Origin: Odontesthes bonariensis
Lineage: Eukaryota > Chordata > Actinopteri > Atheriniformes > Atherinopsidae
Assembly (NCBI RefSeq): GCF_027942865.1
Contig: NC_134507.1
Location: forward strand, 33,400,447-33,464,446
Direction: 5' to 3'
Length of the DNA: 64,000 bases
Part shown: in pieces, positions 1-64,000 of the stretch
Position numbering within the stretch: the first letter of the stretch is position 1
How the letters are laid out: every line of letters begins with the position of its first letter
The notes under the pieces: generated by a model
Told to the model about the DNA's origin: nothing
The model's input: the letters and a program-made list of their open reading frames with translations, nothing else
Databases searched by the model: none
Position numbers and translations under genes: made by a program

Positions 1-2
1 AA

Positions 3-794
3 AGCCTGTCAGTGATGTTAGAATTTCAAGGAGAAGTTCTTCCAGAAAAGATAAGAGTTGGATGTATGGTCTTTCCTGTTAGGCCATACAATTCTCCTCC
101 GCTAAGATGTTATAAATGTCAGAGATATGGACATATAGCAGCAGCATGCAAGGGGAAACAAAGATGTCCAAAGTGTGGAGGGGAGCATGGATATGAAGAG
201 TGTAAAAATGAAAAGGATAATTGCTGTAACTGTGGAGGGCAACACAGGGTGACTTATGGAGGATGTGAAGTTAGAAGAAAAGCAGTGGAAATAGAACAGG
301 TTAAAGTTACTCAAAATATAAGCTATGCAGAAGCTGCAAAGAGAATGAAGAAGCCAAGAGAGGTGTGAGGGGAAACTATTATAAATACAACATCAGAACA
401 AAGACAGATGAGAACAGATACAGTGATGACAGCTGAGAGGAATACAACAGCAGAACAAAGACAGATAAGAACAGATACAGTGATGACAGCTGAGAGGAAT
501 ACAACAGCAGAACAAAGACGGATAAGAACAGATACAGTGATGACAGCTGAGAGGAATACAACAGCAGAACAAAGACAGATAAGAACAGATACAGGGTTGA
601 CAGCTGAGAAGATTATGTTGTTCGTTGCATATGTAATTAACTGTACAGAGCAAGTAAAATATAAAACAGAAAAAATCAAAATAATAGTGAAAGGAGCAGA
701 GAAATTCTTTGGGATAAAGGACATATCTTGGGAGCACATAAATAAAAAGTTGGGGGGAGAAGGGAAGACAGGAGGACAGGAAGATAGAATATAA
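3..794 (+). pseudogene. LINE ORF1 (CCHC zinc-knuckle nucleic-acid-binding protein), 5' truncated, one in-frame stop
   Basis: Reads in one frame from the window edge to TAA at 792-794, broken only by TGA at 366-368. Before the stop are three Cys/His knuckles starting CYKCQRYGH, CPKCGGEHG and CCNCGGQH, as in ORF1 proteins of I/Jockey-type LINEs, which package the element RNA. After the stop is a 57-bp tandem repeat encoding RTDTVMTAERNTTAEQRQI three times, then a Lys-rich C-terminus. The stop codon overlaps the ORF2 start as TAATG, an arrangement known in several LINEs to couple ORF2 translation to ORF1 termination. The upstream part, including any N-terminal domain, is outside the window. Confidence 0.85.
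388..600 (+). repeat. 57-bp in-frame tandem repeat inside LINE ORF1
   Basis: Three full copies and partial flanking copies of a 57-bp unit (19 codons, RTDTVMTAERNTTAEQRQI). Copies differ by single substitutions, for example AGACAG to AGACGG. The unit length is a multiple of three, so the ORF1 frame is kept. This looks like a variable hydrophilic linker between the zinc knuckles and the C-terminus. Confidence 0.9.
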
Positions 795-3700
795 TGTTCA
801 TCCTGCAGTGGAATGCCAGGAGTTTAATTGCTAATGGACAGGAGTTTAAGGGATTTATTAAAGAATTTAAAAAAGAGTTGGATATTATATGTATTCAGGA
901 AACTTGGCTTAAACCAAGTTTAGATTTTGTTATTAAAGGATATGAAAGTGTTAGAAGAGATAGAGAGGGAGGGGCTGGAGGAGGATGTATAATATTTATA
1001 AAAAATGGAGTTCAATTTAGAGTAGTAGCTAAAGGAAAAGAATTAGAATATATTATTATTGAAATTTGGACAATAAATGGGAACATTAAAATAATAAATT
1101 TTTATAATCCATGTAAAAAACTATCTTTAGAGGTAATGGAGGAATTTGGGAAGTATTTAGAGGGTAAAGTGATTTGGTGTGGGGACTTTAATGGGCATAA
1201 CTCATTATGGGGTAGTTATAATGATTATAATGGGGAAGTAATTGAAGAAATAATGGATGTTAAAAATTTGGAAGTATTAAATGATGGGAGTGGAACAATA
1301 ATTCATTTTAGAGATAATACAGAGTCAGCCATTGATTTGACAATAGTGTCAAATTCTTTAGCAAGTAAAAGTTTATGGAAAGTACTTAATAAAACAACTA
1401 TAGGAAGTGATCATTACCCTATTATGATAGAAGTTAAAATGCATATAGAGAAATATTGTATAAATGAGATGAAAAAATGGTGTTTTAGATCTGCAAATTG
1501 GAAAATTTTTAGGAATAATAGTGAATTAAAAATACGAAAAGTGCATGTAAATAGTAGTATTGAGGATTTGAATTTTAATATATGTAATGCTATAGTAGAA
1601 GCGGCTCATCAAACTATAAGGATAAAAGGAGGGGGAAAGGAAAGAAAGTTGGTACCATGGTGGACAATGGAATGTACTGCAGCTATCAAGAAACGAAATA
1701 AAGCGTTTAAAGTATTAAAGAAAAATCATAACCCTCAGAATTTGAATGAATACAAAAAATTACAGGCGATGGTAAGAAGAACTGTTAAAAATGTAAAAAG
1801 AGATTATTGGAGGAGTTTTTGTAACTCAATAGGGAGGGAGACAGAAATATCTAAGGTATGGACAATGATTAAAAGAATGAAAGGAATTAAAAGAGTGACT
1901 GGATATCCAGTATTAAATAATGGAGAAATAGCAGCAGTGACAGATAAAGATAAGGCAGAGATGTTAGCAAAAGTGTTGGTTAAAATTCATAGTTCTGAAA
2001 ATATCAGTGTAGACGGGAAAAAAGGGCGAGAAAAAACAATTCTGGAAAATAAGGAGCTATTGGAAAAAATGGTAGAATTGGATGATGTATTGAATATGTC
2101 ATTTACAATAATGGAATTAAATAGGGCACTTAAAAAATGTAAATTAACAGCACCAGGGAAAGATCAGATTTGTTATGTAATGGTAAGTAATTTAAGTGAA
2201 TTTTCTAAAAACATTTTATTGGAATTGTATAATCGAATTTGGGAGGAGGGAGAAATACCAAAAAGTTGGAAAGAAGCTGTGGTTATACCAATTAGAAAGC
2301 CAGGGAAAGATGAATCAAAACCAGAAAATTATAGACCAATAACTTTAACATCCAATATATGTAAAATAATGGAGAGAATGATAAATGAAAGATTGTTATA
2401 TTATATAGAAAGTAAAGGACATATATCAAAGGTTCAAAGTGGATTTAGAAAAGGGAGGAGTACAATGGATCCAGTAATAGGTTTAGAGCATGAAATTAGG
2501 AAGGCTCAAGTAAATAAAGAGAGTGTAGTAGCATTTTTTTTTTATATTGAAAGAGCGTATGATATGATGTGGAGGGAAGGGTTAAAATTAGAAGAATGGG
2601 TATAAGTGGTAACATGTTTAAATGGATTAAAACATTTTTAGAAGAAAGAAAAATACAAGTGAGAATAGGGAAGGAATATTCTGAAAATTTTAATATAGAA
2701 AATGGGACACCACAAGGAAGCATAGTAAGTCCAGTATTATTTTCTGTGATAGTAAATGATATGTTTAAGGAATCAGAAGGAGGAATGGGCTGTTCACTGT
2801 TTGCTGATGATGGAGCAATGTGGAAAAGAGGAAGGAATTTAAAATTTATTGTAAAGAAGCTACAGGAAGCAATTTCAATGGTGGAAAAGTGGTCATATAA
2901 ATGGGGATTTAGGTTTTCTGTGGAAAAAACTAAAATAATGTTTTTTACAAGGAAAAGAGTGGATGGAGAAGTTAAGTTGAAAATATATGGTCAGGAATTG
3001 GAAAGAGTTAAGCAATTTAAATTTCTTGGGTTATGGTTGGATGAAAGAATGACTTGGGGTGTACACATTAAGAAAATAATAGATAAATGTAGGAAGGTTT
3101 TGAATATAATGAGATGTTTAGTTGGTACTGAGTGGGGGGCTGATAGAAGGTCATTGAAAGCTATTTATACAGGTTTAATTAGGTCAGTATTGGATTATGG
3201 GAGTATAGTGTATAATTCAGCTGCAGATACAAATCTAAAAAAGTTAAATACTATACAATATCAGGCTTTAAGAATATGTACAGGTGCCTTTAAAACATCT
3301 CCTATAGCAGCAATACAGGTGGAAATGGGTGAAATGCCTCTAAAAATGAGAAGGGAACAATTAGCCTTAAACTACTGGTCAAAATTACAAGGTCAGAAAA
3401 AAGATAATCCAACAGTAAAAGTGTTAGAAACAGGGTGGGAAAAAGGAAAAATTAAAAGTTATGGAACAATAGTAAATGCTAAAAGTAGGGAAAAATATTT
3501 AGATAAAATAGATATAAGTCAAACGATTCCATTACATACAGTTCCAACATGGATAATACCTGAAGCAAAAGTAGATTTATCATTATTAGAAAAGAAGAAT
3601 AGAAATAATTTTAGTTTGAATAAATATATTGTACAGGAACATATAAATCAATATTATAATTATGTACATATATATACTGATGCATCAAAAACTTTAGATG

Positions 3701-4518
3701 ATAGGATAGGGATAGGTATGATTGTACCGCAATTTAAAATTAAAGTGGGGAAAAGGGTAAGTGATGGAGTATCAGTATATACTGGAGAAATGATTGCGGT
3801 ACTTTTAGCAGTTCAATGGATAGAAGAGGTTAAACCATTAAAGTCAATTATATGTTCAGATTCAAGTTCTTCATTCGTTAGTATTCAAAATAGTAAGTCA
3901 GAAAGTAGACCAGATGTATTAATAGAAATGGAACAAACGCTATATAGAATTAATATGATGGGGCTTATAGTTCATTTTATATGGGTACCAGCGCATTATG
4001 GAGTTGAGGGAAATGAAATGGCAGATAGAATGGCAAAACAGAGTGTAAAAAGAGTAATGATTGATATTAATGTAAGAATGAGTGTAAAAGAGGTAAAGGG
4101 TATTATAAAACAAAAAATGGAAGAGAGATGGCAAAAGTTATGGGAGGAAGAAAGAAAAGGACGTTGGTTGTTTAAAATACAAAGGAAAATAGGGAAAATG
4201 AGAAGAACAGAAAGAAGTAGGAGAGAGGAGATCATTATAACAAGACTTAGAATTGGACATAATGGATTAAATAAAAACTTATATATGATAGGAAAACATC
4301 AATCAGGGAAATGTGAGTGTGGGGAAGATGAGACAATAGAACATGTTATGATATATTGTAGGAATTATCAGGTTCAGAGAAATAATTTAATTAGAAAGCT
4401 TAGTAGGATGAAAATGAAATTAGATATAGTAGATTTATTGCAAAAAGAATCAGGAAACAGATGTTATCAGGTAATTTTTTATTATTTAAAACGGTGTAGG
4501 TTATATAATAGAATATAG
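794..4518 (+). pseudogene. LINE ORF2: AP endonuclease, reverse transcriptase, RNase H, C-terminal Cys/His; frameshifted
   Basis: ATG at 794 overlaps the ORF1 stop. Domains in order: an exonuclease-endonuclease-phosphatase domain (WNARS start, IQETW, GDFNGHN, SAIDL, SDHYP; about residues 1-220), reverse transcriptase (NYRPITL, GFRKGRS, TPQGSIVSP, FADD at 2800-2811), then RNase H with YTDAS, GEMIA, CSDSS and GNEMAD acidic residues (about 3660-4030), then a C-terminal CECGEDETIEHVMIYC motif. Breaks: a one-base loss near 2580 moves the frame, so the first part ends at TAA 2603-2605 and the rest continues in the next frame. In RT motif A the catalytic Asp position is Tyr (TAT at 2543-2545, next to a T run). 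The RT is therefore expected to be dead even apart from the frameshift. Confidence 0.92.
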
Positions 4519-4611
4519 TATAGATAAAGTATATAAATGAGGGTATATGAGTAGGGAGTATGTAAAAGTGTAGGCATAAATAGATATATGGGTGTATAGA
4601 TGAGTGTTGAC

Positions 4612-4615
4612 GTAT

Positions 4616-4646
<31 letters not shown>

Positions 4647-4795
4647 GGTGTGGGAATATGTATGTGTATATATATGTATGTATATGTGTATGTATATATA
4701 TATATATATGTGTGTGTATATATGTGTATATGTATGTGTATGTGTATATGTATATATATATATATGTATATATATACATATATATATATATATAG
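4612..4795. repeat. TA/TG-rich microsatellite in LINE 3' region
   Basis: Alternating TATATA and GTGTAT tracts between the ORF2 end and the LINE 3' tail. Open frames here on both strands are simple-sequence artefacts. Confidence 0.95.
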
Positions 4796-4903
4796 GGAAA
4801 TAGATAAATGTCATGTGATCCACACTCCATATCAGTAGGTGGCGGTAATGCTACTAAAAGTTGTTTGCCAACCGCCAATATAAAATCCGAAAGAGAGAGA
4901 GAG
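4796..4903 (+). other. LINE 3' tail ending in (GA)n
   Basis: Contains 'cagtaggtggcggtaatgc', 'gttgtttgccaaccgcc' and a terminal GAGAGAGAGAG run. It shows a short stem (GTTGTTTGCC / GGCGGTAA-like) as expected of a reverse-transcriptase recognition hairpin. A short similar piece, 'gtaggtggcggcaga', occurs at 45261-45300. The junction with unique sequence is fixed at about 4903/4904 by the LINE-free copy at about 30.62 kb. Confidence 0.75.
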
Positions 4904-4990
4904 AGGTTAGTGTCACAGGGCTCTGAACTTTGTGTTAGTGCAGTTTGGCAGGAGCAGGTCCCAGGCAAGCTTTAATTATATTGCAGCAGA

Positions 4991-5724
4991 ATGAGGTGAG
5001 TAACTTCTAGTCTATCCCAGTGCTTCTAAGTGGTGGCACTGAACCTCTGTTGCCTTAAATGTCTGAGGCAAGCGGAACCTCATTTGGTCGCAGCATTACA
5101 CTATGTTTATGCAGTTAAGCTCAACAGGACTGGGCATGTTAAGGGGAGGTGGTGGTTGGACCCCACTGGTCTCTAAATGTACTCAGAACTTCATATGAGA
5201 TGTCCCTGTTTCTGCAGGGTTTTGTGGATTTCTTGTGTGCTGATTGGAAGCATCGCCTGCATTCCTGCACAAAGCGGTAAGCTGATCCCAATCAAAGCTC
5301 AGCAACTAAAAACAGTTTAAATTGACTCGGGGTGTAAATGGAAGGCTGCTCTTAATTCTCTGTTTCCTCACCCATGTATTCAGTTTATGGACAAGATCTA
5401 TCTAAGCCAACATATCAGAAACAAACTGGAACCAGTGGTTCTGGAGCACAGCAGCATGGTGCTCAGGGAGGTCAGTCTGGAGCTCCTGGCAGCAATTACC
5501 AGTTTGAAGATGGGAGCTGGAGCCTTTCATCTGACACCAGCGGCGAGGACGAGCCAGTCTTCACTCCTGTGACCGACGAGGATCAAGTCTACGCTTACAA
5601 ATCTCGGTCCCGCTACAACCAGAAGCGTGTGCTGTTCAGCCAGTTCCGCTACACCCCAACAGAATCTGAGCCAGACCACGGCAAAACATCTCAGCACAGG
5701 GTTCAAGTTCAGAGCGGCTTCTGA
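4991..5724 (+). CDS. Gene A1: small secreted Gly/Ser-rich protein, 134 aa, exons 4991-4995, 5218-5276, 5384-5724
   Basis: ATG-AG at 4991-4995 is followed by a GTGAGT donor. Exon 2 (5218-5276, 59 nt) completes a signal peptide, MRVLWISCVLIGSIACIPAQ, with a phase-2 intron inside it and a phase-1 donor (GTAAGC) at its end. Exon 3 starts after 'tattcag' at 5384 and encodes VYGQDLSKPTYQ, a GSGAQQHGAQGGQSG stretch, SGEDEPVFTPVTDEDQVYAY and the basic/aromatic SRSRYNQKRVLFSQFRYTP, ending QSGF-stop. The protein is likely exported; no enzyme motif or cysteine framework is visible in the mature part. I do not recognise the family. Its plan matches genes B and C here. A LINE ends about 87 bp upstream of the ATG, so its promoter may be altered. 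Copy A2 in the right arm lacks 12 residues. Confidence 0.82.
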
Positions 5725-5875
5725 GGATCTTTCTGGTGAGGCTCATTTTACTCTGCATGTGTGCTCTCTGTAGCTGCTGGTAGGTGACTGACTTTCTTTG
5801 TCTTGCAGATCTGCATATTCTAGAGGCATCGCTGCTGCTACCGCTTGAATAAATGGCTTTAACTTGAATACCTTG
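5725..5875 (+). other. Gene A1 3'UTR with intron and last non-coding exon, AATAAA at 5848-5853
   Basis: The stop is followed by 11 nt, then a GTGAGG donor (exon end 5735), an acceptor 'tcttgcag' and a non-coding exon from 5809 with AATAAA at 5848. The stop lies so close to the last junction that nonsense-mediated decay should not be triggered. Genes B and C have the same arrangement. Confidence 0.75.
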
Positions 5876-6429
5876 TTGCTCCATCAAATGGCTCCTAGCT
5901 GTCTCTGGGTCATCCAGTTGTGGGTTGGAGGGGATAGTTGAGGGTCTGACAGGTTGACATGACTTAATCCTATAAATAAGGTGTCGGCTTTAACTTAAGG
6001 ACAGTATCTGCTCAAAGGGGAGCTTGTGAAGGTCTTGACGGCTTCAGCTTGGAATGCATTCCCAACTAAAAATGGCTGAAAAGCCAACTGCAGCTCTCTG
6101 ACAGCAGTGGGTAAAGGTGTGGCCTTGAGCTCTATCAGAAGATTCCACTGCTGCATATTGTGCTGAGGGGGAAACCTTTCCACTCTGTAGCAGTCCTCAC
6201 CCTACAGCTCTGGGTAAGGGCAGACCCATCAGATGCTGGGGCCATGTGAGACCTGGACAGCAGTTTCTGCAAGTCCATGACCGAGGATGGCTTCATAACA
6301 TCGTCTGCGGTTGCAAAGGTCTTGTACTCTGAATACTTGTAATGACGCTTGTGCTACACAAATCAAAAGATGTGGCAGCTACTTTTAGTGAAGTGGCTTG
6401 GCAACAAAATTTATAGGCTCAATGTTGTC
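5876..6429. other. Gene A1 3' flank, shared with the other arm
   Basis: No coding sequence seen. It matches the reverse complement of about 29150-29690 nearly base for base, including 'ggacagtatctgctcaaagg' (with small changes) and 'ggcttggcaacaaaattt' at its end, after which the right arm lacks about 1.4 kb. Confidence 0.7.
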
Positions 6430-6749
6430 ACTTACTTACTACCTGGAAGTAAGTTGGATCAGGTGGTGGGGGCAAACATCTAGTGGAGGACCCTGTTCAT
6501 GACATCTTAAACACAAAGCTGAGTATTTTTATTAAATGTACATTACCATTGAGGTTGGGTCATGGAAACTGAAAGGAGCCTCTCAGCCTCAATTGCAGAG
6601 GTGTGGCCAGAACGTCATCATTGCCTATCAGGACAGTAGCATAGGACCTGCTCGTGAATATTAGCATGTAGGGAGAAATTCAAACTGTAGAAAAAGGCCT
6701 TTTGTGTTGGGTTGTTCAGGAGGTTGACCTGAAGCAGGTACCAGGTGGC

Positions 6750-7275
6750 CAAAAGGGCTGCATCATCAGTAGCTGCTCAAGCTAAAATTCAGGGATGGGA
6801 AGAATTTCTCATCTGGCTGCCTATAAGGTTCAGGATCCAGTTTAAAATTCTTATCACATACAAAGCCTTTAATCATCAGGCACCTGGTTACATCTGTGAC
6901 CTGATCCACCCCTATTACACAACCAGGTCTCTTAGGTCCTCAGACCAGAGCTCATTGACTGTCCCCCGCTCTTGTCTAAAGACAAAGGGTGATCGTGCCT
7001 TTGAGGTATTGGCTCCAACTCTTTGGAACTCTCTTCCCCTATGTCTACGGTCTGCAACTTCTTTAGACATTTTCAAAAAGAATCTGAAGACCCACCTATT
7101 TAAAATAGCTTTTATCCGTTCTTAAAGTGCCCATCTGCTCTGTAGCCTCGTGCTTTTCTGCTATTACTGTGTTTTCTTATGTGTGTGTGTATATGAAACG
7201 TTGACTTGCATCGTATTGTGAAGCACTTTGTAAATTTTATTTTCTGAACGGTGCTATACAAATAAATTTATTATC
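6750..7275 (+). mobile_element. L2-like LINE 3' fragment (end of ORF2 and 3' tail)
   Basis: An open frame at 6745-7125 ends in a typical L2/CR1-type ORF2 tail: LPIRFRIQFKILITYKAF, then PGYICDLIHPY, RSLRSSDQ, DRAFEVLAPTLWNSLP and FKKNLKTHLF. Downstream, 'aagcactttgtaaatttt' and 'tacaaataaatttattatc' resemble the L2-type 3' end. The 5' part is missing. It lies in the 1.4-kb block present only in the left arm. Confidence 0.8.
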
Positions 7276-7374
7276 TGTTCCCATTTCTTTGTATCTATAA
7301 AATAAGTTTGACATGCATGAAATGGCATTTTTGCAGAAACCAGGTAATTCCCTGAGAGATGCATCTGTACCTTC

Positions 7375-7510
7375 AGCTGATCAATGAAGCCTCATCAGAA
7401 ATGGGCTCCATGGAAGGGTGGCTGTCAAGAAGCCGTTCTTAAGGAGGGGAAACGGGGAGAAAAGGCTGAGCTATGAAAAATGGCACAAGAAGTGGACTGA
7501 AAATCAGGTC
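7375..7510 (+). mobile_element. Possible Tc1/mariner transposase fragment, decayed
   Basis: 'atggaagggtggctgtcaag', 'gaagccgttcttaa' and 'gaaaaggctgagctatg' resemble the region before the second catalytic Asp of fish Tc1-like transposases (a GR-x-KKP...R-KRL-YA type stretch). No open frame survives. This is recognition by eye only. Confidence 0.3.
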
Positions 7511-7799
7511 TGATGGAGGGACGAATCCTCCCCAGAGCCCGGGGAGGGTTAGAATAAATGTGTTAAATAAATTAATAAATCCAACAACTCTCATTGATTC
7601 TGTCCATTACATAAGATTTTACAGATCAAACATCTATTTTGTTCTACATTTGGATGCAAGAAGGCGAGCCAGGTGTTGGAATATATTCAGTTAAGTCGTG
7701 AGCTGTACAACCACACAGTGGACTGTGCACAAAAGCATTCACTATCCTGTCTGGAACATGAACAAACATGTCTGATTAATACTGGGCATTATGCAACAG

Positions 7800-8661
7800 C
7801 AAATGGTCCATCTATATGTGAGAATCAGATGTCTTACCTGGTCGTCCCTACAGCAAGCACACTGCCTGTGGGGACTGCTTGCACATAGTCGACATATATT
7901 GACTAATAATTAAAAGAAAAACTTCTGTGGACTTGTTTCCACACTTTAAGTCACTCACATTGTTAACCTGCAGGTTGCAATTTAAATATAAACATGATAA
8001 AGTTTGGTCTTTGTTGGATTTTATGAAAGTAATTATGAGGACAGATGATGTTAACTACTGTAACAAATGTTAGTTTTCAGAATTAAAACAATCTGGGCAT
8101 ATAAATATTCTCATTTTCATAAATAAATATGAAGCTCAGGTGTGCCAGTCAACATTTTACAGTAAAAAAAGAATTTCTCAGAAACTTAGACCCATATTAA
8201 AAAAGAGCATTATTCAAATAGACGCAAAATGTAACTTTAACTTCAGTGTATTTTCAGTACAGTTCCACCTCACTGATGGCTGCTAAAGCCTCCACAGTAC
8301 AAAGAACAGAAAACAGTCGCCAACAGACTATAAAGTGCTCAAATGTCACATTTCCCATGTTGGAAGTTTCCTGTGTCACAGGGAGTCTGTGGGAGTCTGT
8401 GGTTGTTCTCACAAGGCAACAAGTTTTCAGGAGGAATGATGGAAATCCGCAGAAATCGTCAAGACAAATTTGAGAAACACTTCCAGATGTGAACAAAATG
8501 AAGGCACAAGGTGCTTTAAACATTTAACCTCCGTTATGTCCTGTTTAATCAAGTTCATCTGAAATAAATCTAAGATCTCCTCCATATCACTTAATAAAAG
8601 AGCAGCTCTGCATCATGTTGTCTCACGTTTCTACATCTCAGCTCAGATATTAATCTGAGCT
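7800..8661. other. A1-B1 intergenic DNA, shared with the other arm
   Basis: Matches about 28265-29110 in reverse complement. No gene seen. Short open frames at 8246-8523 on both strands are mirrored at 28406-28680, but they lack coding signs (no introns, signals or conserved-frame bias). Confidence 0.6.
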
Positions 8662-9340
8662 TTAAAGGAGCCTTGGCATGAAATTTTCACTTTTTAAGGT
8701 TGTTTAACATTAATATGAGTTCCTCTTGCCTGCCTGCGGTCCCCCAGTGGCTAAAAATGACGATAGACCTAAACTATGCAATGGAAATTATTTTCCGCCA
8801 TTGGAAATGTGACCATGCAGATGGCCTGATCGGGAAAGCTGCCTCTTATGACGTGGAGCCTCATATGATGTCGAGGTTATTTCCACCCAGAGCCCATATA
8901 TGGCTATGCCAAAACTGCCTTTCCCCGCCCACAGCTCTTTGGCCAGCTCATTGCGCTGTATATGGATGTAAAAAATCTGTTTAGAGCTCCTGCATCAGAA
9001 CCTCTAAAGAGCCAGTGGACAGATTTAGTTTTTTCTGGGAAAGTGACGGCAGAACCGAAGAGATTTGTGTATGTGTGCGCCAAACATTTCACCAACGAAT
9101 GTTTCCACCCCCACCCTCCACTTTGCCCCGCCTTTCTCCCCCTAATTTGCATTTAAAGCTGCAGACCCTAAACAGCTCATTCTGAGGATCCTTAGGAAAG
9201 CTCATTTTCGGGACTGGCTGTAATTCTGCACCAAGGCAGAATTTTTGGTAAAAAAAACTCAGATACAGTATAAGGGGACCACTAAAGCCTTTAAAAATAT
9301 ATAAAAACCTCCATTTATTTTCATGCCATGGCACCTTTAA
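8662..9340 (+). mobile_element. TTAA-site DNA transposon (8666-9336) with THAP-domain relic
   Basis: Flanked by TTAA at 8662-8665 and 9337-9340. Terminal inverted repeats are AGGAGCCTTGGCATGAAA and the reverse complement AGGTGCCATGGCATGAAA. The right arm has the intact target 'gagctttaaacatctc' with a single TTAA (about 28260), so this is a clean insertion. Inside, reading frames at 8700-8984 and 8962-9156 give a THAP-like zinc domain: CAVYGC followed by SEPLKSQWTDLVF and CAKHFTNECF (C-x4-C ... C-x2-H). TTAA targets are known for Kolobok and piggyBac; THAP domains are known in P and some Kolobok elements. Kolobok-like is my inference. Confidence 0.85.
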
Positions 9341-9957
9341 ACATCTCAGAGTGTGCAAAAGGCAGTTAGCGTGACTTTAGTAAGAATCCACCCTCTGCTA
9401 TGTTCCAAACGCATCCATGCTTCTAGATCCTCTGCATGAGAGAGCTGCAGAGCTCCTTATTCCTGCCAAGGAGTCAACATTATTTTAGAGTTATTTCCAG
9501 AACTCAGCAGGTTAACTTACTAAGACTCCAGTCTTATGTCACGCTGAGCTCACTTTTTTCCCTTTGAAACCCAACTAGCAGCTCCCACTAGTGAAGTGGA
9601 CAAGTGATGTGTTGGACCTCAATTTCATGACTGTGACGTGTTTGTGACGGATTAGAACCGAGGTTATAACCTGGAGTCCTTCAGACCAAATCTCTGTCAC
9701 TCCCCTCACACTCCCCAGCCAGAGATTAGGGGCCCACAGTGATCTGCAGGACTTTGGTCCAGATGTTTAACACCGTATCTGACCAAGCGGAATTCACCTT
9801 CTTTAAAACATCCCATGTTCATTCCTCACATGTTGCAACAAACCTTTTTAAATGGGATGTCAGAAGTGTTCATTTTCCGAGCTGAATTGAATGCAGCACG
9901 ATCTGACTGGGTCCCAGGTGAGGTTTATGAGTGTAATTAGAGCAGGTAGAGCACCAA
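9341..9957. other. Upstream flank of gene B1, shared with the other arm
   Basis: Matches about 27870-28255 in reverse complement over its last 350 bp. It includes 'ggatgtcagaagtgttcatt' and 'gagcaggtagagcaccaata', conserved in both arms. No coding sequence seen. Confidence 0.6.
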
Positions 9958-9964
9958 TATAAAG
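9958..9964 (+). promoter_or_regulatory. TATA box of gene B1
   Basis: TATAAAG about 115 bp upstream of the ATG, preceded by 'gagcaccaa'. It is perfectly conserved in the other arm (27862-27868, - strand). The transcription start is expected near 9990. Confidence 0.65.
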
Positions 9965-10080
9965 TCAGCTGCAGCCTCAGATGAGTTACAGCACAAATCT
10001 TCTCTCAACAGCAGTCCCTAGATTGCTGTTTTTGACCAGTTTTATCTGAATTGTGTTGCTGCTGTTTTGTCTTGTTCAAC

Positions 10081-11231
10081 ATGTTGTTTAAGGTTTTCTT
10101 CAGGTGAGTCTTCATGTTTAATGGTTTAGGTTTTTGTTCTCCTATATACTAAAGTTTCGTTCTTTTCTTTTGAAATCCAAACAGGATTTCCTGGCTTTGT
10201 GTCCTGCTCTTCAGCATTGGAACATGTTATCCCCCCCAGAAAAGCAAGTATATCAACATTTAGGTGCAGTTTATATAAAGGCAGCCAACATGGGAGCTTG
10301 TTTAGGAATGAGAGAGAAGAGGGTCTGCAACTATATTAATCATGCAGTCTCAAATCTTCCAATATATTAGACTTCAGTTTTAATGACCCACTTGAACTGC
10401 AGATACTCCTTTAGCTTTGTTTTTGTTACTAAACATATTGGCAGTGATACAGAGGCTACTGACAGCATGACCAACCATGCTGTCATAATTTGCTTCAACT
10501 AATTTCTTTGCTCAGGTCAAAACAGTGGATCCTCTGGTAGTAGCACGTCTGGCTACGGCAGCGGCGTCTCCTCTGGGTCTGGCTACGGCAGCGGCGTCTC
10601 CTCTGGCTACGGCAGCGGCGTCTCCTCTGGCTACGGCAGCGGCGTCTCCTCTGGGTCTGGCAGCGGCGTCTCCTCTGGGTCTGGCTACGGCAGCGGCGTC
10701 TCCTCTGGGTCTGGCTACGGCAGCGGCGTCTCCTCTGGGTCTGGCTACGGCAGCGGCGTCTCCTCTGGGTCTGGCTACGGCAGCGGCGTCTCCTCTGGGT
10801 CTGGCTACGGCAGCGGCGTCTCCTCTGGGTCTGGCTACGGCAGCGGCGTCTCCTCTGGGTCTGGCTACGGCAGCGGCGTCTCCTCTGGGTCTGGCTACGG
10901 CAGCGGCGTCTCCTCTGGGTCTGGCTACGGCAGCGGCGTCTCCTCTGGCTCTAATGCTGGCTTTACTGCGCAGGATGCAGACTTTGCCCGTTTCCTTGCT
11001 GCCCTAATGAACTTGAAGATCGACCGTTCTTTCCCACAGTCTGCCTGGACCTCCGACCAGGTCCCTAAGGACACATCTGAGATGCGCGCTGTATACCCTT
11101 CATCCCACGTCGTCCAGTCCAGCAGTGGCTACCAACGAGCCCGCGACTCCAGTTCGTACGCCAAATACTCCCAGGATGCCTTTGACCACTTTGATGCCAA
11201 GACTGGGTCTAAAGGGCAGAAGTTGTACTAA
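10081..11231 (+). CDS. Gene B1: secreted Gly/Ser/Tyr-repeat protein, 265 aa, exons 10081-10103, 10185-10243, 10516-11231
   Basis: ATG at 10081; exon 1 ends ...TTCAG before GTGAGT. Exon 2 is 59 nt, like gene A. Joined, they give the signal peptide MLFKVFFRISWLCVLLFSIG followed by TCYPPQKS. Exon 2 ends in phase 1 only if the donor is GC (AAAA|GCAAGT), i.e. a GC-AG intron; the nearby GT would put a stop in exon 3. Exon 3 reads SQNSGSSGSSTSGYGSGVSS, then 14 units of about 10 aa (GYGSGVSSGS), then a non-repetitive C-terminus with NAGFTAQDADFARFLAAL, MNLKIDRSFPQSAWTSDQ, YPSSHVVQSSSGYQRARDSS and DAFDHFDAKTGSKGQKLY, stop at 11229. A secreted structural or matrix-type role is possible but not shown. 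The paralogue in the right arm (B2) has a much longer repeat. Confidence 0.82.
10547..10953 (+). repeat. 30-bp coding minisatellite in gene B1 (14 units)
   Basis: Unit of about 30 bp beginning GGCTACGGCAGCGGCGTCTC, encoding GYGSGVSSGS; early units are 24 bp (lacking GGGTCT) or lack TAC. Unit lengths are all multiples of 3. The same strand is open in a second frame (Ala/Leu/Pro/Thr), which is not the spliced frame. Confidence 0.95.
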
Positions 11232-11380
11232 GGTAAAGCTGGACCAGTGTCTGAAGTATTGAGACTCCTGTATCAATACTGACCCCTTCATTTTTCTGCA
11301 GGTGACTCTCATGGACACTTCCATGGAGATTCCAACATGTGGCTGAGCTCTGGCAAAATAAACTTGACCAATAATACGTG
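11232..11380 (+). other. Gene B1 3'UTR intron and last exon, AATAAA at 11357-11362
   Basis: The stop TAA is followed by one G and a GTAAAG donor; the acceptor 'tttttctgcag' is at 11301; the non-coding exon from 11302 holds AATAAA at 11357. Mirrored in the right arm (24348-24408). Confidence 0.75.
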
Positions 11381-12151
11381 GTCTGTGTATTGAATACTTG
11401 ATCTTAAGGTTTGTTTTCACTTCATAGATTTGAGTCTTCACCACACCCACTGAGGCTGACTCTGCTTTTGAAGGGCAAACTGAATACTTCTGCTTTAAAT
11501 TCTACCACTACATGTTTCCTTCTCCTCATGGTTGAATTGCATTACACAAACCCAGACCAAAATAACTTGAAGCTCAATACAGTGGCCCTGCTTGCCCTTG
11601 TACCACGAAGGTGCCTCGGTTAAATCTGCACTCGCTGGCCTTTTCCAAGCTTTAATTGCATGTGACTCGTTAGCCTACGCTACGTAGCTTTGCCCCTCCC
11701 CTGCTTGGTGTCTTCTGTGTGCCTCAGAGCCATACATCCCTCTTAACCAACTTTGTCTCGACTTGCTCTCTGTGTGTGCGGCCTTTATTCATCTCACCTG
11801 GGACACCAGCTGGAGGGCTTATGACCCTGTACATATTGCTTGAAATACTCTTCACACCCCCATTGCAACCAATTAAAAGTTTTAGTGGCCTCTTGGAACA
11901 AACAATCCAGGAAAACTATCCAATCATATTGAACGGACTGTTAACGATGATTGCGTCCATCAAACTGCAATCTGCTCCTCCTTCCCCTTGTGCGCGTACC
12001 CTTCTTCGTGAACAAATTACGTATGCCCGAAGCTAAACTAGAGCCAGCTTGGCTAGCATTATTAAACATAGTTAGCATACTAAATACAGCAACGATCGAC
12101 ACTTGTTGTCAGAACAGCGCTCGTGCACCTTCATGCTCATGTACTCTAGAG
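11381..12151. other. Gene B1 3' flank plus a left-arm-only insert from about 11786
   Basis: 11381-11785 matches the reverse complement of 23920-24340. From 11786 to about 12575 the left arm carries extra sequence that the right arm lacks (the right arm joins 'gtgtgtgaggccactg' directly to 'cagactcggtcctt'). No coding content recognised. It ends in 'ccctacctttaat', resembling TTAA-type element ends. Confidence 0.6.
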
Positions 12152-12361
12152 CAGGGGTTCTCAACCTTTTGCAAGCGGGGCCCCCCCTAAGATGGTTCAT
12201 TGCAGTTGAGGCCCCCCCTCCTCCCGATACCACAGCCCCACCCCCACGACACGTTACGTGACGTGACGTCGCAGGCTCAAAATACTACCCCCTGTTAAAT
12301 TTGAAATGAAACTAGTCAAACAATAGTCCAACTTCTTGCATTTTTGAGGAGGGAATTTTCG

Positions 12362-12393
<32 letters not shown>

Positions 12394-12469
12394 CCTCATC
12401 CTGTAGTCTACTCGTGATCCCCCGTGAGTGTGTCCGCGCCCCCACCGGTTGAGAATCACTGCTCTAGAG
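12144..12469. mobile_element. hAT-type MITE, 310 bp (12152-12461) with 8-bp target duplication
   Basis: Termini CAGGGGTTCTCAACC and GGTTGAGAATCACTG are inverted repeats of the Charlie-like hAT type. They are flanked by the 8-bp duplication CTCTAGAG (12144-12151 and 12462-12469). It holds C/G-rich runs and a T29-type tract at 12365-12393. No coding capacity. Confidence 0.9.
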
Positions 12470-13003
12470 GCGTGCCTTCGGGGGGAAAGTCTGAAGAAAG
12501 GGGTTGGGACTTTTGACCTGTGTATTTTCAAAATGCAGCTTCACTGGACTCAAAATCCAGGATCTCCTACCCTACCTTTAATACAGGCTCGGTCCTGAAT
12601 ATGACATCATTGCATCTTCCCATGTTGGGATCTTCATCCTACACGAGACTTAAAGGAGACATATTTTACCTCTTTAAACAAGTTAGAATTGGTCTATTGG
12701 CTATACAAAACATGTTCATGAAGTTCTTTGCACAAAATCACTCTCACATAAAGAGATTTCACCAGTTCTATTCTTTCCATTTTCAGTCTCTTCCAAATTG
12801 AGCCGTTTAAAGGGCTCTGTCACTTTTATGCAAATAAGCTGTTGCTGGCCACGCCCCGCCCCGCTCATGAGTAGCCTCTGGCTGCGTGTACTGTTTACCC
12901 TTTTGTTTTGAGGGTCCAAATGGTACATATATGTACTCAAGTGGTAAAAGGTACATATATGTACCCTTTTTTCTACATGCTGGGGTATAATAGACAGTCT
13001 TTG

Positions 13004-13405
13004 TTAAAGCTATGGTAGGTAATCCTAGAGAGCTAGCAAGAGAGCTAGCAAGATTCGAAAGTGTCCACTCCTCTAAGCTCCACCCCCCCCTCCCCATTCC
13101 GTCAGTGCTTCATCCAAAGCCGGTGGAACCGCATGCGCACATGGAGCAGGGAGCCGGCAGAGGGGGGCGTAGGCAGAAAGCAGAGGCATCTGATTGGTTT
13201 TTTGTAGGCGACCAATCCGAGATCAGCGTCCCGCTGATCTTGGATTGGTCAGCTTTTTCTCAGTCCTGCAGCTGCCACAGAGGTCTGATTATTTTCGTCC
13301 CTTTTTCTAAATACATCTTGTGTAGATTTCTCTCAGGATAGACGGACCATTTCACCCAGTATTACAAAATGTGTTTCTGAACAGGATTACCTACCATGCC
13401 TTTAA
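13004..13405. mobile_element. TTAA MITE, 394 bp (13008-13401)
   Basis: TTAA on both sides; inverted termini AGCTATGGTAGGTAATCCT and AGGCATGGTAGGTAATCCT. An internal palindrome around 'gagatcagcgtcccgctgatct' can form a hairpin. No coding frame of note. Confidence 0.85.
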
Positions 13406-13661
13406 GCTACTTCAGTATAAGGGTACAAAACTATCCTTCAGAGGGTACTGCCTCAGTGACAAGCCATCGTGCCCCTAAAGGTACAATTCTGTACTTTATT
13501 TTCTGAGAGCGTATTTTTAAACTTTTCTTTTTATTCTTAGATTGTTAATAAAAATTTGTATTGCTTTATTATGTCTTGCTACTGGATGCTTGAATTTCCT
13601 TTGGGATCAATAAAGTATCTATTCCCTATGAATTAAGGGTTCATTTGTTTTCAATGCAGAG
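13406..13661 (+). other. Older repeat flanks, including a LINE-type 3' tail at about 13540-13620
   Basis: Contains 'aagggtacaaaactatcc' and 'aaaggtacaattctgtac' (the partner of 'ggtacatatatgtacc' left of the nested MITE) and then 'gaatttcctttgggatcaat' plus 'aaagtatctatt', the usual 3' end of a fish non-LTR retrotransposon. Confidence 0.55.
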
Positions 13662-14906
13662 CTTCTGCACAGGGCCGTAACCAGGATTTTTCAAATACCG
13701 AGGTCAAATATTGCGATAAATCTTATTTGACAAAAAAAAAAAAAAAAACATCCTAATATGGTGACTTTTTAAAATACAGTTTGGAAATGTGAATAAACCG
13801 AGGTAAATCACAAGCCCATCAAGGAGGTGAATATGTAGGTGAACAAGTTTATTATAACAATGTGATCACAAAAGTAGAGTATTTGAGTGAGTGAGTGAGT
13901 GAGTGAGTTAGTGAGAATGAATGTGAGTGAGTGAGTGAGTGAGACTCAGTTCTTCCCCTTTCTTCCTCTACTGACTCTCTCTCTTCAACTCCCTCATTCT
14001 CATCCTCTCCTGTGTCATCTGTTTTATAATATCAGCATCACCATCACCATTAATATTATTGTTATTATTAATATTACATTATTATATTATTATTATATTA
14101 TTATTATTACTATTGTCACCATCATCACCATGCATGTGCATGACCCACTAAAAGGTCAAATGAATGAGTTGGGCTATTGGTCTAACCGATGTGCAAAATT
14201 TTAGACACCATTTACAATAAAATCCAAATGGTTCATTAGGAAAAATGCAATCATTTTACCTAAGTAACTGGTTGAATCCACCCACTAAATTAACATCGTA
14301 GAATGTGCCAAACAGACCACAAGATGTTGGCTGTATTTTAGATGTATAGTCTCAATTCAATCCATTCACTCAACACAGAGAAGACAGAGGTATCATGCTG
14401 GGCCTGACAACTAGCTAAATGCTGGTAAAACTTGGCTTCATAATGCACCATGAGCAGCACAACTAACCTCAAGATTGTGTCATATGAGAGTACACGGGGT
14501 ATTTCATTCTGTTATTTTGCCCCGTGTGCATCATCAATTGTTTTAAGTAAAATGAAAAATATAAGTTTCTGACCCAGTTTCTATTAGTCTGCTTTATTTA
14601 CATGTAGGAAGCCATATAGCACTGAACAAAACTGTAGCTAGTGAGGCTGAATGACCACTAGCCACAGTTGGCACAAAATAAAAAAAATATAACGTGATGA
14701 TAAAGGGATTATGTGGACTTTATTTTCAGAAAAACAAATGAGAATGCATGCTGATCTTTCCACCAATCAAAGTCAAAACGATTTTCATCATATATTAATT
14801 TGCCATTTCTCTGAATAAAAAATAAAAAAAATAAAAAAAACACGGGGGAAAATACCGAGGTCATGACCTGTGTGTCCTCAATGCTGGGTACGGCACTGCT
14901 TCTGCA
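13662..14906. mobile_element. Non-autonomous hAT element, 1229 bp (13670-14898)
   Basis: Termini CAGGGCCGTAACCAGG and the reverse complement CAGTGCCGTACCCAGC; 8-bp target duplication CTTCTGCA at 13662-13669 and 14899-14906. It contains (GAGT)n near 13885-13940, an ATT-rich tract near 14050-14110 and A-rich runs. 'aataccgaggtca' occurs near both ends as subterminal inverted copies. No transposase seen. Confidence 0.88.
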
Positions 14907-14924
14907 GTCTCCAGCCTGACTCAC

Positions 14925-15132
14925 CTGTGGTGCGTTTCTGGAGACCCAGGTGTCCAGCAGCAGCTCCAGTCTCTGCCGGTGATACCTCTCAACTTATTTC
15001 AGGCGGCTGGGCCGGCAGAGGAGAGCGATGAGTGGCCCAGCGCGGAGGAGCGCTCCCCCTCGGCCTGTGGAGCAGCTCACACAGGTTGACCTGTTCGTGG
15101 CTGTGAAAACCACCGGGAGGTATCACCGGCAG
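14925..15132 (+). pseudogene. Captured fringe-like exon, rearranged (copy 1)
   Basis: 14987-15132 (+) reads STYFRRLGRQRRAMSGPARR, ..., VEQLTQVDLFVAVKTTGRYH, RQ in one open frame. 14925-14986 (-) carries the continuation RYHRQRLELLLDTWVSRNAP, Q and a GTGAGT donor in opposite orientation. The pattern AVKTT-x-x-x-H-x-x-RLELLLDTWVSR is characteristic of Fringe O-fucose beta-1,3-N-acetylglucosaminyltransferases that modify Notch. Only the piece upstream of and including this motif is present, with no catalytic DDD region, so this is a gene fragment carried by a transposon. The two halves share 'aggtatcaccggcag' at the break. Confidence 0.8.
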
Positions 15133-15639
15133 ATCACATCAGGAAAGTCGATGTGCAGGCTCAACATCAGCCTCTCAAGCCAACTCTCTGGTAAAATAGG
15201 GGAATCTCTTCACTCTACAGCCTGCAGGGGGCGCTGACCTACAATAAAATGACTTCACGGGAAGATTTTTGGAACAAATTCTTTAGAAACTGAAGGTGAC
15301 AAATCTACGATGATCTTCACAATCACACAGTCTTAAAGTGGAGCTTCTTCTTATGTTTCTATGCAGCTGAGCACTCACATCATGATGACTGACGTGTGGA
15401 GAAATCCTGCTCTTCACCACATTTTATTTCACATCCTATAAGGTTTAAAGTTCACATTGTTCAGCTTTGATGCTGCTTCCCGTCATCAAAACCTGGGCAT
15501 CTGGTGTGAAATTTAATGCAGTAAACACACGCGAGTCCATTCTTCCAGATATACCCAAAACACTCGTGGTATAAAGATATAGACTTCAGACACCCACATC
15601 ATGCTCTAAAAGCACAGGTGGGAAAAACAAAAAGTTATT

Positions 15640-16160
15640 TTAACACATTGAATACCGGCGGTGTTTACGGAATTATGTCGTAGAATCACAGCGTTCTAAA
15701 CCATTTTTTGACGTTTTTTGTACAGTCACAGCATATTATGTGATAGGGCCACTGAAACATGTTATGGCTCGTTTGAAAGCTGAGACTTTAAACTCTTTGT
15801 GGGTCAAAACTGCGTGTCTCTAGGTGCCGCCATTAGCGAGCTATCCTTAGCTAAACCAAGACGGGTATCCACCAAAGTCAACAACAAACAGATATCGGGG
15901 CTTTTGTGAAACATGCGCTCTTTCAGCCTGTCGCACTTTAGATACTTACATATCCGGGTCAGAGGATTTGCGTCGTGTCCTTGTGTCAAAGCATTTTACA
16001 TGTTCATAAAACCACGAAGTAGGTGGAGGGATTCCAAGAATGTATAGATTCAGAATCCATAAAAAAAAAAAAAAACGTAAAAACGTATTTTTACCATTTG
16101 GGAGCCAACGCATGGGCAGTAAAAACGTAGTTTTATGTGACTTGGGAGTCAATGTGTTAA
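15640..16160. mobile_element. TTAA element with CACATTGA termini, 513 bp (15644-16156)
   Basis: TTAA at 15640-15643 and 16157-16160; inverted termini CACATTGAATACC and CACATTGACTCCC. It holds an A15-type run near 16060 and paired 'aaaaacgtatttttac' / 'gtaaaaacgtagtttt' motifs. piggyBac-like by target and termini (inference). Confidence 0.8.
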
Positions 16161-16179
16161 CATAATATGTCCCCTTTAA

Positions 16180-17739
16180 GACTTTCTCTGAGCATCTCAG
16201 GGATTTGCAGGGCTTTTGACTTTATAGAGCATTTTTCAAGCAAAATGTAAAACAATGTTTGATATAGCAATTAAAAAGGACAAACATGGAATGAAACAAA
16301 ATACAAGGATTGTAAAATGACCACACTAATAAAAGCATTTGCAGAAAACAGTAAAATATTAACTCAGCAATAAAAACAAACCGTGTACAAGACATGAAAA
16401 GAGCACATTAAAACAAGGCTAACAGGCCAATTGAGGAATCTATGGAGGATTAAAATTTTAAAGAGTTTCTATATTTTCATAGACAAACCAGTCTTCAAAT
16501 CAACTTTATTTTTCTTAAATGGCATCAGCAACACTTCCTCTCGCTTAGAGTTGCTCCAACATCTTTCCTGGACCACTTATGAGCAAAAACTGCTGGATAG
16601 AAATTTGAAAGCTGGATGAGGAGCTGGGTACTGGGAGAGCACCATTAGTTCTACCAATACTTTGCTCAGTGAGTTAGAGCAGAATAGCAAAATTTCACGT
16701 TTACTCAGTAAACCATGTACACTTCCAACTGTACAAGGACTGGATAAAGCTTACCCAGGATACCTACTAGGAAATCTGACTTCCCATCTAGAAGTTGTAA
16801 ATTCAGAGGATGCAACATCAATAGGCATGTTCTGGCACAACTGCAGAACCTGCCATTAGAGTGGAAAGGCAACAAGTTGCGTATTAAAGCACAATAGAAG
16901 AGTGGTACAGGGTAGGGTTGTCAAAGAATATTCCAAATTTTAATAGGTTTTACAGACAAAGGTGAAAATTAATATTCAAATGTGGAAAAACGTCTGTGCA
17001 GCCGCTGCCTGCCTTGAGTCGGCACACTGCATGACTGGGTCAGGGACAGGTCACAGGAGTCACTGAAAGTTGACATATGTAAAAAAAGCTACGGTTAGCT
17101 TATCATTTGACCACCATTAACATGAGGTTACATCTTGAAAATGTGCACCCAAATGAACATGGCATAATATTAAACTCAAATATGTTTAAACTGTCATTAG
17201 CCACTGGCTTGCGATTACTTTAGCATTCCATCTGCAGGGAATGGGGGAAAACCCAGACAAGGTCATCACATGATACTGCTAAAGACAGCACTGGCTGTGG
17301 TTTAATTGCAGAATAATATTTAAGGAGTAACCGGCCAGGTATTTCATGCACAATGTTTGTTTAGCAAGCCTTCAGGTTGGCTACCGTGCACTCAGCAATC
17401 TGTGCCCAGAGTTACGTGGTGGCACAAAGTTGTACCAATTTCAAGAGTGCACTGCATAGAAGGGGTTGTGTCTGGCTGCCATGTACAGGTGTAGAGAAAT
17501 GGCTGTAAAGGATGCTGTAGCTGATCACTATAGTCAATTGAGCAAAGGGTGCAACTATTTAACACCTTCATAGCAATTCCTCTCAAGATGCAGAGCTTTG
17601 AGAAGCCATGTTTGAAACCAAAAGCAGAATGTCCCAGTCAAATATGACAGGTGATGCCTGCCATTTGCCTTGAACCCAGATGGTGTACACAGGACATTGT
17701 TTCCCTTAATCATTCTGAAGCTAGATCATTTGACAAGAC
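16180..17739. other. No gene seen; 3' flank of gene C
   Basis: AT-rich sequence without convincing coding frames, RNA genes or clear element ends. Short open frames (for example 16431-16619) lack supporting signals. Confidence 0.5.
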
Positions 17740-17859
17740 TTTATTCAAAGACTAAAAAGAATCTTCTTATAACGTTGGTTTCAGCTTTTCAATCTGAAAC
17801 AGAACCAGATTAGTTAGAGCATTGAGATAAAGACATTTGCAGGTACCACTCAACATACC
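17740..17859 (-). other. Gene C 3'UTR intron and last exon, AATAAA complement at 17740-17745
   Basis: On the - strand the stop TAG (17883-17881) is followed by 22 nt, a GTATGT donor after 17859, acceptor 'tctgtttcag', and a non-coding exon from 17793 with AATAAA at 17745-17740. This is the same layout as genes A and B. Confidence 0.75.
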
Positions 17860-17880
17860 CTCTGCACATCATGTTCAGCT

Positions 17881-19100
17881 CTAGCGGGCACTTGGGATGA
17901 ACTTTTTCTGCTGCCCAGAACCATGGCTGTCAGTAATATGCTCCTTCAAGTAGTGGACATCCTGAAAGTAGTCTTTGCCCTTCTCATGCTGCTGGCTGAA
18001 GGTGCTGTAGGTTCCAGAGGGGTACAAGCCGTACAAAAGCCTGTAGTCAAAGTCAGGAGATCCACCCACACCAAAGCGTGGCACCAGTACGGTTGGGGAT
18101 CCAGGTCCAGACCCTTGGCGTTCATCCGGGTAGCCGAATTCCTCCGTCTGCTGCTGGTAATTCCCAAGTTCAGCTTCCTTCGTGACACTGGAGGTCTCCC
18201 CTGACTGGAGGACAGGGCCAGGTGGTGACAGGGGGGCTGCAGGGAGAACGTCAGTGAGGCTGAGGGCTTGGGCTGACGCATCCCCAAAGACTGAGGGAGC
18301 AATAGCCCACTGGGTTTCTGTGTGGAGACATTTCACAATTAGTCCTTTTCACAGCAGAAGCTCTGATAGCACAGAGTGTTGACATCCCAGTTTCCTAGGA
18401 TGTAAACTTAAAAGCTCCACTCCAAACATATTTTGGGCCATCTACACTCCAAGCAGAAGATTTACCTTGTGGTCCAAGTTGGGCAGCTCCAGGTTGCAGA
18501 GTGCCAGCGTCAGATCCTACGTCAACAGGCACATAAGTGACAGTAGAGTATCCTGTTGCAGGCAGGCCAGAGCTCAAGCTGCTCAATGCTGGACCCGTCT
18601 GAACAGCCTGTGGGACACCAGAAGCTTGCACAGCCATTTGCACGGGCACAACGGAGCCAGAGCTGCTGAATCTTGGGTCTGCCTGAAGAACAGGTTGACT
18701 TTGACCAGAGACCAGCACAGGTGTCGCCATATAAGTGTTACTGGAAGCAGTGTTGGGCACGGTCACCGGACGGCCAGCGGCTGCTCCCTGGTAAGAGCCA
18801 AAATGACCTGCAGCTCTTGTGCCGCTGCTGCTCTGGCCTGCTGATTTTGAACCTGGGTGCATGACAACAAGTTTAGCAGAAGCTGATTCAAGCAAGCATG
18901 TAATGTTTTACCACAACAGATGATAGCATACCTTTAGTGGGAAAACCCCATGTAGCAGCAGTCAACAAGGCAAAGAGGGAAATCCTGAAATTATGTACAA
19001 CAAAGAGTAAGAATGCAGTATTAACCAATGTTTCCAATCAAACAAAAACTGTAAAAGGCAGCTTGTGCTTATACCTCAGGAAGAACCCAGCAGCTGTCAT
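17881..19100 (-). CDS. Gene C: secreted protein, 300 aa, exons 19100-19075, 18984-18932, 18852-18466, 18317-17881
   Basis: Exon 1 ATG...CTGAG then GTATAAG; exon 2 (53 nt) completes the signal peptide MTAAGFFLRISLFALLTAAT followed by WGFPTKG. Phases are 2, 1, 1. Exon 3 is Ser/Gly/Pro/Val-rich (AGQSSSGTRAAGHFGSYQG, FSSSGSVVPVQMAVQASGV, GYSTVTYVPVDVGSDAGTL). Exon 4 has ETQWAIAPSVFGDASAQALS, SPPGPVLQSGETSS and a conserved-looking aromatic end, PDFDYRLLYGLYPSGTYSTF then EKGKDYFQDVHYLKEHITDS. The splice sites are canonical and the summed exons are in frame (903 nt). It is related in plan, and weakly in its Tyr-rich C-terminus, to genes A and B; family name not recognised. It lies alone in the spacer between the duplication arms and is divergent from both. 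Confidence 0.83.
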
Positions 19101-19140
19101 GGTGAAAACAAGCTATGAGAGGAAACAGCAAGGGTGAAGG

Positions 19141-19146
19141 TTTATA
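19141..19146 (-). promoter_or_regulatory. TATA box of gene C
   Basis: TATAAA on the - strand in 'cattatttataaacc', about 41 nt upstream of the ATG, implying a very short 5'UTR. Confidence 0.6.
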
Positions 19147-19264
19147 AATAATGCCACAGACCAGCCCAGACCAATCAAAGCTTAACGAGCTAAACAACAG
19201 ACAGCTGCTTGTGAGGGACTATCAGGACAGGTGGACGCTGGAGGCTCATCTGGTTGGTCTGGTA

Positions 19265-19760
19265 TCAGCCTCATTAAGTGAGGTTACATGGCACTGAAAG
19301 AATCGGATTAAGGGCTAAATTAAAATAAGACTGATTTATTAAGTTCATGTGTACACCTTAATCTGACAAAAAATTGCATCGGATCGGGTCACTCGCGATC
19401 GGATTAAGACCCCGAGATAACTCGGTTGTGAGTCGCGTTTGTGCAATAAGCAGCTCATCACAAACAAAATGTAGAGGGACGTAGCGTCATCTTGCCCTTC
19501 GTTCGCCATCTTTCTCGAATGCCTGAGTTTGTTGTTGTTGTTGGTTGTGGTGAAGAGGTCAACCGGAGGTGGCTCTATTAGCAATAGTTGAAACGGGTAC
19601 AGCGCCACCTATCGTACCGGGTAATGACGTGCTTTGTGCCTACGATTCGATTCATTCACCGCCATATAGCCAAGGATAATTACCCTTGCTCAAATAAGGA
19701 GCATAACCCAACCATAGCTATAATCGAACTAATCTCATCATATAGACCCACTGAATATCA
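19265..19760. mobile_element. Non-autonomous DNA element, copy 1 of a family (second copy at 46.55-48.88 kb)
   Basis: Shares 'acatggcactgaaag', 'ccccgagataactcgg', 'gagggacgtagc', 'cctgagtttgttgttgttg' and 'tagacccactga' with the 46.55-48.88 kb copy. Subterminal ends look inverted (CAGTGGGTCTACAT-like). It serves as the uninterrupted reference for the insertions in the other copy. Confidence 0.7.
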
Positions 19761-19769
19761 TCTCTCAGC

Positions 19770-20424
19770 TCCACCCTCCTGTCTGTGCTAAAGGCACTTA
19801 GTCACTGCCAAACGTTGTACTGTCTATTGCTGTGCACTTATTCTGAGTTTCTCTCGGAATTTCAGTTACATGTAGGAGCTGGAAATAACAGCCTAGATGT
19901 TGAGTTTTCACACCGACCCACTCACACATTTAACAAGTTAACTGAGGCCTGTAGAGTCTGAGATGTAGCTCTTATTGGTCCTTTAAAGGAGACATGTTTT
20001 GCCCTTTTTGGTACAATTTCCCGAGGTCTTACTGAAATGTGTGAGACAGGCTTTGGTCAAAATTCTTGAGAAAGCTAGATTCTCGTTACCATGGTAACTG
20101 CCGAGCAAGCTGCGGGGGAGGAAGAAAGTTGGTCAAAAGAACGTTACTCTGGTAGAATGGAACAACACTATCAGTCTGAACTGGAGTCAAACCCTGAACA
20201 AGAAGGAGCTCCCAGAGGTTCCACCATAAAGCTGCAAAAGGATGCTGGGGAAGCGTTAGTTTATGCTTCTTTGTACGTTGGCTAAGGACACACTGTTATG
20301 CTGGCTGTTGCTGACACGAGTTTATATCAAATATTGTATTTACATGAGTCACCCGCATAAGCGTAGGAACTGGTGTAGAAGTAGACGTGCCTCTACGTGT
20401 AGATGTGTTTTCTTTGTTGGGTGT
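19770..20424. other. Repeat-like DNA, one TTAA-type end, no gene
   Basis: At 19985 'tttaaaggagacatgttttg' resembles the left terminus of the 12654 element. The open frame at 20091-20285 has no recognisable motif. No partner terminus found. Confidence 0.4.
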
Positions 20425-21042
20425 ATTGGAAGCTAGCCTGGCGACGCCATCCTACGTACTTCTGCCCAAAGATTTTGGCTCTGCACATAGTCTGGCCAAA
20501 TCCCCCTACCTCGGTTCGCTCAGTGTTTTGCCAATCATCAAACAGTTGCGAGTGGTGACACAGAACTCACGCACGGAGTCCATTGTAGTCCATATAATTG
20601 TAGTTCAACTGCAGTGGAAATAAACATGGCGACGGAAGAACGCTAGAAGCTATCCATGAAGTTGTCTCAACTCTGGAGATCATTACACAATTAAAACGAG
20701 AGCAAGAGGAATGCCTCTTCAATATTGTTAGTGGCAAGGATGTCGAAGCTCTCCTTCCAACTGGCTTTGGGAAAAGTTTGATTTATCAAATGGTACCGGT
20801 ATAATGAAAGCGGATGTGGGAAGCGTGATTCGCGAGCTAGAGCCTCGCGAGAGTAAGCATGAACCTCGGCGCATAACCAACGTCATTTCTAAACATTATG
20901 ATTGGTCAAGGGAACTCCGTTACTCCAATGAATTTAAGTTGCTGGGTAAGGTCCCGCCCTCCATGGAAACGGATTCCTCTTGGGTTTTCCCAGACTGTTT
21001 GACAGAGTCAACAGTCGGCTTTCGCCCAGGCTAATTGGAAGC
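20425..21042. mobile_element. 600-bp DNA element (20434-21033) with RecQ-like helicase fragment
   Basis: Terminal inverted repeats TAGCCTGG(C)GA.. and TAGCCTGGGCGA.., flanked by the 9-bp duplication ATTGGAAGC (20425-20433, 21034-21042); an 8-bp reading is also possible. Within it, 20695-20790 (+) translates to KREQEECLFNIVSGKDVEAL then LPTGFGKSLIYQM, a RecQ-type motif I (Walker A, TGFGKS), preceded by a MATEE start and nonsense codons. A similar fragment is at 57046-57230. Helicase domains are known in some eukaryotic DNA transposons (Academ), but the superfamily is not settled here. Confidence 0.75.
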
Positions 21043-21165
21043 AGCAGAGACCTGGGATTGATGGTTTCCTGAGCTTGCTGTTACAGCTTCTGGCCTGTTG
21101 GCGGGTTCCTCACAACTTTCCTCTTTGCCACTTTCAAAGGGAAATATATAGAAACCCTCACACAT
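21043..21165. repeat. Direct duplicate 1 of an about 130-bp segment
   Basis: 'agcagagacctgggattgat' to 'aaatatatagaaaccctc' recurs at 21563-21682 with only a few changes. The 600-bp helicase element is inserted in the 5' end of this copy. Confidence 0.85.
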
Positions 21166-21555
21166 ACTTTATGCTTTACTGAAGAAAAGGATGATATGTA
21201 TTAGTTCAAGGTGCTCTGTATTTAGTCTGACCCACAACTGGTCACAACAGGACGATCATCTTCAACATCAGTGCTCAGTGACAGCTGCAGAAGTATGTGT
21301 AGAAACCTGATCTGTATTTAGACTGTTTCTGTCCAGTCCAGCTCTCTGAGCTGACAACAAAACTCCCTCTGAGTGCTGCCCACAGAGGGAGTGGGACAGC
21401 TTCCTGAATCTGTAACCTTCCTCTTGGCGTGTTGAGCTGCAGAGGCCTGGGGATGATTCTGCAGGAGCTGGACATCCTCTAAGTGAGGAGTCCCAGCAGC
21501 AGCAGAGACCTCTGACTGCTCCTCTAACAACAGCAGATTTTCTGTGTTGGGTGTG
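21166..21555. other. Segment between duplicates, no confident gene
   Basis: A - strand open frame (21318-21530) is Ser/Gln-rich without a recognised domain. Possibly a remnant of a gene exon, not supportable. Confidence 0.35.
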
Positions 21556-21690
21556 TTGGAAGCAGCAGAGACCTGGGATTGATGGTTTCCTGAGCTCGCT
21601 GTTACAGCTTCTGGCCTGTTGGCGGGTTCCTCACAACTTTCCTCTTTGCCACTTTCAAAGGGAAATATGTAGAAACCCTCCGACTCATTT
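21556..21690. repeat. Direct duplicate 2 of the about 130-bp segment
   Basis: 'gttggaagcagcagagacct' to 'gaaatatgtagaaaccctc' duplicates 21035-21165. Here the ATTGGAAGC-like site is uninterrupted (GTTGGAAGC), giving an empty-site counterpart for the helicase element. Confidence 0.85.
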
Positions 21691-21796
21691 TCCAGAATCT
21701 CTTCATCTACTATGTCACCCCACAGAAGTGCAGGAGAGGATGTTCTGCTTTGACTCGTTTTGCTTGTTGTTTTTTAGCGTTTGTCTAAATGACTTT

Positions 21797-22724
21797 TTAA
21801 AGGGGAACTCCGGGGCATTTGAAGCGTGTTTCCATTGCTAGAGGTTGTCAAATACTGCCAGTAGGACACAGAGAGGTGCGTATCTGCGCTCCCTGTGTGG
21901 AGATCGCTCTGTCCGCACACCCTGTCATGCGAGGCTAATACGTGGTGGCTAAGGGGCAAGCGCTAACCCTTCCACGTAAAACAACAACTTGCACACTGCA
22001 GAAACGTCACACCACTTTCTAAACCATCCGACAATAAAGTCACAAGCCTTACCATCAAAACCATATGCATGGTTCTCACATTACTGGCATGGGGACGTTA
22101 CAAAACAACTTTATAAACAGCATAGAACTCACCGGCTGGTTGTAGGCTCGCGCATGTGAAAGCCCAAAAGAGTCGATGGAGAATAATCCCATATACAAAA
22201 CAATTATATTCTCTAGAAAAACTGCGTTCAAGTATTTAAAACATTACAACAATACATGCCCAGTAATATTGTTGTAATGTTTTAAATACTTGAACGTAGT
22301 TTTTCTAGAGAATATAATTGTTTTGTATATGGGATTATCGTCCATCGACTCTTTTGGGCTTTCACATGCGCGAGCCTACAACCAGCCGGTGAGTTCTATG
22401 CTGTTTATAAAGTTGTTTTGTAACGTCCCCATTCCAGTAATGTGAGAACCATGCATATGGTTTTGATGGTAAGGCTTGTGACTTTATTGTCGGATGGGTT
22501 ATAAAGTGGTGTGACGTTTCTGCAGTGTGCAAGTTGTTGTTTTACGTGGAAAGGTTAGCGCTTGCCCCTTAGCCACCACGTATTAGCCTCGCATGACAGG
22601 CTGTGCGGACAGAGCGATCTCCACACAGGGAGCGCAGATACGCACCTCTCTGTGTCCTACTAGAAGTATTTGACAACCTCTAGCAATGGAAACACGCTTC
22701 AAATGCCCCGGAGTTCCCCTTTAA
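21797..22724. mobile_element. Foldback TTAA element, 920 bp (21801-22720), near-perfect palindrome
   Basis: Two 454-bp arms (21801-22254 and 22267-22720) are inverted copies with only a handful of mismatches, around a 12-nt loop (22255-22266). TTAA lies on both sides (21797-21800, 22721-22724). Termini are AGGGGAACTCCGGGGCATTT. No coding frame. The near-identity of the arms implies a young or gene-converted element that would extrude or form a very stable hairpin RNA. Confidence 0.93.
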
Positions 22725-23844
22725 GTACGTGTTGTTTTTCAGGCGCTTTGCCTTTCAGGCTTTTAGAAACTACAGTGATGTCATGTCCTCTGATGACATG
22801 TTTCCACTGTGATGTCATGCAAAACTGTGAGGATACCCTCTCTTTTTCAGCTTTATGATCTGAACTGTAAATAATATGCAGCACATGTTCATAGAGCCCA
22901 GGCAATGGTGGCAAACATGGGTTGTATGAATGGTGTTTGAGATGTAAATGAAAACAGAAGCAGGGATCCTTTTTATATATGTGATTAAAAATGGGACAAC
23001 AGTAACTGAACCTTAATGCATCATTGTCCAGGTCAGTAATAATGTATTTATTGTATGCAAGGGCGGACTGGTCATCGGGAGTACCGGGACTTTTCCCGGT
23101 GGGCCGGTGCGAAATAGAGTTTTAATGTAATTGGGCTGGCCTTTGATGTGATAACCAATGTTAACAGTTCCTCTAGTGTCTGGCTAATCAACATTGGAGG
23201 GCCCAGGGTATAGAACCCTCCTCCACTACATCTGTCAATTCATCAATTGGAAGCTCGGCTCTTTACTGTTGAAAATCAACCGATAGCGAGCCAGGTCCAT
23301 TTTGCCAGTGTGGAAACCACCTAGCGTGGCTAGCTCAATTAGCCTACCCCTAGCAGAGTAAAAAAATGCTCCAGAAAAAGAAGCCCTACCCCACCTTTAA
23401 GCCTTAATTAATACTTAGTACTGTGCAGTGTTCGCCGTATGTTATTTGAAAAAATTGGTTATTGTTACCATATTGTCATAAGCTACTATGCGAGTGCGAG
23501 CCGCCAATTAAAGATTGAGGAGCCGCATAATGAGTAGCTCTGCTTTAGCCTATCCCTGCTGCCAATTGAAAGAGTCAGGGTACACCCTGGACAGCTCTCC
23601 AGTCACTCAGGAAAAGGTCTAATAATTTCCACACTCCATTCACTGGGACTCTGCTAGAACTGTTTGGAGACCTTTTCTAGAGAGCCGTATCCGAGCCTAG
23701 TGTGGGAGAGTACTTTGAAAGTGATCTGAAACTAAGTTAGAAAATATTTTGGTAATTGATCATGTAGCTTTGAGCTTGACGGAATTCAAAAATGCATCTT
23801 CCACATGTGGTAGAATCAGGAAAACAGAAGCAGAGGAGATATTC
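22725..23844. other. No gene; one hAT-like left terminus at about 23059
   Basis: 'caagggcggactggtcatcg' at 23059 resembles the left end of a common fish hAT family; no right end identified. The rest is AT-rich without features. Confidence 0.4.
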
Positions 23845-24347
23845 AAGTCTTGTGTAAGATGAAAACCAACATGGGAAGATGTGCAATGCCACGTTAAGGA
23901 CCGAGTCTGTATGAAGCAGTGGCCTCACACACAGAAGGCAAGTCGAGACAAAGTTGGTTAAGAGGGATGTATGGCTCTGTTGAGGCACACAGAAGACACC
24001 AAGCAGAGGAGGAGCAAAGCTACGTAGCATAGGCTAATGAGTCACATGCAATTAAAGCTTGGAAAAGGCCAGCGAGTGCAGATTTAACTGAGGCACCTTC
24101 ATTGTGCAAGGGCAAGCAGGACCACTGTATTGAGCTTCAAGTTATTTTGGTCTGGGTTTGTGTAATGCAATTCAACCATGAGGAGAAGGAAACGTGTAGT
24201 GGTAGAATTTAAAGCAGAAGTATTCAGTTTGCCCTTCAAAAGCAGAGTCAGCCTCAGTGGGTGTGGTGAAGACTCAAATCTTCTATGAAGTGAAAACAAA
24301 CCTTGAGATCAAGTATTCAATCCACAGACCACGTATTATTGGTCAAG

Positions 24348-24478
24348 TTTATTTTGCCAGAGCTCAGCCACATGTTGGAATCTCCATGGAAGTGTCCATG
24401 AGAGTCACCTGCAGAAAAATGAAGGGGTCAGTATTGATACAGGAGTCTCAATACTTCAGACACTAGTCCAGCTTTACC
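24348..24478 (-). other. Gene B2 3'UTR intron and last exon, AATAAA complement at 24348-24353
   Basis: Donor G|GTAAAG after 24478, acceptor 'tttctgcag' and a non-coding exon from 24408 with AATAAA at 24353-24348, as in B1. The ancestral stop position here reads TAG then TAA (24484-24479). Confidence 0.75.
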
Positions 24479-24613
24479 TTACTACAACTTCTGCCCTTTA
24501 GACCCAGTCTTGGCATCAAAGTGGTCAAAAGCATCCTGGGAGTATTTGGCGTACGAACTGGAGTCGCGGGCTCGTTGGTAGCCACTGCTGGACTGGACGA
24601 CGTGGGATGAAGG

Positions 24614-27600
24614 TCATACAGCGCGCATCTCAGATGTGTCCTTAGGGACCTGGTCGGAGGTCCAGGCAGACTGTGGGAAAGAACCGTCGATCTTCAAGTT
24701 CATTAGGGCAGCAAGGAAACGGGCAAAGTCTGCGTCCTGCGCAGTAAAGCCAGCATTAGACCCAGAGGAGCCGCCACTGCCGTAGCCAGAGCCAGAGGAG
24801 CCGCTGCTGCCGTAGCCAGACCCAGAGGAGCCGCTGCTGCCATAGCCAGAGCCAGAGGAGACGCCGCTGCCGTAGCCAGAGCCAGAGGAGACGCCGCTGC
24901 CGTAGCCAGAGCCAGAGGTGCCGCTGCCGTAGCCAGGCCCAGAGGAGACGCCGCTGCTGTAGCCAGAGCCAGAGGAGACGCCGCTGCCGTAGCCAGAGCC
25001 AGAGGTGCCGCTGCCGTAGCCAGGCCCAGAGGAGACGCCGCTGCTGTAGCCAGAGCCAGAGGAGCCGCTACTGCCGTAGCCAGAGCCAGAGGAGACGCCG
25101 CTGCCGTAGCCAGAGCCAGAGGAGACGCCGCTGCCGTAGCCAGAGCCAGAGGTGCCGCTGCCGTAGCCAGGCCCAGAGGAGACGCCGCTGCTGTAGCCAG
25201 AGCCAGAGGAGACGCCGCTGCCGTAGCCAGAGCCAGAGGTGCCGCTGCCGTAGCCAGACCCAGAGGAGCCGCTACCAGACCCAGAGGTGCCGCTGCCGTA
25301 GCCAGACCCAGAGGAGACGCCGCTGCCGTAGCCAGACCCAGAGGAGCCGCCGCTGCCGTAGCCAGAGCCAGAGGAGCCGCTACTGCCGTAGCCAGAGCCA
25401 GAGGAGACGCCGCTGCCGTAGCCAGAGCCAGAGGAGACGCCGCTGCCGTAGCCAGAGCCAGAGGTGCCGCTGCCGTAGCCAGGCCCAGAGGAGACGCCGC
25501 TGCCGTAGCCAGACCCAGAGGAGACGCCGCTGCCGTAGCCAGACCCAGAGGAGCCGCTGCTGCCGTAGACAGAGCCAGAGGAGATGCCGCTGCCATAGCC
25601 AGACCCAGAGGAGCCGCTGCTGCCATAGCCAGACCCAGAGGAGACGCCGCTGCCGTAGCCAGAGCCAGAGGAGCCACTGCTGCCATAGCCAGAGCCAGAG
25701 GAGCCGCTGCCGTAGCCAGACCCAGAGGAGCCGCTACCAGACCCAGAGGTGCCGCTGCCATAGCCAGACCCAGAGGAGACGCCGCTGCCGTAGCCAGACC
25801 CAGAGGAGCCGCTGCTGCCGTAGCCAGAGCCAGAGGAGACGCTGCCGTAGCCAGACCCAGAGGAGCCGCTGCTGCCGTAGCCAGACCCAGACGTGCTACT
25901 ACCAGAGCCAGAGGATCCACTGTTTTGACCTGAGCCCAGAAATTAGTTGAAGCAGAGTATGACAGCATGGTTAGTCATGCTCTCAGTAGCCTCTGTATCA
26001 CTGCCAATATGTTTAGTAACAAAAACAAAGCTAAAGGAGTATCTGCAGTTCAAGTGGGTCATTAAACCTGAAGTCTAATATATTGGAAGATTTGGTGCAG
26101 CATGATTAATATAGTTGCAGACCCTCTTCTCTCTCATTCCTAAACAGGCACGTGCACAGACATTTTGGGGGGCAGGTGCTCAAGCAAAAAAATGGGCACC
26201 CATCGCCAAAATTATACATGAAATTAAAATAATGATAAATAAATAAATAACACAGTCGGATATTTTCAACGTATATATTTATTTTTGTTAACGCAACCAA
26301 TACTAACTCAAATGATCAAATTGAATAAATAAATGAATAATAGGCAAAAACAAGGCCAGACAAAAAAAAAAAAGACGGGCTGATGGCTACAATTTCGCTG
26401 GTACTTGTGACTTGGTAAAGGTTCATTCATTCAAGGCCATATTGTATAACCAAAAAATATGTTAAATAATAAAAAAAATCTTTTAACTTAAAACTCTGCT
26501 CTGAATAAATTAAAGGATCTTCACAGGAGCATGATTTATTTCAATGTCGTGCTCAATGGCAAGCAGGAGAAGGTCGGAGAGTCTTTCTTCCCCACAGAGA
26601 CTCCTGAGGCTGGTCTTTATTATCTTCAGTTTTGAAAAGGATCTTTCCACTGAAGCTGTTGTCACTGGCAGTGTTGCATAGATCCTTACCATCTTCACAA
26701 ATGTTGGAAAGATGAGCTGGCCAGTGTTCTCTTAAACAATGGCAAGGATTTCTTGCAGGTTCTTCGAGGGAAAGCTGGAGTGGAACACCTTTAGCCCTGT
26801 CTTCAGCTGGTCCTCATTTTCCTCATAGAAGTCCCAAAGAACATGGACAGCTTCCTCTGCTTCTGGGTTTGGGGTGCTTACCACATTACCTCACCAGACT
26901 GTCATGTAGCTCAACTTAAGACCTACCTTTCTTTTCAATAATTAAAATATTTAATGTCTGCCTGCCTCTCTCCTCCCCTCTCTCTTCATTAAACATGACA
27001 AACGTCAGTAAACAACTGGGCAAGGCTTTTAAATCATGGATTTCGTGAGGGGTTTTTTTGTTTGTTTTTTAGCAAACGTCAGGCCAGTTGCGACGTAATG
27101 TTTTCAGCGGCGCTAATTGTTGTTGTTAATTTATCACCAAACAACGTCGGGGTATTGCACTGTCATTACCTGTCTGTCTGATGCTCCGAGTCAGAGAAGA
27201 AGTTGGCTTCAGCTGTTTAGCCTGACGCTCAGCACTGCACGCGCAGTAGGCAGTAAGTGAAGGAGGAGGAGGGAGGGGCGCGTGGGAGGCTTGTGGGCGC
27301 CGCGGTGCATGTCGGGGCGAAATTCTCACAAGAACTCAAATAAATGCACCGTCAGATATCGAAACAGAGTTGGGGGGAATTGATGACAGAAAAGGTCATT
27401 TTTTTAAAATTATATTTATAAAAAAAATTGGGCACCAGCAGAAAGGGCACTTTTCTCATCCAGGGCAAAAGGGCAGGTGCTTGAGCACCACTAGGGGTCT
27501 ATCTGTGCACGTGCCTGTTCCTAAACAACTTCCCATGTTGGCTGCCTTTATATAAAGTGCACCTAAATGTTGATATACATGCTTTTCTGGGGGGGATAAC

Positions 27601-27745
27601 ATGTTCCAATGCTGAAGAGCAGGACACAAAGCCAGGAAATCCTGTTTGGATTTCAAAAGTAAAGAAAGAAACTTTAGTGTATAGGAGAACAAAAACCTAA
27701 ACCATTAAACATGAAGACTCACCTGAAGAAAACCTTAAACAACAT
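24614..27745 (-). CDS. Gene B2: secreted Gly/Ser/Tyr-repeat protein, expanded, prematurely stopped; exons 27745-27723, 27641-27583, 25929-24614
   Basis: Duplicate of B1. Exons 1 and 2 have the same lengths (23 and 59 nt) and the same signal peptide; the donor after exon 2 is again GC (AAAA|GCATGT), weaker than B1's GCAAGT. Exon 3 has about 1.1 kb of repeats encoding mixtures of GYGSGVSSGS, GYGSSGSSGS, GYSSGVSSGP and GYGSGTSGS, about 2.8 times longer than in B1. After MNLKIDGSFPQ the frame meets TGA at 24616-24614 where B1 has TAC, removing the last 45 residues present in B1 (465 aa predicted). The TGA is 136 nt upstream of the last exon junction, so the transcript is a predicted nonsense-mediated-decay target. 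The intron after exon 2 holds a hAT transposon. Confidence 0.75.
24770..25900 (-). repeat. Coding minisatellite of gene B2 (about 38 units)
   Basis: Units of 24-33 bp with mixed subtypes arranged in higher-order blocks, for example the recurring succession CTGTAGCC / GAGACGCC / GAGGTGCC seen several times between 24900 and 25500. All length changes are multiples of 3. Much longer and more heterogeneous than the left-arm repeat. Confidence 0.9.
26137..27525 (-). mobile_element. hAT element, 1373 bp (26145-27517), in gene B2 intron
   Basis: 16-bp termini CAGGCACGTGCACAGA, perfect inverted repeats; 8-bp target duplication TTCCTAAA at 26137-26144 and 27518-27525. The left arm has the single unduplicated site (10301-10308). 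It contains a relic of the transposase C-terminus on the - strand. Inserted after the arms duplicated, or lost from one arm; the undamaged empty site favours insertion. Confidence 0.95.
26510..26698 (-). pseudogene. hAT transposase C-terminal dimerisation (hATC) fragment
   Basis: Reads ATLPVTTASVERSFSKLKII, KTSLRS and GEERLSDLLLLAIEHDIEIN. The ASVERSFSKLK...LR...ERL motif is the hATC signature. Upstream sequence lacks a BED finger or catalytic core, so this is an internally deleted transposon. Confidence 0.88.
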
Positions 27746-27861
27746 GTTGAACAAGACAAAACAGCAGCAACACAATTCAGATAAAACTGGTCAAAAACAG
27801 CAATCTAGTGACTGCTGTTGAGAGAAGATGTGTGCTGTAACTCATCTGAGGCTGCAGCTGA

Positions 27862-27868
27862 CTTTATA
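27862..27868 (-). promoter_or_regulatory. TATA box of gene B2
   Basis: TATAAAG on the - strand, identical context to B1 (gagcaccaatataaagtcag). Confidence 0.65.
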
Positions 27869-29700
27869 TTGGTGCTCTACCTGCTCTACTTACACTCATA
27901 AACCTCACCTGGGACCCAGTCAGATCGTGCTGCATTCAATTCAGCTCTGAAAATGAACACTTCTGACATCCCATTTAAAAAGGTTTGTTGCAACGTGAGG
28001 AATGAACATGGGATGTTTTAAAGAAGGTGAATTCCGCTTGGTCAGATACGGTGTTAAACATCTGGACCAAAGTCCTGCAGATCACTGTGGGCCCCTAATC
28101 TCTGGCTGGGGAGTGACAGAGATTTGGTCTGAAGGACTCCAGGTTATAGCTCTGCAGCTCTCTCATCCATCCAGGATCTAGAAGCATGGATGTGTTTGGA
28201 ACATAGCAGAGGGTGGATTCTTACTAAAGTCACGCTAACTGCCTTTTGCGCACTCTGAGATGTTTAAAGCTCAGATTAATATCTGAGATGAGATGTAGAA
28301 ACGTGAGACAACATGATGCAGAGCTGCTCTTTTATTAAGTGATATGGAGGAGATCTTAGATTTATTTCAGATGAAGTTGATTAAACAGGACATAACGGAG
28401 GTTAAATGTTTAAAGCACCTTGTGCCATCATTTTGTTCATATCTGGAAGTGTTTCTCAAATTTGTCTTGACGATTTCTGTGGATTTCCATCATTCCTCCT
28501 GAAAACTTGTTGCCTTGTGAGAACCACAGACTCCCACAGACTCCCTGTGACACAGCAAACTTCCAACATGGGAAATGTGACATTTGAGCACTTTATAGTC
28601 TGTAGGCGACTGTTTTCTGTTCTTTGTACTGTGGAGGCTTTAGCAGCCATCAGTGAGGTGGAACTGTACTGAAAATACACTGAAGTTAAAGTTCCATTTT
28701 TAACTCATTTAAAGGGAAAATGCGTCTATTTGAATAATGCTCTTTTTTAATATGGGTCTAAGTTTCTGAGTCTTTTTTACTGTAAAATGTTGACTGTCAC
28801 ACCTGAACTTCATATTTATGAAAATGAGAATATTTAAATGCCCAGGTTGTTTTAATTCTGAACACTAACATTTGTTTAGTAGTTCACATCATCTGTCCTC
28901 ATAATTACTTTCATTAAATCCAACAAAGACCAGACTTTATCATGTTCATATTTAAATTGCAACCTGCAGGTTAACAATGTGAGTGACTTAAAGTGTGGAA
29001 ACAAGTCCACAGAAGTTTTTCTTTTAATTATGTCAATATATGTCGACTATTTGCAAGTAGTGCCCACAGGCAGTGTCCTTGCTGCAGGGACGACCAGGTA
29101 AGACATCTGATTCTCAGATGGACCATTGAGCATTGAGAACATTGAGCCTATAAATTTTGTTGCCAAGCCACTTCACTAAAAGTTGCTGCCACATTTGTAT
29201 TTGTGTAGCACAAGCTTCATTACAAGTATTCAGAGTACAAGACCTTTGCAACCACAGATAATATGATGAAGCCATCCTCGGTCATGGAGTTGCAGAAACT
29301 ACTGTCCAGGTTTCACATGGCCCCAGCATCTGATGGGTCTGCCCTTACCCAGAGCTGTAGGGTGAGGACTGCTACAGAGTGGAAAGGTTTCCCCCTCAGC
29401 ACAATATGCAGCAGTGGAATCTTCTGATGAGCTCAAGGCCACACCTTTACCCACTGCTGTCAGAGAGCTGCAGTTGGCTTTTCAGCCATTTTTAGTTGGG
29501 AATGCATTCCAAGCTGAAGCCGTCAAGACCTTCACAAGCTCACCTTTGATCAGATACTGTCCTTAAGTTAATGCCAACACCTTATTTATAGGATTACGTC
29601 ATGTCAACCTGTCAGGCCCTCAACTATCCCCTCCAACCCACAACTGGATGACCCAGAGACAGCGAGGAGCCATTTGATGGAGCAACGAGGTATTCAAGTT
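27869..29700. other. A2-B2 intergenic DNA, shared with the other arm
   Basis: Counterpart of 5876-9957 without the THAP element (single TTAA at about 28264) and without the 6430-7800 block (join at about 29120-29150). No gene seen. Confidence 0.65.
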
Positions 29701-29836
29701 AAAGCCATTTATTCAAGCGGTAGCAGCAGCGATGCCTCTAGAATATGCAGATCTGCAAGACAAAGAAAGTCAGTCACCTACCAGCAGCTACAGAGAGCAC
29801 ACATGCAGAGTAAAGTGAGCCTCACCAGAAAGATCC

Positions 29837-30534
29837 TCAGAAGCCGCTCTGAACTTGAACCTTGTGCTGAGATGTTTTGCCGTGGTCTGGCTCAGATTCT
29901 GTTGGGGTGTAGCGGAACTGGGTGAACAGCACACGCTTCTTGTTGTAGCGGGACCGAGATTTGTAAGCGTAGACTTGATCCTCGTCGGTCACAGGAGTGA
30001 AGACTGGCTCGTCCTCGCCGCTGGTGTCAGATGAAAGGCTCCAGCTCCCATCTTCAAACTGGTAATTGCTGCCAGGAGCTCCAGAACCACTGGTTCCAGT
30101 TTGTTTCTGATACATTGGCTTAGATAGATCTTGTCCATAAACTGAATACATGGGTGAGGAAACAGAGAATTAAGATCAGCCTTCCATTTACACCCCGAGT
30201 CAATTTAAACTGCTTTTAGTTGCTGAGCTTTGATTGGGATCAGCTTACCGCTTTGTGCAGGAATGCAGGCGATGCTTCCAATCAGCACACAAGAAATCCA
30301 CAAAACCCTGCAGAAACAGGGACATCTCACATGAAGTTCTGAGTACATTTAGAGACCAGTGGGGTCCGACCACCACCTCCCCTTAACATGCCCAGTTCTG
30401 TTGAGCTTAACTGTATAAACATAGTGTAATGCTGCGACCAAATGAGGTTCTGCTTGCCTCAGACATTTAAGGCAGCAGAGGTTCAGTGCCACCACTTAGA
30501 AGCACTGGGATAGACTAGAAGTTACTCACCTCAT
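29837..30534 (-). CDS. Gene A2: small secreted protein, 122 aa, exons 30534-30530, 30307-30249, 30141-29837
   Basis: Duplicate of A1 with the same splice sites and the same signal peptide. Exon 3 lacks 36 bp (AQQHGAQGGQSG in A1). The deletion lies between two copies of TCTGGAGC, consistent with slippage. Other changes include T to M after DLSKP, Q to K in SRYNQK and S to T in LFSQF; the frame is intact to QSGF-stop. The 3'UTR intron donor follows 29826; the last exon starts at 29752 with AATAAA at 29713-29708. Unlike A1 it has no LINE at its 5' side, so its promoter may be the intact one. Confidence 0.82.
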
Positions 30535-30620
30535 TCTGCTGCAATATAATTAAAACTTGGCTGGGACCTGCTCCTGCCAAACTGCACTAACACAAAGTTC
30601 AGAGCCCTGTGACACTAACC

Positions 30621-30760
30621 TGAAGCTGCAGGAGCTGCTTTCATATGATCCTCAGTGCAGAGGGAACTGATTGCTCAGCGGTAACAGCTGCTGCTGAAAG
30701 GTGCAAGGCTGCAGTTAACTGGCAACAATGGACTCACATAGTTGTCCACGAGTTGACACA
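30621..30760. other. Unique flank beyond the right arm; putative 5' region of gene A2
   Basis: 'gaagctgcaggagctgcttt' onward has no counterpart in the window because the left arm is interrupted by the LINE. It likely holds the native upstream region of gene A; no clear TATA seen. Confidence 0.45.
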
Positions 30761-30761
30761 T

Positions 30762-31157
30762 AGGCTGCGGCTACACGGAAACGTTTTTCACTGTAAACGA
30801 TACTTTTTCTTATCGTTTCGCTGTCGCAGCCACACGGAGCCGGCGTTCCCACTACCCCAAAACGATAGATTTTGAGAACGGGTTCCAGAGTGGGAAAGTT
30901 TGAAAACGGCCTCGTTTCGTTTCCATTGTTACAGCTAAAACGTTTTTGCGTCAGTCAAACATTGACGCTGTGAGCCAATTTTAACACTTCTCTATTGTCT
31001 CACAGCGTGGCGTGTGTACTGCATCGTTTCATCGTTTTCATCCGTTTTCGTCTGGACCTGAGTCTTTACAGCAGCGTGTTGCCATGTGGTCGCAAGAATT
31101 TTCGTACCCGTTTTCAAAAAAACCTCGTTTCGTTTTCGTGTAGCCGTAGTCATAGTC
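30762..31157. mobile_element. MITE with ACGGCTACACG termini, about 395 bp
   Basis: Left 'ggctgcggctacacggaaac' and right 'gttttcgtgtagccgtagtc' are inverted; internal copies of 'cgtttcg' and 'aaaacgg' recur. Exact ends and target duplication unclear. Confidence 0.65.
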
Positions 31158-31307
31158 TTAGGCCACATTTACACATAGCCGGGTATTTAGAGAAACGATT
31201 GCAAGCCAATCAAAATCCTCAGAGGACTTTCCTCATGTGAAGGAGGAGATGACGCGAGCAAATATCACAACAAAACTGAAGACAATAAGAGGGAAATATA
31301 GACAGTC

Positions 31308-33166
31308 AGTGCATCAAGGCCGGATTAACTATATGGGCCTGCGGCACAGTGCCCAGGGGCACCAACCATTCACAGCCAGTGGGGGGGCACCACACGACAA
31401 ACTTTAAAAATATTTTTTTCATGAATGTTTGTACTTAAAATGGTTACACTTGACACTTGACATAAATATTCATATAAAATTCATTATTAAAACTAATGTG
31501 ATAAGAACAGCAACGATATATCATAATTCTGAGCAATAGTGGCCTAATGTGAACATTAAGCCCCCTCCCTCAACCTGTCAGTTGAGCCAGTCCACCTGTG
31601 GTGAAATGCATCATGTTTTTTAAAAAACGCGGTAAAAAAAAAAAAAAATGGATATACATCAATTGAGTGGTTGTCTGAATAGAAAAGTTTAGCGTCAATT
31701 AAAAATGTTCCAGTGTTAGATCGTTTCTTTATAAAAAACATCGACAACCAGCTGGCTATTGCTAACGGTCCCACCATCTACCACAACCGGGCGGCTAAAT
31801 ATGCAGCATCAGCACGGCACGACGGTAAGAAAACCAGGTTTCTTACAAATGATCTTATCCAATGCCAGCTGCCGAACAAACAGTCAGTGTCTTGAGATTG
31901 GCTAATCTATTCCCCTTCAACCGGCATGTTGTATTTTTTGTTCGTGTAAATGTCTGGCCGGGCAGCAAAATGCTTTCACCGAGGGGTACAGTGACTGGAA
32001 ACACCCGGACAGAGTCACAGCCCATGAAAAGAGCGCAAGCCACCGCGAGTGTCTGCTCGCACTTCTCAGGTCACGGAATGCGGTACGGTTGATGTTGTTC
32101 TCAGACAACAAAAAGAGGATGCGGCAAAGTATTGGAGAGAGGTGTTGCGACGCATTATGGCCGTGATGAACAGGGTGCTTGCGCAAGTCTTGCAAGTCTT
32201 AATAAGTATGGAATTTTGAAGCACTGTTTTCCAGACCTTGAAAAGTCTTGGATTTTGTGTGAAAGTCTTAATAAAGTATGGAAAATAAATGTATGTTAGA
32301 ATTTTACAGTATGCTCAAAGGCATTGTGAAATGAGAAATAGGAAGGTAGGCTATAAAACTATAATTTTACTAACTGGTCACTTACTGTATTAGCCTAATG
32401 GAATGAGATGTGAGTGAAGAGACTGAATTCTACATACATTCATCCATCCATTTATTTTTTTAATATATAGTTTTTGTGACACTTGTTTGATGTGAAATTC
32501 ATGTACTTGTGATTTTCATGTTTTGAAACATTTTCATCAGTAAAAGCATAATTTACTGTGAATAATGCATTTGTTCATTGAATACTTATTAGAGATGAAC
32601 ATCTCTAATAAACACAGTTGGTACAATCTCAACCAATGAAGTAGGCAGTAGGCACACAAGTTACAAGTACATAAAGTTAAGGTCTTGGGGAAAAAAAGTC
32701 TCAGTTTTAAAAAAGTCTGGAAAAAGTCTGGAATTTGTTTTGGAAAAAGAGCAAGCACCCTGATTAAGTTTTTAAGTGTGCGTGGTTTGGCATTCTGGGG
32801 AGACCACTTATGGTGCTCTGGGACGGCTGTGGCAATGACGTCCCCCTGGATAATAGGAGTGTTGTTAGTGCTGCATAGGTGGATGCTCTTTGAATTGATA
32901 ATATATTTCAATATAGACAAATGCTCTTTGAATTGATACACATTTTGAATCTGTACATTTTAATATATGGATGCTGTTTGGATTGATATTGAATTGATTG
33001 GTTTTAAATGGAGATATTTGTATAATCCTACATACTGTACATAGATGGATGCTGCTGCTTTAATTGTTACTGATTTTGAATGAATACGTTTGAAAATGTA
33101 GCCTAGGGGCACTTGAGGTTTAGTGCCCAGGGGCACCACATTGACTTAATACGGCCCTGAGTGCAT
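31308..33166. mobile_element. hAT-type element, about 1845 bp (31315-33159), itself interrupted
   Basis: Termini CAAGGCCGGATTAA and the reverse complement CAGGGCCGTATTAA; AGTGCAT is repeated on both sides (31308-31314, 33160-33166). 'gtgcccaggggcacca' lies near both ends as an inverted subterminal repeat. Inside, at about 32170-32764, another CAGGGTGCTTG... / ...CAAGCACCCTG element is nested, with 'aagtcttgg' and 'gtctggaa' tracts. No intact transposase. Confidence 0.75.
32172..32762. mobile_element. Nested element with CAGGGTGCTTG termini
   Basis: 'cagggtgcttgcgcaagtct' at 32172 and 'agcaagcaccctg' ending at 32762 are inverted. 'gtcttaataaagtatggaa' motifs are internal. Target duplication not recognisable, so age or boundaries are uncertain. 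Confidence 0.6.
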
Positions 33167-33630
33167 ACTGGACGCAGGAGCGGCCACGGAAGAGTGGTGC
33201 TCCTCTATTTTGAACTGTGCGAGCAGGTTTGGGGTGGCAAATGCAATAAGGCCAGAATCATTTGCACAAACGTAAAAATTAGGAGAACTTTAACATCATC
33301 CATGATAATCCTGATCAGTAGCCAAACAAACTGCAAACATAAGGCGCTCGCATGACGTTAAGCATTTTCTGGCACATAATGTGACGTTTAAGAACCTAAA
33401 ACGCCGTTTCTCCCAGTTGACACATAACCAGCGTTATCAGAAATCTCCACTTTGGCCGGAGGTTTTAGAAATAATCATTTTCTGTGATAAAAACGGGGTT
33501 TTGGTGTAAATGAGAGGCCAAACCGCAGGAAAATATCTGCGTCTTCCTATCGTGTAAACGGGGCCTCAGGCCTTAGGTCATGCGTAGATTTCAAAGCAAA
33601 CCAGAAATACAAGGCCAAAATACCAGAAAA

Positions 33631-33702
33631 GGGCTCATCCGGCATTTGAACCCGGGACCTCTAGCGCTCTAAGCGAGAATCATACCCCTAGTCCAAAGAG
33701 CC
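33631..33702 (-). pseudogene. tRNA-Pro-like pseudogene (anticodon position AGA)
   Basis: On the - strand GGCTCTTTGGACTAGGGGTA ... TTCAAATGCCGGATGAGCC matches tRNA-Pro, but the loop reads TTAGAGC in place of TTAGGGT, the anticodon stem has a mismatch and acceptor pair 6-67 is T-T. It shares its 3' flank ('aaggcca...agaaaagggctc') with the unit at 34946, so the units are tandem copies. Confidence 0.8.
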
Positions 33703-34074
33703 AAGGTTTGCAACTTTAGACGTCATACAAGGGCCCGGGGCCACAGATAGTAAAACGATACCCTCGGAAGGTGCGTTCGATCATCGAATAGAAACATCCT
33801 ACAACTTTCAGTTCAGCTCACTCAATGTCAGTGTTTCTTCCTCTTTTTTTTTATTTCAAATTTCTCTTTTTCTAACGTGGAGATTAGTTGCCAAAAGTAT
33901 GTGTAAATGAATCTGTAACACTACAAATCCCTGCTGTGAGTGTAAACTTGTGGAGGGTCAACGTAAACTCCAAGTAAAAGCTGGGATAACGGTTTGTCTA
34001 GCTAAAAAGTGCATTGTAAAAAAAAAGATGAGTTGTCAGTGGCTCGAATGTTAGGGCATGTTCAGTCTATGTCC

Positions 34075-34515
34075 TCAATAATTTCACTCATGTTGAGTGA
34101 AGGGAGAGCCAACTGCTACAGCTCCAAACAATATAGTAAGACAGGACATTTTTGCAATTTTTATCAGCACTCTTAATTAACAATTTGGGGCAGCAAAGAG
34201 AGACACATTTGAGATCAAGGAAGGTACCCAAAGTTAACCATCAAGCTTTCCGTATAGGTTTCTTAAAGTAGGAGTGCTCGTCTGGGATTCGAACCCGGAA
34301 CCTCTCGCACCCAAAGCGAGAATCATACCTCTAGACCAACGAAAAGGTGGTCTTTTAGCGTTTCGTGAGAGCATGCGAACAGCTGACGTAGCCATGGAAT
34401 CCTGGGAATTTGTGATTGCTTTCTTTCTTCTTTAACTTTTCTAGAGCAATGAGCCTATATTGTTTGGAGTTGGCTCTCCCTTCCCTCAGCATGAGTGAAG
34501 TTATTAGGCACATAC
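34075..34515. repeat. Inverted repeat flanking the second tRNA-Pro
   Basis: 'gaagggagagccaactg' with 'ctccaaacaatatag' at 34098-34137 is inverted at 34452-34490 ('ctatattgtttggagttggc', 'tctcccttccctcag'). Arms are about 60 bp with small indels around the tRNA-Pro copy. Confidence 0.7.
34274..34345 (-). tRNA. tRNA-Pro(TGG)-like, degenerate acceptor stem
   Basis: TCGTTGGTCTAGAGGTATGA then TTCTCGCTTTGGGTGCGAGA with anticodon TGG and an intact T-arm (GTTCGAATC). The 5' acceptor strand reads TTTTCGT against ACGAGCA, leaving mismatches at the end. No T-run just downstream. Possibly inactive. Confidence 0.65.
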
Positions 34516-34945
34516 ACTGAACAGCCCACAAAAACTCCGGAGACCAATGAGTCAATACTCACCACCAGGTTCCACCAATTCACATCACATTTTATGAAGA
34601 AGCCCAACTTTAAGACAGAACAGGCCTATATCTCCATTTCTCTACCATTGACTTGAAGCGTTTCAATCTGGATTTATAGAACAAATACCAAAAATGCTTT
34701 AGATAATACTGCAGAGGGTGTGCTTACATGATACAGGTATTTATGCGTGGATCTGTCTTTCAAATTCCAGATAAGAAATTCATTTAAGAAGGACTCCAAG
34801 CAACTTCAGAATGAGTGATGGAGGTTTGAGCTGTATTTCCTTATTTGTGGCTTTGATTCCAAATGCATTCAATGTTATAGTCATTGATTCAATCATTCTC
34901 TGATTTCACAGCAAAGCAGAGACACAAGGCCAGCAGACCAGGGAA

Positions 34946-35017
34946 GGGCTCGTCCAGGATTTGAACCTGAGACCTCTCACACCCTAAGCGAGAATCATAC
35001 CCCTAGACCAACGAGCC
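34946..35017 (-). tRNA. tRNA-Pro(AGG)
   Basis: 72 nt, GGCTCGTTGGTCTAGGGGTA ... ACGAGCCC. Acceptor, D and anticodon (CTCGC TTAGGGT GTGAG, one G-T pair) stems are formed; the T stem TCAGG/CCTGG is changed from the usual but still paired. No T4 run immediately 3', so transcription termination is uncertain. Confidence 0.85.
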
Positions 35018-35029
35018 AAAAAGAAGCAA

Positions 35030-35280
35030 AGTGGTTTTTGTGATTTATTTCCGAAATTCACGTGATCGCTGCATAAAACAGAGCTGGATGTCATTCAAAT
35101 AATCTGTAAATGTGAAAACATTGGATTTAGTCCCAGTTCAATCTTCTGTACCTCAAGAATAGTTTAAGCCATGAGATGAAGTGCCTCCAAGTACAGACTG
35201 TTTTGGAAGTCCAGCACTCCTGAAGCACTGCAGTAAACAGTTATGGCACCATGTTGACGTAAATAATAACATCTTAAGGC
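35030..35280. repeat. tRNA-Thr unit flank, copy 1 of a direct duplication (second copy 36105-36354)
   Basis: 'atttccgaaattcacgtgat' through 'gtaaataataacatcttaag' recurs at 36120-36354 with a few percent change. The second copy ends exactly at the first bases of where a tRNA-Thr should start, replaced there by the fringe-bearing element. Confidence 0.85.
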
Positions 35281-35350
35281 ACTGCTGGGATTTGAACCCA
35301 GGATCTCCTGTTTACTAGACAGGCACTTTGACCAATTAAGCCACAGCACC
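35277..35350 (-). tRNA. tRNA-Thr(AGT)
   Basis: 74 nt; GGTGCTGTGGCTTAATTGGT ... CCTGTCTAGTAAACAGG anticodon arm (AGT), T-arm GGGTTCAAATCCC, acceptor GGTGCTG/CAGTGCC paired with two wobbles. No T4 terminator within the next 15 nt. Confidence 0.85.
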
Positions 35351-35972
35351 ACATGGTTTGGACAACTGATGAAAGAATAAAGAACAGGAACTGGATCCAC
35401 CTCAGGAAGTGGTTTTTGTGATTCTGTACCTCAAGAAAAGTTAAAGCCATGAGTAGAAGTGCCTCCAATTGGTTCAAAACTTCATCGTATCTTGCAGATA
35501 TTGTTGGGTTTTCAACTCAGACCCTGGTGTTCATGAGGAAGGCACTTTCACCAGTTACAGCCTGATCTCATGAAGCGGTGTACTTATTACACGCTAAGTC
35601 ATTTACCCTGTTTTTACAAGGCTTTTTTATGCTTTTACTTATTATTTTACACTTCATATTTTGAGGAAATGACGTCCTACCCTCAGCTTTTACGCTAACT
35701 CTGACTATTTCACAGTTTGTATGTTCATTCTGATGTTATGTAGTGTGACAGGAGGAGAACCTCCACCGTACTGTACCCTAACCATTTGACTTGTTATGTG
35801 AACGGAGTAAAATTACACTCCGAAAGCATAAAATAGGCATAAATGACACTTTAAAAGCTGTGGGCTATTTATATGCACTTTTATTAAGTGGACCAGTGAG
35901 ATGCATTTTGTAGTAGAACCCTGATAATAAGCTGTTTTATATGCTAAGTCATAGTTAGCTCTGAAGGACCAC

Positions 35973-36047
35973 AGGCACTGCTGTGATTTGAGCCCAGGAT
36001 CTCAAGTTTACAAGACAGGCAACTAAGACCAACTAAGCCACAGCACC
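35973..36047 (-). pseudogene. tRNA-Thr pseudogene (loop TTGTAAA)
   Basis: Related to the AGT gene at 35277, but the anticodon stem is broken (CCTGT against ACTTG), the T-loop is CTCAAAT and its stem is mismatched. The anticodon position reads TGT. Confidence 0.8.
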
Positions 36048-36354
36048 ACATGGTTCATAACACTAATGAAGGAATAAAGAGCAGGAACTGGATCCACCTC
36101 AGGAAGTGTTTTTTGTGATTTATTTCCGAAATTCATGTGATCTCTGCATAAAACAGGGCATGATATTATTCAAATTATCTCTATATGTGAAAACATTGGA
36201 TTAAGTCTCAGTTTAATCTTCTGTACCTCAAGAATATTTAAAGCCATGAGATGAAGTGCCTCCAAGTACAGACTGTTTTGGAAGTCCAGCACTCCTGAAG
36301 CTCTGCTGTAAACAGTTATGGCACCATGTTGACGTAAATAATAACATCTTAAGG

Positions 36355-36993
36355 CGACAGCGCGAGGTCCCGCTGTTGAGAAAACACTTCTTTTCTGTCC
36401 ATGAGCGAAGTGGTGAACCCATCCACGCAGTGAACATGTGGAAGCCTGCCGGGGGACCGAGGCTCGCCTTCAGCTCAGCGGGACCTCGCGCTGCTGTCGC
36501 CGCGGTCACCTGTCGGCTGGTGGCCGGGATGCCCTGCTCACTGGCGGACACCAGAAGGAGCTGCCGGCTGCAGGGGGCGCGGATGTTTTCTCAACTTATT
36601 TCAGGCGGCTGGCCCGGGAGAGGAGAGCGGTGAGCAGCTCACACAGGCTGACCTGTTCTTGGCTGTGAAAACCACCGGGAGGTATCACCGGCAGAGACTG
36701 GAGCTGCTGCTGGACACCTGGGTCTCCAGAAACGCACCACAGGTGAGTCAGGCTGGAGACTGCAGAAGCTCTGCACTGAAAACAAATGAACCCTTAATTC
36801 ACAGCTTATTTGCATAAAAGTGACAGAGCCCTTTAAACGGCTCAATTTGGGAGAGACTGAAACTGCCAAGAATAGAGCTGGTGAAATCTCTTTATGTGAG
36901 AGTGATTTTGTGCAAAGAACTTCATGAACATGTTTTGTATAGCCCACAGACCAATTCTAACTTGTTTAAAGAGGTAAAATATGTCCCCTTTAA
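36355..36993. mobile_element. TTAA-type element fragment with fringe exon (copy 2)
   Basis: The right end ATATGTCCCCT + TTAA (36990-36993) matches the left end of the 12654 element in inverse orientation, and the 200 bp before it are homologous. The left side starts abruptly after the tRNA-Thr unit with 'gacagcgcgaggtcccgctg', which has an inverted copy at about 36476-36498. The other terminus is missing. Confidence 0.7.
36580..36742 (+). pseudogene. Captured fringe-like exon (copy 2), collinear but with internal deletion
   Basis: DVFSTYFRRLARERRAVSS is followed, after a frame change, by TQADLFLAVKTTGRYHRQRL and ELLLDTWVSRNAPQ and then GTGAGTC at 36743, a real-looking splice donor. Relative to copy 1 it lacks about 40 bp between RERRA and LTQ, which breaks the frame. 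Closest by eye to Fringe glycosyltransferases (manic-type RLELLLDTWVSR). No further exons follow. Confidence 0.8.
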
Positions 36994-37470
36994 CAAAGCA
37001 AACTTTGAATATTTGGCACTGAAAATGCTCCTATCTGTGTATTTAAACAGCGTGTTTCAACGTGATAAAGATGATTCCCATAAGAAGAGAACTGCTTTCC
37101 TACATGACTGAGAACAGGCTAATGTGTCTAACATCTGAAATAAAACTGTAGAAAAAGGAGACACCTGATAGAGGACATTTAGAGGCATTCCTTTTTAATG
37201 TTTGGTGAGCTGATCTGTCAGTGTTAAAGAAGCAGAAATGAGAAACTCCTCTGAAGCTGATCAGAAATTGAGGTTTTACGGAGCACCAAAGAAAAATGTT
37301 TCATCGATATCAAATGTCAAACTTGATCAGTCAGTCATATTTTGTCAAAATGTTTCATCACTGATCAGCCTTTAACATTTAAAAGATGCTTTATTTCGTT
37401 CCTCGACAGCAAATTAGCTCGCTGATGACGTCAGGATCAAAAAGCCCAAAACCTGCTTGAATGAGAGCAC
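36994..37470. other. No gene seen
   Basis: AT-rich sequence between the fringe element and the 7SL RNA; 'tgatcagtcagtcat' and 'cactgatcagcc' are minor palindromic motifs only. Confidence 0.5.
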
Positions 37471-37475
37471 CTGTC

Positions 37476-37770
37476 GCCGGGAGCGGGGGCGCGCCTGTAA
37501 TCCAAGCTACCAGGAGGCTGAGGCTGGTGGATCGCTTGAACTCAGGAGTTCTGAGCTGCAGAGGACTATGTCCATCGGGTGTCCGCACTAAGTTGGGTAT
37601 GGATATGGTGCGCCTGGGGTAGCCCGGGAACACCAGGTTGTCTAAGGAGGGGGGCAACGGCCCAGGTGGGAAACGGAACAGGGCAAAGCCCCCGTGCTGC
37701 TCAGTAGTGGGATCGCACCTGTGAATAGATGCTGTAGTGCAGCCTGAGTAATACAGCAGGACTCAGTCTT
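37476..37770 (+). ncRNA. RN7SL: 7SL RNA (signal recognition particle RNA)
   Basis: Full-length match to vertebrate 7SL by eye: 5' GCCGGGAGCGGGGGCGCGCC, CTGTAATCCAAGCTACC, GAGGCTGAGGCTGGTGGATC, S-domain CGGGTGTCCGCACTAAGTT, CACCAGGTTGTCTAAGGAGG, GGCCCAGGTGGGAAACGGAA, CAGTAGTGGGATCGCACCTG, GTGAATAGATGCTGTAGTGC and AGCCTGAGTAA. It ends at a T5 run (37769-37773), a Pol III terminator. The SRP54-binding loop reads AACAGGGCAAAG where mammals have AGCAGGTCAAA. It forms the RNA scaffold of the particle that docks secretory ribosomes to the ER. Gene or recent retrocopy cannot be told for certain; no A-tail is seen. Confidence 0.92.
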
Positions 37771-37930
37771 TTTACACTCTTTCTGCTCTTCCACACACAC
37801 AACACACTGCACGCGCGCTACAACGACACGCTTTGACACCTTTTAGCAGCTTCCTCGCTGCTTCTCTGGCTTCTCTTTCCCTTACAAAGCACAGCTGTTT
37901 CTTCCTCCTGCAGTATGGGATCAAATAAGG

Positions 37931-38004
37931 GTCAGGAAGATTTTGTACTTGTACAATGATGTGTGCCTCCCCTGGAGGCGTGGGTTCAAATCCCACTTCT
38001 GACA
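37931..38004 (+). pseudogene. tRNA-Leu relic with internal deletion
   Basis: 5' GTCAGGA and 3' TTCTGACA form an acceptor stem; 'ggaggcgtgggttcaaatcc' is the variable and T arm of the tRNA-Leu(CAA) type. The D and anticodon arms are missing or scrambled (74 nt in place of about 85 plus an intron). Confidence 0.75.
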
Positions 38005-38492
38005 TTGCAGACTTCTCCTGGAGAACTATTTTCACTGGCAACCTAAGTTTACTCCTTGCTTAGCAATACCATGCCGTGTTGCTATTTTGGCACTGCATCA
38101 TCTAGTTTAAAGATTATTACGGCCGCTTTACCTCCAAAGAGTTCTTGCTTCCAAATGCTGTGCCGACTATTTGTTTGCCTCAGGAGCCCTGTAAAACAAC
38201 AGCCAAGGGACTTGTTGCATGAGAATCTTCTGACCACAGCTCAACTAGCTGTGTTGTCACAACCTTCTACAGTGCTTTGGGCAGGACAGAATCATTAGCA
38301 AAAGGAACATTATTGATTATAAGGTCTTGGTTTGCACTTAACACCACAGTGAACGGGAAAGGGCTTTTGACCGAAGCAACCTGGCCTCATGTTAGGCCAT
38401 TTGAAGGGGGCTATTGACATTTAGGCCGAAGATGGGTGAGAGTATCAAAACAATCATCACTTGGTGGCAGGCAGCTGATAAAAGACAGAGCT

Positions 38493-38564
38493 CTCCCCGT
38501 CAGGGAATCGATCCCCGATCTTCCGCGTGACAGGCAGAGTTACTGTGCATTATACTAACGAGGA
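38493..38564 (-). tRNA. tRNA-Asp(GTC)-like
   Basis: TCCTCGTTAGTATAATGCAC ... CCTGTCACGCGG (anticodon GTC) ... ACGGGGAG, 72 nt, with paired acceptor and anticodon stems. The T-loop is ATCGATT in place of TTCGATT, altering the B box, and one T-stem pair is weak. A TTTT terminator lies about 11 nt downstream ('gctctgtcttttatc'). Either a divergent gene or an early pseudogene. Confidence 0.75.
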
Positions 38565-39244
38565 ACTTCTGTGTGGCAGATACAGTCGTCAGATGAAAAG
38601 ACAACTATCGCCAAGGAGTGAAATAAGATTTTCGTGTCCCGTTTCAAGGTCTTGCTTGTTAGTATAAATTCAGATAAAGGAGAATTCCGCGTTGTGAACT
38701 GTATTTAATTCTGTTTTCTCTCCACAGCTTGAGAAACATGAAATAATAATTAAACAATTCAACACAACTTGAACTCAAACTTGTCATTATTGTACGGTTC
38801 ATGCAAAGTGTTAGAAATGTGTTTTTTACATTTATATTCACAGTGGGGTGCCATGACCTAAACGTGTGGAAAGTTATAAATCATCTCTGTATATTTAGCC
38901 TTCTTACACTTGCTCTGACTTAAACTGCTACTGTGTCAATGCTAAATTATGAAAAGAAGTTCTAACTCAAAGGTCACAACAATAAGGATCAAAGGAAATA
39001 TGGGTCCCTGTATATAGGTCCCTCACTGTGTCAGGAGAAACTGAGTCCTTTCAGGCACTACAACCTGCAGGGAATCAAGGAGGAAAGACTTGAGACTGAA
39101 AAGTTGTCCACAAGACAAAATGTATAAAATATGAAGTATACTATTAATTTAACAGATGGCTCTGTCAGAAGTCAGCCATGGTGCCTGAGAAGTTTAAGCA
39201 ATGAACCTGTATTTAATTTGGCCAAAGGTCATTTCTATCCGTGC
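38565..39244. other. No gene seen
   Basis: AT-rich; the only open frames are short and unsupported. Confidence 0.5.
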
Positions 39245-39315
39245 CCTTGTTGTAGCATGTGCATGTTCGTGTGCATGTGCATGTGCATGTGCATGTGCAT
39301 GTGCATGTGCATGCC
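39245..39315. repeat. (GTGCAT)n hexanucleotide repeat
   Basis: About ten copies of GTGCAT with one GTTCGT interruption. Open frames here in several frames are simple-repeat artefacts. Confidence 0.9.
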
Positions 39316-39597
39316 CTTGTTCCTGGATCAGGATATGGCGTGAGGAGGTACGGCCAGCATGCATAGCCTCTGTCCCCAAGCAGGACACCATTGAACTCTC
39401 CTGCAGAATAAGAGAAATGTTGGATGGATATACATGTGTTAAGACTTGGCAATTTGATGCAATATGTGCCTTATATGGCTGTCTATAATAAAGTATGACG
39501 AGCACTTTAAATTCCTTAAGATGACCTCTACACCTGACCTCTCATTACATCACCAAAATTCTGCCTATGCTACACCTTACTTCAAAAGTACACTCCT

Positions 39598-40300
39598 TCA
39601 GGTAAGTAAAATTCTTTCGCCTTGTGCAAACCTCTGTGCCAGTGAGGATGCTCGGAAGATCCTAGAATCATGAACTGATCCCGGCCATTTAGCCTCAATG
39701 TTGGAAATGAAATGACCTCCATCACAGATCATCTGTATGCACGGAGGATAGGAGTCAATGATGAGGTTCCACAGGGCATAAATGTAACATTGCTCAGCAT
39801 TACTCAAAGGGGTTGATGTGGTGTTTTTCAAAATGAGAAATCCAGTTCAGAGTCTATGGACAATTATCCCCAAGTGTACCTGTACATTTAGGATATGGAA
39901 AAATGTTCGGTTTAGATAGTCAGCCTCCACGGGTCCAGCAGGGGCCTGGACAATGTGACAATGTTTAAATCCAGCCTGAAAACAGTTCTATTTAGATGTG
40001 CATATGACACCTGAAAGTATTTTATCTGCACTCTTCACTTTTAAATTAATTAATGAATAATTTTTTTGTTTTTTGGAATGATTTTATTGCCTTCCTGTGA
40101 TTTTATGTAGCTGTAAAGCACTTTGAATTGCCTTATGTACGAATTGTGCTCTACACATTGCCTTGCCTTGGATGCGTACATGGGCACAGTGTAGTGCACC
40201 GATAACATTAGGGAAGCCTGAGGGAGATGATGAACTTAATGCAAATACTTCAGCCAGTAGCTTGTTTTACATTATCGGCTACTGTAAATGTGGAGCAGCA
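39598..40300 (-). pseudogene. Harbinger (HARBI1-like) transposase relic, split by an L2-like tail
   Basis: On the - strand 39598-39831 encodes MICDGGHFISNIEAKWPGSV then HDSRIFRASSL, the signature around a catalytic Asp of Harbinger transposases. At 40163-40230 the - strand reads GFPNVIGALHCAHVRI, the preceding motif. Between them, 39905-40172 is an L2-type LINE tail inserted in the reading frame. A second copy of the GFPNVIGA region lies at 48165-48300. Confidence 0.82.
39905..40172 (+). mobile_element. L2-like LINE 3' tail with (TTGCC)n end
   Basis: 'tttaaatccagcctgaaaac' (FKSSLKT type end of ORF2), 'gtaaagcactttgaattgcc', 'gaattgtgctctacac' and the final TTGCCTTGCC are typical of fish L2-like 3' ends. 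Confidence 0.75.
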
Positions 40301-40929
40301 GCCTGAAAGGACAGAGGTCATATTTTTTATATGGTAAGATGTTTTAATTCCTGCGTTTTATCTGATATCTTATTTGTACAGTGTCCTTGACTGTTTTGAA
40401 AGGAGCTGTCAATAATTTGTATCATTAACATTATTACCTGTCCCCCATTTTTCTGAGTCTGGTCCTACGTGGGTGTAGATCGGATGTTTGTTAGGTATTG
40501 ATTAGTTTTAATGAATACCATGTTCTCTCTCATTTAATGTCATGTTCAATACGTGTGTATAGTTGCGTTTCTTTAGTTGCACTGGCACCAACTGATTGAT
40601 TTTTCGAGACAGTGAAAGTGGTGATAAGATAACCACAGCTTCTGTTTCGTTTTTTAGACAAGACATGAGTTGCGGGAGCGCAGAATTCTTGGTGAACATT
40701 TCTTTCGGGAGTCCGTTTCAGCCGGTCGGACATTTTTTGAGTTGCAGCTAAGCTAAGCTTCAACTTTAGCCTGCCCGGGACCAGGCTAGTTCAGCAGCAT
40801 AAGTTACCATGGTTACTCAGCGGGCGTTCAAATAAGCTACCTTTATGGAACGGAACTCTCGCTAAATTTAGCCAGAAGTAGCGAAATAAGCCAGGCTTTC
40901 CGCCAAGCCAGCTTCTAGGAATACCCCCC

Positions 40930-41128
40930 AGGTTAGGTTCAGAGAGTCTGTTACTACGGTAACTGACCGAGAGCTTAAGTTACCTCTCTTTGTGAAACAG
41001 GCTAGAGTTACCCCTCTTACTCGGGGTTGAGTTACCTCCCTTTGTGAAACAGAAAACTCAGGGTTTCCCTCATTTCAGGGTTAATCTAATCAGAGTTTTC
41101 ACTAAACCTGCTTCGTGAAACAGACCTC
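40930..41128. mobile_element. Harbinger-type MITE end, copy 1 (copy 2 at 56243-56438)
   Basis: 'aggttaggttcagagagtct' through 'taaacctgcttcgtgaaaca' recurs at 56243-56438 with about 5 percent difference, including 'tcggggttgagttacctcc'. The end CGTTTCACGAAGCAGG is typical of fish ISL2EU/Harbinger non-autonomous elements (inference). 40740-40930 upstream is related gene-poor sequence. Confidence 0.65.
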
Positions 41129-42014
41129 AAAGCAACTTGTAGGTAAACAACAACAACATACCTAAACAACCTGCAGGTAAACAACAACAACAACAACATA
41201 CCCAAACAACCTGCAGGTAAACAACAACAACAACAACATACCCACACAATCTGCAGGTAAACAACAACAACAACATACCCACACAATCTGCAGGTAAACA
41301 ACAACAACAACATACCCACACAATCTGCAGGTAAACAACAACAACAACAACATACCCAAACAACCTGCAGGTAAACAACAACAACAACAACATACCCACA
41401 CAATCTGCAGGTAAACAACAACAACAACATACCCACACAATCTGCAGGTAAACAACAACAACATACCCACACAATCTGCAGGTAAACAACAACAACATAC
41501 CTAAACAACCTGCAGGTAAACAACAACAACAACAACATACCCAAACAACCTGCAGGTAAACAACAACAACAACAACATACCCACACAATCTGCAGGTAAA
41601 CAACAACAGCAACATACCCACACAATCTGCAGGTAAACAACAACAATATACCCACACAATCTGCAGGTAAACAACAACAACATACCCACACAATCTGCAG
41701 GTAAACAACAACAACATACCCAAACAACCTGCAGGTAAACAACAACAACAACATACCCACACAATCTGCAGGTAAACAACAACAACATACCTAAACAACC
41801 TGCAGGTAAACAACAACAACATACCCAAACAACCTGCAGGTAAACAACAACAACAACATACCCACACAACCTGCAGGTAAACAACAACATACCCACACAA
41901 TCTGCAGGTAAACAACAACAACATACCTAAACAACCTGCACGTAAACAACAACAACAACATACCCACACAACCTGCAGGTAAACAACAACAACATACCCA
42001 AACAACCTGCAGGT
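41129..42014. repeat. Minisatellite of about 25 units with internal (CAA)n
   Basis: Unit: ACATACCCACACAATCTGCA + GGTAAA + (CAA)2-5, 28-41 bp. Two core variants alternate, CCACACAATCTGCAGG and CCAAACAACCTGCAGG, and blocks of several units recur as higher-order copies (for example 41174-41300 and 41511-41640). The CAA count varies between units. Nearly every unit has a PstI site (CTGCAG). Long open frames on the - strand (up to 296 codons) arise only from the repeat. Confidence 0.97.
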
Positions 42015-43857
42015 CAACAGTATTATAGCATATTATCTTGAGTTCTCTCTTTAGAAAATCTCTGATTATAGTATCTTACGTGGGCAGTCTACACTTGTGA
42101 ATCAGATGACCTGACTGCACTGACTAAATAACACAACGGCAGCATTCGCCCCGATGTTTAGTTAGTGGATGTGTATAATACAAACATGCAAAACAACCAA
42201 GTTATCATAGGAAAAACGGACAATGTATAGAAGACATCGTTTATCTGCCAGGTTGCACGAATATGTCAGAGGTCTCATACATTCATTGCGCCTTGGGGGG
42301 GGGTTCAAGAACAAACTGAAACAGGACACACAGAAATCAAAGTGACACCTCTGAGGAGGACGTTCCTACCAATGACGTCACCCTCTTACGCACGTGTTCT
42401 GCCTCTGATCTCAATTGAAAAAAAAAAACGAATTCGAAGGTGGATTATAAGGCACAGAGCACGCAACTTTTCAATATCATCTCTGGTCTTAGAAAATCAA
42501 GCAGCCAAAAGCTTGAGCTATTGTTGCTGAAATTTGGGAATTTATGATGAGGAATTAGAGGGAAAAATACAAAAGGGAAAAAAAAAAATAGATCCGAGAC
42601 CTTCCATAAACGCTGTCTGACAGGATCAAGAAGCTCATTTGTTACTAACAAATTGCCCCATTCCAACTTTGTGTCTATCTGTACTGTTATTCTCTTATCG
42701 GTTATCCTTGGTTATTGTAAAGATGTTTGCACATGTTGCATGTAATTTATTAGATATTCGGATAAAGGGCGTAGGGTTTCAGCAGAACCACGGACAGCGC
42801 TGTTTGTTTGCGCTGTCCATAGTACTGAAAGCTGAAATTGAATAACCTCTCAGAACGCCGCTCTGAAGCTGCTTTTAAAGACTTCCCACGTATCTGTTTG
42901 TTCTGTTAAGTACTGTGTTAAGGCACGTATTGTATGGCATATGTGGTGTAAAGTTGGCTAAGCATTTGAGTGAAGTTCTTTTGATGGGAAAACTCAGTAG
43001 TACTGAGTCTGCACTACTGTGTGGTTGTCGCTTCGGTTTGTCATTGTCACAATTCATGCAACACAACTCTTTATCAGCAGTGCATTTCTGATATCTGCTT
43101 TACAGTAGCTCTTTTGTCAGCTCAGTGAAATACTAAAAATATTGAACTAAAATACAATCATGACTAGTATTTGTAGTCGTAAAGATCCGGCTAACTTCAT
43201 TGCAGTGCCAATTCATCATCACGTTTCAATTATTGTTCAGAAGACTGTTAAGTCCACTCTTAAGTAAGACCTCTCGCCTTTTATTTGTCATTACAACAAT
43301 TATCACTCAAATCAGAGAACTGAGAAAATGAGTCTGTTTTCCTTAATGTTACTTCTTGAATTTAGCTTTGAGCATCTTTATGGTCTTCACTGTTATAAAG
43401 TCTTCTATTGTTATAAGCCAAGCCAAGTATGTCCTCATAAACTTTGTTTTTCTCTTCATAAAACAACGACCAGCAGGATGGTTTTATTTGGATAGCCGTG
43501 TCGTATTAGTATTTCTGTCTGAAGGTGACTGAAAGTGGCTTTTCTTGTACAAAAGTCATTCAATCTGTGATCATTCTGACCGTACCATGTTAGGATGCAG
43601 GTGGCTTATCATCTCACCTATTTGGTCATGAACCTTTATTCTTTTTCTTTTCTTCTGTCCTGTTATTTTCCACCTAAAAGAGGTCTTCATTGTCCTTGTC
43701 TCCTTCCCCTGTCCCCAGGTGCCGCTTCCCTCACTTTTTACATGTTCTGAAATCAGCATGCTTGCATCCACGTACCTGATCATCCCCAGTTGTATTCAAA
43801 CTTCCAGCTTTCTATCAGTCCTTTGTGCAGTTTCCTCCTGGCTACCCAGTTTTGTAT
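42015..43857. other. No gene seen
   Basis: AT-rich with scattered short open frames and two A runs near 42418 and 42583. Nothing that I can name. Confidence 0.5.
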
Positions 43858-44165
43858 TGAAATGGAATGGAATGCAATAGAATGAAATAGAATAGAATAA
43901 AATGATATTTTATCAACACAAGAGTGAAATTGTAATGTTGTTGTTTCATTGCATGGAATTATTGCTGCTGGCAGGAAACACCGCCCTTATCGTTCCATGT
44001 TGCAGCAAAGCTGAAGAAGCCTCTGACAGAACGCACGTCACTCTTTAATTACTATGAAGAGAGCGTGTGGCGTTGTTCTTTATGTTGAGCAGCTTTTGCA
44101 ACATTCTCCTGTGCACAACCAGCTCCAGGGCAGTACCCAGCACAAAGTCAGTCTTATTTATTAGT
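43858..44165 (-). mobile_element. Non-LTR retrotransposon 3' tail, decayed
   Basis: An (AATGG/AATAG)-like run is followed by 'atgatattttatcaacacaa' and 'gctgctggcaggaaacaccg', 'gctgaagaagcctctgacag'. A related piece at 59420-59600 has 'gctgtgggcaggaaagattt' and 'actgaagaagcctttgactg'. Both resemble the Rex1-type tail of fish in reverse orientation (inference). Confidence 0.6.
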
Positions 44166-45899
44166 TAGTTCAGTTTCTTTGAGCCACTGGCTCGGACATT
44201 CAAGAGAAACTAATTGTTTCCATGCCATGTATGGGACGACCAGTTCACAGTACTCAGCCTCTTGTCCATCACCAACACATTCCCATGACTGCAACTTTTT
44301 TTGGATTAATGAGCCCTTGACATGATTTCAACGATACATCTAGTATCGTACCTCATCCAGGCATAAATATCTGTCCTCATCGAAATTGAGACTACATTTA
44401 CCCCTAAGCAGTTTACTCATTATTTCTTCTTCATGTTTCAATCATAAAATCTTTTTCATCCACTTTTCAGTCACCAAAATGAGATAAGCAGACAGTGGTA
44501 ACCAAGCAGCCTGTGGAAGTGAATGAGAGGACGGCAACTCATGCATCTTGGTCATGCTTCTGTAACTAAGACGCAGAAGCAAACTGGAAAAATGTTTCTT
44601 TGTCCACGTTTCTGTTTAGAATGTAACTACTGTTCACTTTGTTGTCACTGCAGTCTGTGGCCGCCAGCATGAACTAGAAATTGACCGCTACTAGGTTTTT
44701 TTTGGATGGTTATAAACAAAAAACAGAGAGGATATAACTTTATTCTTTCAGTTAGTGTTGTGTGTATCTTGGGCGCATGAAAGAAGTTAAACTCATGTCT
44801 TTATTAGCAAAGGTGGAACTGATTGATATGCTCACAATTCTGTAAGTAGGTGACATTCCTTCTTTATCTATTATATTTGGAATTGATATTCTTCAAAGTA
44901 TATACATATATGTACTGTTTCTGTATGTTTTCAATTTAGTTCCACAGCTCGTCCGAGGTGTCCATAAATGCGATGTGCTGAATTTGAATGAACTGGAATT
45001 TTACAGCAGTGCCTTTACTTCTACGCAGGTAAAATATCAGCAAAGAAAGATACTGCAAGCAGATGGTGGTTCCAGGTTTGACTTCATGGTGACACCTCCT
45101 GACGGGAACTGCTTTCAAATAATCAAAGCCTAAGCGATTATTTTACAGTATAATAGGGACACACAAAAGAACGTAGATATGTCAATTTTGTTTGCTTATT
45201 TCACCAGGAAGCCCAACTAAGATGTAGTTTGTGCCACAGACTGCAGTACTAAGCGCGCAACAGTAGGTGGCGGCAGAGTACCGCACAATCTGCTGATAAA
45301 GAGAAAGAAACTAACTACAGTACTTTCTTGTCAGTGGTTGGATCAGGTCCTGCATTTGGCAGGGATATGGGTACTTGGCCTCTGCCAAGTGTTCAGCAGT
45401 CTTATACTTGATCCTTTTACTGACCCATCCAAAAAAAGAGATTAAGTTTATTGCTTACTTGCATCTAAAATGAGTTAAACTTATTTTTACAACTGTAAGT
45501 TGAACATTAATAAAACAATAACTGATGAATATATAGAAGTCTTTTACATGAGTTGTACACTTAAACGCCTAAAAGTCATACTTAACATTGGGTTTTATTT
45601 TGCATCACTTATCCTAATGTAGCTTTCACTGATACACTGATACATGTCTCACATTCACAGCTCACACATTGCGTCAATCAAACAAAGCCGGCGTTTCATC
45701 TTCTGTAGAGCAAAGCAATGCTGGTCGGTCAGTGAATATCCAGAATCACTGTCTTATAATATGAAAAGATGGTAATTATGTTAACAATCAAAATTGTAAG
45801 TTGTGTCCCGTAATGGCTTCTGTGTAGCACCAGAGGGCATCACAGACTCAATTATCAAAGCTGTGTCTTCTTGCTGAGGGAGAATTAAGTCTTATTTCT

Positions 45900-45900
<1 letters not shown>
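44166..45900. other. No gene seen; short LINE-tail-like motif at 45261-45300
   Basis: AT-rich. 'cagtaggtggcggcagagta' at 45262 resembles the tail motif of the LINE at 4.8 kb; otherwise unassigned. Confidence 0.5.

Positions 45901-45901
<1 letters not shown>

Positions 45902-45982
<81 letters not shown>
45902..45982. repeat. (GT)n dinucleotide repeat, about 40 units
   Basis: Uninterrupted TG alternation from 45902 to 45982. Confidence 0.98.
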
Positions 45983-45983
<1 letters not shown>

Positions 45984-46555
45984 AACAGGTGCCAGCCTGG
46001 ATGGGTTAAAAGCGGAGAACAAATTTTGTGTGTATGCATGACCAATAAATCTGATCTTAAATGTGTTCTCTGACTAATGATCAATGTTTCACTTCATTCA
46101 TGCAGTTTGAGAGGGAAAAGGTCTGCTGGGCACTGACAGGAAGCTCCACTTCATATGACACAGAGCAGGTAGCAGGAACACAACCATCAAGGAAGTAAAT
46201 GTTGGTCCTCACCAGTCAGAGCAGGAGCAGGGGTCAGAGTTCAGTTAGTCTAAAGAAAGGAGGAAAAGAGAGTAGTCCAGCTGAGGACACAGCAGCTAAA
46301 TAAAACACCAGGTAATGACACTGCAACTTTGACTGTGTGTCACTGGGACATGGAGCTGCGGTTGTTGTGGGCTTTTCACACTCAGAGCATGTAGAGAGCT
46401 CAGCTGTGCTGCCATTTCAGCTTTATTTCCACAGAAAATAACTGATGAGACAAAGTTAGAAGCAGCACAGTCTCATCTTCTGCCAGCTGCCCTGCAGTGG
46501 ACATCATGTGCTGAGCTGCTGCTATTGGCTGCTTTACCTGTCAATCACTGAGTGG
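45983..46555. other. No confident gene
   Basis: 'aaacaccaggtaatgac' at 46302 looks like a splice donor after a non-coding stretch rich in 'agcag', but no exon partner is seen. Confidence 0.35.
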
Positions 46556-46609
46556 GGTCACATGGCACTGAAAGGCTCGGATCATTGGCTAAATTACAAT
46601 CAGACTGAG

Positions 46610-48045
46610 TTAAAGGCCTACAGAAAGCTGACACCACACCCAATACATAATGATAATACATACACAGAGGAACAATAATGATCATTGGACTCTACACCAA
46701 AACATTTCATAAACGCATGAAATTTGCGATTTTGAATTTGCCGCTTGGAAATCCTTCCTGGAATTCCAAACTGGGGGCGGGGCTTCCATGTGACGTCACA
46801 GGTGCCATGGGTTTTCCTGGCTGCCGCTATTAGTATGCTTGTTGAGTGGTGAATAGAGTAAGGCAGCCCGACCGAAGCCCGACGGGCCCGGTCGGAACCC
46901 GACGGGCCGGGCCGGACTCGGACAAAAAATCAGAATGTCTTGTCGGACTCGGGTCGGGCTCGAAAGCAAGCAGACATCGTGAAAATTATAAACAGCCAGA
47001 GGACAGGTTTCAGTTCATTGCAAACGTCAGTTTTTGTGATAAACATAAATAATTGAATATGCATAAATGAAAATGTTGGTAGGCTGTTCGTGCCTCATGC
47101 CGTGCAGCATGCAGTGTGCATCTGTGGTCTGTGCATGCTCGGTGCGCACGCACGCATATCGAACATTCGAACAGCTTTACATTAAACACGTGTGATCAGT
47201 GCAGCCGAGCTCAGTTGGCTGGAAGCGCTATGAAGGACATTAAAAGAAAAAAAGCTTCTGGAGAACTGAAAGTCGTGGAAAATGAGAGGGGGAATCCACT
47301 GTGTGCAAACGCTTTAAGCTATAATGGATTATGGTGGATAATGGTGCGCTGTCACCGATGTGTATTCACTGATTAGGGTGCTCTGTCTTGCGTTGGTCAC
47401 TTGTCTCGGGCATCCGGCGGGCTCGGACACAAATATTTTAATTAATCTCGGGCTCATGTCGGATTTGAGAACTTTTCCGTCGGTTGAGGGCCGGGCTCGG
47501 ACAGAAAAATCCGGCCCGAGCCAGGCTCTAGTGGTGAAGGCAATAAAACGTTGGGTTCAGTGCAGTTTTTATTGCGAGTAGATGTACGAAGTGCTGTGGG
47601 TGCGTGTGTTGCCCTCAGCAGCAGCAGCTCACACCACCGGGGACAGAGGAAGCAGAGAGACCTGCGGTCTTGTGTCTGTGTCTCCCTGTCCGCCGCCTCC
47701 TCTCTGGTGAAATCAGCCGGAGCCATCCCGCCGTGTTCAGCTCCCTGCGGTGCGGACGCTCAGGGGGAATCCACCTGGCGGAGAGCGGACACACCGCGGG
47801 ATGGTTGCCCTGAAATCAGCGATCATCTTGATGATCGCTCTGCCGAGATTTCCACTCTCCACCTGGCGGAGACCTGGCAGTTTGCCAAATTCGAGTCAAA
47901 TGTGGTGATAGTTTATTGGGCCTAATCAGGACTATGCAGGGGCCTAAAATTATTTTAAAATCATAAAAAAAATCCATGGTATATAAGGAATCGATCTGCT
48001 ATTTCAGTTTTGTGCAAAAAAAATCACCTTCCTGTAGGCCTTTAA
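46610..48045. mobile_element. TTAA element, 1428 bp (46614-48041) containing a nested hAT
   Basis: Termini AGGCCTACAGAAAGCTGA and AGGCCTACAGGAAGGTGA, flanked by TTAA. The corresponding stretch at 19315-19345 of copy 1 is uninterrupted. The body includes a GC-rich segment (47540-47900) with a 124-codon open frame of no known motif, and the hAT element below. Confidence 0.85.
46846..47538. mobile_element. hAT-type element, 677 bp (46854-47530) with 8-bp target duplication
   Basis: Starts TAGAGTAAGGC and ends GCCAGGCTCTA; GTGGTGAA duplicated at 46846-46853 and 47531-47538. GC-rich subterminal sequences ('gacgggcccggtcgg', 'cggcccgagccagg') are mutually complementary. Confidence 0.88.
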
Positions 48046-48132
48046 GTGCATGTAGACACCTTAATCTGACTAAGAATTGGATCGGATCGGATTGAGACCC
48101 CGAGATAACTGGGTTGAAAGTCACACTAAACC

Positions 48133-48545
48133 TGCTTGTAGACGCTGAAGCACGTGGTGAATCAGAGCCTTGGATGCATACATGGGTACAGTGTAGTGCA
48201 CGGATAACATTAGGGAAGCCTGAGGGAGATGATGAACTTAATGCAAATACTTCAGCCAGTGGGTTGTTTTACATTATCGGCTACTGTAAATGTGGAGCAG
48301 CAGCCTGAAAGGACAGAGGTCATATTTTTAATATGGTATGATGTTTTAATTCCTGCGTTTTATCTAATATCTTGTTTGTACAGTCCTTGACTAGACAAGA
48401 CATGAGTTGCGGGAGCGCAGAGTTTGCGTTCTGCGCATGCTCCAGATGTTTTCCCGGGGTCGTGACCCGGAAGTCAAAGGAGACGATATTCCTGTTGTTG
48501 TCGCCGTCAGAAAGAAACAAACAACGCGATGGAGAATGCTCCGTT
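48133..48545 (-). pseudogene. Harbinger transposase-derived fragment, copy 2
   Basis: 48165-48420 is a near copy of 40163-40400 ('gataacattagggaagcctg', 'ggtcatatttttaatatgg'), so its - strand again carries the GFPNVIGA-type motif. It interrupts the DNA element at 46555-48880. Confidence 0.75.
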
Positions 48546-48880
48546 GGGCATCGAGTTTGTGCAACAAGCAGCTCATCACAGACCAAATGTAGAGGGACGT
48601 AGCTTCATCTGGCTCTGCGTTCTCCATCTTTCTCCAACGCCTGAGTTTGTTGTTGTTGGTGGTGGTGCAGAGGTCAACAGGAAGTGGCTCTATTAGCAAC
48701 AGCTGGAATGGGTTCATCGCCACCTATCATACCGGGGTATGACACGCTTGGTGCCTCTGATACGATTCATTCACCGCCACATATCCAAGGAGAATTACCC
48801 TCGCCCAAATAAGGAGCAGAACCCAACTATAGCTGTAATGGAGTTCCTCTCATCATGTAGACCCACTGAGTGACACTGCC

Positions 48881-49985
48881 CACAGGAACAGGACAGTAAA
48901 ATGGGGATTTGACAGAAATAAGGAAATACTTTCTCCTGACATGGGACACTCGCTTTAACTGGAAACACTTGAGATATTTCAGTCTGAATGGAAGGTTTGG
49001 ACTAAAACTGTCAGTAAAACATACATTAATGCACACAGTATAATCATCACCAGTCCACACATTCATTCAGTATTTCCAGGTGACAGTATCTGGGGGGGAG
49101 GAGGAGACTGAGTCCTCTCCCTAAAAGTCATAGATTCATAAATTCCTCATTTGGGAAAGACAGAGTTAGACAGCGTCAGACTTACCTTTGCAAACGAAGA
49201 AGAGTGAGCCGTTTAATGTTCAGAGACGTTCAGGGGCATGACGAGTATTCCAAATACAAAATTTAGATGTTTCTTTTAATGAAATCATGTTACAGTTGTT
49301 CACCTTCAAAAATAATTTAGAAAGAATCATATTCTGACAACTCCTATCAGTTTAAACATTGTTACATATCCATTGTACCTGTTGTACTCTATTCTAACAT
49401 TCTGTGGATTGAATGTTTTTACACTAACACTGCATTTTATTTTCATTCAGTTGCAGTTAAATACAACTTATGTCATTTATGTAAGCAGCTAAACTTTCAT
49501 AGTTTATCAAATTGATGACAGACCGGGGTGGGGAGCGTCTCACCTTCTGGGAGAACGCGAATGAAAACCAGATGTTCACAGGGCATTCGGAAAGGTCCAA
49601 GAAGTGACGACTGTGTGGCGCAAATGTTTGTAAAAATCTTTAAACTGAAGATGTTTCACTAGCTTTAAGTATCATGTACAATTGTTTTAATAAATACATC
49701 AATTTGATATTTCATTGAATTAAATCATGTGACTGATGTGTATCACCATGTCCCCATGCACTGTGGAACTGCTCTTTGCTCTCTCTATCATGCTTTACTG
49801 GCTCATTTGAACCTTTTAGCAGAGGTATGTGACTATGAGTAAAAAAATAGCTGAATCCAATACTGAATAAACATTTAATGATGAAAAACAAACAAAATAC
49901 AAACAAATAAACTAGATTCTTTTACATTTAAAGTTTCTAAATTTGAACAAAAAAAAGAACTGATTGAAAACTAAAATACATTTAA
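48881..49985. other. No gene seen
   Basis: AT-rich; unassigned. Confidence 0.5.
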
Positions 49986-52165
49986 TTAAGTGGAGCCTCC
50001 ACTGCTTTTATTTGCTCCCCTCATTTGGAGGTCCACATATAGCCTCCCCTCGGCGAGGAGCTCCTCCATGGGCTCCCAGAGGGCAGCACTGATGTTAACC
50101 TGGGAGTCGTCTCCCAGGATGAGGTCCACCACGCCCTCCGTCTCCCCCTCCAGAACCCCGAGCACCTCAATGGCCAAGGCCGAGGTTGGACTGGCACTAA
50201 GCATCTGTGAGGGAGACAACAAATTAGTCTCATCAACATGATAATATGTCACATCAACAAAATGGGGGATACAAGCCCTGTTTACATCTGTGATGTATAC
50301 ACGTTAGTGGTCTTTAGCTTTGTAAACATTTAGTTCTCGACTAGTTTTTCTGGGGTGGCACGGTGGTTAGCACTGTCACCTCACAGCAAGAGGGTTCCAT
50401 GTTCAGTTTCTTTCTGTATGGTTGTATGTATGTGTGGCTTCTCTCCGGGGACTCTGGCTTCCTCCCATCATCCAAAAACATGCATGGCAGGTTAATTGGT
50501 GTCTCTAAAATTGTCCTTAGGGGTGAGTGTGTGTGGTTGTTTGTCTGGTGGGTCTCTGTGTGGCCCTGTGATGGACTGGCGACCTGTCCAGAGTGTACCC
50601 TGCCTCTCACCCAATGATGACTGGGATTAGGTGCCAAGCCCCCCATGACCATGAGTTGGATTAAACGGGTGTAGAAAATGGATGGATGGATAGTTTTGCC
50701 AGGTTACATTATTTTTTTTATCAGAATTATGGCAGCACAAGTCAGTTTTGGGTGAATTATGAAGTGTTTTGGTGGCTGTAGTGCATTTAAAGATGGCATT
50801 TTCACCAAAGAATTAGTAATGTATATTTGGTGTTGACAAAAGTGTTAACGAAACACCTTTGATGCCTCATTATTCATGTTATTCATGTTTATTAGAAAAT
50901 ATATACTATTTACTGTGGTGCCTTTATTGTTATAATTGTTTTATGTTCTCATCATTTAAAAATTTACCTCCAGCACCGAATAATTTGTGCTGTTCAGCTG
51001 GTCCTGATACGCTGACTTTCCCCTTTTTAAACGTGTGACCTTGAGGGTGGCCCCGACTTCCACCTTAGCGATGGCCACCTCCCTCCAGAGGGCCACATCG
51101 ACCTTGGCAGCACCCTGTACATAAAATAGATTGTTGTGGTTATAGTCCTCATAGAGTACTGCTCTGTAATTCTAATACAACTGGCTTAAGTAAACATAGG
51201 TGTTTTATTTTTAGATATATGAAAAGAACTTTAGCACATGCCACAATTCCAGGCCGACTGTAGAAAATATTAAACTTGAGTGCATTAAAAAGCAGATCTG
51301 ACACCATCAGTTTGTTCAGTTGTTCAGAAGTCTGCTTCTCCCACCCAATCCTTGTCCTCTTCACAATGTCTCGTCTTACCTCCTGAAGCTGCAGGGTCCT
51401 CATTGGGACCGGCTCTCTCCCCATCACGATCTTCTTTATTGCAGATAACTAAAAAACAAAATGGATGAAAGTGTTAATAAAACCATTCATACTCACAGTA
51501 GTCAGTCAATTAGATCATTTTAATAATGATGAATAATTACAGAAGTGTTCTAAAAAGTTGATGGTTATGGTAAAATGACAGATTTTCACTGTTATCTTAT
51601 CAAATACTCTTCTTCCTAAAATTGCAAGAGGATTAGCAAAGTTGGCTGACAGCAGGTGCTGTTAACTTTGTTATGTTGATTTATCTCTGTGCATTATGAT
51701 GTGATGTTTCATCTTTACATAGAACTAACTTACTTCCATGACCTGCCCCACAACAGTCATGAGGCCCTTTGCCTGTTGGATTTCTCCAACTTGTGTGTCC
51801 TTGGACTCAGGGAAAAGCAGAGCCTGGGCCTGGCTCTTGAGCTCTGGGGATATATCTAATGGGGAGCTCCTAAAAAACTGGGTCTACCTGCTCACCCAAA
51901 TGGTGCGAGGAGGAGAAACCCCTTTCAGGGTGTACCCTCTCATGAGGTACCCCTTCCCATCATCCACTTTGGAGGAAAATTCCTCCAAAAGTGTCAGAGT
52001 AGTGACTTGTTCGTCTTAGTACAGCGGGGGGGTTGCTGACACCTCACTGAAGTCCCAAGCAACCACCCTCGCGTGTACTCTGCTGCACAGCAACTGCACT
52101 CGCAGCGTAGGGGGCTTGAAATGTGGCCCCAGGGCCTTTTTGCTCAGCAGCTCTTTTAGTGCCAT
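49986..52165 (-). pseudogene. RPA/OB-fold-like gene, four coding exons, two stops and a frameshift
   Basis: Exons 52165-51734, 51448-51380, 51114-50968 and 50204-49986, all phase 0 with canonical sites; an acceptor just before the ATG implies a 5'UTR intron. It begins MALKELLSKKALGPHFKPPT and ends GANKSSGGST-stop. Exons 2-3 read MGREPVPMRTLQLQE, VDVALWREVAIAKVEVGATL and NSTNYSVLE, the pattern of replication-protein-A-type OB folds (LWRE...G..L...L.ST). Exon 1 holds TAA (52018-52016), TAG (51886-51884) and an extra base in an A5/T5 run (51813-51817). The product is likely a single-strand DNA-binding-like protein of unknown role; this copy is broken. A SINE sits in its last intron. Confidence 0.72.
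50350..50692 (+). mobile_element. Common fish SINE-type repeat ending (ATGG)n
   Basis: 'tggcacggtggttagcactg', 'cctcccatcatccaaaaac', 'ggttaattggtgtctct', 'gatggactggcgacctgtcc' and the tail 'gaaaatggatggatgga' are the widespread teleost repeat. It lies in the last intron of the OB-fold pseudogene. A second copy is at 52664-52900. Confidence 0.85.
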
Positions 52166-52663
52166 TCTGCAAAGACAAGAGGAACACAGACAAAGGAATG
52201 AGTTCAATATTTACAGATATATAAACACACATCCACATATGTATATATATACAATTTTCTGTTTAAAAAATGACAAATACAAACATTCCCTTGGAATTTC
52301 CTTGTACCTAGCTTTACCATTATGTTAGTCACATGTTACAGTTGTGTTCATCACCAGAACAATGAACCATCACTCACTTACCTGTACATGTTTGATATAT
52401 TTAGTAAATTACTACAATAGCATATACAGTTCTATTGGTGAGGAGTTGTGCATTTCCCATGAGCACCTGAATACCTCCTTAAAATTGCATGGTTGTGGTT
52501 TACGGAAGGTCCCGCCTCTGTTTCCCATCATACATTGCTTAACTGAGCAGTTCATTATGTCTAAGGTTAATTTCCTGTGCACTCATTTTCATAGTGCCTG
52601 AAGTTAGCTGTCCAAAAATGATACCGAACTGGTTTTGTACTGAATCGGCAATTTATGTAAACT
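52166..52663. other. 5' flank of the OB-fold pseudogene, no gene seen
   Basis: AT-rich; no promoter motif that I would call. Confidence 0.45.
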
Positions 52664-52900
52664 CCATCCATCCATCCATTTTCTACACCCGCTTAATCCG
52701 TCGGTCGGGTCGGGGGCTGGAGCCTATCCCAGCGGTAATCGGGCGAGAGAGACAAACGAGACGAACAACCACACACACGCTCACACTCACTCCTCGGGCC
52801 AATTTGAGACACAGTAATTAACCTAACATGCATGTTTTTGGACAGGGAAGCCGGAGTACCCGGAGAGAACCCACACGACCGCACCACCGTGCAGCCTTAT
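52664..52900 (-). mobile_element. Common fish SINE-type repeat, second copy
   Basis: Starts with (CATC)n 'ccatccatccatccattttc' and runs in reverse: 'gctggagcctatcccagcgg', 'taacctaacatgcatgtttt', 'ccggagtacccggagagaac'. Confidence 0.85.
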
Positions 52901-53664
52901 TGAAAATCAATTTATTTAATTTTCCAAAGCAAAAGCGTACCATTACCATTACCCAGTACCATTTAAAATACACGTGTTTACATATATAAACACAGCGCCG
53001 TCGAACACCTCTAGTAATTTACACTACATAATTAGTTTCAACAAGAGCATTCACAACTATTATGGGCGGCCATTTTCTTCAAAGCGGTTAACTGTCGAAG
53101 AACATTTATGACCATGACGCCCTCTGGTGTCAAAACTCGTTCGTAGCTTGTGAAATATAATTCTTTCTTCCCCTATAGTTTATGAAACACATTATCCAAA
53201 TAAAGAAATGTTCGTCTTAATGGACAATTCTTTTCAGCATAATTGGGAACCTGCTTAAGCTAGCCCGGGAAAGTGTCTTTGTCTTGTGTCAAGGCAAAGA
53301 CATTTTTCCCCAAAAAAACGTTTGTAATGAATTATATTTATATTAAATTGACATAATACTTTCTTAAAGAAGGAGACACATATGGCACTAAACATGTTTT
53401 TAAAAAACGAACTTAACCACTCACCTTTCTCGCAGACTGTACTCACTCGCAATAGCGCGCCGAGCCGAAGCGAGCTGGTGGAAAAGCGCCATTAATGAAA
53501 GAATGAATGCAGGAGAAAATGAGAATGAATGGAGAAGTGAATGCGGAAGGGAGAAAGTAGGAATGCGAGCTTGAATGATGTGAGGAATGCAGGGGAGAAT
53601 GCGAAAGACGGCGGCTTCAAAAAGGAGCTGACAGTGATTGTGGAGCTAGCAGGGGACGACAAAG
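52901..53664. other. No gene seen; GAATG-rich stretch at 53495-53600
   Basis: A purine-rich segment with repeated GAATG and GGAG motifs precedes the inverted repeat. Nothing coding is supported. Confidence 0.45.
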
Positions 53665-56178
53665 TACTGCGGTCACGCGCCATCTGCGCTTTGGAGAGGC
53701 ACGCTCGCGCTAGCTACACTTGAAAATCGAGTGCCCGTTTACATCGCATCGTACGGTAAAGCGTGTGAGTGGATTTATGGTGCATTCAAGTGCACCCCAT
53801 AAATTCAGAAATCTATATCGAAGTTGATTTTTCATTTGTTGGAGTATACACCTGTCATTACTTGGTTGTTTTTTTTTTACTACATTCTTTTTAATGATTA
53901 AAACAAAATGATAGAACAAAATTATTGAAGCATATTCAGAATCAAACTCATTTCTGCATATTCAGATTTGAAAACTTCATTTAGAACCAAATCAAAATGT
54001 TCTTTCCACCAGATTCTTATTCTACATGTCCCCAGCTACCTCTGTGGTGATTTTCAAGTTATTTCACTGCATCTTTTTGTGATTATTTGATGCTGAAATC
54101 ATCGGTCACATCCCCCCATCTCTTTATATCACTTTTCTTCTTTCCTTTTTCATAATGTGGTTTCATTTCACCATTTGTGCCTTTTACTTGCTTGGTGTCC
54201 TTGTGTGTGTATATGTGTGTGTGTGTGACCATATTCCTTATTGGACATCCAGCCCTACCTGCACCAGCCCAAATCAACTGGTCATCTCTACCCTGTCTGC
54301 ACCTCTCATCAGTGCACTACAGCCAAACAGGGAAGAGACAGAACCAAACTGAAATTATCACCACAACACCTCACAGTGAGCAGTTTAAAAAATAAGCAAG
54401 CTAACTCAAAACTGTGTATGAAGGAGGCCCAGGCATGACCTGATTCTTGACTTGAAATGATGTGACGTTGTGGAGCTTTAGCACCATGGACTGGCAATTC
54501 CAGAGCTCAGAGCAACAGTGGATGTGACAAATATATATGCAGCATGTAATCTACAACACATCTCCAGATACTCCTATCCTGGCTTTCATGTTGCTTTACT
54601 GCTGCATATTCCTAAATATTGAGATTCAAACACAAGGTTCACGGCTACGTCTGACATAGCTTTTGTTCATGTTGGAATTAAAAAATACACTGTTAAATAA
54701 ACAAAACAAACAATTTGTCCTTTTTTTTCAGCTGTTGCCCAGATGTTCCTGTGTAATACCATGTATTTTATCGAGATGTGGTTTTATGGGGTTAAATATA
54801 CCATATCTCTCCATTATTTATCTGCACTCCTTCATTTTTTGACTTATTTCCCTTTTTTAAGTTTCACATCTCCATGTTAAACTTAATTTTCCAGCTTTTT
54901 AGAAAAAGTTTGCATTCATATGACACAGCAAATAAACTATTTCTTGATAACAATTTTATGTTGTACACAGCTAGATAGATCACCTATACCCTTAAACCTA
55001 TAGCCACACTATATCGACAGTTCAGTGTAGGCATTAGGATGGAAAAGAAATTATAGTTTTAGTTGTGTAACGGCTTAACTGTAATGTCCTCATTATGTGA
55101 TCTTCAATATAGTTCTGTTAAATCATTTCTAAATATGTTAAATCTGATTGCTACATCAGATTTATCAATATTAAGTTTCTTTGGGAATCTGAGAAGACAT
55201 TTTATTCAAATTCTCAACAAAATCTTCCATGCAAGTGGCCACTATGATAGGGTGTATTTATTAAACTGCTCACTGTGAGGTGTTAGTGCACTGATGAGAG
55301 GTGCAGACAAGGTAGAGAAGTTGATTTGGATCTGGTGCTGTCACGCCCATGGACTCATGTTTTAAGTTTTTTGTGTTTCGGGTCATGTCTTGGTTTTTGG
55401 TTTTGCCATTGCTCGTCTCATCTCGTCTCGTCTCGTCCCGCCCCACCCCGCCCCGCCCCGCCCTGCCGCGCTTTTTGTTTGTACTTTGTTTTTGTTAATA
55501 AACCCAGTATTCTATATTGAAGTCCGCATCCGTGTCCTACCTTCACCTCCCCTACACCCCCCTGACAGGTGCAGGTAGGGCTGGATGTCCAATAAGGAAT
55601 ATGGTCTCACACACACACACACACACACACGCACACATACAAGGATATCAAGCAAGTAAAAGGCAAAAATGGTGAAATGAAACCACATTATGCAAAAGGA
55701 AAGAAGAAGAGTGATATAAAGAGATGGGGGGATGTGACCGATGATTTCAGCATCAGTAAACAAAGATGCAGTGAAATAACTTGAAAATCACCACAGAGGT
55801 ACCTGGGGACATGTAGAACAAGAATCTGGTGGAGTTGGCAGAGAACATTTTGATTTGGTTCTAAATGAAATTTTCAAATCTGACAATGCAGAAATGAGTT
55901 GATTCTGAATATGCTTCAATAATTTTGTTCTATCATTTTGTTTTAATCATTAAAAAGAATGTAGTAAAAAAAAACAACCAAGTAATGACAGGTGTATGTA
56001 TTCCAACAAATGAAAAATCAACTTTGATATAGATTTCTGAGTTTACGGGGTGCACTTGAATGCACCATAAATCCACTCACACGCTTTACCGTACGACGCA
56101 ATGTAAACGGGCACTCGATTTTCAAGTGTAGCTAGCGCGAGCGTGCCTCTCCGAAGCGCAGATGGCGTGACTGCAGTG
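53665..56178. repeat. Inverted repeat, about 0.7-kb arms (53665-54389 / 55262-56178) around an 870-bp core
   Basis: 'gcgcgccatctgcgctttgg' and 'acacttgaaaatcgagtgcc' at the left edge reappear inverted at 56100-56175; 'attggacatccagccctacc' at 54241 is inverted at 55573. Arms differ by some 5 percent plus indels: a solo LTR in the right arm, about 50 bp extra in the left arm near 54320, and different CA/GT run lengths. Could be a long-TIR foldback transposon or a local inverted duplication; no clean target duplication found. Confidence 0.88.
55334..55572 (+). mobile_element. Solo LTR, 229 bp (55339-55567), 5-bp target duplication
   Basis: Begins TGTCACGCCC, ends CCCCTGACA, has AATAAA at about 55497 and is flanked by GGTGC on both sides (55334-55338, 55568-55572). 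The opposite arm has the unoccupied site 'gggctggtgcaggtag'. It contains a C/G-rich 'gtctcgtc..ccccgccccg' run. Gypsy-type LTR retrotransposon by termini (inference); no internal genes remain. Confidence 0.92.
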
Positions 56179-56242
56179 GCTGAATGAGGGCGGAGACAGA
56201 AAGAAACTCGAGGTTTCTTGAATAAAACCTGGTCCCGACCAG

Positions 56243-56438
56243 GTTAGGTTCAGAGAGTCTGTTACTCCGGTAACTGACCGAGAGGTTAAGTTACCTCTGT
56301 GTGAAACAGGCTAGAGTTACCCCTCTTTCTCGGGGTTGAGTTACCTCCAGTTGTGAAACGGAAAACTCAGCGTTTCCCTTATTTCAGGGTTAACCAACTC
56401 AGAGTTTTCACTAAACCTGCTTCGTGAAACGGACCTCT
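56243..56438. mobile_element. Harbinger-type MITE end, copy 2
   Basis: Second copy of the 40930-41128 repeat, ending 'ctgcttcgtgaaacggacct'. Immediately followed by the moved tRNA-Thr unit. Confidence 0.65.
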
Positions 56439-56439
56439 G

Positions 56440-56604
56440 CTCTTTATTCTTTCATCAGTTTTATGAACCATGTGGCGCTGTGGCTTGTTGGTCAAAGTGC
56501 CTGTCTAGTAAACAGGAGATCCTGGGTTCAAATCCCAGCTGTGCCTTATGGTGTTATAATGTACGTCAACATGGTGCCATAACGGTTTACAGCAGTGCTT
56601 CAGA
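56440..56604. repeat. Displaced tRNA-Thr unit (inverted copy of about 35213-35388)
   Basis: 'tctttattctttcatcag', 'accatgtgg', the tRNA, then 'gtcaacatggtgccataac' and 'gcagtgcttcag' are the reverse complement of the 35.2-kb unit, about 21 kb away. The unit is bounded by transposon ends on both sides. Confidence 0.85.
56474..56546 (+). tRNA. tRNA-Thr(AGT), second locus
   Basis: GGCGCTGTGGCTTGTTGGTC ... CTGTCTAGTAAACAG (AGT) ... GGTTCAAATCC ... CTGTGCC. One acceptor mismatch (T6-T67) and one fewer D-loop base than the 35277 gene. No T4 run nearby. Confidence 0.78.
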
Positions 56605-57045
56605 GGCCCGTTGCACAAAACTAAGATAAGGGATTAAGCCGGGATACGTTGGCTATCCTGGATCAACTTATCCGTGATCCAGTTGCACAAAAGTGGGATG
56701 GAAGTGGGATATGTTCAGACCTAAGTTACCATGGAGATTTATTCTGTGAAGCTAGCCTGCTCCAGACCAGGCTAAGTTCCAGGATCTCCTTAGGCCCCAT
56801 CCACACGTAGCCGGGTATCTGCTAAAACGAATATATTGAGTGAGATTCTCACATCACCACTGACCAGCGACCGCAAATTGAATTTGCTCCCGGGCTAGTC
56901 TAGTCACTTGTGGTCCTTTTGCGAGGCTGAAAATCGAAACTTAATCAGGCCAATCAAATCGTGAGGAGCGGGGTCGAGGGGCCGGGCTACCTAGTGACAA
57001 CAAAGGTGCTACGTTTCAGTGTGTAGTTCCAGAGAGAGGTAAACA

Positions 57046-57282
57046 GTGGCTGCGCCCAGCCAACAGGCTTTCGAGTTGGCTTTGGCAGCAACTCTAGAAG
57101 ATTTAAATATAAAATTTTCTTTGCGAGACGAACAGATAACTGCACTTAAGTTTTTCTTGAAAAAAAAGGACGTTTTCGGAGTTTTGCTCACCGGGTACGG
57201 TAAAAGTTTAATTTACCAGCTTGCTCTGTTGGTGGGACGACGCTCTGATTGGTTGTTGCGCCATCCTATTGCGTGGCGTTGA
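57046..57282 (+). pseudogene. RecQ-like helicase fragment, second copy in the window
   Basis: AAPSQQAFELALAATLEDLN, then LRDEQITALKFFLKKKDVFG and TGYGKSLIYQLALLVG: a RecQ-type Q-motif plus Walker A (TGYGKS), then a stop. Same portion of the protein as at 20695-20790 but clearly diverged. Only motif I and its upstream region are present. Confidence 0.7.
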
Positions 57283-57400
57283 GTGCAGACGCAACTTGAC
57301 AGACAACCGTTTATCCCGCCCACACTGCTATCCAGCGTCAGTAAAAGCTGTACAGGTCTGGCTGCTAGGCCAGTGAGAAGGAGTTTACGATGGCGACTAC

Positions 57401-58342
57401 ATGATCAGTGTTGTCGTTCAGTGCAAAACGGTCATTGTACATTCAGCAAGTGAAAAGCAGAAGATTTCAGCACTTCCCCTCTATCTCAAAGATGCTGGTG
57501 CAGCAGGTGCAGCCAACGTTTTAAATGTGTCCAAGTATTGTGACTCTTATCAAGGCTTGGACAGGAGTTTGCTGACAGATTCAGTGACTTTGAGAAACTT
57601 GAGCCCTGTGTGACATTTATGGCCAACCCTTTCATGAATGTGGGCATAAGTGAGATTTCAGGACAGATGGCTGAACTTTTCTGAGTCGATCCTGTGGAAA
57701 TGGAAATGGAGGTTATAAACCTTCAAAACAATGTGCAGTTAAAGTCTCAGCAGCATTCACAGCATTTCTGGAGCTTGGTGGAGCCATATGATTATGAAAA
57801 TCTTCACCAAGCAGCTCTGAAAATGTCTGCTTTGTTTGGGTCTACATACCTCTGTGAGTCAGCTTTTTCTGACATGAATGTCCTGAAATCAAAGCTCAGA
57901 ACGAGACTGACTGATGAACATTTAAATGACTCCATAAGAGTGAACTTAAGTGGATACACTCCAGCATACACCTCTCTTGTTGACTCCTTGCAGTGTCAGT
58001 CATCTCACTGGCTAAAAAGGCTGAACTTCTGAACATATTCTCACACACACACACACACTCACTCACACACACATCTTCACTGCTCAATATTGAACTAAAC
58101 TAAATGGTTTTTATTGTGAATGCAATTTTTGTTCTTTATTTTTTATGTTTTAATACAGAATGTGAGATGTGGACAGTAACATATTGCAAATGTTCAGGAA
58201 AAGAAGGCTTATTGAGTTTGTTTGTTCAAAATGAGCGATGATGATAAATGTTACAAAACACAAGTAGCTCTCAGCCATTTTTATTTTGTGAAAGTAGTTC
58301 TCAGAGGGAAAAAGGTTGGAGACCCCTGCTCCAGAGGGTCTG
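57401..58342 (+). pseudogene. hAT transposase C-terminal relic with right terminus
   Basis: 57694-58032 reads HFWSLVEPYDYENLHQAALK, MSALFGSTYLCESAFSDMNV and KSKLRTRLTDEHLNDSIRVN, the hATC region of the type related to GTF2IRD2/ZBED-like transposases. The upstream frame at 57480-57690 is broken. The right end 'aaaaaggttggagacccctg' (58323-58342) is a hAT terminus; no left terminus found. Confidence 0.82.
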
Positions 58343-58513
58343 CAAATGGAGTGAGCAGAAAAGGCTGGCAGGCGTACCCTCTGTCACCCAGCAATACACC
58401 CAGGAATTCACCTGTGAATACAAAATGTTACCATCACAACCTCATAAGTAGTGACAGTCTTAACACAGCCATGAAGTTAAAAGTGGTTATCAATAGAGGT
58501 TCTGTGGCTCACC

Positions 58514-58699
58514 TTATGATGGGCGCCGATAGATCTCTGAGTTCCGAAACACTCGGGAGTCGTGGACCGAGCCGGGACACTTTGCCACAACATTACTGAT
58601 CAAATAGTCAGCATTGCAGACCATCTGAAATGATAAGATGTTAAACCAATTAATGCACATCACAGGCAATGTACAGTGTTCATTAATTAACTTTATCAA
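58514..58699 (-). pseudogene. Harbinger transposase fragment (HARBI1-like)
   Basis: FQMVCNADYLISNVVAKCPG then SVHDSRVFRNSEIYRRPS, the catalytic-Asp region (usual WPGSVHDSR, here CPGSVHDSR). The rest of the transposase is lost. Confidence 0.85.
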
Positions 58700-58984
58700 A
58701 AGTCATGTTCACCTGTACATTAATGCTGTGGAAGTTTTTCCTGTTCACAAAATCCCCCTCATGGCCACCTGAGGAAACCTGTAATACGATGCAATGAGTA
58801 TCTTACTCTGAATGTTAACATTGTAATTGTAACTGTAATTTTTAAAAAAAAATTTCTTACCTGCAATCCTATAAAACTCCTCCTACAAATATGTTTTCAA
58901 ATATGTTAATTAACATTTGATTTGGATTGTAGCCTAATTGTGATGGTTTCAGTGGAGTGGTGTGTGTATTTGTGCACTACTTAC

Positions 58985-59142
58985 GCATTCAGGCGGTCAG
59001 CAATGGTTTGCCACGCTTGCTCCCTTTGTTTTTTAACTGTGGCAGTATTTCCTTTTTGTTTTATTTTCTCCTTCACCTCTTCATATGCTTCCATTAATAA
59101 TTATTGCTCCGCTGGGGAGAAATACGCCGCCCTTGTTGCCAT
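58985..59142 (-). pseudogene. Harbinger Myb/SANT-like DNA-binding protein, first exon, one stop
   Basis: MATRAAYFSPAEQ, stop TAA, LLMEAYEEVKEKIKQKGNTA and QREQAWQTIADRLNA followed by GTAAGT. This is the trihelix/Myb-like domain of the second Harbinger protein, which imports and positions the transposase. A single in-frame TAA inactivates it. Confidence 0.8.
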
Positions 59143-59417
59143 GGTGAATCAGTGAATCTATGATCGATCGTGGGGTCTGTTTAAGCAAGCCATGTGCAGC
59201 ACTTATCCAGGATCGCTTTCACCTGGCTTAATGAATCCGTGTCTGCTCATCCTGGCTTGGCCTTTGTGCAACCAACTAAGCCTGGGCGCCCATGTTTTAG
59301 ATTCCTTGAACCTGGCTAAGTAACTCATCCTGGATGTCTAAATCCTACTTTTGTGCAACGGGCCCTCGGTTCGGTTCCACATGAACCCAAAACATTTCAT
59401 CCGGAGCCAAAAGCTTC

Positions 59418-59610
59418 CATCCAATTTCAATTCAAATTCAAAAATACTTTATTTATCCCAGAGGGATATTAAATGTTGATGTAACTCAATTAAATCAAGG
59501 AGTTATTATAAATGCTGACGGCTGTGGGCAGGAAAGATTTCCTGTAGCGGTCCCTTTTGCATCCAAACTGAAGAAGCCTTTGACTGAAGAGTCAAAGGGT
59601 TAGGGTTAGG
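59418..59610 (-). mobile_element. Non-LTR retrotransposon 3' tail, second copy
   Basis: 'aattcaaaaatactttattt' and 'cccagagggatatt', then 'gtgggcaggaaagatttcct' and 'aactgaagaagcctttgac'; related to 43858-44165. Confidence 0.6.
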
Positions 59611-59911
59611 GGTACCATCAATCTAAATTTCTAAACAACTAAAGCTGACATATGAGTTTATTATTTAATTTTTTTTAACTAGAATTATATTACGGTGGAA
59701 TTCTGCAGTTAAAGAAAGAGGAAAACCTCCATTTAACCATGAGTTACAGCAGATTAAATCTATAAGTTAGTGTAAATATAAATATATATGGTGAGAAACA
59801 CCAACTTCATGGTCGCACTGGAGGAAACTCAGGTATTCTGCAGAAGCACAGGAGTTCATCCCCTTCAGATCATGAATATCTAACGTTGAATCCTGTTTTT
59901 AAAAGAATCTA
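59611..59911. other. No gene seen
   Basis: Short AT-rich stretch; 'gggttagggttagggg' at 59597-59612 is two telomere-like units only. Confidence 0.5.
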
Positions 59912-60716
59912 TAGCCCCTTTCACACTGAGACCCACTACCTTAGCGGGTCCAAATTGCCACTTCGACCCGCATCGAGCAATGTGAACGCTTTGCGTATTA
60001 GGTGATCCGTGTCACCTGAAGCAGAGTTCAGGGGGCGTTGCCTTGTGGCAGAGCGTCACACGAAACACATAAAATGCTGGGCGTGTACAATGACGTAGGC
60101 CCAAGCCATGCGTCGGAGGTAGGGTTAAATACACCTTGAGGACTTGTTTTTGCAATTGTATATGCAGTTCATGGAGATGTTATTTTACGGGGTGTGGATG
60201 GTCACAACGTGGGATGCTGCCGAAGAACATATGCGGAGAATACAAGAGCACTATAATCTCCAAGTTAAAGAAATCCAGCGACAATTTGAAGTAGAAGAAC
60301 GCGAACAGCCAGCCCTTCCAGCAGAGGTCCATCTTTCACCGTCCCGACATGTGGCGGTAAATAACATCCTCTGCTCGGAGGCTGAGGAGCTCATGGACCT
60401 CCTTGTCTCCCCAGTTGGCCATCTTCAAAAACGTCTCGAACTTGAAGTAAAACAGAGTGAAACTTGTCCACACCTGTCGCTGTTGCTCTGAATCAGCTGT
60501 CCATTCTGTCTTTTAAACTCCTCATGTCACGCCCACGTCCGACCAGCGTCAATTGCTTTCACATCAAACTCGGCTCGGCAAAAAGACTAGGGTCCGACGC
60601 GGGTCGAATGGCGAGTCGAGTTGCCACGCCAGCCCGGGTCGTCAGTGTGAAAGGAACAGCAGACACGCTAAATTCACGAATTAAATGCGGGTTCTTCCTC
60701 AGTGTGAAAGGGGCTA
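59912..60716 (+). mobile_element. DNA element with TAGCCCCTTTCACACTGAG termini, about 805 bp
   Basis: Left TAGCCCCTTTCACACTGAG and right CTCAGTGTGAAAGGGGCTA are perfect inverted repeats. It contains a 115-codon open frame (60144-60491) with an acidic amphipathic stretch (AEEHMRRIQEHYNLQVKEIQ) but no transposase motif. Target duplication not evident. Confidence 0.75.
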
Positions 60717-62847
60717 ATGAGAAATCCCCACCAGTGAGACGACACTGCCACCAGGAGGTCAGATTGGAACATTACACTATTGTTTGGATCCAGCACTGTG
60801 TTCTTCAACAACCTTCAGTTTTACAGATCATTTCGGAGGTGGAAAAAGTGAACACAAACTACTGAAAAACACTGAAGCACAGAAGCAGCGCTCAGTGTGC
60901 TTTGGGAGCAGGAACCCCAGAAAGACTTCTGGGGACTGAGGGTATTTTCCTCATTTTTACGTCCCTTCATTCATTTGCCTTTTTCAAGCACTTGTTATTA
61001 CTTCTTTGAATTGGCTGATGTGACAATTCTTCATGCTGCTTCCTGATTTTGATTAGTTTCAGGTGTAGTCTGAGTAAGAGGAGAGAATAATGCAAAACAA
61101 GAAACTGCAGCACTGATCAGACACGGCTGGATCTCAGCAGGAAACACTCACTGAGAACCAGATCTAACGTGTGACTTCCACTGGGAGTCAGCTCAGTTAC
61201 AAACTGGGTTTAACTTCTGAGGTTCGTCTCTGACTGAAGGACTGTCTCTGTCACGCTAACAGCCCCCCGGCTGGCTCGCCATGTTTTGCCACATATACAC
61301 AACATGACGGGGTTCATTCGGGGGAGGTGACTTCACTGATGACCGTCTGCATACAGGAAGACAGTCCTGCGTAACATTCAGTCGCTACAGCGACTGTCTT
61401 GCATTTCTGGTGGCTACTTCCTGTTCAGCCAGGACCGTAGCGCCAGTCGCTAACACACAAAAGTCACAGCTGATCACATCTTTAGACCAAAGTGGGATTT
61501 GTCGGTGAGATTCTCCCACTGCGAGCGGCACAAAGCGCTTTCTAAGAAACTCTTCAGGACATAATAGCTGTGGGGACGTAGTTACCACAAGAACACAATA
61601 CAACTCCAAGTCTGTGCTGAACATTTTCCACTGAAATGCTCAGGGTACGCCAAACACAGTCAGCTTAAAACTAAAGGGAACAAAAACAGCCTGAAGCAGG
61701 TTTAAATCATCAGCGTTTGAGTTTGTAGATACAATCCAATAAAGTATAAGGGTGTCGTGTGCACACTCTGCCACCGGGTGTTCTGGGTAAGTTGTGTAGC
61801 CGTCGGGGCAGAAGAAGAAGAAGAAGAGTTGTGGAATAAAACAATGTGAGCAGCGCGACTGAGAGCATCTGAGATTACAGCAGAATGTCTGTTTGGTAAA
61901 TCTGCTCAGTACCTGATTGTGTGAGTAACTGAGCAGCTGTAGAAGCAACAAACAGATCAGTTCAGTTTTCTCCTGTTAAACGGTTCAATTCAAAGTACCG
62001 TTAGCCTGCTTAGCTGCCTTTTCCCTCAGTGCAGCCATGACGTTTGGACTAAAATGCGTTCACACATCTGATTCCAACACAACAGACATTTGAAAGAGTT
62101 TCACAGCTTGAAGTTGAGCCTTGTGCCCTTTTAGTGTTGGAACAGCCTTAACTTTCAGCTTCAGTCATGAGCATCATACAGCTGTCTGGGAAGTACAGGG
62201 AACAACTCCAAACCTTTTCCAGACTGCGTTAAAGTTTCTGGGTCTTTGGGGAAGATGATAAGGGTCAACTTTCCCTCGTAACGAAACACACATTGTCTTC
62301 AAAAATATTTGTGTAGCAAGAACAGGAAAAGAATGAGAAAAGTTAACATCTGACCTTTAATGAAATGCAGAACAATGAAATACAGACGAGTGTAAAGCTT
62401 GACTTCACATCAAACTGAAATGAAATATTGCTTCTTCAGATGTTTACATAAATACCCACAGCTGGTGCAAAGCTACTTTGTGGATCTTAACTTTAAACAA
62501 AACAAATATGTTCAGTATAACAGAATAAACATGTTTCTACTTTCAAACAGACTGCATTTTGTTCTGTCCATCAACTCACAATTGATGCCATGTTTGTCTT
62601 GAATGTCACGAGATCCGTCCCCAGTTAAAGCAATCCCAACAAATTATAAAGCACTTTCAATGGTTCTTCAAACATGTGCTCCCCACAGAACATTCAGAAC
62701 TAAAGTCCTGACAAGAGAAGGTGGTAATCCACAAAGAAGATTTTTAATCTGAACAAAGGGGCAAGGCTTTTGATTGGTAGTTCCTGTTGATGCTCTCAGG
62801 TGAATGTTTGCTTATCTGCCGTGAAAATTGTTTTTGATTTAAGCCAA
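60717..62847. other. No confident gene; 3' flank of the zinc-finger gene
   Basis: No long frames with support. The stretch nearest 62847 is likely 3'UTR of the zinc-finger gene on the - strand. Confidence 0.45.
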
Positions 62848-63798
62848 TCATTTCTCTGCAGTGTGAATACGTTGGTGTCTCTTTAGATGAGATAATTGAG
62901 TGAAAGTTGCCCCACACTGACCACAGATGAAAGGTTTCTGTCCTGTGTGAATACGTTGGTGTCTCTTTAGAGTAGATAATTCAGTGAAAGCTGCCCCACA
63001 CTGACCATAGCTGTGTGGCTTCTCTCCGGTGTGAATGCGTTGGTGTGCCTTTAGATGAGATAATGTAGTGAAAGCTGCCCCACACTGACCACAGCTGTAT
63101 GGCCTCTCTCCTCTGTGAATACGTTGGTGTGCCTTTAGATGAGATAATTGAGTGAAAGCTGCCCCACACTGACCACAGCTGAAAGGTTTCTCTCCTGTGT
63201 GAATACGTTGGTGTGCCTTTAGATTACCTAATTGAGTGAAAGCTGCCCCACACTGACCACAGCTGAAAGGCTTCTCTCCTGTGTGAATACGTTGGTGTGT
63301 CTTTAGATTACCTAATTGAGTGAAAGCTGCCCCACACTGACCACAGCTGTAAGGCTTCTCTCCTGTGTGACTACATTGGTGTGCCTTTAGCCTAAATAAT
63401 GCAGTGAAAGCTGCCCCACACTGACCACAGATGTATGGCTTCTCTCCTGTGTGAATACGTTGGTGTCTCTTTAGATGAGATAATGCAGTGAAAGCTGCCC
63501 CACACTGACCACAGCTGTATGGCTTCTCTCCTGTGTGAATACGTTGGTGTGCCTTTAGACTAGATAATGCAGTGAAAGCTGCCCCGCACTGACCACAGCT
63601 GAAAGGCTTCTCTCCTGTGTGAATGCGTTGGTGTGTCTTTAGATTACCTAACTGAGTGAAAGCTGCCCCACACTGACCACAGCTGTAAGGCTTCTCTCCA
63701 GTATGAATTATCTGATGATACCTCAGACGAGATCGTTTGATAACTTTCCCACAGTCCTTACAGCAGTGCCATCTGGATCCCTCTTGGGCTCTATGTTT
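62848..63798 (-). CDS. C2H2 zinc-finger protein, last exon (11 fingers), 5' part not in view
   Basis: The exon begins after acceptor 'tgtcattgcag' (63799); no ATG is in frame here, so earlier exons are needed. First finger WHCCKDCGKVIKRSRLRYHQ, then ten 28-aa fingers of one type (YSCGQCGAAFTQLGNLKTHQ, RIHTGEKP linker). Contact positions (-1, 2, 3, 6) vary only among Q/A/T/E, G/S/F, N/S/H/R/T and T/A/R. Finger 10 has Tyr in place of the first Cys (HSYGQCGAAF), so it cannot bind zinc normally. The last linker is HTAEK-stop. The protein is a probable nuclear DNA-binding regulator of the large fish ZNF expansion. The low diversity of the 84-bp units shows recent tandem amplification or gene conversion. 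Confidence 0.88.
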   Translation of the reverse strand, partial: KHRAQEGSRWHCCKDCGKVIKRSRLRYHQIIHTGEKPYSCGQCGAAFTQLGNLKTHQRIHTGEKPFSCGQCGAAFTALSSLKAHQRIHTGEKPYSCGQCGAAFTALSHLKRHQRIHTGEKPYICGQCGAAFTALFRLKAHQCSHTGEKPYSCGQCGAAFTQLGNLKTHQRIHTGEKPFSCGQCGAAFTQLGNLKAHQRIHTGEKPFSCGQCGAAFTQLSHLKAHQRIHRGERPYSCGQCGAAFTTLSHLKAHQRIHTGEKPHSYGQCGAAFTELSTLKRHQRIHTGQKPFICGQCGATFTQLSHLKRHQRIHTAEK

Positions 63799-63804
63799 CT
63801 GCAA

Positions 63805-64000
63805 TGACAGAGAGGAAGAAGACTTAGATCCTTTTGAAGTTGTGTTTTATGATAATCTTCAGACAATCTTAAATCACTGCAACTCGAAAAAGGAAATCAT
63901 CCTACTCGCTGATTTTAATATCAACTGGGACATCAAGTCAGGGAAAAAATTAAACAGCTGATGGATGAGTACAATTTGACACAAATTATAAAAGGACCGA
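63805..64000 (+). mobile_element. LINE endonuclease-domain fragment at window edge
   Basis: DLDPFEVVFYDNLQTILNHC then KKEIILLADFNINWD, followed after a frame slip by LMDEYNLTQIIKGP. This is the DFN...W motif region of an L2-type AP endonuclease. It lies directly upstream of the zinc-finger exon's acceptor, on the opposite strand, and runs out of the window. Confidence 0.75.

Follow-up and report, generated by a model that had tools for sequence, protein, structure and literature searches.

A lunatic-fringe-type exon, probably captured once, amplified by a TTAA transposon in the genome of Odontesthes bonariensis

Our analysis indicates that a piece of a fringe gene, a gene that tunes Notch signalling, was captured once by a transposon in this genome and was then amplified. 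Two of the copies lie in the window, by which we mean the whole stretch of 64,000 nucleotides analysed here (C2:33400447-33464446, in a genome of 945 Mb and 187 contigs). Very probably, the element is a non-autonomous Pack-TIR of T2/Kolobok type that captured a piece of a lunatic-fringe-type gene around exon 1, came to carry an inverted copy of it, spread, and was multiplied further on C2 by segmental duplication. Among captures of gene fragments in animals it is unusually large. The capture can be traced step by step because the parent gene, exon-free carriers, empty sites and shared junctions all survive in one genome.

The window copies and their parent gene

The initial annotation had proposed that a TTAA-type element captured a fringe exon together with its splice donor. 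This holds in the window: the exon ends at a donor, CAG|GTGAGT, at 14925 on the minus strand and at 36742 on the plus strand, and its parent is found in the genome. The peptide AVKTTGRYHRQRLELLLDTWVSRNAPQ matches manic fringe (PDB 2j0a) with E=2.7e-6, the sole match up to E=1. Human LFNG and MFNG, compared with the window by tblastn, match copy 2 at E ~6e-9 and copy 1 as two opposed pieces; in the same comparison the later fringe exons gave no convincing match in the window, and exon 1 alone was found.

The segment 14925-15132, first taken as a single exon, is indeed fringe exon 1 but consists of a left arm fused to a right arm (Table 1), because the middle of the palindrome has been lost from copy 1. 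The open frame YFRRLGRQRRAMSG...KTTGRYHRQ noted there is present and corresponds to the right arm. The second copy, originally placed at 36580-36742, is present as well and its exon extends further, over 36436-36742. As had also been claimed, both copies share flanking element sequence: 12650-12842 corresponds to 36993-36801 at 96%, and 14898-14988 to 36769-36679 at 100% over 91 bp.

In comparison with L043 and L040, copy 1 is missing the palindrome centre, everything to the right of 15133 and ~870 bp of flank. A description of copy 1 as an inversion with a 17-bp duplicated end was rejected, since full elements show that the inverted pair is ancestral and that copy 1 lost only the centre. Position 16183 was likewise rejected as its right end, the same two loci placing the cut at 15133. 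The later insertion that interrupts copy 1 (ends CAGGGCCGTA/TACGGCACTG) we take to be hAT-like. A separate inverted-repeat element with TTAA ends and 22-nt arms (15635-16165) adjoins copy 1.

Copy 2 begins where a tRNA would be expected, 36200-36358 being a tRNA-Thr 3' flank without the tRNA body. The surrounding stretch, 33600-38600, holds tRNA genes and a full-length match to SRP (7SL) RNA (Metazoa SRP) at 37476-37772. This stretch is repeated in several C2 loci at ~94-97%, and the SRP RNA and tRNA genes were thus amplified together with copy 2.

Table 1 Features of the two window copies (window positions) and the two classes of segmentally duplicated copies on C2.
Feature	Position	Strand	Basis
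Copy 1: fringe-carrying element truncated by loss of its centre and right end; left end intact; nested insertions	12650..15133	+	blastn to element L015:1498-3220; left flank common to L040, L041, L043
Copy 1, carrier left terminus: TTAA + AGGAGACATATTTT, ~250 bp, common to exon-free carrier L070	12650..12899	+	
Copy 1, internal repeat with (ATCT)n-type tail at its end; nested TTAA inverted-repeat element at ~13003-13405	12900..13625	+	
Copy 1, captured start of parent intron 1, antisense; resumes at 14907-14924	13626..13669	-	alignment to parent intron
Copy 1, later insertion with ends CAGGGCCGTA/TACGGCACTG and 8-bp duplication CTTCTGCA (13662-13669, 14899-14906), splitting the captured intron piece	13670..14898	.	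read from sequence
Copy 1, left arm: 3' part of fringe exon 1 and donor CAG|GTGAGT	14925..14988	-	
Copy 1, right arm: fringe exon 1 STYFRRLGRQ...KTTGRYHRQ, cut at 15133	14987..15133	+	breakpoint by comparison with L040 and L043
Copy 2: left half of element, truncated in right arm	36353..36993	-	
Copy 2, right-arm remnant (exon positions 41 to ~66)	36353..36375	-	sequence read; piece aligned in sister copies L025, L026, L038, L042
Copy 2, centre filler with inverted copy of exon positions ~150-160	36376..36391	.	
Copy 2, captured piece of parent 5' UTR	36392..36435	+	
Copy 2, fringe exon 1, ATG to donor; deletions, frameshifted	36436..36742	+	
Copy 2, captured start of parent intron 1	36743..36800	+	
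Copy 2, carrier left terminus; plus strand reads ...TATGTCCCCTTTAA	36801..36993	-	
Class W1: L040, L041, L043, copy 1	C2		
Class W2: L025, L026, L038, L039, L042, L044-L048, copy 2	C2		

The Pfam Fringe model gave at least 142 matches in the genome (150 of 206 candidates scored). Four fringe genes are among them: LFNG-like on C26, RFNG-like on C28, MFNG-like by a small margin at C4:31.15 Mb, and LFNG-like at C4:34.28 Mb (summed bits: LFNG 425, RFNG 385, MFNG 362). Outside these genes lie 111 of the 142 matches, covering at most the first 58 model positions, which represent exon 1; three similar C7 matches are not counted in the 111. Together with 9 further matches (40 of 150 candidates scored) they merge into at least 89 clusters. 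The element therefore distorts gene counts, a fringe domain search returning these matches, 111 of which are taken as isolated exon-1 pieces, against four genes.

The parent is the lunatic-fringe-type gene at C4:34.28 Mb (L012): one arm matches its exon 1 at 97% identity over 202 bp and the other arm at 90% over 405 bp; the other three fringe genes reach ~75% over 67-83 bp. The comparison with fringe genes of the same genome, which the initial annotation had suggested as a check, thus has a fringe gene and not a non-fringe gene as its best match. Because of the 97% identity and because reversed-pattern controls gave 0 matches, the piece of fringe exon in the window is real and not a chance resemblance.

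By tblastn, the parent gene matches LFNG positions 74-141 and 163-374, and a focused search found a small second exon between the two matches. Its exon 1 is 348 bp long and ends in phase 0. The captured piece runs from L012:2779 to ~3241 and comprises ~44 bp of 5' UTR, exon 1 and ~70 bp of intron 1. The intron sequence is kept in the copies, which are therefore not retroduplicates.

Element structure, carrier and spread

The element in L015:1498-3220 spans TTAAAGGAGACATATTTT to ACATGTCCCCTTTAA. Many elements hold fringe exon 1 twice, head to head, with both splice donors directed outward. The more complete copies have exon positions 1-360 (with intron) in the left arm and 41-351 in the right arm; the right arm of L015 is shortened, and further deletions occur in many copies. 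Element length is 1140-1945 bp in the 24 loci with both ends. At the centre lies a short filler in which exon positions ~150-160 recur in inverted orientation. Seen from the carrier, one arm joins the THAP coding start and the other joins a repeat with an (ATCT)n tail. At least two copies (L018, L019) have the central 5' UTR joined to the opposite arm, as though the loop had turned over.

The same termini are found without the exon in the carriers L067 and L070. L064, L065, L066, L068 and L069 were rejected as exon-free carriers, rearranged exon pieces remaining in them; among the six candidates examined, L067 alone is exon-free. Read inward from its right end, the carrier starts a THAP protein (PF05485, cut-off 23.9; 26.8 bits in L067 and 39.4 bits in L071), which places the exon within the coding start of the transposase. 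In Kolobok the THAP domain is characterised by C2CH, PWF and an AVPTIF-like box; the THAP piece of the carrier has SVPTIC at its end, a sequence close to that box. For the THAP exon of L070, scoring of 150 among 1410 candidates gave at least 16 matches at 83-100% identity, including itself, of which nine lie on C6, as well as many matches that are more distant. The Kolobok-like carriers L067, L070 and L071 cluster on C6; L071, which has further open stretches, may be a longer carrier.

Elements end in AGGAG or AGGGG beside TTAA, i.e. in AGGRR read from outside inwards. T2-MITE/Kolobok elements are defined, in the passages compared here, by a TTAA target site, AGGRR termini, a THAP domain and an AVPTIF-like box (PMC6004289), while the termini given for piggyBac MITEs in the part of the source used are CC[C/T]T (PMC2872659). 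The difference between these termini and the AGGRR ends speaks against a piggyBac carrier. As judged from its sequence, the carrier fits T2/Kolobok rather than piggyBac. For the DDE catalytic domain and the H2CH of Kolobok, four further open stretches of L071 were compared and none gave a match above its cut-off; the carrier is accordingly assigned to Kolobok from its TTAA target, its AGGRR ends and its THAP start.

The genome-wide copy count proposed at the outset found the right junction between exon and carrier at 84 places (43 plus, 41 minus; at most 3 mismatches) and the left-arm donor at 102 places including the parent, with 0 for the reversed-pattern control in both cases. The region C2:32.5-39.2 Mb contains 3 of the 84 right junctions and, among the donor places listed, 33 of 100. 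At the level of individual loci (the analysis covered copy 1, 49 of the 89 clusters and a further six loci), the right junction is present in 41 of 55 exon loci, the left-arm donor with intron in 40, the centre in 24 and the join of intron and tail in 26. All four motifs are absent from the seven gene loci and the two exon-free carriers. Of the 14 exon loci that lack the right junction, 11 belong to the truncated W2 class.

Compared with L067, the sequence ...CTCCATGCAGCC is replaced at the right junction by ...ACAGGTGCAGCC, with TG shared; on the other side the intron end joins the (ATCT)n tail at a shared ATCTAT. These putative microhomologies measure 2 bp (TG, right) and 6 bp (ATCTAT, left). 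The shared junctions, the genome counts and the W2 class, which accounts for most junction-less loci, indicate one capture followed by amplification. The order first proposed, with capture before amplification, is thus borne out by an identical chimeric junction at 84 places. The possibility that copies are always embedded in a complete fringe locus was also looked at and is not the case: the copies lie outside fringe genes.

Element ends were assessed in 50 copies (49 of the 89 clusters and copy 1), an end being accepted if the match reaches within 4 bases of it. The left end is present in 39 copies, 38 of which begin with TTAA, and the right end in 32, of which 30 finish with TTAA; both termini are found in 24 of the 50 loci and neither in three (L053, L059, L063). 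Of the 47 loci in which an end can be recognised, 32 have flanks that resemble no other, and this holds at E 1e-4 too. The remaining 15 fall into the two C2 classes of Table 1, which represent two insertions multiplied by segmental duplication. The window copies are deletion derivatives of these two separate insertions.

When the two flanks of L043 are joined, they match at least 18 stretches without interruption, located on C2 and C16 (1333 candidates, 40 of them scored; best 94%). Three of these stretches were read and each holds a single TTAA. Since the empty sites hold a single TTAA, the target was duplicated at this insertion site.

Relative to the parent, the majority base among the copies is different at 5 of 360 sites (exon 1 and 12 intron bases), and the copies depart from this majority base by a median of 2.2% (58 arms); the window-region C2 copies were left out of these divergence figures and of the arm-comparison and substitution counts. 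Rooted on the parent, a tree of 52 sequences approaches a star shape, which is what a burst should produce. Gene conversion between arms was not seen, the mean difference being 4.3% within 21 elements and 4.2% between elements. Per-copy substitutions number 147 synonymous, 231 non-synonymous and 9 stops, against 118, 259 and 10 expected, which is a mild non-synonymous deficit; unique events (79, 162 and 6) are close to the expected synonymous share of 30.5%. The copies seem to decay near-neutrally, with no clear sign of protein selection.

Proposed origin, possible effects and alternatives

We propose that one contiguous parent piece was captured, comprising the ~44 bp of 5' UTR, the 348-bp exon 1 and the ~70 bp of intron 1, and that a single replicative template-switching event copied most of the exon again in inverted orientation, a mechanism suggested by the junctions. 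One arm would have been joined inside the THAP coding start of the carrier transposase and the other to the (ATCT)n-tailed repeat. The finished element would then have moved to dozens of TTAA sites through a Kolobok-type transposase presumably supplied elsewhere, and two of its C2 insertions would later have been multiplied by segmental duplication, giving both window copies. The probable order of events is therefore capture, inverted copying, spread and segmental duplication. A single template-switching capture followed by transposition is what the shared junctions, two of them with microhomology, argue for.

Any effect on the parent, whether by hairpin RNA or by exon trapping, would be a by-product. 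The transposase start region, where we infer a promoter, adjoins the right arm in 40 of 53 loci, 39 of them with an ATG, and transcription from there would run through antisense exon, loop, sense exon and donor. It is unlikely, judging from sequence features, that such a palindrome transcript would form a hairpin and give rise to small RNAs against the parent. In one element, folding of a 686-nt stretch is predicted at -666.5 kcal/mol (z -48, 20 shuffles), but a DNA palindrome by itself yields a stable fold; 24 of 50 loci hold at least 20 of the 372 perfect parent-exon 21-mers on each strand, but much of one arm is lost in many copies, and the arms are as divergent within as between elements. 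That these small RNAs would damp the parental lunatic-fringe-type gene, making a selfish element accidentally a genome-wide RNAi array against a Notch modifier, is more doubtful again. The mirrored exon offers a natural experiment on whether hairpins carried by transposons act on a vertebrate developmental gene.

The outward donors could alternatively serve as an exon trap that would give host genes a fringe signal-anchor exon. The donor GT is intact in 55 of 56 arms, which we do not take as beyond what age alone leaves, and the parent exon ends in phase 0. Seven of 27 ATG-to-donor stretches are open, two of which (L015, L021) remain in the parental frame despite lacking nine codons; the other 20, however, are not open, and substitutions are near neutral. 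We consider such a role improbable.

LINE-mediated retroposition of unspliced fringe RNA with 5' inversion (twin priming) agrees with the position of the inverted exon piece, which adjoins the (ATCT)n-tailed repeat, but the copies stop at transposon ends bearing TTAA, and the right junction they share falls within transposase codons; as an account of the copies it is very improbable, and it could survive only as the original capture step. That unprocessed pseudogenes spread solely through segmental duplication of the fringe locus is scarcely credible, for although C2 copies in or near the window share long flank stretches, 32 of the 47 end-bearing loci have unique flanks, TTAA stands at nearly all ends, empty sites exist and no fringe sequence past exon 1 was found in the window, so that segmental duplication alone is refuted as the whole story and is true of the two C2 classes.

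Comparison with known gene-capturing transposons

Capture of the fringe piece by a T2/Kolobok-type Pack-TIR, which remains our preferred reading, has several known counterparts. Plant Pack-MULEs also amplify captured gene pieces, and belong to another superfamily and another kingdom. They are named in the survey of Tan et al. 2021 (PMC8277862), which, in the sections used here, reports 370 Pack-TIRs across 100 animal genomes, counts four of these as multicopy, describes a multicopy example with three copies and calls multicopy gene capture by cut-and-paste transposons rare in animals.

Like the animal Pack-TIRs described in these sections (PMC8277862), the fringe element is a TIR transposon that carries a host gene piece with an identifiable parent. 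Its internal sequence exceeds 100 bp and has an unambiguous parent at 90% or more (97% over 202 bp, 90% over 405 bp). In 24 of 50 loci it is bounded on both sides by the termini of a single TIR element. The ratio of captured to parental length falls outside the 80-120% given in the survey (PMC8277862), the exon being carried nearly twice as an inverted pair. The fringe element thus works like a Pack-TIR, though the length criterion of the survey would exclude it. It differs from the Pack-TIRs surveyed in those sections in its 84 junction copies, its inverted exon pair and its Kolobok-type carrier (PMC8277862); the terms Kolobok, piggyBac and palindrom- are absent from the main text of that paper.

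With the T2-MITEs and Kolobok elements of Xenopus it shares the TTAA target, the AGGRR termini and a THAP domain with an AVPTIF-like box, whereas the passages compared from that description mention no captured host exon (PMC6004289). Drosophila Ssk-FB4, as presented in the parts used of PMC8277862, is likewise a multicopy gene capture with long inverted repeats; it carries nearly a whole gene, is transcribed and occupies three loci plus one tandem copy, in contrast to the fringe element with exon 1 only as a palindromic pair.

In a literature search conducted largely at the level of bibliographic records, we recognised neither a captured fringe exon nor a fish Kolobok Pack-TIR. Gene capture by Pack-TIRs is known; the palindrome, the copy number and the Kolobok-type carrier set the fringe element apart as a new form of it.
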